A DNA stretch of 64,000 nt from Weizmannia acidilactici (GTDB lineage Bacteria > Bacillota > Bacilli > Bacillales > Bacillaceae_C): positions 124,001 through 188,000 of the forward strand of contig NZ_BKZP01000001.1 of the NCBI RefSeq assembly GCF_008974185.1, in the 5' to 3' direction. Position 1 is the first letter of the stretch. Every line of letters starts with the position of its first letter. Both the position numbers and the translations under genes were made by a program. The notes beneath the pieces are model-generated. The model saw only the letters and a program-made list of their open reading frames with translations. It was not told the origin of the DNA and ran no database searches. Shown piece by piece: positions 1 to 64,000 of the stretch.

Positions 1-1334
1 ACAAACGGCTGCCGCTTTCTTTATACCAGATCCAAACGAAATTCCGCGATGAAAAAAGGCCGCGTTTCGGTTTATTGCGGGGCCGCGAATTCGTCATGAA
101 AGATGCGTATTCTTTTCATGCCGATCAAGAAAGCCTAGATGAAACGTATAACGATATGTACCGTGCCTATTCGAATATTTTCTCTAGGTGTAAACTCGAT
201 TTCCGCGCCGTATTGGCCGACTCGGGGGCAATCGGTGGGAAAGATACGCAGGAGTTTATGGTGCTTTCTGAAATCGGGGAAGACACAATTGCGTATTCCG
301 ATGCATCCGATTATGCGGCCAATATCGAAATGGCGGAAGTAAAAACGGTTTATACGAAGCCGGACAAACCGGAAAAGCCGCTTGAAAAAATCCCGACACC
401 CGGGCAAAAGACAATCGCCCAGATCGTGGATTTCCTGAAAGCAGATCCTGTACAATGCCTGAAAACGTTAGTGCTGAAAGCGGATGACGAATATGTCATC
501 GTGCTTGTGCGCGGCGACCATGAAGTGAATGAAATCAAAGTGAAAAACCTCCTCGGAGCCGAAACAATTGAGATGGCCGATCCGGAAATCATCAAAACGT
601 TGATGGGGGCGGATATTGGTTCACTCGGCCCAGTCGGCGCCCCGGAAAACATCCGTATTCTTGCGGACAATGCCGTCCAGTATGTTGTAAACGGGATTTG
701 CGGCGCCAACGAAAACGACTACCATTACATCAATGCCAACCCGGGGCGCGATTACCGTGTTGATTTGTACGGCGACCTCCGCAATATCCAGGAAGGGGAT
801 CCGTCGCCGGACGGAAAAGGAACGATCCGTTTTGCCCGCGGCATTGAAGTCGGTCATATTTTCAAACTCGGCACAAAATACAGCGAAGCGATGCACGCCG
901 CCTTTTTGGACGAAAATGGCAGGGAACAGGTGATACTGATGGGCTGTTACGGGATCGGCGTTTCCCGCACATTAATGGCAGTCTGCGAACAGCATAACGA
1001 TGATAAAGGTTTGGTATGGCCTGTCAATCTTGCACCGTTTGAAGTCCATCTAGTGCCGGTCAATATGAAAGATGAAAAACAAGCCGGGCTTACTGAAAAG
1101 CTCTATACGGAATTGCAAAAGCAGTTTACGGTTTTAATGGATGACAGAAATGAACGACCGGGTGTTAAATTTGCAGATTCCGATTTGATCGGGCTGCCGA
1201 CCCGTGTAACGGTCGGGAAAAAAGCATCGGAAGGGATTGTAGAAATCAAGGTTAGAAAAACCGGCGAAGTGCTGGAAGTAAAACAGGAAGATTTGTCCGG
1301 CACCATTGCCAATATTCTTGCAAAACTTGCGTAA
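1..1334 (+). CDS. proS: Prolyl-tRNA synthetase, C-terminal part (5' end outside window)
   Basis: This enzyme charges tRNA-Pro with proline in the cytoplasm. The open frame runs in from the window edge (first full codon at base 3), so an internal ATG at base 75 is not the start. After the class II core there is a YbaK-like editing insertion (about bases 390-680). Motif 3 follows, seen as GCYGIGVSR near base 943, and then the anticodon-binding domain (about 1030-1330). This is the bacterial long-form, editing-competent architecture. It sits directly upstream of polC, as in B. subtilis, with a terminator-like hairpin after it. The identity is secure; only the N-terminal part is missing. Confidence 0.96.
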
Positions 1335-1349
1335 TGGAATTGATCTGGG

Positions 1350-1381
1350 GCATCGGCTTTCCGGCCGGTGCTTCTCTGTTT
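1350..1381 (+). terminator. Probable intrinsic terminator of proS
   Basis: An 8-bp stem (GCATCGGC paired with GCCGGTGC, one G-T pair) with a 6-nt loop is followed by a short, imperfect T-rich stretch. It lies 15 bases after the proS stop codon. The U-tract is weak, so termination may be partial. Confidence 0.55.
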
Positions 1382-1486
1382 ATATTCGCGGCTGGCAAGA
1401 TTTATACATGCTAGAATCGTTGAATTATCGTTATAGTTTTTTTAAGATGTTTACGAGGCTAACTTTAATGGATGGGAGAGGAAAAC

Positions 1487-4400
1487 ATGATTGAAAATCC
1501 CGCCGAAAAGAAAGAAAGGTTTCAAATTTTGCTGCAGCAGTTGAAACTGACGGACGACGGGCTTTACAGCCATTTTCAAAACGGGGAAATTGAAAAGCTT
1601 GTCGTGGAACGCCAGTCGAAACGATGGCACTTTTATTTTTTATTGGAAAAAATCCTTCCTATTGAAGCGTATTTACAGTTTTCAACCCGGCTGTGCCAAG
1701 CTTTTCAGCATATTGCAAAGGTCAGTTTTTCTATCCGGACGAAAGATGCATCTTTCAAGCCTGGGCTTGTAGCAGACTATTGGAACGCCTGCCTTCGGGA
1801 GTTTGAAGGCATGTCGCCGATGCTCTTGTCTTTATTGTCGGAGCAGGTGCCGAAAGTAACTGGCAATAAATTTACCTTAACCGGCCGGAATGATCCGGAA
1901 GCGAGGACATTAAAACAAAAATACGGGGGGCTGATTACCGGTTTTTACGAACGGGCAGGCTTCCCGAAGTTAATGTTTGATGTGGAAACCGCACCTGTAC
2001 CGCAGTCTTCCGAAGAATATGCAAAATTTATGGAAGAAAAGAAAAAAGAAGATGAGGAACGGGCGAGGCAGGCGGTTCTGGAAATGCAGAAAAGCATGTC
2101 CGAAGACCGTAAGCAGGATGCGCCTGAAGATGAAGGCCCGCTGATGATCGGGCTGAAAATCCCGGATGATGACGAAATCCGCAGCATTTCGGAAATTGTG
2201 GATGAAGAAAGGCGCATTACGGTGGAAGGATATGTTTTTGACGTTGAAACAAAAGAACTGCGCAGCGGCCGGACGCTTTTGCAGCTGAAAATGACAGACT
2301 ATACGAGCTCTATCCTTGTGAAAATGTTCTCGCGCGATAAAGAAGATGCCGCCCAGTTTGCCCGCCTGAAAAAAGGCATGTGGCTCAGGGCGCGCGGCAG
2401 CATCCAAAACGATACATTTGTGCGCGATTTGGTCATGATTGCGAATGACATTTGTGAAATTGCCCCGCATGTACGCAAAGATACAGCCTCGGAAAATGAA
2501 AAGCGCGTCGAACTCCATCTCCATACGCCGATGAGCCAGATGGACGCCGTTACTTCTGTCAGCGACCTTGTGGCTCAGGCGAAAAAATGGGGGCATCCGG
2601 CCATAGCGGTCACGGACCATGCCGTAGCGCAAAGTTTCCCGGAAGCTTACAGCGCCGGCAAAAAGAACGGTATTAAAGTGATTTTCGGCCTTGAAGCCAA
2701 CCTCGTTGACGACGGGGTGCCGATCGCTTATAACGATGCCCATGTGAATCTTGATGAGGCGACATATGTTGTGTTTGACGTCGAAACGACAGGGCTTTCC
2801 GCCGTCTACGACACCATTATTGAAGTGGCAGCCATTAAAATTAAAAACGGGGAAGTGATTGACCGTTTTGAACGGTTTGCCAACCCTGGGCACCCGCTCT
2901 CAAATACGATCATTGAGCTGACGAACATTACCGATGAGATGTTAAAAGATGCGCCGGATATTTCGGTAGTGCTGAAAGAATATCACGAGTGGATCGGCGA
3001 TGCCATTTTGGTTGCCCATAACGCTTCGTTTGATGTCGGCTTTTTAAATGTGGGCCTGCAGAAAATCGGTTTGCCGAAATCGAACAACCCGGTTATTGAT
3101 ACGCTCGAACTTGGCCGGTTTTTATACCCGGATTTTAAAAACTACCGGCTGAATACGCTCGCGAAAAAATTCAATGTCGAACTGACCCAGCATCACCGCG
3201 CGATTTACGATACGGAAGCAACCGGGCAGATTTTCCTGAAGATGCTGAAAGACGCACGCGAAAGGAATATCGAATACCATGACCAGTTTAACCAGTATAT
3301 GGGCGAAGGCGGCGCATTTAAACGGGCGCGCCCGTCCCACTGCACCCTGCTTGTGCAGACGCAGGAAGGCCTGAAAAACTTATTTAAACTGATTTCGTTA
3401 TCGCATATCGATTACTTTTACCGCGTGCCGCGGATTCCGCGTTCACAGCTGCAAAAGTACCGCGACGGAATTCTTGTCGGGTCCGGCTGCGACAAAGGCG
3501 AAGTTTTCGAAGGGATGATGCAGAAAGACCCGGCAGAAGTTGAGGAACTGGCACGCTTTTATGACTTTCTGGAAGTGCATCCGAAAGAAGTGTATGCGCC
3601 CCTTATTGAACAGGAACTTGTCCGCGATGAAAAAGCGCTCGAAGAAATCATTGCAAAGATCGTGAAACTTGGCGAAAAATTAAATTTGCCTGTCGTTGCG
3701 ACAGGCAATGTCCATTATTTGAATCCGGAAGATAAAATCTACCGGAAAATCCTGATCAGCTCCCAGGGCGGCGCGAATCCGCTCAACCGGTATGAGCTGC
3801 CGGATGTCCATTTCCGTACAACGGATGAAATGCTGGAATGCTTTGCTTTTCTCGGCGAAGAAAAAGCGAAGGAAATCGTCGTTTATAATACGCAGAAAAT
3901 CGCGGATTTAATCGGGGATGTCAAACCGATTAAAGATGATTTGTACACGCCGAAAATTGAAGGGGCGGAAGAAGAAATCCGCGAGCAGAGTTATAAGCGA
4001 GCAAAAAGCATATACGGTGATCCGCTGCCGGAGATTGTCGAGGACAGACTTGAAAAAGAGCTGAAAAGCATTATCGGCCACGGGTTTGCGGTCATTTATC
4101 TGATTGCCCATAAGCTTGTAAAAAAATCTTTGGACGACGGATACCTTGTCGGTTCGCGGGGGTCGGTCGGTTCCTCATTGGTCGCAACCATGACGGAAAT
4201 TACCGAGGTCAATCCGCTCCCGCCACATTATGTCTGCCCGAACTGCAAGCATTCCGAGTTTTTCGATGACGGTTCCATCGGTTCCGGCTTTGACCTGCCG
4301 GATAAAAACTGCCCGAACTGCGGGGCAAAATACAAAAAAGACGGCCATGATATCCCGTTTGAAACGTTCCTCGGCTTTAAAGGGGATAAAGTCCCGGATA

Positions 4401-5815
4401 TTGATCTGAACTTTTCCGGCGATTACCAGCCGCGCGCCCATGCTTACACAAAAGTTTTGTTTGGCGAAGACTTCGTATACCGGGCGGGGACGATCGGCAC
4501 CGTTGCCGAAAAAACGGCATACGGTTATGTAAAAGGGTACGCACAGGACCATAATATCACCTTCAGGGGTGCTGAAGTCGACCGGCTTGTCCAAGGCTGC
4601 ACCGGCGTCAAACGGACAACCGGCCAGCACCCGGGCGGCATCATCGTTGTTCCTGATTATATGGACATTTATGATTTCACGCCGATCCAGTATCCGGCCG
4701 ATGACAGCAGCTCTGATTGGCGGACGACGCATTTTGACTTCCACTCGATCCACGATAACATTTTAAAGCTCGATATACTCGGGCACGATGATCCGACCGT
4801 CATCCGCATGCTACAGGATTTAAGCGGTATCGACCCGAAAACAATTCCGACCGATGATCCGGAAGTCATGAAAATTTTCAGCGGAACGGAATCGCTCGGG
4901 GTGACGGAGGAGCAAATCATGTGTAAAACCGGCACACTCGGCATTCCGGAATTTGGAACAAAGTTTGTGCGGCAGATGCTCGAAGATACAAAGCCGACGA
5001 CGTTTTCCGAACTCGTCCAGATTTCGGGGCTTTCGCACGGCACGGATGTATGGCTCGGCAATGCGCAGGAACTGATCCAAAACGGGACATGCACCCTTCC
5101 GGAAGTGATCGGCTGCCGGGACGATATTATGGTGTACTTGATTTATCAGGGCCTTGAGTCTTCCCTTGCCTTTAAAATAATGGAATCGGTGCGGAAAGGG
5201 AAAGGGCTGCAGCCGGAGATGGAAGAAGAGATGATCAAGCAGAATGTGCCGAAATGGTATATTGAATCGTGCAAAAAGATCAAATATATGTTTCCGAAAG
5301 CCCACGCCACCGCATACGTCCTGATGGCGGTCCGGATTGCTTATTTTAAGGTGTACTATCCGCTTTTATACTATGCAACTTACTTTACGGTTCGGGCGGA
5401 AGATTTTGATTTGGACGCGATGATCCACGGTTCAAACTCGATCCGGGCGAAAATTAACGAGATCAACGCAAAAGGGATGGATGCGTCGGCAAAAGAGAAA
5501 AGCCTGCTGACGGTATTGGAACTGGCGCTTGAAATGTGCGAGCGCGGCTTCCGCTTCCAGCCGATTGATTTGTACCGTTCGGAAGCGGACAAGTTTGTCA
5601 TCGACGGCGACTCGCTTATTCCGCCTTTCAACGCCATTCCGGGCCTAGGCACAAACGCGGCTGTCAATATTGTAAAAGCGCGTGAAGAAGGCGAATTCCT
5701 GTCAAAAGAAGATTTGCAAAGGCGCGGGAAAGTATCGAAAACGATTATGGAATACCTTGACCAGCACGGCTGCCTAGAATCGCTTCCGGAGCAAAACCAA
5801 TTATCCCTGTTTTAA
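1487..5815 (+). CDS. polC: DNA polymerase III PolC-type alpha subunit
   Basis: This is the replicative DNA polymerase of low-GC Gram-positives, with built-in 3'-5' proofreading. The 1442-residue protein shows an N-terminal domain and an OB/PHP region ([12 protein letters not shown] near residue 340). A DEDDh exonuclease interrupts the PHP domain (FDVETTGLS near 430). A four-cysteine zinc site (CPNC...CPNC, about 916-945) precedes the polymerase core (PDIDLNFSG near 970). The C-terminus ends in QLSLF, a sliding-clamp binding peptide. The start at 1487 is chosen because GGGAGAGG lies 6 bases upstream; an ATG 15 bases earlier has no good ribosome binding site. Length and order match B. subtilis PolC. 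Confidence 0.98.
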
Positions 5816-5852
5816 TAGACTTTATTCGAAAAAAGTATAATCTTTTTCAAAT

Positions 5853-5881
5853 TTGCATTTTCAAGTATGTTATGGTATAGT
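5853..5881 (+). promoter_or_regulatory. Sigma-A promoter of the rimP-nusA-infB operon
   Basis: TTGCAT (5853-5858) and TATAGT (5876-5881) are separated by exactly 17 bases and lie about 95 bases upstream of rimP, after the end of polC. Confidence 0.75.
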
Positions 5882-5916
5882 CTTTTATGGAAATACTACT
5901 GATAAACTCTCGTGTA

Positions 5917-5951
5917 AAAGAGTGGGGCGTAACCCCGCTCTTTCGTGTTTT
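5917..5951 (+). terminator. Leader attenuator hairpin upstream of rimP-nusA
   Basis: An 11-bp stem (AAAGAGTGGGG with CCCCGCTCTTT, one G-T pair) and a 5-nt loop lie between the operon promoter and rimP. The following tail, CGTGTTTT, is an interrupted U-tract. In B. subtilis the same operon is known to be autoregulated by NusA-stimulated termination in its leader. The weak tail here fits a NusA-dependent terminator. The structure is seen; the regulation is inferred from the homologous operon. Confidence 0.65.
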
Positions 5952-5977
5952 AAATCGGAACTTTTCAGGAGGTCAGC

Positions 5978-6445
5978 ATGAGTAAAGTCGTTGAAGTGGT
6001 GGAAGAACTTGCATCCCCGATTGCGGAAGAACTCGGCCTTGAACTGGTTGATATCGAATATGTAAAAGAAGGAAAAAGCTGGTTCCTTCGTGTCTATATT
6101 GATAAAGAAGAAGGTGTGGATATCGAGGAGTGCGGGCTTGTAAGCGAACGCCTCAGCGAAAAGCTGGATGAAGTTGACCCGATTCCCCACAATTATTTTC
6201 TTGAGGTTTCATCACCGGGTGCCGAACGCCCATTAAAAAAACAGCGGGATTTTGAACGCGCTGTCGGCCGGAGCGTTCTCGTCAAAACTTATGAGCCGAT
6301 TGACGGGGAGAAAATATTCCAGGGAAAACTGATCGCTTTTCAGCCTGATTTATTAACATTAGAATGTAAGGTGAAAACAAGAAAAGTCGAAAAGGAAATC
6401 CCGTTTGAAAAAGTGGCCCAGGCGCGACTGGCCGTTGAATTTTAA
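5978..6445 (+). CDS. rimP: Ribosome maturation factor RimP
   Basis: RimP (YlxS) assists late assembly of the 30S subunit. The 155-residue protein has the usual N-terminal alpha/beta domain ([15 protein letters not shown]) and the family signature SSPGAERPL near the middle, followed by an SH3-like C-terminal domain. A strong AGGAGG site precedes the ATG. It is the first gene of the rimP-nusA-rnpM-ylxQ-infB-ylxP-rbfA unit and lies behind an attenuator-like leader. Confidence 0.96.
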
Positions 6446-6512
6446 AGCGTAAATGAAAGAAGCGGTTCATCAGCAGTAAAAGCTCCAAAAAATGAAGGGG
6501 GACCAAATTTCC

Positions 6513-7730
6513 ATGAGCTCAGAATTGGTAGATGCTCTTACAATGCTTGAAAAAGAAAAAGGGATTTCGCGGGAATTGCTTGTCGAAGCGATTGAAGCCG
6601 CCCTTGTCTCGGCATACCGCCGCAACTTTAACCAGGCGCAGAATGTAAGGACGGATTTGAACCTTGCAAACGGCACAATCCGCGTTTTTGCCCGTAAAGA
6701 TGTTGTAGAAGAAGTTTTCGATTCAAGGCTTGAAATATCGCTTGAAGACGCCAAAAAAATTAATCCATCGTATGAAATCGGGGATGTTGTCGAAATCGAA
6801 GTGACACCGAAAGATTTCGGCCGGATTGCGGCACAAACCGCGAAACAGGTTGTGACGCAGCGTGTCAGGGAAGCGGAACGGGGAATCATTTACAACGAGT
6901 TCATCGACCGCGAAGACGATATTATGACAGGGATTGTACAGCGGAAAGACGCGCGTTTTACGTATGTCAGCCTTGGAAAAGCCGAAGCATTGCTGCCGCC
7001 GGGCGAACAGTCGCCGAATGAAGCGTACAATCCGCACGACAGGATCAAAGTGTATATCACAAAAGTCGAAAAAACCACGAAAGGTCCGCAGATTTTCGTT
7101 TCACGGACGCACCCGGGTCTATTAAAACGGTTGTTTGAATTGGAAGTCCCGGAAATATACGACGGGACAGTTGAAATCCGCTCCGTGGCCCGCGAAGCAG
7201 GAGACCGCTCGAAAATTTCCGTTTATACTGACCGTCCGGATGTCGATCCCGTCGGGGCATGCGTCGGTCCTAAAGGGGCGCGCGTGCAAGCGATCGTTAA
7301 CGAACTTCATGGCGAAAAAATCGATATCGTAAAATGGTCGGACGATCCGGTTGAGTTTGTCGCAAATGCATTAAGCCCTTCAAAAGTGCTTGATGTCATT
7401 GTGGATGAAAAAAATAAAGCGACGACTGTCATCGTCCCGGATTACCAGTTATCGCTTGCAATCGGGAAACGCGGCCAGAATGCAAGACTGGCGGCGAAAC
7501 TGACAGGATGGAAAATTGATATTAAGAGCGAAACGGACGCAAGGGAAACAGGCATTTATCCGCGCCCGGAAACTTTTGAAGGAGAAATGCCGGCTGAAAC
7601 GGAAGAAACGCTGGATCCCGTTCTAAATAAAGAAACGGCCGAATTCCTTGCTGCGGAAGAAGAAACCGGACTCCATGCGAAAGAGGAAAAAGTGCCTGAA
7701 TTTGATGAAAAAGATGATGAAATCGAATAA
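6513..7730 (+). CDS. nusA: Transcription termination/antitermination factor NusA
   Basis: NusA binds RNA polymerase and nascent RNA to control pausing and termination. The 405-residue protein has the N-terminal RNAP-binding domain, an S1 domain (about 135-200) and two KH domains (VGPKGARVQAI and IGKRGQNARLAAKL motifs). An acidic tail of about 50 residues follows. The start is set at MSSELVDAL, as in B. subtilis, with a GGGGG-type site upstream; an earlier ATG at 6492 adds seven unmatched residues. Firmicute NusA lacks the extra C-terminal repeats of E. coli NusA, as here. Confidence 0.97.
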   Translation: MSSELVDALTMLEKEKGISRELLVEAIEAALVSAYRRNFNQAQNVRTDLNLANGTIRVFARKDVVEEVFDSRLEISLEDAKKINPSYEIGDVVEIEVTPKDFGRIAAQTAKQVVTQRVREAERGIIYNEFIDREDDIMTGIVQRKDARFTYVSLGKAEALLPPGEQSPNEAYNPHDRIKVYITKVEKTTKGPQIFVSRTHPGLLKRLFELEVPEIYDGTVEIRSVAREAGDRSKISVYTDRPDVDPVGACVGPKGARVQAIVNELHGEKIDIVKWSDDPVEFVANALSPSKVLDVIVDEKNKATTVIVPDYQLSLAIGKRGQNARLAAKLTGWKIDIKSETDARETGIYPRPETFEGEMPAETEETLDPVLNKETAEFLAAEEETGLHAKEEKVPEFDEKDDEIE

Positions 7731-7742
7731 GGAGTGAGGACG

Positions 7743-8036
7743 ATGGCGACACGTAAGAAAATTCCGATGAGAAAATGCGTTGCAACGGGAGAAATGAAAC
7801 CGAAAAAGGAAATGCTCCGTATTGTCCGTTCCAAAGAAGGGGAGATTTCAATCGACCCGACCGGGAAAAAATCCGGAAGAGGCGCCTATCTTTCAAAAGA
7901 TGAGGAAGCCGTGCTTTTGGCAAAGAAAAAAAATATTCTCGCAAGCCATCTCGGCGCTGCGATAGAAGATTCCTTTTACGATGAAATATTGGCGTTTATC
8001 CAAAAAGAAAAAAAGGAGAATAAACAAAAACTATGA
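7743..8036 (+). CDS. rnpM: YlxR/RnpM RNA-binding protein, RNase P modulator
   Basis: This is a small basic protein of the YlxR (DUF448) family, 97 residues. The family signature [10 protein letters not shown] is near the N-terminus and GRGAYLS is in the middle. The B. subtilis homologue has been renamed RnpM because it binds and modulates RNase P. The start is the ATG at 7743 behind GGAGTGAGG. The gene sits 12 bases after nusA and overlaps the next gene by 4 bases (ATGA), so translation is probably coupled. Confidence 0.93.
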
Positions 8037-8341
8037 ACGGAAACCGGGCGATGTCCTTTTTAGGCCTTGCCAACCGGGCAGGAAAAGCCGTTTCGGGAGA
8101 GGAGCTCGTTCTGAAAGAGGTTCGGTCGGGCCGGGCAAAGCTTGTATTATTGTCAAAAGATGCCTCATCCAACACGTCGAAAAAGGTTTTAGATAAATGC
8201 CGTTTCTACAATGTGCCTGTACATTTTGTTGAAACGAGAGAAACACTTGGGAAAGCCATCGGGAAAGAGGCAAGGGTTACAGTGGCGGTTTGCGACCGCG
8301 GTTTTGCGGAAAAACTTGCCGAACTGCTCGATGAATCATAG
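8033..8341 (+). CDS. rplGA: L7Ae-family ribosomal protein YlxQ
   Basis: This 102-residue protein of the L7Ae/L30e family is expected to bind kink-turns in RNA. The fold signature is visible: [16 protein letters not shown] at the start, then [15 protein letters not shown], then a hydrophobic segment ending in [12 protein letters not shown]. It overlaps rnpM by four bases and is followed by infB, the standard Bacillus order. Its exact ribosomal role is not settled in the family. Confidence 0.93.
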
Positions 8342-8355
8342 GTGGGGGTGACGAC

Positions 8356-10536
8356 ATGAGCAAAATACGTATTTACGAGTATGCGAAAGCTCATCATACT
8401 TCAAGCAAGGAAGTCATATCGAAATTAAAACAAATGAATATAGAGGTATCCAATCATATGTCGATGATCGATGGGGAAACTGTAAGTAAGCTGGATGCTT
8501 TCTACAGCGGAAAGAAGCAACATTCGGACGGGAAAAAACAAAACGTACAAAAAGCGCCTGCAAAACGTGAAAGGAATGAAAAAGCCGAGAAAGCACAGCC
8601 TGAAGGCCGCGAACACCATGAAAAGAGCGGAAAACAAAGGCAGAAAAACGGGAATCACGGAAACGGCAATATGAAAAAGCAAGCGCGTGAAAACAATGTG
8701 AAACCTTTCAACAAGCAAAAGAAAAACAAGAAAAATAAAAATGCCAAACAACAGCCACAGCCTGCCCAAAAGAAAAAGGAACTGCCTGAAAAAATTACGT
8801 TCACCGAATCGCTGACAGTGGCGGAACTGGCGAAAAAGCTGAACCGTGAGCCGTCCGAAATTATTAAAAAATTGTTCCTATTGGGCGTTGTGGCAACGAT
8901 CAACCAGCAGCTCGACAAAGACGCAATCGAGTTGATTGCCTCGGAATACGGCGTGAAAGTCGAAGAAGAAGTTGTCATCGACCAGACGGATTTGGAAACG
9001 TATTTTACGGAAGACCGTGAAGAAGACCTTGAAGTCCGCCCGCCGGTTGTCACCATTATGGGCCATGTCGACCATGGGAAAACAACGACACTTGATTCCA
9101 TCCGCCACACGAAGGTCACTGCAGGGGAAGCAGGCGGCATTACACAGCATATCGGTGCGTACCAGGTCAAAATTGATGGTAAAAAAATTACGTTTTTGGA
9201 TACGCCCGGTCATGAAGCATTTACGACGATGCGGGCGCGCGGGGCGCAGGTAACTGATATTACGGTTCTTGTCGTCGCGGCTGATGACGGCGTGAAGCCG
9301 CAGACTGTGGAAGCAATCAACCACGCAAAAGCAGCAGATGTGCCAATTATTGTTGCTGTCAATAAAATTGACAAACCGACGGCTAATCCGGAGCGGGTCA
9401 TGCAGGAATTGACAGAATACGGACTGATTCCGGAAGATTGGGGCGGCGATACGATTTATGTCCCGATTTCCGCTTTAACGGGGGAAGGAATCGATAACCT
9501 GCTTGAAATGATTTTACTTGTCAGCGAAGTGGAAGAACTGAAAGCCAACCCGAACCGGCGTGCGCTCGGCTCAGTCATTGAAGCGCGCCTTGATAAAGGC
9601 CGCGGCCCTGTTGCAACATTGCTCGTGCAAAATGGCACGCTGCATGTTGGCGATCCGATCGTTGTCGGCCATACTTACGGGCGTGTCCGCGCAATGGTCA
9701 ATGACCTCGGACGCCGTGTAAAAGAAGCCGGCCCGTCCACGCCGGTCGAAATCACCGGCTTGAATGATGTCCCTGAAGCGGGCGACCGTTTTGTCGTATT
9801 CGAAGACGAGAAAACCGCGCGCCAAATTGGGGAAGCCAGAAAACAGCAGGCTGTCCAGGCGCACCGCAACGAAACGGCCCGCATCAGCCTTGACACCTTG
9901 TTTGAACAAATGAAACAAGGGGAAATGAAAGAATTAAATGTCATCGTAAAAGCGGATGTGCAAGGTTCTGTTGAAGCGCTGACCGCAGCCCTGCAAAAAA
10001 TTGATGTGGAGGGCGTCAATATTAAAGTCATCCATACAGGGGTCGGTGCGATCACTGAATCCGATGTGGCGCTCGCCTCTGCGTCCAACGCGATTATTAT
10101 CGGGTTTAACGTCCGCCCGGATGCCAATGCAAAACGTGCGGCCGAAACGGAAAAAGTCGATATCCGCCTGCACCGCATCATTTATAAGGCGATCGAAGAA
10201 ATTGAATCGGCGATGAAAGGGATGCTCGATCCTGAATACGAAGAAAAAATCATCGGTCAGGTCGAAGTACGGCAGACGTTTAAAGTATCCAGAATCGGCA
10301 CAATTGCCGGCGGCTATGTAACCGACGGGAAAATTACCCGCGACAGCGGCGTCCGCGTCATCCGCGACGGCGTCGTCATTTACGAAGGCGAAATCGATAC
10401 GCTGAAACGGTTTAAAGATGATGTGAAAGAAGTCAATCAGGGGTACGAATGCGGCATCACCATTAAAAACTTTAATGACATCAAAGAAGGAGATGTCCTC
10501 GAGTCCTTTATCATGGAAGAAGTAGAAAGGGCATGA
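8356..10536 (+). CDS. infB: Translation initiation factor IF-2
   Basis: IF-2 is the GTPase that places initiator tRNA on the 30S subunit and promotes subunit joining. The 726-residue protein has an N-terminal IF2N domain and a K/Q/N-rich low-complexity linker (about 50-145). A second IF2N domain precedes the G domain ([10 protein letters not shown] near 235, [14 protein letters not shown]). Domains II to IV follow. The ribosome binding site GGTGGGGGTGA is purine-rich. The gene is mid-operon and overlaps ylxP by four bases. Confidence 0.98.
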
Positions 10537-10811
10537 TTGGCAGCGTCCGGTGCGAATTTCACATCCATGATGCCCATTCGCTGAAAGAAAAACGGGCGGT
10601 TTTGCAAAGGATGCTGACACGTCTGAAGCAAAAATACAATGTCGCGGCTGGTGAAATGGATTTCCAGGATGTATGGCAGCGGACCATGATTGAGGTAGTA
10701 ACGGTCGCATCAAGCCAGGCCAAGGCAGAAAAAGAATTGCAGAGGGCGATCAAGTTTCTCGACTCTTGCCCGGAGTGGGAGCGGCTTGAAACGAATTTTG
10801 AATGGCTATAA
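10533..10811 (+). CDS. ylxP: YlxP (DUF503) family protein
   Basis: A 92-residue protein of the YlxP/DUF503 family, conserved between infB and rbfA in Bacillus. The signatures [14 protein letters not shown] and ETNFEWL at the end are visible. No enzymatic motif is seen. The position between two ribosome-assembly genes suggests a link to ribosome biogenesis, but the function is unproven. Its start overlaps the infB stop (ATGA). Confidence 0.93.
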
Positions 10812-10825
10812 ATGAGGTGTGAGTG

Positions 10826-11173
10826 ATGAGTCTTCGTGCGAGCAGGGTTGGCGAGCAAATGAAAAAAGAGCTGAGCGATATCATCGGCAGAAAATTAAAA
10901 GACCCGCGCGTCGGCTTTGTGACAGTCACCGATGTGGAGGTCACAGGCGATCTGCAGCAGGCAAAAGTGTTCATCACCGTTTTGGGCGATGATGAGAAAA
11001 AGAAAGAAACACTTGCCGGCTTGGAAAAAGCAAAGGGATTTATCCGGTCGGAAGTGGGCAACAGGATCCGGCTGCGCAAAACGCCTGAACTGTTTTTTGA
11101 AATCGATGAATCCATTGAATACGGCAACCGCATTGAAACATTGATTAAAAAGATTCATGACAGTGAAGAGTGA
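10826..11173 (+). CDS. rbfA: 30S ribosome-binding factor RbfA
   Basis: RbfA helps mature the 5' end of 16S rRNA and is important in the cold. The 115-residue KH-type protein begins [15 protein letters not shown] and carries [19 protein letters not shown], typical of the family. The ATG at 10826 is preferred over the GTG one codon upstream because GAGGTG is 6-7 bases away. It closes the operon, being followed by a strong terminator. Confidence 0.96.
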
Positions 11174-11182
11174 CCATTGTTG

Positions 11183-11228
11183 GAAACTGATTGCAGCCGA
11201 AAACGGGTTCAATCGGTTTCCTTTTTTT
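11183..11228 (+). terminator. Intrinsic terminator after rbfA
   Basis: A 10-bp stem (GAAACTGATT with AATCGGTTTC, one G-T pair) with a loop that can fold internally is followed by seven T residues. It separates the nusA-infB operon from truB. Confidence 0.85.
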
Positions 11229-11330
11229 AAGCTTTGTTTGGGGAATATTTTTCCATCACGGAGTTAAGGAGCCACATGGTAAAAGCAGCCCTTGCATAGC
11301 TGCGATAAGTATCAGGAAGGAAGTGAAATC

Positions 11331-12254
11331 ATGGATGGGATTCTACCGCTGTGGAAACCGGCAGGGATGACTTCGCATGACTGCGTTTTTAAAATCCGGA
11401 AACGATTAAAAATAAAAAAAGTAGGCCACACCGGCACGCTCGACCCGGATGTGGAAGGGGTGCTGCCGGTCTGCATCGGACGAGCAACGAAAATTGCCGA
11501 ATTTCTCACAGATGCCGGCAAAACGTATGAAGGAGAAGCAACAATCGGTTTTTCAACCACGACGGAAGACGCATCCGGAGAGACGGTAGAAAGAAAAGAA
11601 ATCACCCGCCCGATCCCCCGTGAAGAAATTTTGGCGGTTTTCGCATCGCTAACCGGCCGCATAACGCAAACGCCCCCAATGTTTTCGGCGGTAAAAGTGA
11701 ACGGGAAAAGGCTTTATGAGTATGCAAGGCAGGGGATCGAAGTGGAGCGGCCTTCAAGGGAAGTTGAAATTTACAGCCTCGAATTATTGGACCAGCGAGA
11801 AATCTTTGAAGGCCCGCTCGTGTCTTTCCGATTTCGCGCATCCTGCAGCAAAGGGACTTATATCCGTACCCTTGCTGTCATGATGGGCGAAAAGCTCGGC
11901 TATCCCGCCCATATGTCGAAGCTTTCAAGAACGATGGCGGGGAGTTTTTCAAAGGAACAGTGCTTCACACTTGAAGAGGTCGGTAAGTATGCAGAAGCCG
12001 GTATGGCGGAAAAATTGCTTTTCCCGATGGAAGCGGGGCTGAACCATTTGCCGAAATGGGAAATAAGTGATACATTAGCAGAGAAAGTAAAAAACGGCGC
12101 AGTATTGGAAAAAGGTGCACATTGGCAAAATGGCGGCGGCATCATGGCATTATTTCACCGCCATAAAATTATGGCAATTTATCAACCCCATCCCAAGCGG
12201 CCCGGCTTTATCAAACCGGTAAAAGTGATCAGAAATGATCTTTCAAATTTTTAA
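11331..12254 (+). CDS. truB: tRNA pseudouridine(55) synthase TruB
   Basis: TruB makes pseudouridine 55 in the T-loop of elongator tRNAs. The 307-residue protein shows the catalytic motif HTGTLDPDVEGVLP, with the nucleophile Asp, near residue 40, KGTYIRTL in the middle, and a C-terminal PUA-like region. The start MDGILPLWKP is chosen behind GGAAGG; the longer frame adds 13 residues with no family match. A terminator upstream means it needs its own promoter or read-through. Confidence 0.96.
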   Translation: MDGILPLWKPAGMTSHDCVFKIRKRLKIKKVGHTGTLDPDVEGVLPVCIGRATKIAEFLTDAGKTYEGEATIGFSTTTEDASGETVERKEITRPIPREEILAVFASLTGRITQTPPMFSAVKVNGKRLYEYARQGIEVERPSREVEIYSLELLDQREIFEGPLVSFRFRASCSKGTYIRTLAVMMGEKLGYPAHMSKLSRTMAGSFSKEQCFTLEEVGKYAEAGMAEKLLFPMEAGLNHLPKWEISDTLAEKVKNGAVLEKGAHWQNGGGIMALFHRHKIMAIYQPHPKRPGFIKPVKVIRNDLSNF

Positions 12255-12342
12255 TATTCCCGCATTCCCTTGTGTGAATCCGGATTTCGCGGGTACAAAA
12301 AATTTAACAGAGCCAAACTGAAAAGGGAAAAGGTGAGAAACA

Positions 12343-13293
12343 TTGAAAGTATTGACGGTTCATCATCCCCATTCCTTCCGCCCCGGCGATTTTCCCCCGC
12401 TTGCAATCGCTTTGGGCTATTTTGACGGTATCCACCTTGGCCACCAAAAAGTGATCAGGACAGCGAGGGAAATTGCGGAGCAGAACGGCTGGAAAAGCGC
12501 GGTAATGACATTCGAGCCCCATCCTTCTGTTGTACTTGGGAAAAAAAAAGAAGGAATCGAATTGATCACACCGCTCGGGGATAAAATCAAATTGATAGAG
12601 GCACTCGGCATAGACTATTTATTTATCGTACGGTTTACCTCCAGCTTTGCAAATCTTTTGCCGCAGCAATTTGTCGATCAATATTTGGCCGTGCTGGGGG
12701 CCAAACATGTTGTGGCCGGTTTTGACTATACATACGGCAAGTTTGGCAAAGGGAATATGGGAAACCTGCCGGAATACGCAAACGGACGTTTCACGATTAC
12801 AACAGTCGGGAAAGTCGTACTTGAAAATTCGGAAGAAAAGGTCAGCTCGACTTTAATTCGGACAAAAATAAGAGAAGGAAAAGTCAGGGACGTGGAACGC
12901 TTGCTTGGGCGCTATTATGAAATCAAGGGGGTCGTCGTCCACGGGGAAAAAAGGGGCCGTCAGCTCGGCTTTCCGACCGCAAACATCCAATTGCCCGATC
13001 CGTATATGCTTCCCCCGAACGGCGTTTATATTGTGCAAATGATGGTCGGGGATGTCTGGCATAACGGCTTATGCAGCGTCGGGTACAACCCGACTTTCAA
13101 AAATCCGGACGAATACGAAAAAACGACTGAAGTGTATTTGCTGGATTTTTCCGAGACGATTTACGGGGAAGAAGTTATTGTCAGGTGGCTTCGACGGATC
13201 CGTGAAGAGAAGAAATTTGACCGCGTGGAGGATTTGATTGAGGAAATGAAAAGGGATGAGCAAGCCGCAAGAAGCTACTTTGAAAAATATTGA
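12343..13293 (+). CDS. ribF: Bifunctional riboflavin kinase/FAD synthetase
   Basis: This enzyme converts riboflavin to FMN and then FAD (called RibC in B. subtilis). In the 316-residue protein the N-terminal adenylyltransferase half shows ALGYFDGIHLGHQ, and the C-terminal flavokinase half shows GRQLGFPTANI. Translation appears to start at a TTG codon with AAGGTGAG upstream, giving the family-typical MKVLTVHHPH N-terminus. It is preceded by truB, as in other Bacillus. Confidence 0.96.
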   Translation: MKVLTVHHPHSFRPGDFPPLAIALGYFDGIHLGHQKVIRTAREIAEQNGWKSAVMTFEPHPSVVLGKKKEGIELITPLGDKIKLIEALGIDYLFIVRFTSSFANLLPQQFVDQYLAVLGAKHVVAGFDYTYGKFGKGNMGNLPEYANGRFTITTVGKVVLENSEEKVSSTLIRTKIREGKVRDVERLLGRYYEIKGVVVHGEKRGRQLGFPTANIQLPDPYMLPPNGVYIVQMMVGDVWHNGLCSVGYNPTFKNPDEYEKTTEVYLLDFSETIYGEEVIVRWLRRIREEKKFDRVEDLIEEMKRDEQAARSYFEKY

Positions 13294-13301
13294 ACTTCCA
13301 C

Positions 13302-13330
13302 TTGTGTTTTGGTTTAAAAAGTAGTATTCT
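13302..13330 (+). promoter_or_regulatory. Sigma-A promoter of rpsO
   Basis: TTGTGT (13302-13307) and TATTCT (13325-13330) are spaced by 17 bases, directly after the ribF stop. Confidence 0.6.
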
Positions 13331-13336
13331 ATTACA

Positions 13337-13423
13337 GTAACAGTAACAGGAACCTATGCTTGGCAGTGCGACCCACCGACGCCTGCTCGGCACAAGGGGA
13401 TTGAAGTTGAGGAGGTGAACAGT
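13337..13423 (+). promoter_or_regulatory. rpsO mRNA leader, possible S15 autoregulatory site
   Basis: About 87 bases of leader separate the predicted start point from the rpsO ATG. They contain GC-rich complementary segments (TTGGCAGTGCG, CGCCTGCTCGGC) just before the AGGAGGTG site. In Geobacillus the S15 protein represses its own mRNA by binding a three-way junction in such a leader. The homology in position is clear; the fold has not been verified here. Confidence 0.4.
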
Positions 13424-13693
13424 ATGGCGATTTCAAAAGAACGTAAAAATGAAATCATCAACCAATTTAAAATCCACGAGAACGATACCGGTTCTCCGGA
13501 AGTGCAAATTGCTGTATTGACGGAAGAAATCAACAAATTAAACGATCATTTGCGTGTCCATAAAAAAGACCATCATTCCCGCCGCGGTTTGATGAAAATG
13601 GTTGGGAGACGGCGTAATTTGTTGACTTATCTGCGCAATAAAGATGTGCAGCGTTACCGTGAATTGATTAACCGGTTAGGCTTGCGCCGATAA
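13424..13693 (+). CDS. rpsO: 30S ribosomal protein S15
   Basis: S15 is a primary 16S rRNA-binding protein. The 89-residue sequence is typical: [29 protein letters not shown] and an RR end. The ATG at 13424 follows AGGAGGTG; a GTG nine bases earlier overlaps that site. The gene is monocistronic here, flanked by its own promoter and a strong terminator, and precedes pnp as in most bacteria. Confidence 0.98.
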
Positions 13694-13705
13694 ATAAAAT
13701 GCAGG

Positions 13706-13741
13706 TTGCAAAAAAGCGGGATCATTCCCGCTTTTTTGCAA
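13706..13741 (+). terminator. Strong bidirectional terminator after rpsO
   Basis: A perfect 16-bp stem (13706-13721 with 13726-13741) and a 4-nt loop carry a run of A on one side and T on the other, so it can work in both directions. Confidence 0.9.
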
Positions 13742-13933
13742 TGTTTATATCTCCCCTTTTCTCCGCCGCCGGATGTATCCGAAGCGCCGCCTGGTTTCTC
13801 CTTCCCATCCTGGTGCGGCCTGTACATACATAGCAATACGATTTGATTCTCTAATATGAATCATCACCCCATGCTTATCTTTAGATTGAATGTGAAACAA
13901 TAGTAAGAAATAAGAAAGGAGAATTTTTTCTAT

Positions 13934-16054
13934 ATGGCACAGGACAAACACATATATACGATAGACTGGGCCGGTCGTCCGCTCACTGTGGAAATCGGCC
14001 AGCTCGCGAAACAGGCGAACGGCGCCGCACTTGTCCGCTATGGCGAAACCGCTGTCCTCAGTACGGCAACCGCCTCAAAAGAACCGAAAAATGTAGATTT
14101 TTTTCCGTTGACGGTAAACTATGAGGAACGCTTATACGCTGTCGGGAAAATCCCGGGCGGTTTCATTAAACGGGAAGGGCGCCCGAGTGAAAAGGCGATC
14201 CTTTCAAGCCGTTTGATTGACAGGCCGATCCGCCCGCTGTTCGCCGATGGTTTCCGTAATGAAGTGCAGGTCGTCAGCATGGTGATGAGCGTCGACCAAG
14301 ATTGCACGCCGGAAATGGCGGCTATGCTTGGTTCCTCTCTTGCGCTGAGCTGCTCGGATATTCCGTTTGAAGGCCCGATTGCCGGCGTCATTGTAGGAAG
14401 GGTTGACGGCCGGTTCGTCATTAATCCGACGGTTGAACAGATGGAAAAAAGCGACATCAATTTAACCGTTGCTGGTACAAAAGATGCCATCAACATGGTT
14501 GAAGCCGGCGCCAAGGAAGTGCCGGAAGAAGTGATGTTGGAAGCGATCATGTTCGGCCATGAAGAAATTAAACGCCTGATTGAATTCCAAGAAAAAATTA
14601 TTGCCGAAGTCGGAAAAGAAAAAATGGCTGTGGAACTGTTTGAACTCGATCCGGAACTGGTGGAAAAGGTCAGCTCCATGTGCCGGGAAGACATGGTGAA
14701 AGCGATCCAGGTGCATGAAAAGCAGGCCCGCGAAGAGGCGATCAAAGCGGTCAATGACCGGGTGCTTGAGCAGTTTGAGGCTGAGGAAGCCGACGAAGAG
14801 ACGATAAAACAGATTAAGCAGATTCTGCATGATATCGAAAAAGAGGAAGTCCGTAAGCTGATCACTGTCGATAAAATCCGCCCGGACGGCCGCAAAATCG
14901 ATGAAATCCGGCCGCTTTCCTCCGAAGTGGGCGTTTTGCCGCGCACGCACGGCTCGGGGCTGTTTACCCGCGGACAGACGCAGGCTTTAAGTGTTTGTAC
15001 ATTGGGCGCTTTAGGTGATGTGCAAATTTTGGACGGACTTGGCATTGAAGAATCGAAGCGCTTTATGCACCATTACAATTTCCCGCCGTTCAGTGTAGGA
15101 GAAACCGGGCCGATGAGAGGGCCGGGACGTCGCGAAATCGGGCACGGGGCATTGGGAGAACGCGCCTTGGAACCGGTCATTCCGGATGAAAAAGAGTTCC
15201 CGTACACGATCCGGCTTGTTTCTGAAGTTTTGGAGTCGAACGGTTCCACTTCGCAGGCAAGCATCTGCGCTTCCACCCTTGCAATGATGGATGCCGGGAT
15301 TCCGATTAAAGCACCTGTTGCCGGGATTGCAATGGGGCTTGTCAAAAATGGGGAGCATTATACGATTCTAACGGATATCCAGGGTATGGAAGACCATCTT
15401 GGGGACATGGACTTTAAAGTTGCCGGGACCGCAAAAGGCGTTACTGCGCTACAAATGGATATTAAAATCGACGGATTGTCAAGGAAAATTTTGGAAGAGG
15501 CGCTGCAGCAAGCCAGAAAAGGCAGGATGCAGATTCTCGATCATATGATGTCGACAATATCGGAAACGCGTGACCATCTGTCCATCTATGCACCGAAAAT
15601 TTTAACGATGACGATCAATCCGGATAAAATCAGGGATGTCATTGGGCCGAGCGGCAAACAAATCAATAAGATTATCGACGAGACAGGCGTCAAAATCGAT
15701 ATTGAACAGGATGGCACGATCTTTATATCGTCAACGGACGAAGAAGCAAACAACAAAGCGAAGAAAATCATCGAAGACATCGTCCGCGAAGTGGTTGTCG
15801 GCCAGGTTTACCTTGGCAAAGTGAAACGGATCGAAAAATTTGGTGCGTTTGTTGAAATTTTTAATGGGAAAGACGGCCTTGTCCATATTTCGGAACTTGC
15901 GGAAGAACGCGTGCGCAGAGTGGAAGACGTCGTCAAAATCGGCGATGAAATTTTGGTGAAAGTGACGGAAATTGACAGTCACGGCCGCATCAACTTATCC
16001 CGCAAAGCGGTATTAAAAGAACAGCGCGAGAAAAAAGAGCATAAACCGCGATGA
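13934..16054 (+). CDS. pnp: Polyribonucleotide nucleotidyltransferase (PNPase)
   Basis: This 3'-5' phosphorolytic exoribonuclease is a main RNA-decay enzyme. The 706-residue protein has two RNase PH domains (about 10-140 and 310-540; the second carries [16 protein letters not shown]) separated by an all-helical region. A KH domain ([12 protein letters not shown]) and an S1 domain ([18 protein letters not shown]) follow, with a short basic tail. The ribosome binding site AAGGAGA is about 11 bases from the ATG, a little long. RNase J2 and RNase Y genes also lie in this window. Confidence 0.98.
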
Positions 16055-16055
16055 A

Positions 16056-16079
16056 AGTCAGGGAACCCTGGCTTTTTTT
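16056..16079 (+). terminator. Intrinsic terminator after pnp
   Basis: A 7-bp stem AGTCAGG/CCTGGCT with loop GAAC is followed by seven T residues just after the pnp stop. Confidence 0.85.
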
Positions 16080-16148
16080 ATTTGTGCTGCGCCTCCGTTC
16101 TACGTCTCCCTTTTTTTTCATATTTTTTAAAAGAAGGGGGAAAATAAC

Positions 16149-17162
16149 GTGAATAAAGCAAAACACTTGATTGCAGTTGCCTTGATTGCTATTCTAGCAT
16201 TGTTGCTTGTGGAAAATCCGCTGTCGGACCAATACATACGTGAACGCCCTGCCATTACGGCACAGCAAAATCAGTTATATGCAAAAATTGAACAAGCCGC
16301 AAAACGTTATTCCCGCCCTCCTGAAAATGCGCGGATTGATCCGGTTTGGAAGGCGATTCCCGGCTACAACGGAGTAGAAGTGGATAAAAGGGCATCTTAC
16401 GAAAAAATGAAGAAAGACGGGCGTTATGATGAACGTAAGTTGGTGTTTAAGCAGATTCCCCCGGCCATCCACTTAAAAGACCTGGACGCCGCCCCTGTCT
16501 ATACGGGAAACCCGGACAAACCGATGGTCGCATTTTTGATCAATGTTGCCTGGGGAAACGAATATTTGCCGGATATGCTAAAAACTTTAAAAAAGTACAA
16601 TGTCCATGCTACTTTTTTCTTAGAGGGAAGATGGGCAAAAGAAAATCCGCATCTTGCCAATATGATTGTAAGCGGGGGGCATGAAATCGGAAACCATTCC
16701 TATACCCACCCCGATTTAAAAACTTTATCGGCAGCCCAGGTCAGAAAACAGTTGGAACAGACGAACCGCGTCATTGAAGCGATAACAGGAGAAAAAGTGA
16801 AATGGTTTGCACCGCCAAGCGGGAGTTACCGGGATGAAGTCGTGAAGCTCGCAAAGTCTATGGATATGGGGACGATCATGTGGACGGTCGATACGATCGA
16901 TTGGCAAAAACCGGCTCCCGATGTGATTGTCCAGCGCGTTATTTCCGAAGCGCGCGGCGGTTCGCTGATCTTAATGCATCCAACCGCTTCAACGGCAAAA
17001 GCGCTGGAACCGATGATATTGCAGTTAAAAAAGAAAAATTTAAAAATCAGCACCGTTTCAAAAGTGCTTGACGAAGAAAGAATCATTAAAAGTGAAGATG
17101 GAAAATTTATAAGCGGTGAAAATGAACGCCGCTCCAGTTCTGGAAATTTTGACAGCGACTGA
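16149..17162 (+). CDS. ylxY: YlxY, NodB-fold polysaccharide deacetylase-like protein
   Basis: A 337-residue protein of the polysaccharide deacetylase superfamily with an N-terminal hydrophobic anchor or signal (about residues 6-22). The NodB zinc-binding H-x3-H motif is present (GNHSYTHPDL), and so is a late LMHPT motif. The first motif, normally TFDDG, reads INVAWGNEY and so lacks the usual catalytic aspartates; the B. subtilis homologue is similar as I recall. It may therefore bind rather than deacetylate glycan. Translation starts at GTG behind AAGAAGGGGG. It lies between pnp and mlpA as in B. subtilis. Confidence 0.88.
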   Translation: MNKAKHLIAVALIAILALLLVENPLSDQYIRERPAITAQQNQLYAKIEQAAKRYSRPPENARIDPVWKAIPGYNGVEVDKRASYEKMKKDGRYDERKLVFKQIPPAIHLKDLDAAPVYTGNPDKPMVAFLINVAWGNEYLPDMLKTLKKYNVHATFFLEGRWAKENPHLANMIVSGGHEIGNHSYTHPDLKTLSAAQVRKQLEQTNRVIEAITGEKVKWFAPPSGSYRDEVVKLAKSMDMGTIMWTVDTIDWQKPAPDVIVQRVISEARGGSLILMHPTASTAKALEPMILQLKKKNLKISTVSKVLDEERIIKSEDGKFISGENERRSSSGNFDSD

Positions 17163-17187
17163 AATGCATGAGCAGGGAGGCACATAC

Positions 17188-18426
17188 ATGATCCAGAAAT
17201 ACACTTGCAAAAACGGCTTAAGGATTGTGCTTGAAGAGATTCCAACCGTCCGTTCGGTTGCAATCGGCATTTGGATCGGCACGGGCTCGAGAAATGAAAA
17301 TGAAAAAAACAACGGGATTTCCCATTTCCTTGAGCATATGTTTTTCAAAGGGACAGAAAAAAGAAGCGCGAAGGACATTGCAGAAGCCTTCGATTCGATC
17401 GGCGGCCAGGTGAATGCTTTTACCTCGAAAGAATATACCTGCTATTATGCAAAAGTACTTGATACGCATGCGCCGATTGCGCTCGATTTATTGGCGGATA
17501 TGTTCTTCCACTCCACCTTTTCGGAAAAGGAAATGGAACGCGAAAAAAGTGTCGTCAATGAAGAAATCAAAATGTATGAAGATACGCCGGATGATATTGT
17601 CCATGATTTGCTCGGCAAGGCTGTATACGGGGACCACCCGCTTGGCTATCCGATTTTAGGGACGGAAGAGACGCTGGCATTGTTTACGAGCGATGACCTC
17701 CACCAATACGTTTATGATATGTACACGCCTGACCGTGTTGTCATATCGGTTGCCGGGAATGTCGGTCCGTCGTTTATCAAAGACATCGAAGCGCTTTTCG
17801 GATCATACGAGGGCGGAAATGTGAAACGCCGGGGCGAGGCGGCAGTATTCCATACGAATGACCTTGCGCGCAAAAAGGAAACGGAACAGGCCCATTTATG
17901 TTTAGGGTTTGAAGGAAAGGCGATCGGCAGTGAAGATATTTACGATTTGATCGTATTGAATAATATTCTGGGCGGCAGCATGTCCTCCAGGCTTTTCCAA
18001 AATGTGCGCGAACAGCGGGGGCTTGCATATTCCGTATACTCTTACCACACTGCTTATAAAGACAGCGGCATTTTAACGATTTACGGCGGAACAGGCGCAT
18101 CTCAGCTGGACGAACTTTTTGACACTGTACTGGAAACGCTCAAGACGCTGAAAACAAAAGGAGTAACGGAAAAAGAAGTGCAGAACAGCAAAGAACAGTT
18201 AAAGGGGAGCCTGATGCTCAGCCTGGAAAGCACAAACAGCAGGATGAGTCGCAACGGGAAAAATGAACTGCTCCTGAAAAAGCACCGCTCGCTTGATGAA
18301 ATGATTGAGCAGATTGACCGCGTGACGGTGGAAAAAGTGAATGCCTGCGCGCGGCAAATTTTCTCGGACCGCTATTCGGCGTCACTCATCAGTCCGGACG
18401 GAAAATTGCCGGGCCGCCTTTCTTAA
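17188..18426 (+). CDS. mlpA: M16-family zinc metalloprotease
   Basis: A 412-residue pitrilysin-type protease (YmxG/MlpA). The inverted zinc motif HFLEH is at about residues 46-50, and the downstream glutamate is in VVNEEIKMYEDTPDD. The C-terminal half carries the R/Y-type sequence GLAYSVYSYH seen in processing peptidases. The start MIQKYTCKNG is chosen behind GGGAGG; a longer frame overlaps ylxY. The gene lies in a ylxY-mlpA-ymxH cluster before the dipicolinate operon. Its natural substrate is not known. Confidence 0.94.
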   Translation: MIQKYTCKNGLRIVLEEIPTVRSVAIGIWIGTGSRNENEKNNGISHFLEHMFFKGTEKRSAKDIAEAFDSIGGQVNAFTSKEYTCYYAKVLDTHAPIALDLLADMFFHSTFSEKEMEREKSVVNEEIKMYEDTPDDIVHDLLGKAVYGDHPLGYPILGTEETLALFTSDDLHQYVYDMYTPDRVVISVAGNVGPSFIKDIEALFGSYEGGNVKRRGEAAVFHTNDLARKKETEQAHLCLGFEGKAIGSEDIYDLIVLNNILGGSMSSRLFQNVREQRGLAYSVYSYHTAYKDSGILTIYGGTGASQLDELFDTVLETLKTLKTKGVTEKEVQNSKEQLKGSLMLSLESTNSRMSRNGKNELLLKKHRSLDEMIEQIDRVTVEKVNACARQIFSDRYSASLISPDGKLPGRLS

Positions 18427-18491
18427 AACCGGCATATCCCTTCCCTGTTGGACATAAAATGGAAACAGTCCATCTAGAAAGAAGGGGAAAT

Positions 18492-18737
18492 ATGCGGCTC
18501 AGCGAACTAAGCGGCAAGGAAATGGTCGATTTTAAAAAAGCGGAGCGGCTCGGGGTATTGGGGCAGACCGACCTGGAAATTGATGAAAAATCCGGGAAAG
18601 TCGAGACCCTGATTATTCCGGTCGGAAGGCGTTTTAGGAAACAGGCGTACGAAATCCGTGTTCCGTGGAACCGGATCCGGACAATCGGCGCGGACATGAT
18701 TATTTTGGAGGTTCCTGAAAACCAATACAGTTATTAA
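18492..18737 (+). CDS. ymxH: YlmC/YmxH family sporulation protein (PRC-barrel)
   Basis: An 81-residue protein starting MRLSELSGKEMVDF with a compact PRC-barrel-like beta fold (KVETLIIPVGRR, VPWNRIRTIGADMIIL). The YlmC/YmxH family is conserved in endospore formers, but its mechanism is unknown. The ATG at 18492 follows AAGAAGGGG. A strong terminator begins at its stop codon. Confidence 0.9.
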   Translation: MRLSELSGKEMVDFKKAERLGVLGQTDLEIDEKSGKVETLIIPVGRRFRKQAYEIRVPWNRIRTIGADMIILEVPENQYSY

Positions 18738-18788
18738 AAGGCAAAGAAAAGCGCCGGGGTTTTCCCGGCTTTTTTCTTTGCCTTTTTT
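18737..18788 (+). terminator. Long intrinsic terminator after ymxH
   Basis: About 20 bp of pairing (AAAGGCAAAGAAAA with TTTTCTTTGCCTTT, plus GCCGGG with CCCGGC, 2-nt mismatch between) ends in a T-run. It separates ymxH from dpaAB. Confidence 0.88.
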
Positions 18789-18789
18789 C

Positions 18790-18817
18790 ACAGAAACCAT
18801 GCCCGTGTCATAAGATA
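18790..18817 (+). promoter_or_regulatory. Candidate sigma-K promoter of dpaAB
   Basis: CATAAGATA (18809-18817) matches the sigma-K minus-10 consensus CATANNNTA exactly. An AC pair at 18790-18791 lies 17 bases upstream. The dipicolinate synthase operon is known to be a mother-cell sigma-K target in B. subtilis, which supports the assignment. Confidence 0.65.
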
Positions 18818-18861
18818 TGGGGAAATCACCCAATGATCATTCACAAAAGAAGGTGAAGCCG

Positions 18862-19761
18862 TTGTTGACAGGACTGCAAATTGCGATTATTGGCGGGGAT
18901 GCGCGCCAACTGGAAGTGATCCGTAAACTGGCGGATCTGGACGCGAGAATCTCACTAATCGGTTTTGAACAGCTGGATTTTGTATATTCCGGCGTCACAA
19001 AAGAGAAATTTAAAGACATCAATTTTGCCGAAATGGACTGTATCATTTTACCGATTACTGGAACTGCCGGCGACGGGAAAATAGAATTAATTTTTTCGAA
19101 CGAAGAGGTCGTTTTGACGGAAGATATTTTGGTGGAAACACCACCGTATTTCACGATATATACCGGCATCAGCAATGAATATTTGAATCAGCTTGCCAAA
19201 AAAGCGGATCGCCGCCTCGTCAAATTGTTCGAGCGGGATGATGTCGCGATTTACAACTCCATCCCTACTGTTGAAGGGACAATCATGATGGCGATCCGGC
19301 ATACCGAATTCACGATTCACGGCTCCAATGTCGCCGTCCTTGGTCTGGGAAGGGTCGGCATGAGCATTGCGAGAGCTTTTCATCACCTCGGGGCCCGTGT
19401 CAAAGTCGGTGCGAGAAAAAGCGAGAATTTGGCCAGGATTACGGAAATGGGGCTTAAACCGTTCCATTTGAAACAGCTGGAGCAGGAAGTGAAAGATATC
19501 GACATCTGTATCAATACGATTCCGCACCTTATCGTCAATGCTTCGGTGATTCAAAAAATGCCGGCGCATACGCTCATTCTTGATATTGCTTCAAAACCGG
19601 GGGGCACGGATTTCCGATATGCCGAAAAGCGCGGTATTAAAGCATTGCTCGCGCCGAGCCTGCCGGGGATTGTTGCGCCGAAAACAGCCGGCCGGATTCT
19701 CGGAAATGTCCTTGCGCAGCTGATTGAAGAAGATGTATTAAAAAGAAAGGAGTCTTTATGA
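18862..19761 (+). CDS. dpaA: Dipicolinic acid synthetase subunit A
   Basis: With DpaB this subunit makes dipicolinate from a diaminopimelate-pathway intermediate in the mother cell during late sporulation. The 299-residue protein has a Rossmann NAD(P) motif (VLGLGRVGMSIA) in its second half and the family block DARQLEVIRKLADL at the start. Translation is assigned to the first of two TTG codons behind AGAAGGTGA, giving MLTGLQIAIIGGD, which matches the B. subtilis N-terminus. It overlaps dpaB by four bases. Confidence 0.95.
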   Translation: MLTGLQIAIIGGDARQLEVIRKLADLDARISLIGFEQLDFVYSGVTKEKFKDINFAEMDCIILPITGTAGDGKIELIFSNEEVVLTEDILVETPPYFTIYTGISNEYLNQLAKKADRRLVKLFERDDVAIYNSIPTVEGTIMMAIRHTEFTIHGSNVAVLGLGRVGMSIARAFHHLGARVKVGARKSENLARITEMGLKPFHLKQLEQEVKDIDICINTIPHLIVNASVIQKMPAHTLILDIASKPGGTDFRYAEKRGIKALLAPSLPGIVAPKTAGRILGNVLAQLIEEDVLKRKESL

Positions 19762-20360
19762 TGGGTTTGAAAGGAAAAAGAATCGGGTTTGGATTAACCG
19801 GTTCCCACTGCACTTACCAGGCCGTTTTCCCGGAAATAGAGAAACTCGTGGCGGCAGGGGCGGAAGTCATTCCAGTTGTGACGCACACAGTCAAAACAAC
19901 GGACACGAGATTCGGCAAGGGATCGGAATGGGTGGAAAAAATCGAAAAGATAACCGGCCGTAAAGCAATTGATTCAATCGTTGAGGCTGAGCCGCTCGGG
20001 CCAAGCATTCCGCTCGACTGTATGGTCATTGCGCCGCTGACCGGTTTTACAATGAGCAAACTCGCCAATGCCTTGACGGATTCGCCCGTATTGATGGCCG
20101 CAAAAGCTGCGCTCAGAAATTTGAAGCCTGTCGTGCTCGGCATATCGACAAATGATGCATTGGGATTAAACGGTGTCAATTTGATGCGGCTGATGGCAAC
20201 GAAAAACATCTATTTTATTCCTTACGGCCAGGATGACCCCGACAAAAAGCCGAACTCGATGGTTGCGAGGATGTCGAGCCTGCTTGACACCGTTTCGCTG
20301 GCGCTTGAGGGCAAACAAATCCAGCCCGTCATTATCGAGCGCTTCCGCGACGGGAAATGA
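19758..20360 (+). CDS. dpaB: Dipicolinic acid synthetase subunit B
   Basis: This flavoprotein-like subunit of dipicolinate synthase has 200 residues, the same length as in B. subtilis. It shows GFGLTGSHCTYQAVFPEIE near the start and DCMVIAPLTG and NDALGLNGVNLMRLM further on, all typical of SpoVFB. The ATG at 19758 is five bases from AAAGGAG; the adjacent ATG at 19761 is also possible. It is coupled to dpaA. Confidence 0.95.
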   Translation: MMGLKGKRIGFGLTGSHCTYQAVFPEIEKLVAAGAEVIPVVTHTVKTTDTRFGKGSEWVEKIEKITGRKAIDSIVEAEPLGPSIPLDCMVIAPLTGFTMSKLANALTDSPVLMAAKAALRNLKPVVLGISTNDALGLNGVNLMRLMATKNIYFIPYGQDDPDKKPNSMVARMSSLLDTVSLALEGKQIQPVIIERFRDGK

Positions 20361-20418
20361 TCAATGTACGGAAACTGAGCGGAAAAATAAAAAAATTAAC
20401 ACGGCACAGCAAGACATG

Positions 20419-20427
20419 TGATACAAT
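20419..20427 (+). promoter_or_regulatory. Extended minus-10 promoter upstream of asd
   Basis: TGATACAAT fits an extended minus-10 (TGn plus TACAAT). A TTAACA at 20396 is 20 bases upstream of the hexamer, too far for a normal minus-35, so the extended element probably carries the activity. Confidence 0.5.
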
Positions 20428-20476
20428 AAAAGCTATAAAGATGAATTAGGTTTTGTATCTGGAAGGGGAATGCTGA

Positions 20477-21523
20477 ATGGCGAATACAGCAGGTTATCAC
20501 GTAGCAGTTGTCGGTGCAACCGGTGCAGTCGGCCAGCAAATGGTCCAAACATTGGAAAACAGGAATTTTCCAATTAAAAAATTAACGCTTTTATCTTCCT
20601 CACGCTCCGCCGGTAAAAAAATGGCCTTTAAAGGTGAAGAAATTACAGTACAGGAAGCGGTGCCTGAAAGCTTTGAAGGAGTGGACATCGCCCTATTCAG
20701 CGCGGGGGGAAGCGTCTCGAAAAAATTTGCGCCTGAAGCTGTAAAGCGCGGTGCCATTGTCATAGATAACACGAGTGCATTCCGTATGGAAAAAGATGTG
20801 CCACTCGTCGTACCGGAAGTAAACGAAGAAGATATTAAAAAACATAACGGCATCATTGCCAACCCAAATTGTTCAACGATCCAGATGGTCGTGGCGCTGG
20901 AACCGATCCGCAAACAGTTTGGCCTGAAACGGGTCATCGTTTCCACTTATCAGGCGGTATCCGGCTCGGGGGCGGCCGCGGTCAGGGAACTGAATGAGCA
21001 GACGAAAACATTGCTCGAAGGCGGGTATTATGAGCCGCAGGTGCTGCCGGTTAAAGGCGATAAAAAGCATTTCCAAATTGCTTTTAATGCCATTCCACAA
21101 ATTGACGTGTTTACGGAGAACGGCTTTACATTTGAAGAAATGAAAATGATCAACGAAACGAAAAAAATTATGCATATGCCGGAGTTAAAAGTATCCGCAA
21201 CATGTGTGCGCATTCCGGTCGCTACCGGCCATTCGGAATCTGTTTATTTTGAAACCGAAAAAGAAGGCGTAACGGTAAAGCATATCCAGGAAGTACTGGA
21301 GCCGGCACCGGGTGTTGTGCTGGAAGACAAACCGGAAGAGCAAATTTATCCAATGGCGATCAATGCGGTTGGCAAATATGACACTTTTGTCGGGCGGATC
21401 CGCAAAGATCCGGATGAAAGCAACGGATTCCACATGTGGGTTGTTTCGGACAATCTGCTGAAAGGGGCCGCCTGGAATTCCGTGCAAATTGCGGAAAGCC
21501 TCATCAAGCTTGGACTCATTTAA
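20477..21523 (+). CDS. asd: Aspartate-semialdehyde dehydrogenase
   Basis: This enzyme reduces aspartyl phosphate to aspartate semialdehyde for lysine, threonine, methionine and diaminopimelate. The 348-residue protein has the NADP motif [10 protein letters not shown], the active-site cysteine in NPNCSTIQ and the substrate motif [10 protein letters not shown]. It is followed by dapG and dapA, giving three consecutive steps from aspartate toward diaminopimelate and, in the spore, dipicolinate. Confidence 0.98.
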
Positions 21524-21813
21524 TTGTACGCAAGTTAGGCTAACCATTTTGCGGCTTAGGTGATAAGATAAAGAGGAAGCAAAGTTTCCGAATGATGCCG
21601 GGTTTTTTGCATAAGGCCCAGTTTGCCGGGTATTCCATAAAAAGCAGGCAAGACATTCCCTGTTAAAGAGTGTGGGGTAGGATTCTGCGCTTTGCCGGCA
21701 GAGCAGTAAACTGCACGGGGCCATAAAACCGGGCGATTTGCCAAGTAAATCACACCCGCTATATGCTGGAATAGTTGCTCTTATTCTTAAGTTGACGATA
21801 GAGGTGTTCATAA
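21524..21813 (+). other. 290-bp asd-dapG spacer and dapG leader
   Basis: No convincing gene is present. A plausible sigma-A promoter lies within it (see next entry). Short inverted repeats occur (for example GTTA-GGC-TAAC near 21535 and GCAG-TAAA-CTGC near 21708). The conserved lysine-riboswitch core elements are not seen, and no clear terminator follows asd. Confidence 0.5.
21738..21765 (+). promoter_or_regulatory. Candidate sigma-A promoter of dapG
   Basis: TTGCCA (21738-21743) and TATATG (21760-21765) are separated by 16 bases, about 50 bases before dapG. Confidence 0.5.
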
Positions 21814-23052
21814 TTGAAATTAATTGTCCAAAAATTCGGCGGTACATCCGTACGGGACCATGATGCAAGAATGCATGCCAAACACCATGTGGAAAAGGCG
21901 CTTGAAGAAGGCTATAAAGTGGTCGTTGTTGTTTCCGCGATGGGCCGTAAAGGCGAGCCGTATGCAACAGACACGCTTCTGTCTCTCGTCGGCGCATCCG
22001 AAACGCTTTTAAACAGGCGCGAACAGGATTTGCTTTTGTCCACCGGCGAAATTATCTCAAGCCTTGTGTTTACCAATATGTTAAAGGCGCACGGCATAAA
22101 AGCCTGCGCCCTGACCGGTGCCCAAGCAGGCTTTCGCACAAACGCCGAGCACACAAATGCAAAGATCATTGACATGAAGTGTGACCGTGTGCTGCGTGAA
22201 TTGGAGGATCATGATGTAGTTGTGGTTGCCGGGTTCCAGGGGGCGGCAAAAAACGGTGATGTTACAACGCTCGGACGCGGAGGCAGCGATACATCCGCAG
22301 CTGCGCTTGGGGCGGCGCTCCATGCTGAGTGGATTGATATCTTTACCGATGTGGAAGGCATTATGACAGCCGATCCGCGCATTGCCGAAAACGCGCGAAA
22401 ACTTCCGGTTGTTACCTATAACGAAGTTTGCAATATGGCGTATCAGGGGGCGAAAGTGATCCACCCGCGCGCTGTTGAAATCGCGATGCAGTCAAAAGTA
22501 CCGATCCGCATCCGCTCCACCTATTCTGATGATGTCGGAACGCTTGTAACATCTTTAAACCACCGCCAGAAAGTCGGAACTGATATAAGGGAGCGGACGG
22601 TTACAGGGATTGCGCACGTATCAAATATCTCACAGGTGAAAGTCTTTGCCAAAGACGGCCAGTACGACCTGCAGACGGTTGTATTCAAAGCGATGGCGGC
22701 GGAAAATATCAGCGTCGATTTTATCAATATTTCTCCAAACAGCGTCGTTTATACGATTTCGGAGGATGTGGCAGATCGTGCCGAAGCGGTGTTAAAAAAA
22801 TTGGGGCACAAGCCGATCATTGAGCGGAACTGTGCCAAGGTGTCGATTGTCGGCGCAGGTATCGCAGGAGTGCCGGGCGTAACGTATAAGATTGTTTCGG
22901 CACTGTCCGAAAAAGGGATCCGTATTTTGCAGTCCGCCGACAGCCATACAACGATTTGGGTGCTCGTGATGCAGAAAGATCTCGTCGCTGCTGTAAACGC
23001 CCTTCATGATGCATTTAATTTGGAAAGTGAAACATACAATATCCAAGCGTAA
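21814..23052 (+). CDS. dapG: Aspartate kinase I (DapG)
   Basis: This enzyme phosphorylates aspartate, the first step to diaminopimelate; in B. subtilis DapG is the diaminopimelate-inhibited isozyme. The 412-residue protein has KFGGTSVRD at the N-terminus, GRGGSDTSAAALGAAL in the kinase domain and two C-terminal ACT domains for allosteric control (GIAHVSNISQVKVFA, VSIVGAGIAGVPGV). It starts at TTG behind GAGGTG, which gives the family-typical MKLIVQKFGG. Confidence 0.97.
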   Translation: MKLIVQKFGGTSVRDHDARMHAKHHVEKALEEGYKVVVVVSAMGRKGEPYATDTLLSLVGASETLLNRREQDLLLSTGEIISSLVFTNMLKAHGIKACALTGAQAGFRTNAEHTNAKIIDMKCDRVLRELEDHDVVVVAGFQGAAKNGDVTTLGRGGSDTSAAALGAALHAEWIDIFTDVEGIMTADPRIAENARKLPVVTYNEVCNMAYQGAKVIHPRAVEIAMQSKVPIRIRSTYSDDVGTLVTSLNHRQKVGTDIRERTVTGIAHVSNISQVKVFAKDGQYDLQTVVFKAMAAENISVDFINISPNSVVYTISEDVADRAEAVLKKLGHKPIIERNCAKVSIVGAGIAGVPGVTYKIVSALSEKGIRILQSADSHTTIWVLVMQKDLVAAVNALHDAFNLESETYNIQA

Positions 23053-23125
23053 AATTTTGGCAAGTTTCCTTGCCGATACAGTTTCAAAGGCTGCGGCGAT
23101 TGCAGCCGGATGAAGGAGTGTAAGT

Positions 23126-24004
23126 ATGAGTCGTTTCGGAAGAGTTTCAACCGCAATGGTTACGCCTTTTGACCATAAGGGGAATCTGGATTTGCAGAAG
23201 GCAGCCCAGCTTGTCAATTATTTGATTGAAAACGGGACAGAATCACTTGTCGTTGCCGGGACAACGGGAGAATCTCCGACATTGTCCCCTGAAGAAAAAA
23301 TTGCGCTTTTCAAGCAGGTTGTGAAAGCTGCAGGCGGCCGTGTACCGGTGATTGCGGGGACAGGAAGCAACAACACATATGCTTCGATCGAATTGACAAA
23401 AAGGGCGGAAGAATGCGGTGTGGACGCCGTGATGGCTGTGGGCCCGTATTACAATAAACCGAATCAGGCCGGTATGTATGCGCATTTCAAAGCGATTGCC
23501 GAGTCCACAAGCCTTCCTGTCGTCATTTACAATATCCCGGGCAGGTCGGTTGTCAATATTGAACCGGAAACCATCATTGAGCTTTCCCAAATTCCAAATA
23601 TCGTTGCGGTAAAAGAGGCGAGCGGGAATTTGGATGCGATGGCGCAAATCATTGCCCACACTCCGGATGATTTTGATTTGTACAGCGGGGATGACGGCCT
23701 GACAATTCCGGTGCTTTCAATCGGCGGTTCCGGGGTCATTTCTGTTGCTTCCCATGTTGCTGGGCCGGAAATGCAGGAGATGGTGCAGGCCTTTTTGGCC
23801 GGGAATGTGCGAAAAGCCGCCCAATTGCATCAAAAGCTGCTTCCGCTGATGCGCGGCTTATTTAAGGCGCCGAATCCGGTGCCGGTAAAAACAGCCCTGC
23901 AAATCAAAGGGCTGGATGTTGGCGGTGTACGCCTGCCGCTTGTCCCGTTGACAAAAGAAGAGCGGGAGCAAATCCACCGCCTGCTGGATGATCTCCGGCG
24001 GTAG
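23126..24004 (+). CDS. dapA: 4-hydroxy-tetrahydrodipicolinate synthase
   Basis: DapA condenses pyruvate with aspartate semialdehyde, committing carbon to lysine and diaminopimelate. In the 292-residue TIM-barrel protein, GTTGESPTL and YNIPGRSVVNI form the active site, and the Schiff-base lysine lies in VAVKEASGNLD. The start MSRFGRVSTAMVTPF has GAAGGAGTG upstream. The product of this reaction feeds DpaAB, encoded 3 kb upstream. Confidence 0.98.
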   Translation: MSRFGRVSTAMVTPFDHKGNLDLQKAAQLVNYLIENGTESLVVAGTTGESPTLSPEEKIALFKQVVKAAGGRVPVIAGTGSNNTYASIELTKRAEECGVDAVMAVGPYYNKPNQAGMYAHFKAIAESTSLPVVIYNIPGRSVVNIEPETIIELSQIPNIVAVKEASGNLDAMAQIIAHTPDDFDLYSGDDGLTIPVLSIGGSGVISVASHVAGPEMQEMVQAFLAGNVRKAAQLHQKLLPLMRGLFKAPNPVPVKTALQIKGLDVGGVRLPLVPLTKEEREQIHRLLDDLRR

Positions 24005-24009
24005 AAGTA

Positions 24010-24058
24010 CAGGGTTGTCCCAAAAGTCAGTAATTGACTGGGGGCGTCCCTTTTTTTA
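24010..24058 (+). terminator. Intrinsic terminator after dapA
   Basis: Imperfect pairing (AGGG/CCCT, one mismatch, then six more pairs with G-T) is followed by seven T residues just after the dapA stop. Confidence 0.65.
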
Positions 24059-24379
24059 TGCATTGAGATAACGTGACATTCGCGAGACTCCAGCGGGAAT
24101 AGTAAGCCAGGCGAGCCTCCCCGTGCCGGGATAACTAACGAGAGAGAGCTCGCGGATGCCGCGGAAATCGTGCTAAGCGAATTTCATGTCTAGATATCGT
24201 TCTATGATGTAAAAATGTTTCGCTGCCAAATGTCGAGCTTGTGAATAATTTGTCGATTGAAATATCCTCTCCTGTTCATTGACCAAATATGCCCTTTTCG
24301 GTTAAGCTATACATAAGAGAAAGGAACGGACAGTATTTTATGATTGGGCAACAGCGCCCGTTTGGATAGGTTTTGGGAC
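24017..24379. repeat. Degenerate element bounded by a 9-bp inverted repeat
   Basis: The spacer from 24005 to 24599 has no gene. GTCCCAAAA at 24017 recurs inverted as TTTTGGGAC at 24371. Between them a stretch around 24085-24190 (GCGAGACTCCAGCGGG ... CTCGCGGATGCCGCGG) resembles, from memory, the palindromic repeats scattered through Bacillus genomes. It could be a decayed repeat or insertion-element remnant. No transposase fragment is recognised. Confidence 0.35.
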
Positions 24380-24528
24380 GGTACAATTGAATAATCGGTG
24401 CTAGCTTTTATACGGACGGCCATTGGGCTTTTTTGAAACGGAAGATGGCGCAGAGCCAGTCGCTTATTTTTTTATGCCGTAAAATAGAGCCGAAAGTGGC
24501 GCGGACGAATAAACAGGCCCGGTAATCC

Positions 24529-24534
24529 TATAAT
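24529..24534 (+). promoter_or_regulatory. Possible minus-10 of rnjB
   Basis: A perfect TATAAT lies 66 bases before rnjB in an otherwise featureless 220-bp segment (24380-24599). The base composition 17 bases upstream (CGAATA) is a poor minus-35. Confidence 0.35.
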
Positions 24535-24599
24535 CTATCGGTAATAGAAGATGATTCCTGCTCTGCAATTTTTTTGGACAACATGGGAGGAATAGTGAT

Positions 24600-26270
24600 T
24601 TGTTTAAAGGAAAAAATGATCCAATAAAGGTTATTCCTTTAGGAGGAATTGGAGAAGTCGGAAAGAATTTGTATGTGGTGGAAATCGGCCATGATATTTT
24701 TGTGCTCGATGCGGGCCTGATGTTTCCGGAGGATGAAATGCTCGGCATTGACATCGTCATTCCGGATTTTAGCTATTTACTTGAAAATAAGCACCGCATC
24801 AAAGGCATTTTTTTGACGCACGGCCACGAAGATGCCATCGGGGCCCTTCCTTACATCCTGATGAAACTGCATGTGCCTGTTTATGCAACGAAGCTGACCA
24901 TCGCGCTTGCGAGAGAAAAAGTAAAAGAAGTCAGATTGAAAAAGAATATCCTATTTACGGAAGTCGATGCGGACAGCGTCTTGCATTTTGATTCGGCGGA
25001 TATCCGCTTTTTCAAAACTACGCACAGCATTCCGGATTCTGTCGGGATTTGTATTTCAACACCGGAAGGGAATATCGTCTACACGGGCGATTTTAAATTT
25101 GACCAGGAAGTTACCGGCCATTACCGTTCGGATATCGGGAAAATGGCGAAAATCGGCGAAGAGGGTGTGCTGCTTTTGTTGTCAGACAGCACTGAAGCGG
25201 AACATCCAGGTTTTACCACCCATGAGTCGGCTGTTGCTGAAGAAATTACAAATGCTTTCTATGAAGCGAAAGGCAGAATCATTGTAGCCAGCTTTGCTTC
25301 AAACTTAATCAGGGTTCAGCAAATCCTGGATGCGGCGCATATCACGGGCCGTAAAGTCGCTTTTGTAGGAAATTATTTAGAAAAAATATATAAAATTGCT
25401 TTAAAATTAGGATATTTAAAAACGCAGACAGAAGACCTCATTATTCCTGTGCAAGATATTTCGAAATACCGTGATGATGAGCTCGCGATATTGACGACGG
25501 GCAGCCAGGGCGAGCCGTTTTTGGTACTGCAGAAAATGGCGAAGAAAGCCCATAAGCAGATTAACATCCAAAAAGGGGATACCGTATTATTGGCGACAAC
25601 ACCTTCCCCGGGATTGGAACTATTTATGACAAAAACGATTGATATGCTGTACCGCGCCGGCGCCGAAGTTTACTCGAGCAAACGGAAAATCCATGTGACA
25701 GGGCACGGCTGCCAGGAAGATTTAAAACTGATGCTGAATCTGATGAAGCCGAAATTTTTTGTGCCGATCCAGGGGGAATACAGAAGCTTGTACGCCCATG
25801 CAAAACTGGCGCATCAAATCGGCATTCCGAAAGAATCAGTCATGATTTCAAGCAATGGTGAAGTGCTGGAATATAAGCACGGAAAATTTTCGGCCAGCGG
25901 GCGGGTTGCTTCTGGCAATATTTTAATTGACGGGATCGGCGTCGGCGATGTCGGCAATATTGTGCTGCGCGATCGCCGCTTATTGTCCCAGGACGGCATT
26001 TTAATAGTCGTCGTCACACTTGATAATAAACATAAAAAAATTGCCGCCGGGCCTGAAATTATTTCGCGCGGGTTTGTATATGTACGCGAATCCGAGAAAT
26101 TAATCAGCGACTCGGCAAGCCTCGTAAAAGAAGTGGTGGAACAAAATACATCCAAAGATTCGTTTGACTGGACGAGTATTAAACAGGATATCCGCGACCA
26201 TCTCAGCTCATTTTTGTACGAACAAACGAAAAGGCGCCCGATGATTTTGCCGATTATTATGGAAGTCTGA
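24600..26270 (+). CDS. rnjB: Ribonuclease J2
   Basis: This metallo-beta-lactamase/beta-CASP ribonuclease pairs with RNase J1 in RNA decay. The 556-residue protein has PLGGIGEVGKN at the start and the metal motif LTHGHEDAIGALPY (H-x-H-x-D). SDSTEAEHPGF and a C-terminal domain also match the family. Translation probably starts at TTG, nine bases from GGGAGG, since no ATG in frame matches the B. subtilis start. Synteny before tepA agrees with rnjB rather than rnjA. Confidence 0.95.
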   Translation: MFKGKNDPIKVIPLGGIGEVGKNLYVVEIGHDIFVLDAGLMFPEDEMLGIDIVIPDFSYLLENKHRIKGIFLTHGHEDAIGALPYILMKLHVPVYATKLTIALAREKVKEVRLKKNILFTEVDADSVLHFDSADIRFFKTTHSIPDSVGICISTPEGNIVYTGDFKFDQEVTGHYRSDIGKMAKIGEEGVLLLLSDSTEAEHPGFTTHESAVAEEITNAFYEAKGRIIVASFASNLIRVQQILDAAHITGRKVAFVGNYLEKIYKIALKLGYLKTQTEDLIIPVQDISKYRDDELAILTTGSQGEPFLVLQKMAKKAHKQINIQKGDTVLLATTPSPGLELFMTKTIDMLYRAGAEVYSSKRKIHVTGHGCQEDLKLMLNLMKPKFFVPIQGEYRSLYAHAKLAHQIGIPKESVMISSNGEVLEYKHGKFSASGRVASGNILIDGIGVGDVGNIVLRDRRLLSQDGILIVVVTLDNKHKKIAAGPEIISRGFVYVRESEKLISDSASLVKEVVEQNTSKDSFDWTSIKQDIRDHLSSFLYEQTKRRPMILPIIMEV

Positions 26271-26276
26271 AGGGCC

Positions 26277-26313
26277 GGCCCCGCTTTCAAGAAACCGATG
26301 CGGGGCTGTTTTG
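26277..26313 (+). terminator. Intrinsic terminator after rnjB
   Basis: A 7-bp GC-rich stem GCCCCGC/GCGGGGC with a 15-nt loop is followed by TGTTTTGTT. It sits directly after the rnjB stop. Confidence 0.75.
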
Positions 26314-26395
26314 TTGAATGAAAATTCTTCAGAAGCAAATAATAAGGCGGAAAGGCGTTTATGCCCTTACATTAATAATTAAAGGGGTTAAAAAA

Positions 26396-27130
26396 ATGAG
26401 CGATGAGCAATTGCCGAATAAAGAAGAACGGAAAGAAGAAAACCAATCTTCCACGCTTGTTGAAAAAATCCAGCAGCTCGGCCAGACAAATGTTCCGCAG
26501 CTGCCGCAGGATTCTAATATCCACTGCCTGACCATTGTCGGCCAGATTGAAGGGCATCTGCAGCTTCCGCCCCAAAATAAAACGACAAAATATGAACACA
26601 TCATTCCCCAGCTTGTAGCCATTGAACAAAACCCGAAAATTGAAGGGCTTTTGGTGATCCTCAATACAGTTGGTGGGGATGTGGAAGCAGGGCTGGCGAT
26701 TTCCGAAATGCTCGCTTCCATGTCGAAACCGACTGTATCCATCGTGCTGGGCGGTGGGCATTCGATCGGCGTCCCGATCGCCGTATCGTGCCGGTATTCT
26801 TTCATCGCGGAAACCGCCACGATGACCATTCACCCGATCCGGCTGACCGGCCTTGTCATCGGTGTTCCGCAAACATTCGAATATTTGGATAAAATGCAGG
26901 AAAGGGTCATTAAGTTTGTCACGCGTCATTCAAAAGTGGACGAAGAAGTTTTTAAAGATTTAATGTTTGCAAAAGGAAACCTGACAAGGGATATTGGAAC
27001 GAATATTGTCGGCCAGGAGGCGGTCAAGTACGGGCTGATTGATGAAGTGGGCGGCATCGGCAAAGCTTTGGAAAAATTAAACAGCCTCATTGAAACAATG
27101 CGGAACAAAAAAGAGGGGCTGATCCAATGA
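26396..27130 (+). CDS. tepA: TepA, ClpP-fold serine protease
   Basis: A 244-residue protein of the TepA (YmfB) family, related to ClpP. B. subtilis TepA was named for a role in protein export and degrades small spore proteins after germination. The ClpP-like segments are [15 protein letters not shown] and [12 protein letters not shown], in which the serine near residue 121 would be the nucleophile, followed by TIHP. The start [11 protein letters not shown] follows AAAGGGG. It overlaps ylzJ by four bases and precedes spoIIIE. Confidence 0.93.
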
Positions 27131-27339
27131 TTCTCCATACGATGATGCCACATGAACTCATGTTTCCGGAAGAAGCGGGCTTTAGCCATTTTGAAACGTT
27201 AAATGTCCAAGGCGTTCCGGTTTTGGCCGAGCAGCTGGATGAAGGGTACCGGATTGTCAGAATCCTCAGCACGAATCCGTATGATTTCCTGCGGCCGGGA
27301 TTGGCCCCTGGAAATGTGGTCCGGCATGCTGGGTTTTAA
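27127..27339 (+). CDS. ylzJ: YlzJ-like small protein
   Basis: A 70-residue protein starting [15 protein letters not shown], typical of the YlzJ family found between tepA and spoIIIE in Bacillus. Its start overlaps the tepA stop (ATGA), so the two are translationally coupled. No catalytic motif is visible and the function is unknown. Confidence 0.88.
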
Positions 27340-27359
27340 AACAAAACTGATATGGGATA

Positions 27360-27368
27360 TGCTATAAT
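27360..27368 (+). promoter_or_regulatory. Extended minus-10 promoter of spoIIIE
   Basis: TGCTATAAT is a perfect extended minus-10 about 100 bases before spoIIIE. No clear minus-35 is seen. Confidence 0.65.
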
Positions 27369-27378
27369 ATGTACAAGA

Positions 27379-27402
27379 AAAGCAGCCGCCATTGGCTGCT
27401 TT
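27379..27402 (+). other. Hairpin in the spoIIIE leader
   Basis: A 9-bp perfect stem (AAAGCAGCC/GGCTGCTTT) with a 6-nt loop starts only a few bases after the predicted start point. The tail is CTTACC rather than a T-run. It may protect the 5' end or be a terminator for ylzJ with a weak tail. Confidence 0.5.
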
Positions 27403-27467
27403 CTTACCATAGGTATCCGGGTATTTTTTTACGGAAAAATTTCGTTTGACTTGTTGAAGGTGATGAA

Positions 27468-29828
27468 ATGGCAAAAAAGAAGAGGCGCAGAAGGAAAAAA
27501 GCGGCTGAACAAATAAAAATAGATTTAAAGTTTGAGTTAATCGGTCTCATTATCTTCGTGCTGGGCATTTTTACGCTGTATGACATCGGCAAAACAGGGA
27601 CCACTTTCATCCTGTTGTTCCGCTTTTTTTTCGGCCAGCTGTACTGGATTGCCGTTTGCGGCCTGATGGTTCTTTCCGGTTATTTGATGATTAAAAGGGA
27701 GTGGCCGAAATTTTTCTGCGTCCGCATAACCGGGTTTTATCTATTATTTGCCGGCACCCTCCTTTATTTTCACGTGCGGCTCATCGAAGCTTTAGCCAAT
27801 GCGCATGAATTATCCGGAAACAGTGTGATCATGAATACGCTCGGCATATGGCATAAAGATGAACAAGTTTGGTGGCAAATTGTGCTCGGGAGGGATGTGC
27901 ACGGCAATCTCTTCGGCACCCGGCTTGGCGGCGGCATGACGGGCGCGGTTTTATACGCGGCATCGCATTTTTTATTCGATGCACTCGGGACAAAAATCCT
28001 CTGTGTTGTGCTTGTAATGATTGCCTTCATGTTCTTGACCGGCAAACCGCTCAGCCCGTTATTGGAAAAATCGCTGGAAAATCTCTATGCATTTTTCAGG
28101 AAACAATGGGCACAATCTAAAGAGGAATTTTCAAATTGGAAGGATGGAAAAAGGAAAAAGAAAGAGAAAAAGCGGCAGAAAGAGCAGGCGCAACAAAGCG
28201 GTTCTGTCCCTTCCAAAATACAAGAGGGAGGAAACGGGCAGCAGGCTGCGGTCATTGAAGAAACCCCCCCGCCGATTATTTCAAGTTTTACGGAACAATA
28301 TGAAGGGGAAACCGGGCAGCCGGATCAGCAGGTTCATGAAGCGCCTATTGAAGAAACGGATGAGGATCATTCCCCTCCTATAAAGTTTACGGAATATGAA
28401 AATGAAGACTACCAATTGCCGCCTATTACGTTATTAAAAAGGCCGCGGGCTGCGGACCAAAGCAGCGAGTATAAAGCCATCCATGCAAACGCGGCAAAAC
28501 TTGAGCGAACGTTCCAAAGCTTCGGGGTAAAAGCGCGTGTCACACAGGTACATTTGGGTCCTGCCGTTACAAAATACGAAGTGCATCCAGATGTGGGTGT
28601 AAAAGTAAGCAAAATTGTCAGCCTGAGCGACGATATCGCTTTGGCCCTTGCTGCAAAAGATATCCGCATGGAAGCGCCGATCCCTGGGAAATCGGCGATC
28701 GGGATCGAAGTGCCGAACAGGGAAGTTGCCGTCGTGTCGTTAAGGGAAGTGCTAGAAGGAAAAGAAAACAATCCGGCATTAAAACTTCAAATTGCTTTAG
28801 GGCGCGACATCACGGGACAGGCGGTTTTGGCCGAATTGAACAAAATGCCCCACCTGCTTGTTGCGGGCGCTACAGGAAGCGGGAAAAGCGTGTGCATCAA
28901 CGGCATTATTACCAGCATTTTAATGCGTGCCAAACCGCATGAAGTAAAGCTGATGATGATTGACCCGAAGATGGTGGAGCTGAATGTATACAACGGCGTC
29001 CCGCATTTGCTGGCGCCTGTTGTCACGAACCCGAAACGGGCTTCCCAGGCGCTGAAGAAAGTCGTCAATGAAATGGAGCGCAGGTATGAGCTGTTTTCGC
29101 ATACAGGAACGCGCAATATTGAAGGGTACAACGACCATATGAAAAAAATCAATATCGAAACCGGGGACAAGCAGCCGCTTCTGCCATATATCGTCGTGAT
29201 TATTGACGAACTGGCCGACTTGATGATGGTGGCATCAGGCGATGTCGAAGACTCGATCACAAGACTTTCACAAATGGCGCGGGCTGCCGGCATCCATCTC
29301 ATTATTGCAACCCAGCGGCCGTCCGTTGACGTCATTACTGGCGTCATCAAAGCCAATATTCCGTCCAGGATTGCCTTTGCGGTTTCATCAGCAACTGACT
29401 CGAGGACGATTTTGGATATGGGCGGTGCCGAAAAACTGCTCGGAAGGGGCGATATGCTTTTCCTCCCGGTGGGCGCTTCCAAGCCGATCCGCGTGCAGGG
29501 CGCATTCCTTTCCGACGAGGAAGTTGAAGAGGTCGTTGATTTTGTTATATCCCAACAAAAAGCCCAGTACCAGGAAGAAATGATTCCGGAAGAGAACCAG
29601 GATCAGCCGGATGATTTTGAAGATGAGCTGTATGATGATGCCGTCCTCTTAATCTCGGAAATGCAGACCGCATCCGTTTCTATGCTGCAAAGGCGTTTCC
29701 GGATCGGCTATACAAGGGCGGCAAGGCTGATCGATGCGATGGAAGCGAGAGGTGTAGTCGGGCCGTATGAAGGGAGCAAACCACGTGCCGTTTTAATCCC
29801 AAAACCGTCGGAAGAACAAAGCTCGTGA
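27468..29828 (+). CDS. spoIIIE: DNA translocase SpoIIIE
   Basis: This FtsK-family motor pumps the chromosome into the forespore and clears DNA from septa. In the 786-residue protein a basic N-terminus ([10 protein letters not shown]) is followed by about four membrane segments (residues 22-200) and an acidic/Q-rich linker (about 215-320). The RecA-like motor has Walker [10 protein letters not shown] near 466 and [10 protein letters not shown], and a winged-helix gamma domain lies at the C-terminus. The position after tepA-ylzJ and the membrane domain identify SpoIIIE rather than soluble SftA. Confidence 0.96.
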
Positions 29829-29951
29829 TGCATTTTATTCCCTATCCGGACGCTATCCGAATGATAAAAAGGCAGCGTGACTTTTTTCGACAAAAAAACA
29901 AATTTATGTTTATTTCACCAATAAAAAATGATATATTAATTTCGTTAAGTA

Positions 29952-29984
29952 GGATAACGGGAAGAAAAGCTTACGCAGTTATCC
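29952..29984 (+). promoter_or_regulatory. Inverted repeat in the nucleoside transporter leader
   Basis: GGATAAC (29952) and GTTATCC (29978) are perfect inverted copies separated by 19 bases. A third partial copy (ATTATCCC) lies near 29993, just before the GGGGGG ribosome binding site. They lie downstream of an AT-rich segment with TATATT at 29932 that may be a minus-10. This could be an operator or an RNA hairpin hiding the ribosome binding site. Confidence 0.4.
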
Positions 29985-30012
29985 GCAAAAAATTATCCCA
30001 GGGGGGACTCAA

Positions 30013-31077
30013 GTGAAAACGCGCAAATTTGGTTTAGCTCTCGCTATCGTACTGGCAGTAGGGACGCTTCTCGCTGCGTGCGGTTCGAACAGCGGCAATT
30101 CAGGCAGCGGAAATAAGGACAAGTTCACCGTTGCCCTGGTAACAGACACGGGCGGCATTGACGACCGTTCTTTTAACCAGTCTGCATGGGAAGGCCTTCA
30201 GCAATTCGGCAAGGATAACAACATGACGCAAGGGAAAAACGGTTACGACTATCTGCAATCCAAATCGGATGCGGATTACACGACGAACTTAAACACAGCG
30301 GTCCGTAACGGTTTTGACCTTGTTTACGGGGTTGGCTATAAACTCCAGCCTGCGATTGAAAAAATTGCCGATCAGCGCAAAAATACAAATTTTGCGATTA
30401 TCGACAGTGTTATCACCGGCAAGAAAAATGTTGCAAGCATTACATTTAAAGAGGAAGAAGGCTCTTTCCTTGTCGGGGTTGTGGCCGGCATGGCGACAAA
30501 ATCCAATAAGATCGGATTTATCGGCGGTACTGACAGCGACTTGATCAATAAGTTTGCAGCGGGCTTCAAAGCCGGCGTAAAAGCCGCCAATCCAAAAGCG
30601 GACGTGCAAATCCAGTATGTCGGTTCTTTTGATGATGCCAGCAAAGGGCAATCGATTGCTTCCGCGATGTATAAATCCGGCGTCGATGTCATTTACCATG
30701 CAGCCGGCGGAAGTGGCAAAGGCGTATTCACAGAAGCAAAAAACATTAAGCAGGACGATCCGAGCAAAAATGTCTGGGTCATCGGCGTTGACCGTGACCA
30801 GGCTGACGAAGGCCAGGTTACAGTGAAAGGCAAAGATTACAATGTAACGTTGACCTCGATGGTAAAACGAGTAGATAAAGCCGTGATCGATTTATCGACA
30901 AAGGCGAAAAACGGTAAATTCCCTGGCGGAAAAACAATTGTCTACGGTTTGAAAGAAGATGGTGTTGGTATTGCGCCGACACAGGACAATTTGACGCCTG
31001 AAATGAAAGCCGCAGTAAAAAAATGGACACAAAAAATCATTAATGGGGATGTTACCATTCCATCCAAATTAAAATAA
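30013..31077 (+). CDS. nupN: BMP-family nucleoside-binding lipoprotein
   Basis: This is the substrate-binding protein of an ABC nucleoside importer. The 354-residue precursor has a lipoprotein signal with lipobox LAAC and the lipidated cysteine at residue 23, then a Ser/Gly/Asn-rich linker. The BMP/PnrA domain shows [18 protein letters not shown] and DRDQADEG. It starts at GTG. It is followed by an ATPase and two permeases, matching B. subtilis nupNOPQ (yufNOPQ). A hairpin after it may let the binding protein be made in excess. Confidence 0.92.
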
Positions 31078-31093
31078 TTTTGCTAAGCCCACG

Positions 31094-31115
31094 GGACCGG
31101 TTTAATAACCGGTCC
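31094..31115 (+). terminator. Intercistronic hairpin after the binding-protein gene
   Basis: A perfect 9-bp stem GGACCGGTT/AACCGGTCC with loop TAAT is followed by TGTATTAAAAATTTT, a poor T-tract. A stabilising hairpin or leaky terminator here is typical after binding-protein genes of ABC operons. Confidence 0.6.
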
Positions 31116-31252
31116 TGTATTAAAAATTTTAGTAAAATTAAAAATAATCACATTTTATCTGCATATCAAGGATTGATTCCCCCGCAACAATTACCTTGCC
31201 GCAGCAACCTTGCTGCCATTCTTTGTACAACCCAAATAAGGAGTGATAAAGG

Positions 31253-32788
31253 GTGGATTACGTAATAGAAATGCTTCATATTCGCAAAGAGTTCCCCGGA
31301 ATTGTTGCGAACGATGACATCACCCTCCAGTTGAAAAAGGGAGAAATCCATGCACTGCTTGGAGAAAACGGTGCCGGGAAGTCGACATTAATGAATGTGC
31401 TTTTCGGTCTTTACCAGCCTGAAAAAGGCGAAATTCGTGTGAACGGAAAAAAAGTGGAAATCACTGACCCGAATGTGGCCAATGACCTTGGGATCGGGAT
31501 GGTGCACCAGCATTTTATGCTCATTGACAAGTTTTCGGTTACCGAAAATATTATCCTCGGTAAAGAACCGAGAAAAAAAGGCGTAATTGACATCAAAAAA
31601 GCAGAACAGCAAGTGCGGGAAATTTCAGACCGTTACGGGCTGAAAGTGGATCCCCGTGCAAAAATATCCGATATATCCGTCGGCATGCAGCAACGCGTAG
31701 AAATTTTAAAAACGCTGTACCGAGGCGCCGATATTATTATCTTTGATGAACCGACGGCCGTGTTGACGCCGCAGGAAATCCGTGAATTGATCGGGATCAT
31801 GAAGACGTTGATCAAAGAAGGGAAATCCATTATTTTAATTACCCATAAATTGAAAGAGATCATGGAAGTATGCGACCGCGTCACGGTGATCCGCAAAGGG
31901 AAAGGAATTGCCACATTAAATGTAAAAGATACGAATCCCCAGGAGCTGGCGCATTTAATGGTCGGACGTGATGTTATTTTTACGACAGAGAAAACAGAAG
32001 GCCATCCGAAACAAGCTGTGTTAGAGATTGAAAATTTGCATGTGAAAGATTCGCGCGGCGTTGAAGCTGTAAAAGGTTTAAACCTGCAGGTAAGAGCCGG
32101 TGAAATTGTCGGCATTGCGGGTGTCGACGGAAACGGGCAATCGGAGCTCATTGAAGCAATCACAGGCCTGAAGAAAGCGGAAAGCGGCGTGATCCGGCTG
32201 AACGGCAAGGATATTACAAATTTACGGCCACGGAAAGTAACAGAAGCCGGCGTCGGCCACATTCCTGAAGACAGGCATAAATACGGGCTTGTCCTCGACT
32301 TTACAATCGGGGAAAACATGGTGCTGCAAACGTATTACAAAATGCCGGTATCAAATAAAGGGATTTTAAATTATAAAGAAATTTACAAAAAAGCGAAGTC
32401 CATTATTTCTGAATTTGATGTACGGACACCGAGTGAATATACAAAAGTCCGGGCCCTTTCAGGCGGGAACCAGCAGAAAGCTATCATCGGACGTGAAATT
32501 GACCGTGACCCGGATCTTTTGATTGCGGCCCAGCCGACTCGCGGGCTGGATGTCGGGGCGATCGAGTTTATTCATAAACGGCTGGTCGAGCAGAGGGACC
32601 ATGGAAAAGCCGTATTGCTTGTGTCGTTTGAACTGGATGAAATCATGAACCTTAGTGACCGGATTGCAGTGATATATGAAGGTGCCTTTATCGATATTGT
32701 GGATCCGAAGAAAACGACAGAACAGGAGTTGGGGCTCCTGATGGCGGGGCACAGAAAAGAAAAAGTAGGTGAACAATCCAATGTCTAA
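31253..32788 (+). CDS. nupO: Nucleoside ABC transporter ATP-binding protein
   Basis: A 511-residue tandem ATPase of the RbsA/MglA type. The first domain has a full Walker A (GENGAGKST near residue 38), a signature ISVGMQQRVEIL and Walker B IIFDEPTAVL. The second has a degenerate Walker A (GVDGNGQSE) and LSGGNQQKAIIGREI. It starts at GTG behind AAGGAGTG. It energises the NupP/NupQ permeases and overlaps nupP by eight bases. Confidence 0.94.
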   Translation: MDYVIEMLHIRKEFPGIVANDDITLQLKKGEIHALLGENGAGKSTLMNVLFGLYQPEKGEIRVNGKKVEITDPNVANDLGIGMVHQHFMLIDKFSVTENIILGKEPRKKGVIDIKKAEQQVREISDRYGLKVDPRAKISDISVGMQQRVEILKTLYRGADIIIFDEPTAVLTPQEIRELIGIMKTLIKEGKSIILITHKLKEIMEVCDRVTVIRKGKGIATLNVKDTNPQELAHLMVGRDVIFTTEKTEGHPKQAVLEIENLHVKDSRGVEAVKGLNLQVRAGEIVGIAGVDGNGQSELIEAITGLKKAESGVIRLNGKDITNLRPRKVTEAGVGHIPEDRHKYGLVLDFTIGENMVLQTYYKMPVSNKGILNYKEIYKKAKSIISEFDVRTPSEYTKVRALSGGNQQKAIIGREIDRDPDLLIAAQPTRGLDVGAIEFIHKRLVEQRDHGKAVLLVSFELDEIMNLSDRIAVIYEGAFIDIVDPKKTTEQELGLLMAGHRKEKVGEQSNV

Positions 32789-33824
32789 CCGAACCCTGAA
32801 CCTTCTTATACCTGTTATTTCTGTAATACTCGGCCTTCTTGCCGGGGCTCTCATTATGCTTGTCAGCGGCTATAACCCTGTGAACGGTTATATTGCGCTT
32901 TGGAACGGCGCTTTCGGCCAGGTCTTTTACATCGGGGAAACATTGAGGCTTGCAACCCCGTATATTTTTGCTGGTTTGGCGATTGCGTTTGCTTTCCGCA
33001 CCGGGCTGTTTAATATCGGGGCCGAGGGCCAGCTGATTGTAGGGTGGATTGCCGCCGTCTGGGTAGGCATTGCTTTCGATCTGCCAAAAGCGATCCATCT
33101 GCCCCTTGCCATCCTTGCCGCTGCAGCCGCAGGCGCCTTATGGGGCTTCATCCCGGGGCTTTTAAAAGCGCGGCTCAGGGTCCATGAAGTCATCGTTACG
33201 ATTATGATGAACTATATTGCGCTGTATAGTTCCAATTATTTAATCCGGAATGTGCTGTCAAAACAGCAGGATACAACGCCGCATATCCATCATTCGGCAT
33301 CATTGGCATCACCGTTTTTCCAGAAAATCACGGATTATTCCACTCTACATAACGGCATCTATTTGGCTTTGCTGGCAGTAGTTGTAATGTGGTTTATCAT
33401 CGAGAAAACAGCGCTTGGCTTTGAATTAAAATCTGTCGGGTTTAACCCAAACGCGTCCGAATATGCCGGTATGAATGTCGGCCGTAGCATCATCCTGTCA
33501 ATGGTCATATCCGGAGCATTCGCCGGTCTGGGAGGCGCAATGGAGGGGCTTGGCAATTACGGTTTTGCCTTTTTGCAATCATCTTTTTCAGGAATTGGTT
33601 TTGACGGAATTGCCGTGGCGCTGCTCGGCGGAAATACGGCACTCGGTGTTTTGATTGCGGCCGTTTTATTCGGCGCATTGAAGGTGGGGTCGCTGAATAT
33701 GCCGATTGATGCAGGCGTACCGAATGAACTCGTTAATATTGTCATTGCCCTGATCATTCTCTTTGTTGCATCCGGCTATATGATCAAATGGATACTGACC
33801 CGGCTGAAAAAGGAGGCGAAATAA
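32781..33824 (+). CDS. nupP: Nucleoside ABC transporter permease 1
   Basis: A 347-residue membrane protein of the BPD_transp_2 family with about eight to ten hydrophobic segments. The family motif FRTGLFNIGAEGQL is near residue 75, and GIGFDGIAVALLGGN is in the second half. The ATG at 32781 with TAGGTG upstream is preferred to a GTG at 32769. It is translated in overlap with nupO and is followed immediately by nupQ. Confidence 0.93.
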   Translation: MSNRTLNLLIPVISVILGLLAGALIMLVSGYNPVNGYIALWNGAFGQVFYIGETLRLATPYIFAGLAIAFAFRTGLFNIGAEGQLIVGWIAAVWVGIAFDLPKAIHLPLAILAAAAAGALWGFIPGLLKARLRVHEVIVTIMMNYIALYSSNYLIRNVLSKQQDTTPHIHHSASLASPFFQKITDYSTLHNGIYLALLAVVVMWFIIEKTALGFELKSVGFNPNASEYAGMNVGRSIILSMVISGAFAGLGGAMEGLGNYGFAFLQSSFSGIGFDGIAVALLGGNTALGVLIAAVLFGALKVGSLNMPIDAGVPNELVNIVIALIILFVASGYMIKWILTRLKKEAK

Positions 33825-34784
33825 GTGGATTTTTTAACAGCATTGGAAATTATCATATCAGCATCTTTACTCTCTGCGGCACCACTTATTTTCACCGCTT
33901 TAGGGGGCGTTTTTTCCGAACGCTCCGGCGTTGTGAATATCGGTTTGGAAGGTTTAATGATTATGGGGGCCTTTACCTCGATTGTGTTTAACTTGACGTT
34001 TGCAAAAACATTCGGGGCATGGACGCCGTGGCTTGCGTTGCTTGCTGCGATGGCCATCGGCGGTTTATTCGCGCTTATCCATGCCGTAGCATCCATTTCT
34101 TTTCGTGCGGATCAGACTGTCAGCGGCGTTGCCATTAATTTTTTGGCGCTCGGACTGGCGATGTTTCTGATTAAAAAAATATACGGAAAGGGTCAGACGG
34201 ATACGATCCGAGAATATTTCCGCCAGGTCGACATTCCTGGTCTGAACCATATTCCGCTGATCGGCAAGCTGTTTTTCCAAGGTGTCACCTATCCTTCGTA
34301 TATCGCTATTCTCGTCGCCTTTGCGGTATGGTTTATTATTTACAAAACGCCGTTCGGCCTGCGCCTCCGTTCAGTCGGGGAACATCCAATGGCCGCCGAT
34401 ACGATGGGGATTAATGTCACCAAAATGCGTTATCTGGCCGTCTTTTTATCCGGTGTATTCGGCGGGATCGGCGGCGCGGTATATGCGCAGTCGATCACAT
34501 TAAATTTTAGTTCATCCACGATCTCCGGACAGGGCTATATGGCGCTCGCTGCTATGATTTTTGGAAAATGGAATCCGCTTGGCGCGATGGGTGCAGCTTT
34601 GTTTTTCGGCTTTGCGCAGAGTCTCAGCATTATCGGTTCCAATATTCCTTACTTGAAAGAAATACCAAGTGTTTTCCTGCTTATTGCCCCTTATGTGCTT
34701 ACAATCCTGGCGTTGGCCGGATTTATCGGGCGTGCCGAAGCTCCGAAAGCGGACGGCGTCCCGTATATCAAGGGGGAGCGTTAG
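33825..34784 (+). CDS. nupQ: Nucleoside ABC transporter permease 2
   Basis: A 319-residue permease paralogous to NupP. It carries SERSGVVNIGLEGLM near the N-terminus, GINVTKMRYLAVFLSG and GQGYMALAAMIFGKW, and about eight membrane segments. It starts at GTG directly after the nupP stop, with AAAAGGAGG upstream. It closes the operon ahead of a very strong terminator. Confidence 0.94.
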   Translation: MDFLTALEIIISASLLSAAPLIFTALGGVFSERSGVVNIGLEGLMIMGAFTSIVFNLTFAKTFGAWTPWLALLAAMAIGGLFALIHAVASISFRADQTVSGVAINFLALGLAMFLIKKIYGKGQTDTIREYFRQVDIPGLNHIPLIGKLFFQGVTYPSYIAILVAFAVWFIIYKTPFGLRLRSVGEHPMAADTMGINVTKMRYLAVFLSGVFGGIGGAVYAQSITLNFSSSTISGQGYMALAAMIFGKWNPLGAMGAALFFGFAQSLSIIGSNIPYLKEIPSVFLLIAPYVLTILALAGFIGRAEAPKADGVPYIKGER

Positions 34785-34795
34785 TGCTTCAAAAC

Positions 34796-34843
34796 CGGCA
34801 ACCGTTGCGGCAAAAGTTTTGCCGTAACGGTTGCCGATTTTTT
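34796..34843 (+). terminator. Strong terminator after nupQ
   Basis: An 11-bp outer stem CGGCAACCGTT/AACGGTTGCCG encloses a second 8-bp stem (CGGCAAAA/TTTTGCCG) and ends in ATTTTTTA. Confidence 0.9.
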
Positions 34844-34857
34844 ATACGCGAAAAAGC

Positions 34858-34887
34858 TTGCCGGGACGGGCACGGTACCTGTATAGT
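34858..34887 (+). promoter_or_regulatory. Sigma-A promoter of ymfF-ymfH
   Basis: TTGCCG (34858-34863) and TATAGT (34882-34887) are spaced by 18 bases, about 95 bases before ymfF. Confidence 0.55.
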
Positions 34888-34981
34888 AAAATTAATGCCA
34901 CTTGCGGGTAAGAGATGGCTGGCAAAAGGGCATACTTTTATCACGGATTAAATACAGGCTGCCTGCTGAAGGAGGATCAAT

Positions 34982-36256
34982 ATGGCCATTGCAAAAGAGA
35001 CGATTCGAAAAATGAAAGGGTACACATTACATACGATTAAAACGGACAAATACAAAACGAATACGCTTGTATGGAAAATGAAAGCGCCGCTTGATAAGGA
35101 CACGGTAACATTGCGCGCCCTGCTTCTGAATGTCCTGCAGAGCAGCACAAAGCGGTATGATACGACAGCAAAGCTAAGAACATATCTCGACGAATTGTAC
35201 GGTGCGAGTTTTTATGTCGATACAGCGAAAAAAGGCGAATATCATATTATCTCTTTCACAGTTGAAATCGCAAATGAAAAATTTCTGCACAATGCTGAAC
35301 CGCTGTTGCAAAAGGGCATCCAGTTTCTGGCGGAAGTGCTGCTGAATCCGAATGCGGACGGCGGCCAGTTTGACCAGGCCGTGGTGGAAAAGGAGAAACG
35401 GGTGCTGAAACAGAGGCTGCAGGCAGTTTATGATGATAAAATGCGGTATGCGAACATGCGGCTCATTGAAGAAATGTGCAAGGGCGAACCGTTTGCCCTG
35501 CAGGCTAACGGCATTATTGATGAAGTGGACGCCATTACGCCTGAGTCGCTGTTTGCTTATTACCAACGAGCGATACAGGAAGATGAAATGGATTTATTTG
35601 TAACAGGCGATGTCGATGAAGGCCGCCTAGCCGCTTTTTGCGAAGCGCTCATCTTCCCGGACCGCGAAGCCACAACCGCTGCGGCAAGGACGCTGAGAAA
35701 AGTAGCTGAAGTCCGGAAAATAAAAGAATCCCAGGACATCCGCCAAGGGAAACTGAACATCGGCTACCGCACCAATATTGTGTTTGGCAACAGGGATTAT
35801 TTCGCGATGCAAATGTTTAACGGCATATTCGGCGGTTTTTCCCATTCCAAGCTTTTCTTAAACGTCCGCGAAAAAGCTAGCCTTTGTTATTATGTGTCCA
35901 GCCAGATCGAGAGCCATAAAGGGTTAATGATGGTCATGAGCGGGATTGAATCCGTCAATTATGAAAAGGCGGTTTCCATTATTGAAAAGCAAATGGAAGC
36001 AATGAAAAACGGCGATTTCAGCGTACAGGAAATGGAACAGACTAAAGCCGTCATCCGTAATCAGCTGCTTGAGGCGACAGATACATCCCGCGGGCTCGTT
36101 GAAATTTTGTATCATAATGTCATTGCCAAAAAACAGATCGGCGTAGATGACTGGATCCGGGAAATTGAAGCGGTTGAAAAAGGGGAAATTGTAAAAGTGG
36201 CGGCGAAGATCGAATTGGATACAATTTACTTCTTATCCGGATCGGAGGGGAAATAA
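34982..36256 (+). CDS. ymfF: M16-like protein YmfF, inactive partner, EF-P modification-associated
   Basis: A 424-residue M16-fold protein without the HxxEH zinc motif, so it is expected to be the inactive partner of YmfH, as in heterodimeric M16 proteases. It shows YLDELYGASFYVDT near the N-terminus and LFLNVREKASLCYYVSSQIES in the C-terminal half. Current annotation practice links YmfF/YmfH to 5-aminopentanol modification of elongation factor P in Bacillus. Its stop overlaps the ymfH start by one base (TAATG). Confidence 0.9.
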   Translation: MAIAKETIRKMKGYTLHTIKTDKYKTNTLVWKMKAPLDKDTVTLRALLLNVLQSSTKRYDTTAKLRTYLDELYGASFYVDTAKKGEYHIISFTVEIANEKFLHNAEPLLQKGIQFLAEVLLNPNADGGQFDQAVVEKEKRVLKQRLQAVYDDKMRYANMRLIEEMCKGEPFALQANGIIDEVDAITPESLFAYYQRAIQEDEMDLFVTGDVDEGRLAAFCEALIFPDREATTAAARTLRKVAEVRKIKESQDIRQGKLNIGYRTNIVFGNRDYFAMQMFNGIFGGFSHSKLFLNVREKASLCYYVSSQIESHKGLMMVMSGIESVNYEKAVSIIEKQMEAMKNGDFSVQEMEQTKAVIRNQLLEATDTSRGLVEILYHNVIAKKQIGVDDWIREIEAVEKGEIVKVAAKIELDTIYFLSGSEGK

Positions 36257-37542
36257 TGGATACACAACGTTTTAGCCAGCTCGATGAAACACTCTATTTT
36301 GAAACGCTCGACAACGGTTTGAAAGTATATATCCTGCCTAAGCAGGGTTTCAATAAAACGTTTGTTACGTTTACGACAAAATACGGTTCTGTTGACAACG
36401 AATTCGTCCCGTTGGGGAAAAACGAGTTTGTGCGGGTGCCGGACGGGATTGCCCATTTTCTCGAGCATAAAATGTTTGAAAAGGAAGATGGCGATGTATT
36501 CCAGCAGTTCAGCAGGCAGGGTGCTTCAGCCAATGCATTCACGAGTTTTAACCGTACCGCTTATTTATTTTCCAGTACCGATCAAGTTATGAAAAATCTG
36601 GAAACTTTAGTTGATATGGTGCAAACCCCGTATTTTACAGAGCAGATGGTTGAAAAAGAAAAAGGGATTATCGGGCAGGAAATTATGATGTACAACGATA
36701 ATCCGGATTGGCGGCTTTATTACGGAGTGATTGAAAATTTGTACAAAAACCATCCGGTGAAAATCGATATCGCGGGGACGGTCGAATCCATTGCAAAAAT
36801 TACGGCCGAACAGTTATATGAATGCTACCGCACATTCTACCACCCGAGCAATATGCTGCTGTTAGCGGTCGGAAATGTTTCTCCTGAAGAAGTGATTTCT
36901 TTTCTCAAAAAAAACCAGGAGAAGAAAAAATATGAAAAAGTGCCTGAAATTAAAAGGCGTTTTCCGGAAGAGCCGATTGAAGCAGCCAAAAAAGAGCAGA
37001 AAATGCATATGAATGTGCAAATCCCGAAATGCCTTGTAGGGATGAAGGCGCTCCACACCAGCCAAAGCGGCACTGAGATGCTAAAAAACGAACTTACAGT
37101 AAATTTAATGCTCGATATGCTGTTTGGCCGCAGTTCGGAAGCGTACAGCGGGTTGTACAACGACGGCCTGATCGACACGAGTTTTTCTTTTGATTATTCC
37201 CAGGAACAGGGGTTTGGATTTGCAATGGCCGGCGGAGATACGGAAAATCCCGATCTTTTGGCGGAACGGCTGCATGATGTGATGTTTGCGGCAAAAGAAG
37301 GAAAAGTCCTGACGGAAGAAGGGCTTGAAAGGACGAAAAAGAAAAAAATCGGGGCGTTTCTGCGACAGTTGAACTCACCTGAATTTATTGCAAACCAATT
37401 TACAAGATATGCTTTTAACGGCATGAATTTATTTGATGTTGTTCCTGTTCTTGAGCAAATCCAATTCAACGATTTGCGGAAAACGGCGGAACAATTTTTT
37501 GGCGAAGACCGGTTTACGGTTTGCCAAGTATTGCCGAAATAA
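36256..37542 (+). CDS. ymfH: M16-family metalloprotease YmfH, EF-P modification-associated
   Basis: A 428-residue M16 peptidase with an intact zinc motif HFLEH at about residues 67-71 and the distal glutamate in GIIGQEIMMYNDNPDW. It is translated together with ymfF and followed by the reductase gene ymfI. All three are associated with EF-P modification in B. subtilis, although what this protease cleaves is not known to me. Confidence 0.92.
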   Translation: MDTQRFSQLDETLYFETLDNGLKVYILPKQGFNKTFVTFTTKYGSVDNEFVPLGKNEFVRVPDGIAHFLEHKMFEKEDGDVFQQFSRQGASANAFTSFNRTAYLFSSTDQVMKNLETLVDMVQTPYFTEQMVEKEKGIIGQEIMMYNDNPDWRLYYGVIENLYKNHPVKIDIAGTVESIAKITAEQLYECYRTFYHPSNMLLLAVGNVSPEEVISFLKKNQEKKKYEKVPEIKRRFPEEPIEAAKKEQKMHMNVQIPKCLVGMKALHTSQSGTEMLKNELTVNLMLDMLFGRSSEAYSGLYNDGLIDTSFSFDYSQEQGFGFAMAGGDTENPDLLAERLHDVMFAAKEGKVLTEEGLERTKKKKIGAFLRQLNSPEFIANQFTRYAFNGMNLFDVVPVLEQIQFNDLRKTAEQFFGEDRFTVCQVLPK

Positions 37543-37546
37543 CTAC

Positions 37547-37571
37547 AAACCCGGGGAATGCCCGGGTTTTT
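37547..37571 (+). terminator. Intrinsic terminator after ymfH
   Basis: A perfect 9-bp stem AAACCCGGG/CCCGGGTTT with a 5-nt loop runs into a short T-tract. It leaves only 20 bases before ymfI, so ymfI expression needs read-through or a promoter within ymfH. Confidence 0.75.
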
Positions 37572-37590
37572 CAATGGGGGAAAATAAAGA

Positions 37591-38313
37591 ATGAAGAAAT
37601 TTGCTTTAATTACCGGCGCAAGCGGAGGAATTGGAAAAGCGGTTGCAAAAATGCTTGCAGAAGAAGGCTGGAATCTTTATTTGCATTACCATCAAAATCA
37701 GGAAGCGGTAAAAGAACTGTTGGACATTTGCGCCGCGCGGGGTGTTGAAGCGATTCCGATCCGCGCCGATCTTGCTGTAGACGGCGGCGTGCAAACGATA
37801 GTGGATAATATTTTCCACCTCGATGCGATTGTATATGCGAGCGGCACGTCCCAATACGGTTTATTAACGGATATGGAAGAAAACGCAATTGATGAACAAT
37901 ATCGTATTCACGTGAAATCGCCGCTGCTTTTGTCAAAATTGCTGCTTCCGAAACTGATGCAGAATGAAACTTCGCACATCATCCTTGTCAGTTCGATATG
38001 GGGGCAGACGGGGGCTGCGTGTGAATCCGTCTATTCTGCAATGAAAGGTGCGCAAATTGCTTTTGCCAAAGCGCTGGCCAAAGAAACGGCAAGAAGCGGC
38101 GTGCGCGTCAATGCTGTTGCACCCGGCGCAGTCGATACGAATATGCTCAGGCTATTTTCGGAAGAAGAAATTGCCGGCGTAGAGGAAGAAATTCCTCTCG
38201 GCCGCCTCGCCAAACCGGCAGAAATCGCCCAAACGATCTCCTTCCTTCTCTCCGATAAAGCTGCCTACATTACAGGGCAAACGATTGCTGTAAACGGGGG
38301 CTGGTATATATAA
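37591..38313 (+). CDS. ymfI: SDR-family reductase YmfI (EF-P 5-aminopentanone reductase)
   Basis: A 240-residue short-chain dehydrogenase. The cofactor motif GASGGIGKAV is at the N-terminus, a catalytic serine in ILVSSIWGQTG and Tyr-x-x-x-Lys as YSAMK, with the C-terminal ITGQTIAVNGGWYI block. In B. subtilis, YmfI reduces the 5-aminopentanone group on EF-P to 5-aminopentanol. The ymfF-ymfH-ymfI neighbourhood supports the same role here. Confidence 0.93.
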   Translation: MKKFALITGASGGIGKAVAKMLAEEGWNLYLHYHQNQEAVKELLDICAARGVEAIPIRADLAVDGGVQTIVDNIFHLDAIVYASGTSQYGLLTDMEENAIDEQYRIHVKSPLLLSKLLLPKLMQNETSHIILVSSIWGQTGAACESVYSAMKGAQIAFAKALAKETARSGVRVNAVAPGAVDTNMLRLFSEEEIAGVEEEIPLGRLAKPAEIAQTISFLLSDKAAYITGQTIAVNGGWYI

Positions 38314-38397
38314 AAATTCGGGCGGCTGATATTTCCATGCATAGCCTCCGCGCCAGGTCGCAAACTAATGCTGAACCATTTGAAAGGAGGATGCGCA

Positions 38398-38658
38398 ATG
38401 AGTGTATTAGAAAACTGGGACCAATGGAAGAACTTTTTGGGGGACCGCCTTCACCAGGCACAGCAGCAAGGCATGTCCCAAGAAACGATCGGCAAGCTTG
38501 CGGAACAGGTCGGGGATTACCTTGCTGCGCAAGTGGAGCCGAAAAATGAGCAAGAACGTGTCCTGGCCGATCTCTGGTCGGTAGCATCACAGGAAGAGCA
38601 ACAAGCGATTGCCAATGTCATGGTCAAACTCGTCCAAAATGACGAATCCCAATCATAA
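38398..38658 (+). CDS. ymfJ: DUF3243 protein YmfJ
   Basis: An 86-residue soluble protein of the DUF3243 family starting MSVLENWDQWKNFLGDRL, with an all-helical, acidic C-terminal half. A strong AAAGGAGG precedes the ATG. The family is conserved next to ymfI/ymfK in Bacillus, but its function is unknown. It is followed by an exceptionally long terminator stem. Confidence 0.9.
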   Translation: MSVLENWDQWKNFLGDRLHQAQQQGMSQETIGKLAEQVGDYLAAQVEPKNEQERVLADLWSVASQEEQQAIANVMVKLVQNDESQS

Positions 38659-38665
38659 AAAAGGT

Positions 38666-38739
38666 GCCGGTGCCATATCAAAACAATTTACGGCTTTTCT
38701 CCAAAGCCGTAAATTGTTTAGATGCCGCCGGTTTTTTTT
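38666..38739 (+). terminator. Terminator with a perfect 17-bp stem after ymfJ
   Basis: Positions 38681-38697 and 38703-38719 pair perfectly over 17 bp around a 5-nt loop. Flanking CCGG segments extend the stem, and eight T residues follow. Confidence 0.9.
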
Positions 38740-38875
38740 GCAGGATTTGCACGCACCTCGACAAAATTCATGTTTTTTTGTGATTTTTGGAGCTATCACT
38801 TTCTTATTGATATAAAATCATATATCATATAACCTAGATATAGTTAGTGAGTATCCGGTTGCGGGAGGGGTCCAG

Positions 38876-39667
38876 GTGGAGGACAGGAAAGAATGGTATT
38901 TGGAATATGAAATTAAAATCAACCGCCCGGGGCTTCTTGGCGATATATCTTCTCTCTTGGGTATGTTGGCGATTAACATCAAAAGCATTAATGGCGTTGA
39001 CGATAGAAAGCGCGGCCTGCTTCTTCTTGTAAAAAATGAGGAACAGGTCGGCCGCCTCGAATCGATCTTGCAAACAGTGGAAACGATAAAAGTAACGAAA
39101 ATCAGGGAATCCAAACTTCGGGACAGGCTTGCAGTGCGCCATGGCAGGTATATTCAGCGGGACCACGACGACAGGAAAACATTCCGGTTTGTGCGTGATG
39201 ATCTCGGTATCCTTGTTGATTTTATGGCTGAGCATTTTAAACAAGAAGGCCATAAACTGATCGGAATCCGCGGCATGCCCCGCGTCGGAAAAACCGAGTC
39301 AATTGTGGCGGCAAGCGTGTGCGCTAATAAAAAATGGATTTTTCTTTCCTCCACGATGATCAAGCAGACAGTCAGAAGCAGCCTGATCGATGATGAATAC
39401 AACGTCAATAATATATTTATTATGGATGGGATCGTATCCGCCGAAAGGGCAAACGAACAGCACTGGCAGCTCATTCGCGAAATTATGCGCCTGTCGGCTG
39501 TAAAAGTGGTGGAACACCCTGATATTTTTGTGCAGCACTCGGAATACTCATTGGACGATTTCGACTATATTATTGAGCTGAGAGAAGATCCGTCACAGGA
39601 GATTACATACGACATGCTGCAAAATAACCGGATGTTTCAAAGCGGATTTGGCGGATTTGATTACTAG
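38876..39667 (+). CDS. ymfK: DUF3388 protein YmfK
   Basis: A 263-residue protein of the YmfK/DUF3388 family. The N-terminal 70 residues look like an ACT-type domain (INRPGLLGDISSLLGML). The C-terminal half has a P-loop-like GMPRVGKTES near residue 132, followed by a conserved MDGIVSAERANEQHW block. It starts at GTG behind GGGAGGGG. A ligand-sensing NTPase is suggested by these parts, but no function has been shown to my knowledge. Confidence 0.88.
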   Translation: MEDRKEWYLEYEIKINRPGLLGDISSLLGMLAINIKSINGVDDRKRGLLLLVKNEEQVGRLESILQTVETIKVTKIRESKLRDRLAVRHGRYIQRDHDDRKTFRFVRDDLGILVDFMAEHFKQEGHKLIGIRGMPRVGKTESIVAASVCANKKWIFLSSTMIKQTVRSSLIDDEYNVNNIFIMDGIVSAERANEQHWQLIREIMRLSAVKVVEHPDIFVQHSEYSLDDFDYIIELREDPSQEITYDMLQNNRMFQSGFGGFDY

Positions 39668-39683
39668 ATTGGCAGGTGTTACC

Positions 39684-40592
39684 ATGACGGAATTAGGGAA
39701 TCGTTTAAAGGAAGTAAGAAAAGAAAAGGGCATCAGCCTGGATGATCTGCAGGAGATGACCAAAATCCAAAAAAGGTATTTAAAAAATATCGAAGAAGGA
39801 AAATATGATTCAATGCCTGGAAAATTTTACGTCCGGGCATTTATTAAGCAGTATGCCGAGGCAGTCGGGCTTCAGCCGGAAGAGCTATTTGAGGAGTTTA
39901 AAAACGAAATTCCGAGCATCGAACATGAAGAATTTCCGGAGCAGATTACCCGTGTACAGACGAGAAAAACGGCGGCTCCGGATACGGTAAAATTGATGAA
40001 CGTGCTGCCGAGGATCATTGTAGTCGTTGTGATTATCGGGATTTTGTTTTTGCTGTGGTTTATTGTTTCCAGTTTTGCTGGAAACAACAGCAAGGAAAAA
40101 TTAAGCAGCGGCAATTCGGGCAATGTGAGCGTGCAGCAAGGTGATGTGAAATCTTCTGACAAGGCAACATCCGAAAACACCACAGGCACAAAAAATACGG
40201 CAAAAAGTACGAAAACAATTTCTACGGAAACGAAAAAAAATGCAAACCAGCAAACGGGGCAGAAATTGAAAGCTATTTCATCAAGCGGCTATACATCGAC
40301 TTACAAGCTGAGCGGTACCGGTCAATTTAAGCTCGAGTTAAAAGCCAAAGGCGGGCAGTCGTGGATACAGGTGAAAAACAGCGACGGCTCAACCAATTTC
40401 CAAAAATTATTGAATGACGGCGACAGCCAGAATGCCGACCTCACGAAACAAAAACAAGTAACGATTACGATCGGAAATACCGTGAACACGGAAGTCTACA
40501 TTAACGGCAAAAAATTAAAATACGATATTCCTGCTTCCAAAGAAGTACGCCAGGTTATTGTGATCCAGTTTCATGCAACACAAACGGAATAA
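39684..40592 (+). CDS. rodZ: RodZ-like helix-turn-helix membrane protein
   Basis: A 302-residue YmfM/RodZ-type protein. An N-terminal Xre-like HTH domain (residues 1-65, IQKRYLKNIEEGKYDSMPGKFYVRAF) is followed by one membrane segment (about 109-131), a Ser/Thr/Lys-rich linker and a C-terminal beta domain (DUF4115). RodZ links MreB filaments to the membrane and influences rod shape. The ATG at 39684 follows CAGGTG just after the ymfK stop. It is followed by pgsA, as in most Firmicutes. Confidence 0.92.
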   Translation: MTELGNRLKEVRKEKGISLDDLQEMTKIQKRYLKNIEEGKYDSMPGKFYVRAFIKQYAEAVGLQPEELFEEFKNEIPSIEHEEFPEQITRVQTRKTAAPDTVKLMNVLPRIIVVVVIIGILFLLWFIVSSFAGNNSKEKLSSGNSGNVSVQQGDVKSSDKATSENTTGTKNTAKSTKTISTETKKNANQQTGQKLKAISSSGYTSTYKLSGTGQFKLELKAKGGQSWIQVKNSDGSTNFQKLLNDGDSQNADLTKQKQVTITIGNTVNTEVYINGKKLKYDIPASKEVRQVIVIQFHATQTE

Positions 40593-40656
40593 GCTTATAT
40601 AATGGGGGCTTTCTCTGCGGAAAATATATATATAGATCAGTTGGAGGAAAAGTTCA

Positions 40657-41235
40657 GTGAATTTGCCGAATAAAATTACTGTTTCTCGCGTATGTTTAAT
40701 TCCTATTTTTTTAATGGTGATGGCGGTGCCTTTCCATTGGGGCACACTCGAATGGCTGGATACCAAAATCCCTGTCACCCATTTTGTCGGTGCGGTGATT
40801 TTTGCGGTTGCTTCGATGACGGATTGGATTGACGGACATTATGCGCGCAAAATGAATCTTGTCACGAATTTTGGCAAGTTTCTCGATCCGCTTGCCGATA
40901 AACTGCTTGTTTCCACGGCGTTTATTTTGCTTGTCGGCCTACAGCTTGCGCCGGCATGGATTGTGATTATTATCATCGCCCGCGAATTTGCCGTGACAGG
41001 CTTAAGGCTGATTCTGGCCGAGGGCGGTGAAGTTGTGGCAGCCAATATGCTTGGCAAAATTAAAACATGGACGCAGATTATTGCCATCCTTTTATTGCTT
41101 CTGCATAATTTCCCGTTTGCGGCGTTGTCCTTCCGCATGGATCTCGTTGCTTTGTGGGTGGCGCTTGTCTTTACAATCTGGTCCGGCATTGATTATTTTT
41201 ATTTAAACCGGAAAGTATTCGCCCACTCAAAATGA
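40657..41235 (+). CDS. pgsA: Phosphatidylglycerophosphate synthase
   Basis: PgsA makes phosphatidylglycerophosphate from CDP-diacylglycerol, the committed step to phosphatidylglycerol. In the 192-residue membrane protein the CDP-alcohol phosphotransferase motif D-x2-D-G-x2-A-R...G-x3-D-x3-D is complete (DWIDGHYAR then GKFLDPLAD). About five membrane segments are visible. It starts at GTG behind GGAGG. Confidence 0.97.
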   Translation: MNLPNKITVSRVCLIPIFLMVMAVPFHWGTLEWLDTKIPVTHFVGAVIFAVASMTDWIDGHYARKMNLVTNFGKFLDPLADKLLVSTAFILLVGLQLAPAWIVIIIIAREFAVTGLRLILAEGGEVVAANMLGKIKTWTQIIAILLLLLHNFPFAALSFRMDLVALWVALVFTIWSGIDYFYLNRKVFAHSK

Positions 41236-41241
41236 ACAATT

Positions 41242-41271
41242 CAGTGAAAGTCCGCCTTTCACTGTTTTTTT
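41242..41271 (+). terminator. Intrinsic terminator after pgsA
   Basis: A perfect 9-bp stem CAGTGAAAG/CTTTCACTG with a 5-nt loop is followed by seven T residues. Confidence 0.9.
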
Positions 41272-41419
41272 GCATATATTTTTGGATAAAGGAAAAGAGC
41301 ACCTTTTTTTGCGCGGTTCCTGCCAGTTGGCTGCACGCTTATGACATTTAACAGCCACAAAGTTCCGAGGCGACAGGACTACATAATCTTTCTGCTGCTT
41401 ATCAAAGGGAGGAATTGGA

Positions 41420-42658
41420 ATGAATGCTGAGATTATTGCGGTCGGTTCAGAGCTGCTGCTTGGCCAGATCGTCAACACGAACGCGAAGTTTATTGCGGAG
41501 CATTTGGCAGAAATCGGGGTGGATGTCTACTACCAGACGGTTGTCGGCGATAATCCGGGGCGGCTTGAAGAGGCAATTAAAACCGCCGAGGCACGCGCCG
41601 ATTTGCTCATTTTTACCGGCGGGCTGGGGCCGACAAAGGATGATTTGACGAAAGAAACGATCGCTTTCCATATCGGGAAAAAGCTCGTGACGGATGAAGT
41701 TGCGATGCGTTCCATTAAGCAATTCTTTGCCCGCACAAAACGGAACATGACCGAAAACAACAAAAAACAGGCGTTGGTTATTGAAGGGTCAAAAGTGCTT
41801 CCGAATGACCACGGGATGGCGCCCGGGATGTTCGCCAAACAAGGAAACCATTATTATATGCTTCTGCCGGGGCCGCCGCATGAAATGGAGCCGATGTTTA
41901 TCAATTACGGCAGCCCGGCGATCCAGGAAGAACTTGAAACGATTGAAAGAATCGAGTCACGTGTGCTTCGTTTTTTCGGGATCGGAGAATCGCAGCTGGA
42001 AACAGAGGTACAGCACATCATTGACAGCCAATCGAACCCGACGGTCGCGCCGCTCGCATCGGAAGGGGAAGTGACGCTCAGGATTACGGCAAAACACGAA
42101 TCAGCCGAAATCGCGAACAAAATGATCGATGAAAAAGAGAAAGAAATCCTGCAAATTGTCGGGCAATATTTTTACGGCTACAATGAAACGACACTAATGG
42201 AGGCACTGTTGAAAAAACTGTCCGAAAAACAGCTGACGCTCGCATGCGCGGAAAGCCTCACAGCCGGCATGTTTGAATCGGAAATGGCCGCCATTCAGGG
42301 AGTGAGCACAATGTTGAAAGGCGGCATTGTTGTTTATTCAAATGAAGCGAAAATGAAACTGGCAAATGTGAAGAAGGAAACGCTCGACCAATACGGCGCC
42401 GTAAGCAAAGAATGTGCGATAGAGCTGGCGGAAAATGTCCGCAGGCTGCTGAGCGCGGATATCGGAATCAGTTTTACCGGTGTAGCCGGCCCGGATTCGC
42501 TTGAAGGCCATCCCCCTGGCACGGTTTGGATCGGCATTACGGTCAAGGGAAAAGAAACCGGGGCCCATCTTTTGGAACTTGCCGGCTCCCGCAACAATGT
42601 CCGCCGCAGGACGGTGAAATACGGCTGTTACTATCTTTTGCAGATGCTGGGCAAATAA
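41420..42658 (+). CDS. cinA: CinA, competence/damage-inducible protein
   Basis: A 412-residue protein with an N-terminal MoCF/ADP-ribose pyrophosphatase-type domain ([27 protein letters not shown]) and a C-terminal NMN deamidase domain ([15 protein letters not shown]). It probably recycles pyridine nucleotides. It sits next to recA, as in many Gram-positives. The ribosome binding site GGGAGG is about nine bases from the ATG. A terminator separates it from recA. Confidence 0.95.
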
Positions 42659-42676
42659 TATCGGGTTTGCCCATAA

Positions 42677-42724
42677 AGGCCTCTTCCGCAAGGCAACCGG
42701 GTTTTTCACGGAAGAGGCTTTTTT
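42677..42724 (+). terminator. Intrinsic terminator after cinA
   Basis: A perfect 10-bp stem GCCTCTTCCG/CGGAAGAGGC with a 20-nt loop and six T residues. Confidence 0.88.
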
Positions 42725-42829
42725 AGCCATGTCGGCAAAATTTTAATTTTTGGCGGCTTTTTCTTTGAAAAATTCGATTTTCCGCAGGGGAAAAATGATT
42801 TTTTTTAAAGTTTTGGAGCAAAAAAATCA

Positions 42830-42843
42830 CGAATGGACGTTCG
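42830..42843 (+). promoter_or_regulatory. LexA (SOS) box upstream of recA
   Basis: CGAATGGACGTTCG differs at one position from the Gram-positive LexA consensus CGAAC-N4-GTTCG. It ends nine bases before the minus-35 of the recA promoter, a position consistent with repression by LexA. Confidence 0.8.
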
Positions 42844-42852
42844 ATATTTTTC

Positions 42853-42881
42853 TTGGCAAACGGATAAAAAACGGGTATAGT
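42853..42881 (+). promoter_or_regulatory. Sigma-A promoter of recA
   Basis: TTGGCA (42853-42858) and TATAGT (42876-42881) have a 17-base spacer and lie about 60 bases before the recA start. Confidence 0.8.
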
Positions 42882-42938
42882 ATATGTATAGGTTCATTGC
42901 TTGCGAGAGTCCGTGATGAATAAAAAGGAGGAAATTTT

Positions 42939-43985
42939 GTGAATGATCGTCAACAAGCCTTAGACCAGGCTCTGAAACAAATAGAAAAACAATTCGGAAA
43001 AGGTTCCATCATGAGATTGGGCGAACAGACGGACAGGGCCGTATTCACGATCCCGAGCGGTTCTCTTGCGCTTGATATTGCACTGGGCGTCGGTGGTTAT
43101 CCGCGCGGCCGCGTGATCGAAATTTACGGGCCTGAAAGTTCGGGTAAAACAACTGTTGCCCTCCATGCGATTGCGGAAGTTCAGGCAAGGGGCGGACAAG
43201 CCGCTTTTATCGATGCGGAACACGCGCTTGATCCGGTTTATGCCCAAAAGCTCGGCGTCAATATTGATGAACTACTCCTGTCCCAGCCGGATACGGGCGA
43301 ACAGGCGTTGGAAATTGCCGAAGCGCTCGTCCGCAGCGGTGCTGTCGACATTATTGTGATTGACTCGGTTGCTGCACTCGTGCCAAAAGCGGAAATTGAA
43401 GGGGAAATGGGGGACTCCCATGTAGGCCTCCAGGCGCGCCTCATGTCCCAGGCTTTGCGCAAATTATCAGGCGTCATCAATAAATCCAACACCATCGCTA
43501 TCTTCATCAACCAAATCCGCGAAAAAGTAGGCGTAATGTTCGGAAACCCGGAAACAACGCCGGGCGGCCGCGCGCTGAAATTTTACTCGTCCGTGCGCCT
43601 TGAAGTGCGCCGCGCCGAGCAAATCAAGCAGGGCAACGACATTGTCGGGAACAAAACGAAAATTAAAGTTGTTAAAAACAAAGTTGCGCCGCCGTTTAAA
43701 ACAGCCGAAGTGGATATTATGTACGGGGAAGGCATATCAAAAGAAGGCGAAATCATTGATATGGGCAGCGAACTCGATATTATCCAAAAAAGCGGCGCTT
43801 GGTACTCGTATAATGATGAAAGGCTGGGCCAGGGCCGCGAAAATGCAAAACTCTTTTTAAAAGAGAATCCGGATCTGCGCAACGAGATTGCCATGAAAAT
43901 CCGCGAGCACTACGGCCTGGCGGAAAACAGCCAGCCGGCCGCCGAAGAAAATACGGAAGAACAGGAAGAATTCCATTTGGAATAA
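42939..43985 (+). CDS. recA: Recombinase RecA
   Basis: RecA forms filaments on single-stranded DNA for recombination and triggers LexA self-cleavage. In the 348-residue protein Walker [10 protein letters not shown] is near residue 64, the sequences [19 protein letters not shown] and KNKVAPPFK are typical, and the tail is acidic. It starts at GTG behind AAGGAGG. A LexA box and strong promoter upstream imply SOS induction. Confidence 0.99.
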
Positions 43986-43987
43986 TA

Positions 43988-44038
43988 CGCAAAAAAGAGC
44001 GCCTAAAATGCAGAACGCATTCCGGCGCTTTTTTTGCG
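43988..44038 (+). terminator. Intrinsic terminator after recA
   Basis: CGCAAAAAAGAGCGCC pairs with GGCGCTTTTTTTGCG around an inner AATGC/GCATT hairpin. It begins right after the recA stop. Confidence 0.88.
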
Positions 44039-44086
44039 GCTGTAGCCCACTTAGAAAAATTTACTAATTTATTCCATGTGCTCCAC

Positions 44087-44115
44087 TTGACAATAAATAT
44101 TCCCACCTTTAAAAT
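44087..44115 (+). promoter_or_regulatory. Near-consensus sigma-A promoter (P1) of rny
   Basis: TTGACA (44087-44092) and TAAAAT (44110-44115) are separated by exactly 17 bases. Confidence 0.75.
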
Positions 44116-44342
44116 TAATGTGTATATTTTATTTTCTAAAAATGACTTTCTCCTGCGCGAAAAGCTTACTCCGTTTCCGGACAGATTCCGGAAAGGGGTT
44201 CGGATATCTTACCGGATTGCCTTTTTGCGAACGGCTGGAAGAATCATTCCGCCGTGCGGCATTTAAACCGCACAGGGAGGAAACTCATGATTTGGTTTTA
44301 ATGCATATACATCGGTGTGGGGATTTTCTCCGGGATGGACGT

Positions 44343-44371
44343 TTTACTTTTTAAGCTGAGCGTTGTATACT
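44343..44371 (+). promoter_or_regulatory. Second candidate promoter (P2) of rny
   Basis: TTTACT (44343-44348) and TATACT (44366-44371) are spaced by 17 bases, 75 bases before the rny start. Confidence 0.5.
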
Positions 44372-44446
44372 GTAAACCTTATGGATTAACGTAAAGCCGA
44401 CATCTTTTAGCGTAGAAAAAGTTCATAGCAAGAGGAGGTGAGATTG

Positions 44447-46009
44447 ATGGAGTCTCTCATATGGATCATCTCCCTTTTGCTTGTCCTTATCGTCGGTGTC
44501 GTTGTTGGCTATTTCATCCGAAGATCGATTTACGAAGCAAAGATCGCAGCGGCTAAAAATACGGCCGATCAAATTGTGGGTGACGCAAAACGTGAAGCCG
44601 ACCGTCTGAAAAAAGAAGCCCTGCTTGAAGCGAAGGATGAAAATCATAAACTTCGTACAGATGTGGAACGGGAACTGCGCGAACGAAGAAATGAATTGCA
44701 AAGACAGGAAAATCGCTTATTGCAAAAGGAAGAGAACCTCGACCGCAAAGATGAATCGCTGGACAAGCGCGAATCGATGCTGGAAAAGAAAGAGGATTCT
44801 TTAAACCTGAGACAACAACATATTGAAGAGATGGAAAGCAAATTGGAGGAGATGGTTAAAAAGCAGGAGTCTGAACTGGAAAGAATCTCGGGCCTGAACC
44901 GCGAGCAGGCAAAAGCCATCATCATCGAAAAACTGGAGAAGGAGCTTTCGCATGATTTGGCCTTAATGGTAAAAGAAGCTGAAACGCGGGCGAAGGAAGA
45001 AGCCGACAAAAAGGCAAAAAATATCCTTTCATTGGCAATCCAAAGATGCGCAGCCGAGCATGTTGCCGAAACGACGGTATCGGTTGTCAATCTGCCGAAC
45101 GATGAAATGAAGGGGCGCATTATTGGAAGGGAAGGGCGCAATATCCGGACGTTGGAAACATTGACAGGTATTGACCTGATTATCGATGATACGCCGGAAG
45201 CGGTTATTCTTTCGGGATTCGATCCGGTGCGCCGGGAAACGGCACGCATTGCACTGGAAAAACTGGTTCAAGACGGCCGCATCCATCCGGCCCGCATTGA
45301 AGAAATGGTTGAAAAAGCAAGGCGCGAGGTGGATGAACATATACGCGAAGTTGGTGAACAAACCACTTTTGAAGTCGGTGTCCACGGTCTTCATCCTGAT
45401 TTAATCAAAATACTGGGCCGGTTGAAATTCCGTACCAGCTACGGGCAAAACGTCCTGAAACACTCGATTGAGGTGGCGTTCCTTTCCGGTTTGCTGGCAG
45501 CCGAACTCGGAGAAGACGAAATGCTTGCCCGCCGTGCCGGTCTGCTCCATGATATCGGCAAAGCAGTCGATCATGAAGTGGAAGGGAGTCATGTAGAAAT
45601 CGGCGTGGAATTGGCAACCAAATATAAAGAACACCCGGTTGTCATCAATAGTATTGCTTCCCACCACGGCGATACAGAACCAACGTCGGTCATTGCCGTG
45701 CTCGTTGCAGCGGCCGATGCGTTGTCGGCGGCACGGCCGGGGGCGCGCAGTGAAACGCTCGAACATTACATCCGGCGCCTCGAAAAGCTGGAGGAAATTG
45801 CCGAGTCGTATGAAGGCGTTGAAAAATCTTTTGCCATCCAGGCGGGGAGAGAAGTCCGGATCATGGTGAAACCGGAACAGATCGACGACTTGGAAGCCCA
45901 TCGTCTTGCGCGTGATATCCGCAAAAAAATCGAAAATGAGCTGGATTATCCCGGCCATATTAAGGTAACGGTCATTCGGGAAACGCGGGCTGTTGAATAT
46001 GCAAAATAA
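44447..46009 (+). CDS. rny: Ribonuclease Y
   Basis: RNase Y is the membrane-anchored endoribonuclease that begins mRNA decay in Firmicutes. The protein has 520 residues, the same as in B. subtilis. It has an N-terminal membrane helix (about 4-24), a long charged coiled coil (about 25-190), a KH domain ([15 protein letters not shown]) and an HD domain with LLHDIGKA near 367. The ATG at 44447 follows AGGAGGTG. Its specificity partner RicA (YmcA) is encoded 6 kb downstream. Confidence 0.98.
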
Positions 46010-46038
46010 GCGGTGACGTGCTCACCGCTTATTTTTTT
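46005..46038 (+). terminator. Intrinsic terminator after rny
   Basis: A perfect 12-bp stem AATAAGCGGTGA/TCACCGCTTATT with a 5-nt loop includes the rny stop codon and ends in T residues. Confidence 0.92.
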
Positions 46039-46198
46039 AAATCTGTAATTATTTACCATTGATGATCACAAATTACGGGGCTCCTGCGGAAAACGAGGGC
46101 TGAGCGAAATCACCGGGGCCAGCCGGATTTCCTGATCATCGGACATGCTTAACATCTAAAAGATGAAATCCACTTACACAGCAAAGAAAGGGATATAC

Positions 46199-46999
46199 AT
46201 GAAGATTTTATTTATAGGGGATGTTGTCGGGTCTCCGGGACGCGATATGGTCAATGAGTATTTGCAAAAATTAAAAGCGAAATACAAGCCGCAGCTGACC
46301 ATTGTAAACGGTGAAAATGCAGCCGGAGGGCGGGGAATCACCCAAAAAATTTACCGTGGGCTGCTGGAAGCCGGGGCGGATGCCGTTACGCTCGGCAATC
46401 ATGCCTGGGACAATAAAGAAATTTTTGAATTTATCGAGGATGCCAAATGGATGGTGCGCCCGGCGAATTTTCCGGACGGGACACCAGGTAAAGGCTTGGT
46501 GTTTGTCAAAGCGGAAGGGGCCGAATTTGCCATTTTGAATTTGCAGGGAAGAACGTTTATGAATGCGATTGATGACCCGTTCCGGAAAGCGGAAGAACTC
46601 GTTTCGATGGTTAGAAAAAGGACCCATTTCATTTTTGTTGATTTCCATGCTGAGACGACTAGCGAAAAGCAGGCAATGGGCTGGCATTTGGACGGAAAAG
46701 TTTCCGCTGTTGTCGGTACGCATACGCATGTCCAAACGGCAGATGCCAGAATATTGCCGAACGGCACGGCTTATATGACGGATGTCGGCATGACGGGGCC
46801 TTATGACGCGATCCTCGGCATGGATAAAGATGCAGTGCTAAAGAAATTTCTGACTTCGCTGCCGGTCCGTTTTGAAGTAGCGAAATCTGGAAGAAAAATA
46901 TTGAGCGCTTGTGTCATTGAACTCGATAAAAAAACCGGTAAAGCAGTTTCTATCAAAAATATTTTAATCAATGAAGACCACCCATTTATTTCAGAATAA
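46199..46999 (+). CDS. ymdB: YmdB metallophosphodiesterase
   Basis: A 266-residue phosphodiesterase of the YmdB family, active on 2',3'-cyclic nucleotides in B. subtilis and needed there for the switch between motility and biofilm. Metal-binding motifs are GDVVGSPGR, NGENAAGG, GNHAWDN, DFHAETTSEK and GTHTHVQT. The ATG at 46199 follows GAAAGGG. It lies behind rny, as in B. subtilis, but with a terminator between. The 160-bp spacer before it has no gene. Confidence 0.95.
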   Translation: MKILFIGDVVGSPGRDMVNEYLQKLKAKYKPQLTIVNGENAAGGRGITQKIYRGLLEAGADAVTLGNHAWDNKEIFEFIEDAKWMVRPANFPDGTPGKGLVFVKAEGAEFAILNLQGRTFMNAIDDPFRKAEELVSMVRKRTHFIFVDFHAETTSEKQAMGWHLDGKVSAVVGTHTHVQTADARILPNGTAYMTDVGMTGPYDAILGMDKDAVLKKFLTSLPVRFEVAKSGRKILSACVIELDKKTGKAVSIKNILINEDHPFISE

Positions 47000-47011
47000 G
47001 CGGGTTTTTTT
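46981..47011 (+). terminator. Intrinsic terminator overlapping the 3' end of ymdB
   Basis: CCCATTTATT pairs with AATAAGCGGG (one mismatch) around TCAG and is followed by seven T residues. The left arm lies within the last ymdB codons. Confidence 0.75.
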
Positions 47012-47385
47012 GCAACATCTATTTAGGCGTGGAATTTGCGTAATCTTCCATTTGAAAAACCACGGTGTACTTGTATTTACTTGCATAACTCCCGTAGACG
47101 GGGAATATAGTAGCAGTGGAATGATTTTCCCTGCTGTGCGGGCGGCATCTCCCCCGGGAAGAACTTGAGCAAGAGACGTTCATTTGCCCGCACGGATCCA
47201 TAGGAAAATCAGCAACCTAACATGACGGGGACGGTTCTGCTGCACTTTTAGCGCAGCACCCCGTTTACAGCGAGTGCATTTCAACTGAAATGGCCATCGG
47301 GCAAGCAGAAAAACTTTGCGTTTGGGCATGAATTGTCACTCTGAACGGACATTCGGTTAACGGAAGTAAACAAGGAGGAGAAGGA
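47012..47385 (+). other. 374-bp ymdB-spoVS spacer
   Basis: No gene is seen. A bulged GC-rich hairpin lies at about 47226-47270 (ACGGGG...TGCTGC with GCAGCACCCCGT) without a T-run. spoVS is driven by sigma-H in B. subtilis. GTGGAATGA near 47116 resembles a sigma-H minus-10, but its upstream partner is at the wrong distance. Confidence 0.4.
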
Positions 47386-47646
47386 ATGGAAATATTAAAA
47401 GTTTCAGCAAAATCTAATCCTAATTCTGTAGCTGGTGCTCTTGCCGGTGTTCTTCGTGAAAGAGGGGGAGCGGAAATCCAGGCAATCGGGGCAGGCGCCA
47501 TCAATCAGGCCGTGAAAGCGGTCGCGATCGCAAGAGGATTTGTGGCTCCGAGCGGCGTGGATTTAATCTGCATACCTGCTTTCACGGACATTCAGATTGA
47601 AGGGGAAGAAAGAACTGCAATTAAACTAATCGTTGAACCCCGCTGA
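47386..47646 (+). CDS. spoVS: Stage V sporulation protein S
   Basis: An 86-residue Alba-fold protein, almost invariant in endospore formers and beyond (MEILKVSAKSNPNSVAGALA, ending IKLIVEPR). It probably binds nucleic acid and affects spore coat assembly and later stages of sporulation. A strong AAGGAGGAGAAGG precedes the ATG. Confidence 0.98.
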   Translation: MEILKVSAKSNPNSVAGALAGVLRERGGAEIQAIGAGAINQAVKAVAIARGFVAPSGVDLICIPAFTDIQIEGEERTAIKLIVEPR

Positions 47647-47662
47647 TATAGATGGAAGAGTA

Positions 47663-47694
47663 CGCTGTTTGCAGCTGCAGGCAGCGATTTTTTT
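47663..47694 (+). terminator. Intrinsic terminator after spoVS
   Basis: A 9-bp stem CGCTGTTTG/CAGGCAGCG (two G-T pairs) is followed by ATTTTTTTA. Confidence 0.85.
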
Positions 47695-47863
47695 ATGATT
47701 CTGCGGGATAAACGGTCAGGAAGCGGGGGAAGCAAAAGCGGGCCTTTCGTTCCTTTTCACAGCCAAAGTAATGCAAACGATATTGCAGTATTTTCGGCGG
47801 CCCGGCAAGATTGCGGAAAATGTCATAACTTGTCACCAAAATCATACTGGAAACATGGTAAAG

Positions 47864-47869
47864 TATAAT
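47864..47869 (+). promoter_or_regulatory. Possible minus-10 before the U32 gene pair
   Basis: A perfect TATAAT lies about 80 bases upstream of the first U32 gene, but no good minus-35 is present at 16-18 bases. The rest of the spacer (47695-47949) shows no gene. Confidence 0.35.
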
Positions 47870-47949
47870 TGCGGCGCTATGTTTTTTGCGCTATTTTTAT
47901 GTACATAGAGGACAGCCTGGAAAACGGGCGCTAAAACGGAGGGATAAAG

Positions 47950-48861
47950 TTGATTAATATCATTGCGACCGCTGAATCAGTCGAACAGGCTGAAGCGCTG
48001 ATCAATGCGGGGATTGATACCCTCTACATCGGGGGAAACCGTTTCGGGCTGCGCATGCCCGGAGCATTAATGAATGAAGATATCCGTAAGATCGCAGAAC
48101 TTGCGCATGAATACAATAGAAAAGTAGTTGCAGCCGTAAACGGGCTGATGCATAATGATCACATTGAAGAGCTCCCAAAATACTTGGCATTTCTTGAAAA
48201 TGCGTGCGTGGACGCTATCATTGCCGGAGATCCGGGCGTCATTATGCTGTTAAAGGAGTTAGAGCTTAACCTCCCGTATATTTATGATGCGCAGACACTC
48301 GTCACATCTGCAAACCAAATCAGGTTTTGGTTGGAGCGCGGGGCAATAGGCGCAGTTGCGGCAAGAGAATGTACGTTTATTGAATTAAAAGAAATCCAGT
48401 CGCAACTGGATAAACCAGTGGAAGTGCAGGTGTACGGGCCGACATGCATCCATCACTCGAAACGGAGACTGCTGACGAATTACTATCAATTTACGCATCT
48501 CTATGCCGCAACGTCCCGGGAAGCAGGCCTAAACATCCGGGAAATGAAAGACCCGGAATACCAGTATCCGATCTATCAGGATGAAAACGGGACCCATATT
48601 TTTTCAGCAGAGGATATTGCGCTGATCGCCTATTTGCCTGAACTGCATAACGCGGGTCTTGATACGTGGAAGCTTGACGGGATATTAACCTGCGGGCAGC
48701 AATTTGTAGATATAGCCGCACTTTATGTCCGGGCAAAAGAAGCGCTGCTTTCCGGCATGTTTGATGCGGCCCGATTTTCAGCAGAACTTTCGGATCTGCA
48801 ACCGAAAACACGGAAACTTGGCACCGGGTTTTTCTTAAGAAAGCCGGATGAAGTACAGTAA
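47950..48861 (+). CDS. U32-family protein, TrhP1/YrrN-like
   Basis: A 303-residue member of the peptidase U32 family, shorter form without a cysteine cluster. It shows GIDTLYIGGNRFGLRMPG near the N-terminus and VQVYGPTCIHHSKRRLLTNY in the middle, matching YrrN-type proteins. In B. subtilis, YrrN and YrrO (TrhP1/TrhP2) act in prephenate-dependent 5-hydroxyuridine formation at tRNA position 34. It starts at TTG behind GGAGGG and is 12 bases from the second U32 gene. The position next to miaB is unlike B. subtilis. Whether it is the orthologue or a second copy cannot be told here. Confidence 0.8.
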   Translation: MINIIATAESVEQAEALINAGIDTLYIGGNRFGLRMPGALMNEDIRKIAELAHEYNRKVVAAVNGLMHNDHIEELPKYLAFLENACVDAIIAGDPGVIMLLKELELNLPYIYDAQTLVTSANQIRFWLERGAIGAVAARECTFIELKEIQSQLDKPVEVQVYGPTCIHHSKRRLLTNYYQFTHLYAATSREAGLNIREMKDPEYQYPIYQDENGTHIFSAEDIALIAYLPELHNAGLDTWKLDGILTCGQQFVDIAALYVRAKEALLSGMFDAARFSAELSDLQPKTRKLGTGFFLRKPDEVQ

Positions 48862-48873
48862 GGAGGAGACAAC

Positions 48874-50124
48874 ATGAGGAAAATTATCAATAAACCGGAA
48901 GTTCTGGCGCCGGCCGGGAACTTGGAAAAACTCAAAATGGCGATCCGCTATGGTGCAGATGCTGTTTATATCGGTGGACAGGCTTACGGTTTGCGTTCAA
49001 GGGCAGGTAATTTTACTTATGATGAAATGAAAGAAGGAGTTGAATTCGCACATGCGCACGGGTCGAAAGTGTATGTGGCCGCAAATATGGTCGGCCATGA
49101 AGGCAACTTTAAAGGTGCAGGGGAATTTTTCCGTACGCTGAAGAAAATCGGAATTGACGCCGCTATCGTATCCGATCCGGGCTTTATTACGATATGCATG
49201 GAAGAAGCACCGGGCCTCGCCGTTCATTTGTCGACGCAGGCTTCCGCAACAAATTACAAAACGCTGGAATTTTGGAAACAGGAAGGTTTGGAACGGGTGG
49301 TACTTGCACGCGAAGTCAGCCTCGAAGAAATCCGCGAAATCCGTAAACATACCGATATGGAAATCGAAGCGTTTGTGCAGGGGGCAATGTGCATCTCGTA
49401 TTCAGGGCGCTGTGTGCTGTCGAACCATATGGCGAACCGCGATGCAAACCGCGGCGGCTGTGCCCAATCGTGCCGGTGGAAATATGAATTATTTGAAAAT
49501 ATCGGTGGGGCGGGGGCAAATGAATTAACCGCTGACGGCGAGCCGTTTTCAATGAGCGCAGTGGACTTGACGATGATCCACCACGTCCCGGAATTGATTG
49601 AAGCAGGCGTTAATAGTTTTAAAATTGAAGGGAGAATGAAGTCGATCCACTACGTCTCGACCGTAACCAACGTTTACCGCGCGATAGTCGATACGTACTG
49701 CGAAGATCCGGAACAATTTGAATTTGACCCGGCGTGGGAAGAAGAAATTTGGAAAGTGGCACAACGGGAGCTGGCGACAGGTTTTTATTTCGGGGAGCCG
49801 GATGAAAATCAGCAGTTGTTCGGCCGCCCGCGCAAAATTCCGAAATATACATTTACGGCGCAGGTGCTTGATTATGACCCGGAAACCAAAATAGCCACGC
49901 TCCAGCAGCGCAACAATTTTGGCGTGGGGGAAGAAGTTGAGTTTTACGGGCCGAAATTTGTCCATTTCAAACAAACGATCCGTGAGATGTGGGATGAAGA
50001 CGGAAACCGCATCGAGCGCGCCCCGAATGCAATGATGATTGTAAAAACAATCGTCGACCATCCTGTTCAGCCTTACTATTTAATGCGGACGCGCAAAACG
50101 CCGATGAGTACAGCCCGTGGATAA
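48874..50124 (+). CDS. U32-family protein, TrhP2/YrrO-like
   Basis: A 416-residue long-form U32 protein. LAPAGNLEKLKMAIRYGADAVYIGG is at the N-terminus. Residues about 172-206 carry the four-cysteine cluster (CISYSGRC, then GGCAQSCRW) that binds an iron-sulfur cluster in homologues. A beta-rich C-terminal domain follows. With the preceding gene it forms the short/long U32 pair used for tRNA U34 hydroxylation (ho5U34). AAGGAGG precedes the ATG. Confidence 0.85.
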   Translation: MRKIINKPEVLAPAGNLEKLKMAIRYGADAVYIGGQAYGLRSRAGNFTYDEMKEGVEFAHAHGSKVYVAANMVGHEGNFKGAGEFFRTLKKIGIDAAIVSDPGFITICMEEAPGLAVHLSTQASATNYKTLEFWKQEGLERVVLAREVSLEEIREIRKHTDMEIEAFVQGAMCISYSGRCVLSNHMANRDANRGGCAQSCRWKYELFENIGGAGANELTADGEPFSMSAVDLTMIHHVPELIEAGVNSFKIEGRMKSIHYVSTVTNVYRAIVDTYCEDPEQFEFDPAWEEEIWKVAQRELATGFYFGEPDENQQLFGRPRKIPKYTFTAQVLDYDPETKIATLQQRNNFGVGEEVEFYGPKFVHFKQTIREMWDEDGNRIERAPNAMMIVKTIVDHPVQPYYLMRTRKTPMSTARG

Positions 50125-50131
50125 TGGCTTG

Positions 50132-50160
50132 TTGTGTTAGAAGAAAAAACCATTTATACT
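50132..50160 (+). promoter_or_regulatory. Sigma-A promoter of miaB-ricA
   Basis: TTGTGT (50132-50137) and TATACT (50155-50160) are separated by 17 bases, about 90 bases before miaB. Confidence 0.65.
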
Positions 50161-50249
50161 AGTACGTATAAGCATTGCATGATTTGCCGGGCAACCGGCT
50201 TTTACATTGGCCGAACAATCGGCAAGTGTAAAAAAGAAAGGAGATTACC

Positions 50250-51797
50250 ATGAACGAGAAACAGCGCTTAGAGCAGCAGCGAGTGAAATCAGTGGAGCCT
50301 GCGGACAAAAAATCCGAAAAGGACTACAGTAAATATTTCCAATCTGTCTATATCCCGCCAAATTTAAAAGAAGCGAGAAAACGAAGCAGGGCAGCAGTCC
50401 AATATTATAAAGATTTTCAAATCGACGAAGACTTGAAAGGCATGGGGGAAGGGTTAAAGTTTTATATCCGGACGTATGGCTGCCAAATGAACGAGCATGA
50501 TACGGAAGTCATGGCCGGCATTTTTATGCAGCTCGGTTATAAACCGACTGATATGGTTGAAGATGCTGATGTGATCCTTTTGAACACATGCGCAATCCGT
50601 GAAAATGCCGAAAATAAAGTATTCGGCGAAATCGGGCACTTGAAACATTTGAAAACGGAAAAACCCGATATGCTGATCGGTGTATGCGGCTGCATGTCAC
50701 AGGAAGAGTCCGTTGTCAATAAAATTTTACAGAAGCACCCGCATGTCGATATGATTTTCGGTACCCATAACATTCATCGCTTGCCGCAAATTTTAAAAGA
50801 AGCGTATATGTCGAAAGCAATGGTTGTGGAAGTGTGGTCCAAAGAAGGGGATGTCATCGAAAACCTGCCGAAAGTGCGCAAGGGCAATATCAAAGCATGG
50901 GTCAATATCATGTACGGTTGCGATAAATTCTGCACGTACTGCATCGTGCCGTATACGCGAGGCAAAGAACGTTCAAGGCGCCCGGAAGACATTATTCAGG
51001 AAGTGCGGGAACTGGCGGCGCAAGGCTATAAAGAGATCACTTTGCTCGGCCAAAACGTGAATGCGTACGGGAAAGATTTTGAAGACATCGAATACGGGCT
51101 CGGCGATTTGATGGACGATCTCCGGAAAATCGATATTCCGCGCATCCGCTTTACGACAAGCCATCCGCGCGACTTTGACGACCGCCTCATCGAAGTCTTG
51201 GCGAAAAAAGGAAATTTGATGGAACATATCCATCTCCCGGTCCAATCAGGTTCAAGCGAAATTTTGAAAATTATGGGCCGCAAATATACAAGGGAGCAAT
51301 ATTTGGAACTTGTCCGCAAAATCAAAGCTGCGATTCCTGACGTTTCATTATCAACCGATATTATTGTCGGCTTCCCGAATGAAACGGAAGAGCAGTTTGA
51401 AGAAACATTGTCGCTTTATAAAGAAGTCGGGTTTGAAACGGCCTATACTTTTATTTATTCCCCGCGTGAAGGCACGCCGGCAGCAAAAATGAAAGACAAC
51501 ATCCCGGTGGAAGTCAAAAAAGAACGGCTGCAGCGCCTGAACGAAGTGGTGAACGCATACTCTAAAGCCGCAATGGAAAAATACGAAGGCCAGACCGTTG
51601 AAGTGCTGGTTGAGGGCGAAAGTAAAAACAATCCGGATATTTTGGCCGGCTATACCCGCAAAAATAAACTGGTCAACTTCAAGGGGCCAAAATCGGCGAT
51701 TGGAAAATTGGTAAAGGTCAAAATTACAAAAGCCAAAACTTGGTCGCTGGACGGGGAAATGGTCGGTGCCGCCGATGCGGTCGGAGTGGAAGCGTGA
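50250..51797 (+). CDS. miaB: tRNA-2-methylthio-N6-dimethylallyladenosine synthase
   Basis: This radical-SAM enzyme methylthiolates i6A at position 37 of tRNAs to ms2i6A. In the 515-residue protein an N-terminal extension precedes the UPF0004 domain, with its three cluster cysteines ([26 protein letters not shown]). The radical SAM motif CDKFCTYC is near residue 224, and a TRAM domain lies at the C-terminus. All six ligand cysteines are present, so the gene looks functional. This matters because the miaA gene that makes its substrate is broken at 59.8-60.6 kb. Confidence 0.97.
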
Positions 51798-52225
51798 TGG
51801 CGAAGTTTACGAAAAATGATATTGTTGCAAAAGCGGCGGAACTCGCGAAAATGATTGCGGAAACGGACGAAGTGGACTATTTTAAACGTGCGGAGGCGCA
51901 AATCAATGAAAATGAGAAAGTCCGCAATTTAATTGCCAGTATCAAAGCCCTGCAAAAGCAGGCCGTAAACTTGCAGCATTATGGAAAAACAGAAGCATTA
52001 AAACAGGTGGAAGAAAAAATTGATACGCTGGAAGAAAAGTTGAACGATATCCCGGTTGTCCAGGAATTTAAGCAATCCCAGGTGGATGTGAATGATCTTC
52101 TCCAGTTGGTTGCGAATACGATTTCCAATACGGTGACGGACGAAATCATTATCTCTACGGGAGGAGACCTTTTAAAAGGGCAGACCGGTTCACAGGTGAA
52201 ATATTCTTCCGGCAAAATCCACTAA
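51797..52225 (+). CDS. ricA: RicA (YmcA), RicAFT regulatory complex subunit
   Basis: A 142-residue helical protein of the YlbF/YmcA family. With YlbF and YaaT it forms the complex that modulates RNase Y maturation of mRNAs and speeds Spo0A phosphorylation in B. subtilis. RAEAQINENEKVRNLIASIKALQKQAVNLQHY and STGGDLLKGQTGSQVKYSS are highly conserved blocks (split here by ordinary variation). The protein contains no cysteine, whereas B. subtilis YmcA has a C-terminal cysteine, as I recall. The ATG overlaps the miaB stop. Confidence 0.94.
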   Translation: MAKFTKNDIVAKAAELAKMIAETDEVDYFKRAEAQINENEKVRNLIASIKALQKQAVNLQHYGKTEALKQVEEKIDTLEEKLNDIPVVQEFKQSQVDVNDLLQLVANTISNTVTDEIIISTGGDLLKGQTGSQVKYSSGKIH

Positions 52226-52266
52226 AAAAGCGGTGCGCGCCTTTTTCGGTGCTCACCGCTTTTTTT
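52224..52266 (+). terminator. Intrinsic terminator after ricA
   Basis: A perfect 12-bp stem AAAAAAGCGGTG/CACCGCTTTTTT with an 18-nt loop, usable in both directions. Confidence 0.9.
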
Positions 52267-52401
52267 AACGCAGCCTCTTGGAGAACCGGCGCAGAGCGGT
52301 TGATGTAATCTATCTTTCTTTTTAAAACTTCCGGGCACCTCCCCAAAACTTCTGCATAACTTAAAAATACCTTTATATCCGGGACAGGAAAAAAGTTTGG
52401 C

Positions 52402-52429
52402 ACACCGGCCTGGGTAAAAGCATAGGATG
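52402..52429 (+). promoter_or_regulatory. Candidate sigma-K promoter of cotE
   Basis: CATAGGATG (52421-52429) is one base from the sigma-K minus-10 CATANNNTA, with ACACC about 15-17 bases upstream. In B. subtilis cotE has both a sigma-E and a sigma-K promoter. A convincing sigma-E site was not found in the rest of the 190-bp spacer. Confidence 0.4.
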
Positions 52430-52460
52430 AATTGAAAATAATTGAGGAGGGTTCGCTCGA

Positions 52461-53000
52461 ATGGCAGAATATAGAGAAATCATTACAAAAGCAGTTGTTG
52501 CGAAAGGGCGCAAATTTACGCAGTCCAACCATACGATATGCCCGCCGCATCATCCTTCGAGCATTTTAGGCTGCTGGATTATCAACCATAAGTACGAAGC
52601 TAAGAAAGTGGATAAAGAAGTTGAAATCCGCGGCTCTTACGATGTCAACATTTGGTATTCCCATAACGATAATACGCGGACATCGGTGATGACGGAAAAA
52701 GTTGAATACACCGATACCGTCAAATTAAATTACCGGGACCCAGATTGCCTTGACGACAAAGAAGTCATCGCAAGCGTCTTGCAGCAGCCAAATTGCATCG
52801 AAGCGGTCATTTCGCCAAACGGGAATAAAATTATTGTGAGTGTTGAAAGAGAATTCCTCGTTGAAGTGATCGGGGAAACAAAAGTTTGTGTCGCTATCCA
52901 TCCGGACGGCTGCGGCGGCGATGATGAATGGGAAGAAGAATCCGGCGATGAATTTGAAGAACTGAATCCAGACTTTTTAGTGGGCAGCGAAGAAGAATAA
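52461..53000 (+). CDS. cotE: Outer spore coat morphogenetic protein CotE
   Basis: CotE organises the outer coat layer of the spore. In the 179-residue protein [22 protein letters not shown] is the conserved N-terminal assembly region. [23 protein letters not shown] lies centrally, and the C-terminal 25 residues are strongly acidic ([17 protein letters not shown]), the part that recruits other coat proteins. AATTGAGGAGGG precedes the ATG. Position between ricA and mutS matches B. subtilis. Confidence 0.97.
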
Positions 53001-53008
53001 AAGCATTC

Positions 53009-53039
53009 AACTAGGAGATCATCGCACTCCTAGTTTTTT
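53009..53039 (+). terminator. Intrinsic terminator after cotE
   Basis: A perfect 9-bp stem AACTAGGAG/CTCCTAGTT with a 9-nt loop runs into T residues. Confidence 0.88.
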
Positions 53040-53076
53040 CTTGTATATTCAATTTATGAAGGTACACATGCAAATA

Positions 53077-53085
53077 TGTTATAAT
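53077..53085 (+). promoter_or_regulatory. Extended minus-10 promoter of mutSL
   Basis: TGTTATAAT is a perfect extended minus-10 about 50 bases before mutS; the minus-35 region is poor. Confidence 0.6.
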
Positions 53086-53136
53086 AAACAGTATTGAAAT
53101 AAACGAAGTTGAAAGCAGGAAAGGAATTTGGTAAGA

Positions 53137-55734
53137 ATGGCTGCGTATACCCCAATGATTCAGCAGTATTTACAAGTGAAGGCGGAATATCAGGATGCCT
53201 TTTTGTTTTTCCGCCTCGGCGATTTTTACGAAATGTTTTTCGAAGATGCCATCAAGGCTTCCCAGGAATTAGAAATTACGTTGACAAGCAGGGACGGCGG
53301 CGGCGAAGAGAGAATCCCGATGTGCGGGGTACCGTACCATTCAGCAACTGCCTATATTGAGCAACTGGTCGGAAAAGGCTATAAAGTGGCGATTTGCGAG
53401 CAAATGGAAGACCCGAAACTGGCAAAAGGGGTTATCAAACGGGAAGTGATCCAGCTGATTACCCCGGGGACGATGATGGAAGGAAAATCCCTTTCCGAGA
53501 AGGAGAATCATTATATCGCGTCTATTGCCGCCATCCCAAATGGGGGGTTTGCGCTTGCTTATATTGATTTATCGACAGGCGAGAGCCGCGCAACGGTGTT
53601 GGATGGCCCATTTGAAGAGACCTTCAATGAACTTAATTCGATCGGGGCAAAAGAAGCGGTTGTTGATCCGGATTTCCCTGAAGATTTTTGTAAATTGATG
53701 AAGAACAGCGGGAATATTACGATTTCATATGAAACGGACACAACGGAAAAGGAAGATTTTACAAAGCTTTTGGCCGGTGCGGGCACAGAAAATCTGAGGC
53801 TGTCTGTTACAAGGTTATTAAACTATTTATACCGGACACAGAAAAGAAGCCTTGACCATTTGCAGCCGGTAGAAGTGTATGAAGTCCGCCAGTATTTAAA
53901 AATCGACTATTACTCAAAGCGCAATCTTGAACTGACAGAAACAATCCGCGCACAGGGGAAGAAGGGGTCACTCCTTTGGCTGCTTGATGAAACGATGACG
54001 GCTATGGGCGCACGCCTTTTAAAGCAATGGATCGACCGCCCGCTTTTGAAACGTGAAAAAATCGAAGCGCGGCTCGCCATGGTTGAAACCTTCCTCAACC
54101 ATTACTTTGAAAGGCAGGATATCCGGGAACGGCTGAAAGAAGTGTACGATTTGGAAAGGCTTGCCGGCCGGGTTGCGTTCGGCAATGTGAATGCGCGCGA
54201 CCTCATTCAGCTAAAATGCTCGCTCCAGCAGGTTCCGGGTATCCGCGCGTTGATTGAAAGCTTAGGGAATGCGGAAAGCGAAAAACTTGCCTCGCTTCTT
54301 GATCCGTGCGAGGAACTGACAGATCTGCTTGAACGCGCGATTGCAGACAATCCCCCTGTCTCCGTTAAAGAAGGCGGCATGATCCGCGACGGCTACGATG
54401 AAGAGCTCGACCGTTACCGGGACGCGAGCAAAAACGGCAAGCAGTGGATTGCAAGCCTCGAACAGGAGGAGCGGGAACGGACCGGGATTAAGTCGCTGAA
54501 AGTTGGTTACAACCGTGTGTTCGGCTATTATATTGAGGTGACAAAAGCGAATCTCCACCTGCTGGAAGAAGGACGCTACGAACGTAAGCAGACGCTTGCA
54601 AACGCCGAAAGGTTTATTACCCCCGAGCTCAAAGAAAAAGAAGCGCTCATTTTGCAGGCGGAAGAAAGGATCATTGATCTTGAATACGAGCTGTTTACGG
54701 AAATTCGCGGACACGTAAAAGAGTTTATTCCGCGCCTGCAAAGCCTTGCCAAAGCGGTCAGCATGATTGATGTGCTCCAAAGTTTTGCAACCGTAAGTGA
54801 AAACCGCCATTATACGAAACCTGTTTTCCGTGAAGACGGCGTATTGAAAATCACAGACGGCCGCCACCCGGTTGTCGAAAAAGTGCTCGATTCACAAAGC
54901 TATGTGCCGAACGACTGCCTGATGGATGGCCGACGTGAAATCCTTTTGATTACTGGGCCGAATATGTCGGGGAAAAGCACATATATGCGGCAGATTGCGT
55001 TGACAGTGATCCTCGCGCAAATGGGTTGCTTTGTGCCGGCTGACGAAGCGGAACTGCCGATCTTTGACCAAATTTTTACAAGAATTGGTGCTGCGGATGA
55101 TTTAATTTCCGGGCAGAGCACGTTTATGGTGGAAATGCTCGAAGCGAAAAATGCCATTGCCCACGCGACAAAAAACAGTTTGATTTTATTTGATGAAATA
55201 GGCCGCGGAACCTCTACATATGACGGTATGGCGCTTGCACAGGCCATGATCGAATATATCCATGATAAAATCGGGGCAAAAACGCTTTTCTCCACCCATT
55301 ACCATGAGCTGACCGCGCTTTCCGAAGAATTGGACAAACTGCAAAATATCCATGTCAGTGCCATGGAGCAAAACGGAAGAGTCGTTTTTCTCCATAAAAT
55401 CAAAGAAGGCCCGGCCGATAAAAGCTACGGGATCCATGTTGCCCAATTGGCCGGCCTACCGGATGGCGTGATCAAGCGTGCCGAGAAAATTTTGCATGAA
55501 TTTGAGAACCACGACGGGGGCGAAAAGCAATTGCCTGCTCGCGAAACGGCTGCTGCCCATGAAGCGCCGGCCCAGCTGTCATTTTTTGAAGAGCCGGAAG
55601 AAATCAGGCATAAGGAGCCTGTTTTAAAGGAAAGAAAAGTGATCCAGCAAATCAAAGAACTGGATTTGCTTGAAATGACGCCGCTGCAGGCGATGAACGC
55701 CCTATATGAGATCCAGAAAAAATTAAAAAAATAG
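53137..55734 (+). CDS. mutS: DNA mismatch repair protein MutS
   Basis: MutS recognises mismatches and small loops. In the 865-residue protein the mismatch-contacting Phe-x-Glu is in [11 protein letters not shown] near residue 30, and Walker [10 protein letters not shown] near 607. [12 protein letters not shown] and STHYHEL follow, and a clamp-binding QLSFFEE near the C-terminus. The ATG at 53137 matches the B. subtilis N-terminus ([12 protein letters not shown]); an in-frame TTG at 53128 sits closer to the ribosome binding site and cannot be excluded. It overlaps the mutL leader closely. Confidence 0.97.
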
Positions 55735-55749
55735 GTGGTGTTGTCCGCG

Positions 55750-57651
55750 ATGGGGAAAATTGCCCAATTGGACGAGTGGCTTTCCAACAGGATTGCTGCC
55801 GGAGAAGTGGTGGAACGGCCAGCATCTGTTGTCAAGGAGTTGGTGGAAAACGCGATTGATGCACAAAGCACCGTGATTGAAATCGATGTGGAAGAAGCCG
55901 GCCTCCAGAAAATCCATGTCATCGACAACGGCACTGGCATTGAAGCGGATGATGTGGAGCTAGCATTTTCGCGCCATGCGACAAGTAAAATTAAAAACGA
56001 GCATGATTTATTCCGTATTCGTTCGCTTGGTTTCCGCGGTGAGGCACTGCCGAGCATTGCGTCCGTTGCTCGCGTGGAAATCGTAACGTCAACCGGTGAA
56101 GGGCCGGGCATAAAAGCCATAATAGAAGGAGGAAAATGGCTTTCTCACGAAACGGCGCCAAGCCGGAAAGGGACGGAAATGACAGTCACGGATTTATTTT
56201 TCAACACCCCGGCACGGCTAAAATATATGAAATCGATCCACACCGAGCTCGGCAATATTACCGATGTCGTCAATCGCCTGGCGCTTGCCCATCCGGAAGT
56301 GTCAATCCGCCTCCGCCATGGGGGGAAGATGCTTTTGCAGACAAATGGAAACGGCGATGTGCGCCAGGTGCTCGCTGCCATTTACGGGGTCAATATTGCA
56401 AAAAAGATGATTCCAATCCATGCGGAAACGCTTGATTTTGAACTCAACGGTTATATTGCCCTTCCGGAAATCACAAGGGCGTCGCGCAATTATATTTCTA
56501 CGATGGTCAACGGCCGGTTCATAAAAAATTACCCGCTTGCCAAGGCGATTTTGGAAGGGTACCATACGCTGCTTCCGATCGGCCGTTATCCGATTGCGCT
56601 GCTTTCGGTGAGAATGGATCCGGTTCTCGTAGATGCCAATGTCCACCCTGCAAAGCTTGAAGTGCGTCTCAGCAAAGAAAAAGAGCTTTGCCAAATCATT
56701 TCGGAAACGATCAAAGCCGCATTTAAGAAGCAGGAATTGATCCCTACCGGCATGATCCGGGCAGCGGAGAAGCCAAAGCAGGAGCAGGTTTCATTCCGGC
56801 TTGACCATCTGCCGGAAAAAGAGGGGCCGAAAAATGTGGAAGCCCCCGTAAAACCAAGTTTTCCGATTTATTCGCATAAAGATGCTTTGCTGCCCGAACA
56901 AGAAATGAAAAAACTGTATATGCCGAACCCTGGACAAAGTCCGGAAACTCCTTCTCCGCTTTCAAAGCCGCCAGAGGATCCGGTTTTTCCGGAAACGGTC
57001 CGGGAAACGGATACGGCATTCGATTATAAAGAAGCAGAACAGACGATTGCCGTTGAGAATCCGGCGCCGCGCGTTCCGCCAATGTATCCGATCGGCCAGA
57101 TGCACGGCACATATATTTTCGCGCAAAATGAAAACGGCCTGTACATCATTGACCAGCACGCCGCCCAGGAAAGGGTCAAATACGAATATTTCCGCGAAAA
57201 AGTGGGAGAGGTCAAAAAAGAACTGCAGGATATGCTTGTGCCACTGACGCTTGAATACTCGACGGACGAGGCGATTAAAATTCAGGAAAACCTTGATGCG
57301 CTGAAAGAAGTCGGCGTTTTTTTGGAACCGTTCGGGCATAACAGCTTTATCGTCCGTTCGCATCCGACATGGTTCCCGAAAAACGAGGAAAAAGAAGTCA
57401 TTGAAGAAATGATTGAACAGGTCCTTTTGGTGAAAAAAGTGGATATCAAAAAATTGCGCGAAGAAGCGGCCATCATGATGAGCTGCAAAGGCTCGATTAA
57501 GGCAAACCGGCACTTGCGCAATGACGAAATCCAGGCGCTTCTGGACGCCCTCCGGATGTCGTCCGACCCGTTCACATGCCCGCACGGTCGCCCGATTATC
57601 ATTCATTACTCGGTTTACGATCTTGAGAAGATGTTTAAGAGGGTGATGTAG
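55750..57651 (+). CDS. mutL: DNA mismatch repair protein MutL
   Basis: MutL couples MutS to strand incision. In the 633-residue protein the N-terminal GHKL ATPase has [16 protein letters not shown] and [14 protein letters not shown] Pro-rich linker (about 345-430) follows. The C-terminal endonuclease domain has [12 protein letters not shown] near 467 and CPHGRPIII at the end. It is therefore a nicking-type MutL, as in other MutH-less bacteria. The ATG at 55750 follows TAGGTGGTG; a GTG five codons earlier is possible. Confidence 0.97.
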
Positions 57652-57699
57652 TTTGAGCAAAATCCCCTTATGAAATTGGGGGAGGATATTAAATCGCAC

Positions 57700-57728
57700 T
57701 TGACACATCGGATTAATATGCATATAAT
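57700..57728 (+). promoter_or_regulatory. Consensus sigma-A promoter of the SAM riboswitch transcript
   Basis: TTGACA (57700-57705) and TATAAT (57723-57728) both match the consensus perfectly, with a 17-base spacer. This is the best promoter in the window. Confidence 0.92.
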
Positions 57729-57754
57729 AAAACCAACATACATTTACATCGATT

Positions 57755-57857
57755 AACTTATCCAGAGAGGTGGAGGGATTGGCCCGATGAAACCTCAGCA
57801 ACCGGCCTGCACGGCACGGTGCTAATTCCAATAAGCCTGAGGCTTTGAAGATAAGTT
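57755..57857 (+). ncRNA. SAM-I riboswitch (S box) aptamer
   Basis: Perfect 8-bp P1 arms (AACTTATC 57755-57762, GATAAGTT 57850-57857) enclose the S-box core. AGAGAGGTGGAGGGA and CGATGAAACCTCAGCAACC are the conserved K-turn and SAM-pocket sequences. It starts about 20 bases after a consensus promoter and is followed by an intrinsic terminator, so SAM should switch transcription off. Known S-box genes are mostly for methionine and cysteine metabolism; here the only gene downstream is a 69-residue basic protein. Confidence 0.95.
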
Positions 57858-57879
57858 GAGGTGACATGCCCATTTGAAG

Positions 57880-57917
57880 AACCCCTCTTCTTATTTTTGA
57901 AGCGGGGTTTTATTTTT
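57880..57917 (+). terminator. Riboswitch-controlled terminator
   Basis: AACCCC(T)CTTC pairs with GAAG(C)GGGGTT (one mismatch) and is followed by TTATTTTT. It is the expression platform of the SAM riboswitch. Confidence 0.85.
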
Positions 57918-57937
57918 AAATAAAAGGAGCGATACAA

Positions 57938-58147
57938 ATGGGCAATATAAAAGACAGGGAATTGGCAGCTGAAAAAAGGAGGAATGAACTGATTGACCGG
58001 CTGATTGCCTTCCATATTTATAAAAAAGGAGGGAAGCACCTGTTTGAACTCACGCTTCACGAACTTGAACAGGAATACAGGCATATCCAATCGCAGGTGC
58101 ATCCCCACAGCGGCTGGGAATCGATCCATTGGAAACGGAAAAAATAA
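57938..58147 (+). CDS. Small basic protein, FbpA-like, under SAM riboswitch control
   Basis: A 69-residue, strongly basic protein with AAAGGAG upstream of its ATG. The core RRNELIDRLIAFHIYKKGGK, then HLFELTLHELEQEY, resembles the Fur-regulated basic protein A (FbpA) family of Bacillus. That family acts with the small RNA FsrA in iron-sparing control. The match is by eye and from memory. No Fur box is seen; instead the gene is the sole cistron after an S-box riboswitch, so it should be expressed when SAM is low. Confidence 0.75.
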   Translation: MGNIKDRELAAEKRRNELIDRLIAFHIYKKGGKHLFELTLHELEQEYRHIQSQVHPHSGWESIHWKRKK

Positions 58148-58177
58148 ACCGGAAAGGTCATTTTAAATCCTGTTCCC

Positions 58178-58315
58178 TTAGGCGGTCAACCGTTCCATTT
58201 CAAAATAGGCGGCATTGAGCTGCCTGTGCGTTTCGGAAATTCCTTTTTCCTCCAAGGTATTTCCCGCGGATTTTATAATAAGAACGCGGGTTGAACCATT
58301 TATGCCCTTTTTCAC
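58178..58315 (-). CDS. Hypothetical 45-residue protein
   Basis: A short frame on the minus strand starting at GTG, with AAAGGAGGCGA seven bases upstream, which is an excellent ribosome binding site. The product begins MKKGINGSTRVLII and ends AAYFEMERLTA. The second half (LEEKGISETHRQLNAAYFEMERL) looks like one amphipathic helix. It is not recognised. It lies downstream of a Spo0E-like gene on the same strand and converges with the FbpA-like gene. Confidence 0.5.
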   Translation of the reverse strand: MKKGINGSTRVLIIKSAGNTLEEKGISETHRQLNAAYFEMERLTA

Positions 58316-58391
58316 AATCTCGCCTCCTTTCATTCAGCTGCCCATAGTGTTGCCGTAAAAACGGGAAATATCCGGCGGAAATGGAGACGTT

Positions 58392-58601
58392 TTAATCGGA
58401 GAACGAAGCATCTTTGCCTTTTTGGAGCATGTACAGCTGGTATTCATAAATGAGCTTGTCCAGGAGCTGGCTCTGGCGGATGGTTTCCGGGTGGTTAAAA
58501 CCTTTTTGCACGGCAAATTGCATCATCTTTTTCCGGATTATGTTGATGTTGCGGGACAAATTAGAAGTTTTTTGGTTTGGTTTACGGTTGTTTTTTGGCA
58601 T
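58392..58601 (-). CDS. Spo0E-like aspartyl-phosphate phosphatase
   Basis: A 69-residue protein whose C-terminal 45 residues match the Spo0E family: INIIRKKMMQFAVQKGF, then SQLLDKLIYEYQLYM. The S-Q-x-x-D block holds the catalytic region of these phosphatases, which remove phosphate from Spo0A and so hold back sporulation. The ATG at 58601 is chosen because GGAAAGGA lies eight bases upstream; a frame open to 58637 is less likely. It is not present at this site in B. subtilis. Confidence 0.8.
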   Translation of the reverse strand: MPKNNRKPNQKTSNLSRNINIIRKKMMQFAVQKGFNHPETIRQSQLLDKLIYEYQLYMLQKGKDASFSD

Positions 58602-58707
58602 ACAAACGTTCCTTTCCGGAAATATGGGGGGAAACAATTAAGCAAAAATTTTCACGGAGCGGGACAATCAGATCCGTTTTGGAGAATGTTTGCGGATTGG
58701 AAAGAGG

Positions 58708-58884
58708 CTATTCTTCGGATCGGCCGAGAGGAATTTCGTCATGATCGGGATGGATGACGCACCCAATCAAAAGAATATCTTCATAAATACTCTTTTTTAC
58801 GCTTTCATATGGGCATTTCCGGTAATCATCCAGAAGGCGCCCCAAATCAATAATGAATAATAAGGTTTCTTCCTCTTTGACCAT
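58708..58884 (-). CDS. Hypothetical 58-residue acidic protein
   Basis: A minus-strand frame beginning MVKEEETLLFIIDLGRLLDDY and ending DEIPLGRSEE, preceded by a weak AGGT-type site. The composition is acidic and helical, with a hydrophobic patch ILLIGCVIHPDHDE. It is not recognised. It is first in a row of three small minus-strand genes behind a candidate promoter. Confidence 0.5.
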   Translation of the reverse strand: MVKEEETLLFIIDLGRLLDDYRKCPYESVKKSIYEDILLIGCVIHPDHDEIPLGRSEE

Positions 58885-58922
58885 CTATCATAATACCTGC
58901 CTATCATTTGTGATCAACCCTT

Positions 58923-58952
58923 ATTATATAGTATAAATGGACCAAATGTGAA
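58923..58952 (-). promoter_or_regulatory. Candidate promoter of the minus-strand small-gene cluster
   Basis: Read on the minus strand, TTCACA (58947-58952) and TATAAT (58923-58928) are spaced by 18 bases, about 40 bases before the 58-residue gene. Confidence 0.5.
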
Positions 58953-59062
58953 GCAGAATTTTTGTATTATGGGAATTTTTACAAAAAAGTTTGGACGGCA
59001 CCATTTTGGGGCACTTTTTCCAGCATAAACAGCCGCAACCCGAAAAGGCTGCTGCAGCTTGT

Positions 59063-59683
59063 TTAATTGGGCGGTCTTGTGGAGGTTCCTTGAATGGCCT
59101 CGTGTATGCTCCTCACTTCTTTAAATAGCGCATGCCGGTCCACTTTTAAGCTTTCGATGATTTCTTGTGGATCATTCCCGCTGCGGTGCATCTTCATGAC
59201 TGTATCCAGATTTTTATGCCCCAGCTTGGCCAACGCCGATGCTAGAATAAGAAAGTGGCGGTCTTCTTCACGCCGAGCATATTTTTCAATATCTGCCCGG
59301 CTTCTTCCGTTATACTGGGCTAGATACCGGATGATGTTTTCTTTGTTTGCCGCATAAAAATGTTCTTTTGCCTCATGGTGTTCGGCCCGGATTTTTCCAA
59401 CGTCCACGCCGAAGTGTGTAGCGGTTTCTTTCCATGATTTGTGTTTTTTATAGTATTGCAGGACTGCCTCCATTTTTTTGCCGCTATGTTCGGCGATGAA
59501 GGCGGCATGGTAAACCTCTTTTTTGGTGTATCCCTCCTGCAACCATTTCTGCATATTTTGAACCGGCGCCATTTGGTGATGGGTGTAAGGCTTTCCGCCG
59601 TGCTGGGCGTATGCGGAAGGTACGGCAAAAAATGCCAATATCAAAATAGCGGTCAAGCCTGTCCATGTTTGTTTTCTATTCAT
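59063..59683 (-). CDS. Secreted protein with duplicated helical module, unknown function
   Basis: A 206-residue protein with a clear Sec signal peptide (NRKQ, hydrophobic stretch 8-22, cleavage after AYA at residue 26). The mature part is His-, Lys- and Glu-rich and contains two related modules, about residues 60-105 and 147-196. Each has the pattern of a small-residue helix, G-K-K/N-x-x-x-V, ten polar residues, then a hydrophobic-V-D turn (FGVDVGKI, LKVDRHAL). AAAGGAGGG lies 11 bases before the ATG. No lipobox or catalytic motif is seen. It stands alone between the small-gene cluster and the broken miaA, on the opposite strand from most of the window. Confidence 0.8.
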   Translation of the reverse strand: MNRKQTWTGLTAILILAFFAVPSAYAQHGGKPYTHHQMAPVQNMQKWLQEGYTKKEVYHAAFIAEHSGKKMEAVLQYYKKHKSWKETATHFGVDVGKIRAEHHEAKEHFYAANKENIIRYLAQYNGRSRADIEKYARREEDRHFLILASALAKLGHKNLDTVMKMHRSGNDPQEIIESLKVDRHALFKEVRSIHEAIQGTSTRPPN

Positions 59684-59810
59684 CTAAAAATACCCTCCTT
59701 TTTTTAATTTATGCCTGAATAGTTTTCCCTTTCCCCTGCTTTCTATGACCGCTGGAAGGAAATGAATAAAATTTATTCAGAAGGGGAAAATATATAAATG
59801 TTCTGTTTGA

Positions 59811-60583
59811 ATGCTTTATGGTAGGATAAAGAAAGGGATGTTCCCTTTTCGGTTGCCGAGTTTCAGCAATTGGTGCGGGGAAAAATTTATCGAAATTGCA
59901 TCCCGGGGCAAATTGCCCATGATTGTCGGCGGCACTGGGCTTTACATACAATCGGTTTTATATGATTATCGTTTTTCGGACATTTCCGGCGACGCTAAAT
60001 ACCGCAGGGAGCTGGAATTACTGGCGGAGCGGGAAGGGGCCGGGGTGCTCTACAAGATGCTGGAAGAACTCGATCCGGAAACCGCCGGCAAGATCCATCC
60101 GCACAATGTAAGAAGAGTGATCTGGGCGCTGGAAATATACCATTTTTCCGGCAAAATGATGCATGAATACCGCAAGGAGCAAAAAGAGGAGATGTTGTAT
60201 GATGCCGCTTTGGTCGGCCTCACACTGGAAAGGGAAAAATTGTACGCGCGCATTAATCAACGGGTCGATAAAATGATTGAACAGGGATTAATAGCCGAAG
60301 TGGAAAAATTGCTGGCCAACATTTGCGCGGTGCCCAGTCAATCCAGGCGATCGGCTACAAAGAGCTGTATGATTATTTTGATGGGCTCATAACCCTTGAT
60401 GAGGCGATAGCCCGGTTAAAACAAAATACGCGGCGTTTTGCTAAAAGGCAGCTTACCTGGTTCCGCAACAAAATGGAGATTGAATGGTTTGATATAACAA
60501 ACGAGGCCGAAAAGAAAAAAAAGTTTGAAGAAATTTCCGCTTTTATAGCAGGAAAGCTACAAATAAAATCGAATAGTTTATAA
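59811..60583 (+). pseudogene. miaA: Decayed tRNA dimethylallyltransferase gene (miaA)
   Basis: Fragments of MiaA are readable in three pieces. First comes DVPFSVAEFQQLVRGKI (from 59837, with a stop codon just before it). Next, after a probable one-base insertion in the A5T3 run near 59884, comes EIASRGKLPMIVGGTGLYIQS through VEKLLAN. Last, after a probable one-base deletion near 60320, come [18 protein letters not shown] and KQLT-type [15 protein letters not shown]. The first 65 or so residues, including the P-loop GPTAVGKT and the substrate site, are missing: the 110 bases upstream hold nothing similar. Two indels could be sequencing slips, but the missing 5' end could not. It keeps the normal place before hfq. 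Confidence 0.9.
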
Positions 60584-60584
60584 T
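60579..60584 (+). promoter_or_regulatory. Possible minus-10 of hfq
   Basis: A perfect TATAAT overlaps the end of the miaA remnant, 27 bases before hfq. GCTACA at 60556 is a weak minus-35 at 17 bases. Confidence 0.45.
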
Positions 60585-60610
60585 GGAGAGAAAGAGGAGG
60601 AGGATGCGAG

Positions 60611-60838
60611 ATGAACAAGGCCATCAATATTCAGGACCAGTATTTGAATCAATTGCGGAAAGACGGTACCGTTGTTACGGTCTTTTTGATGAATGGGTTC
60701 CAGCTTCGTGGCCAGGTAAAAGGATTTGATAATTTTACGGTTCTGATTGAGACGGACGGCAAGCAGCAGCTTGTTTTTAAACACGCCATTTCTACGTTCC
60801 AGCCGCAAAAAAATGTTCAGATCAATTTTGAAGAATAA
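60611..60838 (+). CDS. hfq: RNA chaperone Hfq
   Basis: Hfq forms a hexameric Sm ring that binds small RNAs and mRNAs. In the 75-residue protein the Sm1 region [22 protein letters not shown] and the Sm2 motif FKHAISTF (the Bacillus form of YKHAI) are intact. GAGGAGGAGG precedes the ATG. It follows the miaA remnant as in the normal miaA-hfq order. Confidence 0.97.
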
Positions 60839-60850
60839 ATGGAAATAATT

Positions 60851-60875
60851 GCCCGGCGGCCGCCGGGCATTTTTA
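60851..60875 (+). terminator. Intrinsic terminator after hfq
   Basis: GCCCGGC and GCCGGGC pair around GGCC and are followed by ATTTTTAA. Confidence 0.85.
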
Positions 60876-61073
60876 ATATGCCCCGCGTACTGTTTTGCTT
60901 ATTATGTGCATAAACTGGTACAGATGATTTATTTCTTGGGAAAGCGCAAAAACCGACAAAATCCCCCGTAAACCCCCAATCTCTGTTTTTGCTTCTGGAT
61001 CCATACTCTTCGGGAAAAACAGGGTATACCTGGGCGGTTTTGCAAATATTTCCTGCACTTGGGCATTTGTCAC
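60873..61073 (-). CDS. Possible 66-residue protein antisense to the spoVK leader
   Basis: A minus-strand frame with a good GGGAG site eight bases before its ATG. The product (MTNAQVQEIFAKPPRY start, HLYQFMHIISKTVRGAY end) has a natural composition, with ALSQEINHLYQFMHII forming a plausible helix. The 285-bp hfq-spoVK spacer otherwise holds nothing, and this frame fills it. It is not recognised. B. subtilis has ymzC-ymzA-nrd genes at this place. It could still be chance. Confidence 0.45.
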   Translation of the reverse strand: MTNAQVQEIFAKPPRYTLFFPKSMDPEAKTEIGGLRGILSVFALSQEINHLYQFMHIISKTVRGAY

Positions 61074-61123
61074 ACTCCCGGCCCAATTCGCGTATATTGT
61101 GTGTAGATTGCGAGGTGGCGGTT

Positions 61124-62065
61124 ATGGATCAACCGATTCGTATGAAAAATAATGGTCAAATTAATATTGTCCTGAATGCGGGCCAAAGGGAGGCCGTGAT
61201 TCCCCAGCCGAAAAAAGAAATAACCAAAAAGGATTTATCAGAGGAACACGAAATTTTAAAAGAAATCGAAGATGAGCTAGGCGCACTGGTGGGGATGGAA
61301 GAGATCAAGAAAATGGTGAAGGAAGTTTATGCCTGGATCTACATTAACAAAAAAAGGGAAGCGGCAGGGTTAAAGACGGGCAAACAGGCATTACACATGA
61401 TGTTTAAAGGTAACCCCGGTACAGGGAAAACGACTGTTGCCCGTTTAATCGGGAAATTATTCCATAAAATGAATGTGCTGTCAAAGGGGCATTTGATTGA
61501 AGCAGAAAGGGCAGACCTTGTCGGGGAATATATCGGCCATACGGCGCAAAAAACGAGGGATTTGATCAAAAAGGCAATCGGCGGCATTTTATTTATAGAT
61601 GAAGCCTACTCACTCGGACGCGGCGGTGAAAAGGACTTTGGCAAAGAAGCAATCGACACTCTTGTAAAACATATGGAAGACAAGCAGCATGAATTTATTT
61701 TAATTTTGGCCGGCTATTCGAATGAAATGGACTATTTTTTAAGCTTGAATCCGGGGCTCCATTCGCGGTTTCCGATCGTGTTCAATTTCCCTGACTATAC
61801 GGTTGATGAATTAATGGATATCGGGAAAAGAATGCTGAAAGAAAAAGAGTATACGCTCAGCATTGATGCGGAGAGAAAGCTTCGCGACCATCTTGCTTTT
61901 GTCAAAACAACGAGCAACCCGGCCAGTTTCTCTAACGGGCGGTATGTCCGGAACGTCATTGAAAAATCGGTGCGGGCCCAGGCCATGCGGCTTTTGATGC
62001 AGGCCACATATGACCGCCATGAGTTGATGACGCTCCGCAGCAGCGACCTCGTTTTTCCGGACTGA
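61124..62065 (+). CDS. spoVK: Stage V sporulation protein K (AAA ATPase)
   Basis: A 313-residue AAA+ ATPase of the CbxX/CfqX-like SpoVK family, needed for late spore maturation. Walker A GNPGTGKTT is near residue 97 and Walker B is GGILFIDEAYSL. The second region LNPGLHSRFP carries the arginine finger and sensor residues. The start MDQPIRMKNNGQINI is chosen behind GAGGTGG and matches B. subtilis. The frame stays open 135 bases upstream, but those residues match nothing. Confidence 0.95.
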   Translation: MDQPIRMKNNGQINIVLNAGQREAVIPQPKKEITKKDLSEEHEILKEIEDELGALVGMEEIKKMVKEVYAWIYINKKREAAGLKTGKQALHMMFKGNPGTGKTTVARLIGKLFHKMNVLSKGHLIEAERADLVGEYIGHTAQKTRDLIKKAIGGILFIDEAYSLGRGGEKDFGKEAIDTLVKHMEDKQHEFILILAGYSNEMDYFLSLNPGLHSRFPIVFNFPDYTVDELMDIGKRMLKEKEYTLSIDAERKLRDHLAFVKTTSNPASFSNGRYVRNVIEKSVRAQAMRLLMQATYDRHELMTLRSSDLVFPD

Positions 62066-62317
62066 CATACCGGGCGCCACCTGCGGCTTGCTGCATGGTG
62101 CCTTTTTTGCTGTATTGGCGGTTACTGTTGATCACCATAGAAGCAGCGGGCCCGTTCGAAAGAAGGAAAGCTGCTGTCTGTTTTAAAAAGTGATACAATC
62201 TTAAGGGAGCTTATTTTTAAGGAAGAAGCAGAGACATACCAATGCAGTGGTTATGTGCTCCCGGGGCACCCGGTTTTGGGTGCGTTGGAACAATATAAAA
62301 ATAGAAAGGTGTACAAT

Positions 62318-63580
62318 ATGTTTCAGTATTTAAAACACGGCGCGAAACTCCAGCCGGTTGCGGAAGAAGTCGAACGACAAATACGGCCGGTCCACGAAGC
62401 GATCGAAAGGCGGGCGGAAACAAACCAGTTCCGGGTTCTGCAAAGTTTTCAAAAGCACCGGGTCAGCGATACGCATTTTTACCCGTCAACCGGATACGGC
62501 TATGATGACATCGGCAGGGATACGCTGGAAGAAATTTATGCCGATGTATTCGGCGCGGAAGCCGGTCTTGTCCGCCCGCAGATCATTTCCGGCACGCATG
62601 CGATTACCATTGCGCTTTTCGGTATCCTCCGCCCGGGGGATGAACTGTTATACATAACAGGAAAACCTTATGATACGCTGGATGAAATTACAGGCATACG
62701 CGGCAATGGAAGCGGCTCGCTGAAAGAGTTTAACATAATATTTAATTATGTAAACTTAAAAGAAGGCGACAATGTCGATTTTGAAGCGGTGAAAAAAGCG
62801 ATCAACCCGAATACAAAAATGGTCGCCATCCAGCGTTCAAAAGGATATGCAACGAGGCCGTCATTTTCCGTGGGTGAAATCGGGGAGATGGTCCGTTTTG
62901 TGAAAGAAATCAAGCCGGATGTTATCGTGTTTGTCGACAACTGTTACGGCGAATTTGTGGAAGAAAAAGAGCCATGCCATGTCGGCGCCGATCTGTTGGC
63001 CGGTTCGCTTATCAAAAACCCGGGCGGCGGGCTCGCCAAAACCGGCGGCTATATTGTCGGGAAGAAAAAGTGGGTCGATGCCTGTAGCTATCGGATGACT
63101 TCCCCCGGCATCGGCCGTGAAGCAGGTGCGTCGCTGTACAGCCTGCTGGAAATGTACCAGGGATTCTTTTTGGCGCCGCATGTCGTCGCTGAGGCGTTAA
63201 AAGGCGCGGTGTTTACTTCGGCGATGCTCGAAAAATTTGGGATGAATACCCATCCGAAATGGAATGCGCGCCGGACAGATCTCATCCAGTCTGTCGAATT
63301 CGGGGATCCGGATAAAATGGTGGCATTCTGCCAGGCTGTCCAATCCGCCTCACCGGTCAATTCGTATGTGACGCCGTATCCGAGTTATATGCCGGGTTAT
63401 GAGGACGATGTAATTATGGCGGCCGGCACGTTTATCCAGGGGGCAAGCATTGAATTGTCCGCCGACGGTCCGCTCCGCCCGCCGTATACCGCTTATGTGC
63501 AGGGAGGGCTGACATATGCGCATGTCAAAATGGCCGTATTGCTGGCGTTGGACCGGATGATGGAGCACAATCTCGTCTAG
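62318..63580 (+). CDS. ynbB: YnbB, PLP-dependent methionine gamma-lyase family protein
   Basis: A 420-residue PLP enzyme of the YnbB/aluminium-resistance family, fold type I. FYPSTGYGYDDIGRDTLE is conserved. The PLP lysine is probably in NPGGGLAKTGGYI, and RPQIISGTHAI forms the phosphate region. The family name suggests C-S lyase activity. YnbB has also been linked genetically to EF-P modification in B. subtilis, as I recall, which would tie it to ymfF-H-I. The ATG at 62318 follows GAAAGGTG. The hflX gene that usually lies between spoVK and ynbB is missing. Confidence 0.9.
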   Translation: MFQYLKHGAKLQPVAEEVERQIRPVHEAIERRAETNQFRVLQSFQKHRVSDTHFYPSTGYGYDDIGRDTLEEIYADVFGAEAGLVRPQIISGTHAITIALFGILRPGDELLYITGKPYDTLDEITGIRGNGSGSLKEFNIIFNYVNLKEGDNVDFEAVKKAINPNTKMVAIQRSKGYATRPSFSVGEIGEMVRFVKEIKPDVIVFVDNCYGEFVEEKEPCHVGADLLAGSLIKNPGGGLAKTGGYIVGKKKWVDACSYRMTSPGIGREAGASLYSLLEMYQGFFLAPHVVAEALKGAVFTSAMLEKFGMNTHPKWNARRTDLIQSVEFGDPDKMVAFCQAVQSASPVNSYVTPYPSYMPGYEDDVIMAAGTFIQGASIELSADGPLRPPYTAYVQGGLTYAHVKMAVLLALDRMMEHNLV

Positions 63581-63646
63581 CATTTTTCCAATGCCGCAGG
63601 GTTCCAGCATGTTATAATAAAAAATGACGTCATAAGAGGTGATCAT

Positions 63647-64000
63647 ATGGATGAAAGGCCGCGTTTGCTTTTAATAGACGGGATGGCGCTTCTTTTCCGC
63701 GCTTTTTATGCCACGGCGGTAACCGGTCAGTATATGGTAAATTCAAAGGGTATGCCGACAAACGGTGTGCAGGGTTTCCTGCGCCATTTGCTGCTCGCTT
63801 TTGAAAATAAAAAGCCGACGCATGTTGCGGTCTGCTGGGATATGGGGAGTAAAACATTCCGGAATGAGATGTTCGGCGGCTATAAGGCGAACCGGGAAGC
63901 GCCGCCTGTTGAGATGATTCCGCAATTTGACATTGCGAAAGAAACGGTGGAAGCTTTCGAAATACCGAATGTCGGCGTGAGCGGGTATGAAGCGGATGAC
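63647..64000 (+). CDS. 5'-3' exonuclease (YpcP-like), 3' end outside window
   Basis: The first 118 residues of a flap/5'-3' exonuclease related to the N-terminal domain of DNA polymerase I. LLLIDGMALLFRAFYA carries the first metal-binding aspartate, then VAVCWDMGSKTFRNEMFGGYKANR and GVSGYEADD add the next acidic residues. It resembles the stand-alone Bacillus enzyme YpcP more than PolA by its short, diverged N-terminus, but the window ends too early to exclude polA. AGAGGTGA precedes the ATG, and a TATAAT at 63613 may be its minus-10. Confidence 0.8.
   Translation, partial: MDERPRLLLIDGMALLFRAFYATAVTGQYMVNSKGMPTNGVQGFLRHLLLAFENKKPTHVAVCWDMGSKTFRNEMFGGYKANREAPPVEMIPQFDIAKETVEAFEIPNVGVSGYEADD

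Follow-up and report, generated by a model that had tools for sequence, protein, structure and literature searches.

The window analysed here, a stretch of 64,000 nucleotides from Weizmannia acidilactici, raises the question of how a cell would use MiaB, which converts i6A37 to ms2i6A37, when the gene for MiaA, the maker of i6A37, is broken. An earlier note on this DNA had described such a pair and left three ways out: a second miaA elsewhere in the genome, another substrate for MiaB, or a cell that lacks ms2i6A37 and in which miaB is starting to decay. The features of the window that bear on the question are the following.

50250–51797, + strand: miaB, intact, putative user of the MiaA product (TIGR01574, 706.4 bits, cut-off 355.3)
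59830–59846, + strand: deletion junction between retained upstream DNA (59762–59830) and the miaA remnant (BLASTN breakpoints against the genomes G001 and G003)
59846–60583, + strand: remnant of the native miaA, with 72 N-terminal codons lost and two frameshifts; stop codon at 60581–60583
59884–59886, + strand: first frameshift (+1), approximate position (three-way DNA alignment)
60312–60320, + strand: second frameshift (-1), approximate position, near 60312 (three-way DNA alignment)
60611–60838, + strand: hfq, intact, directly 3' of the miaA remnant (from the sequence, start confirmed)

Three frame pieces together encode the broken MiaA of the window, and BLASTN and the three-way alignment agree with the earlier view of a multi-lesion pseudogene that has lost its N-terminus and P-loop and carries two frameshifts. 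DNA homology to the congeners ends at 59830 (G001) or 59832 (G003, taken to be Heyndrickxia coagulans 36D1) and restarts at 59836 or 59846, for a net loss of about 310 bp relative to G001 and about 262 bp relative to G003; the start codon and the 72 codons with the P-loop lie within the deleted part. The loss of the P-loop had thus been recognised correctly, with its size put at about 65 residues instead of 72 codons, and both frameshifts are seen in the alignment, at 59884–59886 instead of 59884 and near 60312 instead of 60320. The start of miaA cannot be placed at 59811, as had been proposed, because homology to MiaA begins only at about 59846; the 193-aa ORF at 59811–60392 starts 5' of the homology, and the residues it encodes before that point are not MiaA. 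Matches to this ORF in the profile search begin only at position 35 of PF01715 and position 68 of TIGR00174, and therefore the P-loop is absent from the remnant. The ORF still scores 155.2 on TIGR00174, above the cut-off of 148.65, so that the score alone would mislead: the remnant has neither a P-loop nor an uninterrupted frame, which is broken twice.

What is left of the gene is little eroded. The remnant is 79% identical to the MiaA of G003 over 238 columns, has changed one of the 64 near-invariant columns that it covers (R to W), and shows a dN/dS of 0.11 against G001 and 0.18 against G003, next to 0.11 for the intact pair G001–G003 (dS against G004, Heyndrickxia ginsengihumi, is saturated, hence no ratio is given for that genome). 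The dN/dS values, near that of the intact pair, and the single altered near-invariant column suggest that the decay of the native miaA is recent compared with the species splits.

The gene order in this part of the window is miaB, mutS, mutL, miaA remnant and hfq, where the names mutS and mutL rest on the translations. MiaB of the window belongs to TIGR01574, has the UPF0004, radical-SAM and TRAM domains of Pfam and matches the solved MiaB structure 7mjz. It contains seven cysteines, of which those at 78, 114, 148, 224, 228 and 231 lie within the expected motifs and presumably act as the ligands. The description of miaB as intact with its six motif cysteines was therefore right, and we found no lesion in its profile match, domains or cysteines. 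In relatives, hfq follows miaA directly in 80 of 80 loci, its start 39–105 bases past the miaA match.

The assembly that holds the window comprises 3,189,962 bases in 123 contigs (completeness 100, contamination 0.07), and a profile search of these contigs for another IPP transferase brought to light a second gene, here called miaA2.

Contig C11, 79796–80740 (positions 7797–8741 of the extracted locus L007), - strand: miaA2, intact, 314 codons, GTG start

By its sequence this gene is a MiaA. It scores 386.5 bits on TIGR00174 (cut-off 148.65) over profile positions 1–287 of 288, has the P-loop GPTAVGKT at residue 12, and keeps 92 of the 93 columns in which 97% or more of 106 references agree, the sole near-invariant change being D to N at 113. 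Residues 4–312 match the solved MiaA structure 2qgn (E 4.7e-122), and by sequence comparison miaA2 shows no notable difference from 2qgn, 3d3q and 2zm5, which all belong to the TIGR00174 family. Since an intact miaA resides on C11, MiaB need not be without a substrate, and a genome without MiaA is ruled out. Of the three ways out, the second miaA is thus the one that was borne out; another substrate for MiaB is no longer needed, and a loss of ms2i6A37 with incipient decay of miaB has lost its premise, the more so as miaB carries no lesion.

The closest relatives of miaA2 are found outside the genus. We surveyed 397 genomes of the order, out of at least 398 and drawn evenly from a larger group, and the best matches outside its own genome were in G044, which we take as Bacillus smithii DSM 4216 (96%), and G089 (95%), followed at a distance by matches of 69%; the four congeners are 63–69% identical to miaA2. 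A separate scan of named genomes gave at best 70% among the 80 best loci listed, the donor not being among those. In the taxonomy used, G044 and G089 belong to another family. According to the part of PMC4995803 available to us, 16S places B. coagulans closest to B. smithii, and the family label may thus overstate how far apart the two lineages are. Both genomes carry the miaA2-like gene as their sole miaA with hfq directly after it, and close to this pair a counterpart, at 77% identity, of the AAA gene found after hfq in G001. The resemblance extends beyond the coding sequence, as DNA identity of 89–90% starts nine or ten bases past the miaA2 stop and covers 1.5 kb in G089 and 1.1 kb in G044, the match to G089 resuming at L007:10681–10962. 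At the level of synonymous sites miaA2 lies nearer to G089 (dS 0.11) than G044 does (0.34). The second miaA therefore probably came from a relative of B. smithii. In G044 the gene, with 96% amino-acid and about 90% DNA identity to miaA2 over 1.1 kb, is the only miaA and stands before hfq, whereas miaA2 has no adjoining hfq and abuts a transposase remnant. The same part of PMC4995803 gives cheese, compost, hot spring soil and a sugar beet factory as sources of B. smithii isolates, and a habitat shared by the donor lineage and the present strain is plausible.

For the phylogenetic trees, 7 loci were set aside (the copies of the window, a second record of the C11 locus and long stretches); a match was obtained in 123 loci, and 107 distinct proteins were kept. 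Together with the remnant, entered in all trees as 242 residues with the frameshift residues omitted, these gave the 108 rows of a quick tree. An earlier tree, which lacked the donor genomes, drew on 47 of these 108 rows, and the final tree of 39 rows combined 37 of the 108 with the G044 and G089 proteins. In the final tree miaA2 joins G044 and G089 at 100/100, and constraining it to the genus or to the remnant is rejected (p 4e-6 and p 1e-40, respectively). The remnant itself is placed among the sequences of the genus (99/98), where G003/G002 form its sister group (98/89). Within the donor group miaA2 nests with G089 (99/83 for protein, 95/94 for DNA), but the AU test retains a G044+G089 clade that leaves miaA2 outside (p 0.113), so that the direction of transfer rests mainly on gene order, GC content and insertion site. 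These three favour transfer from the donor lineage to this genome.

The insertion site can be located closely. Positions 1–6460 of L007, on C11, carry genes in the order known from G003, while similarity to G001 extends to 6792. From 7203 to about 7800 a transposase remnant (PF13701) abuts the 3' end of miaA2; it consists of both ends of an element present in G003, which we take to be IS1380, with the middle missing. Beyond miaA2 come pieces of a lipid-kinase gene (DAGK_cat, YegS_C) and then the end of the contig, so that the insert measures at least about 4.1 kb (L007:6793–10962). Its donor-like part has a GC content of 0.40, lower than the 0.49 of the native DNA next to it and the 0.47 of the window. 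Apart from miaA2 the insert contains no ORF that reaches 120 aa, the remainder being decayed, and a search for hfq on C11 found none. In G003 the far flank of the site corresponds to contig C9 from position 51 onward, and only 15 bp separate the edges there; the insert sits between genes that are adjacent to each other in H. coagulans. We infer from this that C11 and C9 join, and a search for an overlap between their ends returned chance matches only (best E 0.28). Contamination as the source of C11 was ruled out by its native genes, syntenic with G003 and G001 up to the positions given above. A search for a plasmid source gave matches in 3 of 72,556 plasmid records, at 65–66% identity over 5–21% of the query and in the miaA part only. 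Annotated miaA genes occur in three records filed as plasmids (NZ_CP089998.1, NZ_CP083716.1 and NZ_CP013205.1; 101–807 kb; Cytobacillus, Bacillus and Paenibacillus), which may be genuine plasmids that carry an additional miaA or may be replicons of a chromosome-like kind. On C11 an acyl-CoA-ligase-like gene (L007:3188–4892, + strand) is split into several frames where G003 has a single 537-aa ORF (L160:13382–14995), possibly another recent pseudogene or a sequencing error.

Taken together, we consider it very probable that the native miaA has undergone xenologous displacement, in which a copy from the B. smithii lineage replaced the native gene, now decayed. An ancestor of the strain, within the Heyndrickxia coagulans group, would have gained B. 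smithii-lineage DNA carrying that lineage's miaA; with two copies present the native gene would have become redundant, and a deletion, accompanied by two frameshifts, would then have removed its start and P-loop. The foreign MiaA would now make i6A37, taking over the function of the native enzyme, and the intact MiaB would convert it to ms2i6A37. Judging by the position of the transposase remnant alone, a transposon may have had a role in the import. Import followed by redundancy and native loss is the simplest account, and the gain of miaA2 presumably preceded the loss of the native copy. In E. coli, miaA deletion mutants are viable. The same holds in P. aeruginosa, according to the accessible part of PMC9754610, and for this reason the reverse order, which needs a period without i6A, is possible. 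As in other cases of xenologous gene displacement, there is an intact foreign homologue grouping outside its own genus, a broken native copy that stays in the genus clade, one function and an identifiable donor lineage; what differs is that the foreign copy lies at another locus and that the native gene can still be read as a remnant, which means that the event has been caught part-way.

Displacement presumes that miaA2 is expressed and active; the rival to be weighed against it is a cell without i6A37, with a silent or inactive miaA2 and a miaB that is a relic or has another role. No promoter-like site stands out near miaA2 (3 found, 9.3 expected, none above chance), while around the remnant there are 6 against 2.5 expected, scattered on both strands; scanning for terminators was of no further help. 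The accessible part of PMC9754610 also describes a role of MiaB independent of MiaA in P. aeruginosa, and by that token an intact miaB alone would be no proof of ms2i6A37, the intact miaA2 being the stronger argument. This gene arrived with its own upstream DNA and retains nearly all of its near-invariant columns as the one substantial frame in an otherwise decayed insert; with miaB intact as well, we regard a cell lacking i6A37 as very unlikely. Amino-acid identities of 95–96% to G044 and G089 at a dS of 0.11–0.38 show purifying selection, most of which may be older than the transfer.

It could also be supposed that part of the damage to the remnant, such as the two single-base frameshifts, stems from sequencing or assembly errors in what is a draft of many contigs, and the hardly eroded coding sequence, with a dN/dS against G001 equal to that of intact copies, would fit such a view. 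The N-terminal loss, however, has sharp edges, with homologous DNA to its left and right, and lies inside a contig of 203 kb, and one near-invariant residue has changed too, making error a highly improbable explanation. We see almost no chance that miaA2 is an old paralogue of the native gene or a duplicate that arose within the genus. In the tree without G044 and G089 the AU test still allowed miaA2 a place among its congeners (p 0.331), although its pairing with the remnant was rejected (p 0.0026); once these genomes are included the genus grouping fails and within-genus paralogy is ruled out, each of the four congeners has one miaA, and the match to the donor covers DNA outside the gene.

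A single miaA match is present in 4 of 4 congeners and in 33 of 33 other genomes of the family. Across the 397 genomes of the order, more than one match was seen, among the matches listed, only in this genome, G136, G243 and G411. G243 and G411 have one TIGR00174 match each and G136 has two overlapping pieces of one locus, which leaves this genome as the only one with both a broken and an intact miaA among those matches. The G136 pieces (C107:77325–78180; L190, L191), one with an internal stop, are the only miaA matches of that genome and may represent a lone miaA that is broken, or else an error, the contamination value of G136 being 6.

Viewed at genome scale, the apparent paradox of a MiaB without its substrate-maker disappears, a warning that the loss of a tRNA modification should not be inferred from one locus. 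Xenologous displacement is a known and ordinary process, and this is a new and unusually clear case: a core gene of tRNA modification was displaced recently enough for the remnant, the probable donor lineage and the insertion site all to be visible. The literature titles and abstracts listed contained nothing on point about a miaA pseudogene beside miaB or the displacement of a tRNA-modification gene, which at that level of source is no proof of absence. The displacement also separates miaA from hfq. We give little credence to the idea that it was non-neutral, either because splitting the miaA–hfq unit altered hfq expression or because selection in a hot niche common to both lineages favoured the MiaA of the thermotolerant one; were it true, nature would have set up in this strain an experiment on what keeps miaA next to hfq.

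The stretch between mutL and the miaA remnant has features of its own. At 57755–57857 on the + strand lies an S-box SAM riboswitch (Rfam RF00162, 91.6 bits), and downstream of it, at 57938–58147 on the same strand, a short ORF whose product resembles the Fur-regulated FbpA (PF13076). It is odd to find a sensor of SAM coupled with a small protein linked to iron; the stretch 57722–58149 is 76% identical in G001. Further on, at 59063–59683 on the strand opposite to mutL and miaA, is a gene for a 206-aa protein with a signal-like N-terminus, whose sole Pfam match is a sub-threshold one to HTH_28 and to which a similar ORF of 221 aa in H. ginsengihumi (L009:548–1213) corresponds in position.
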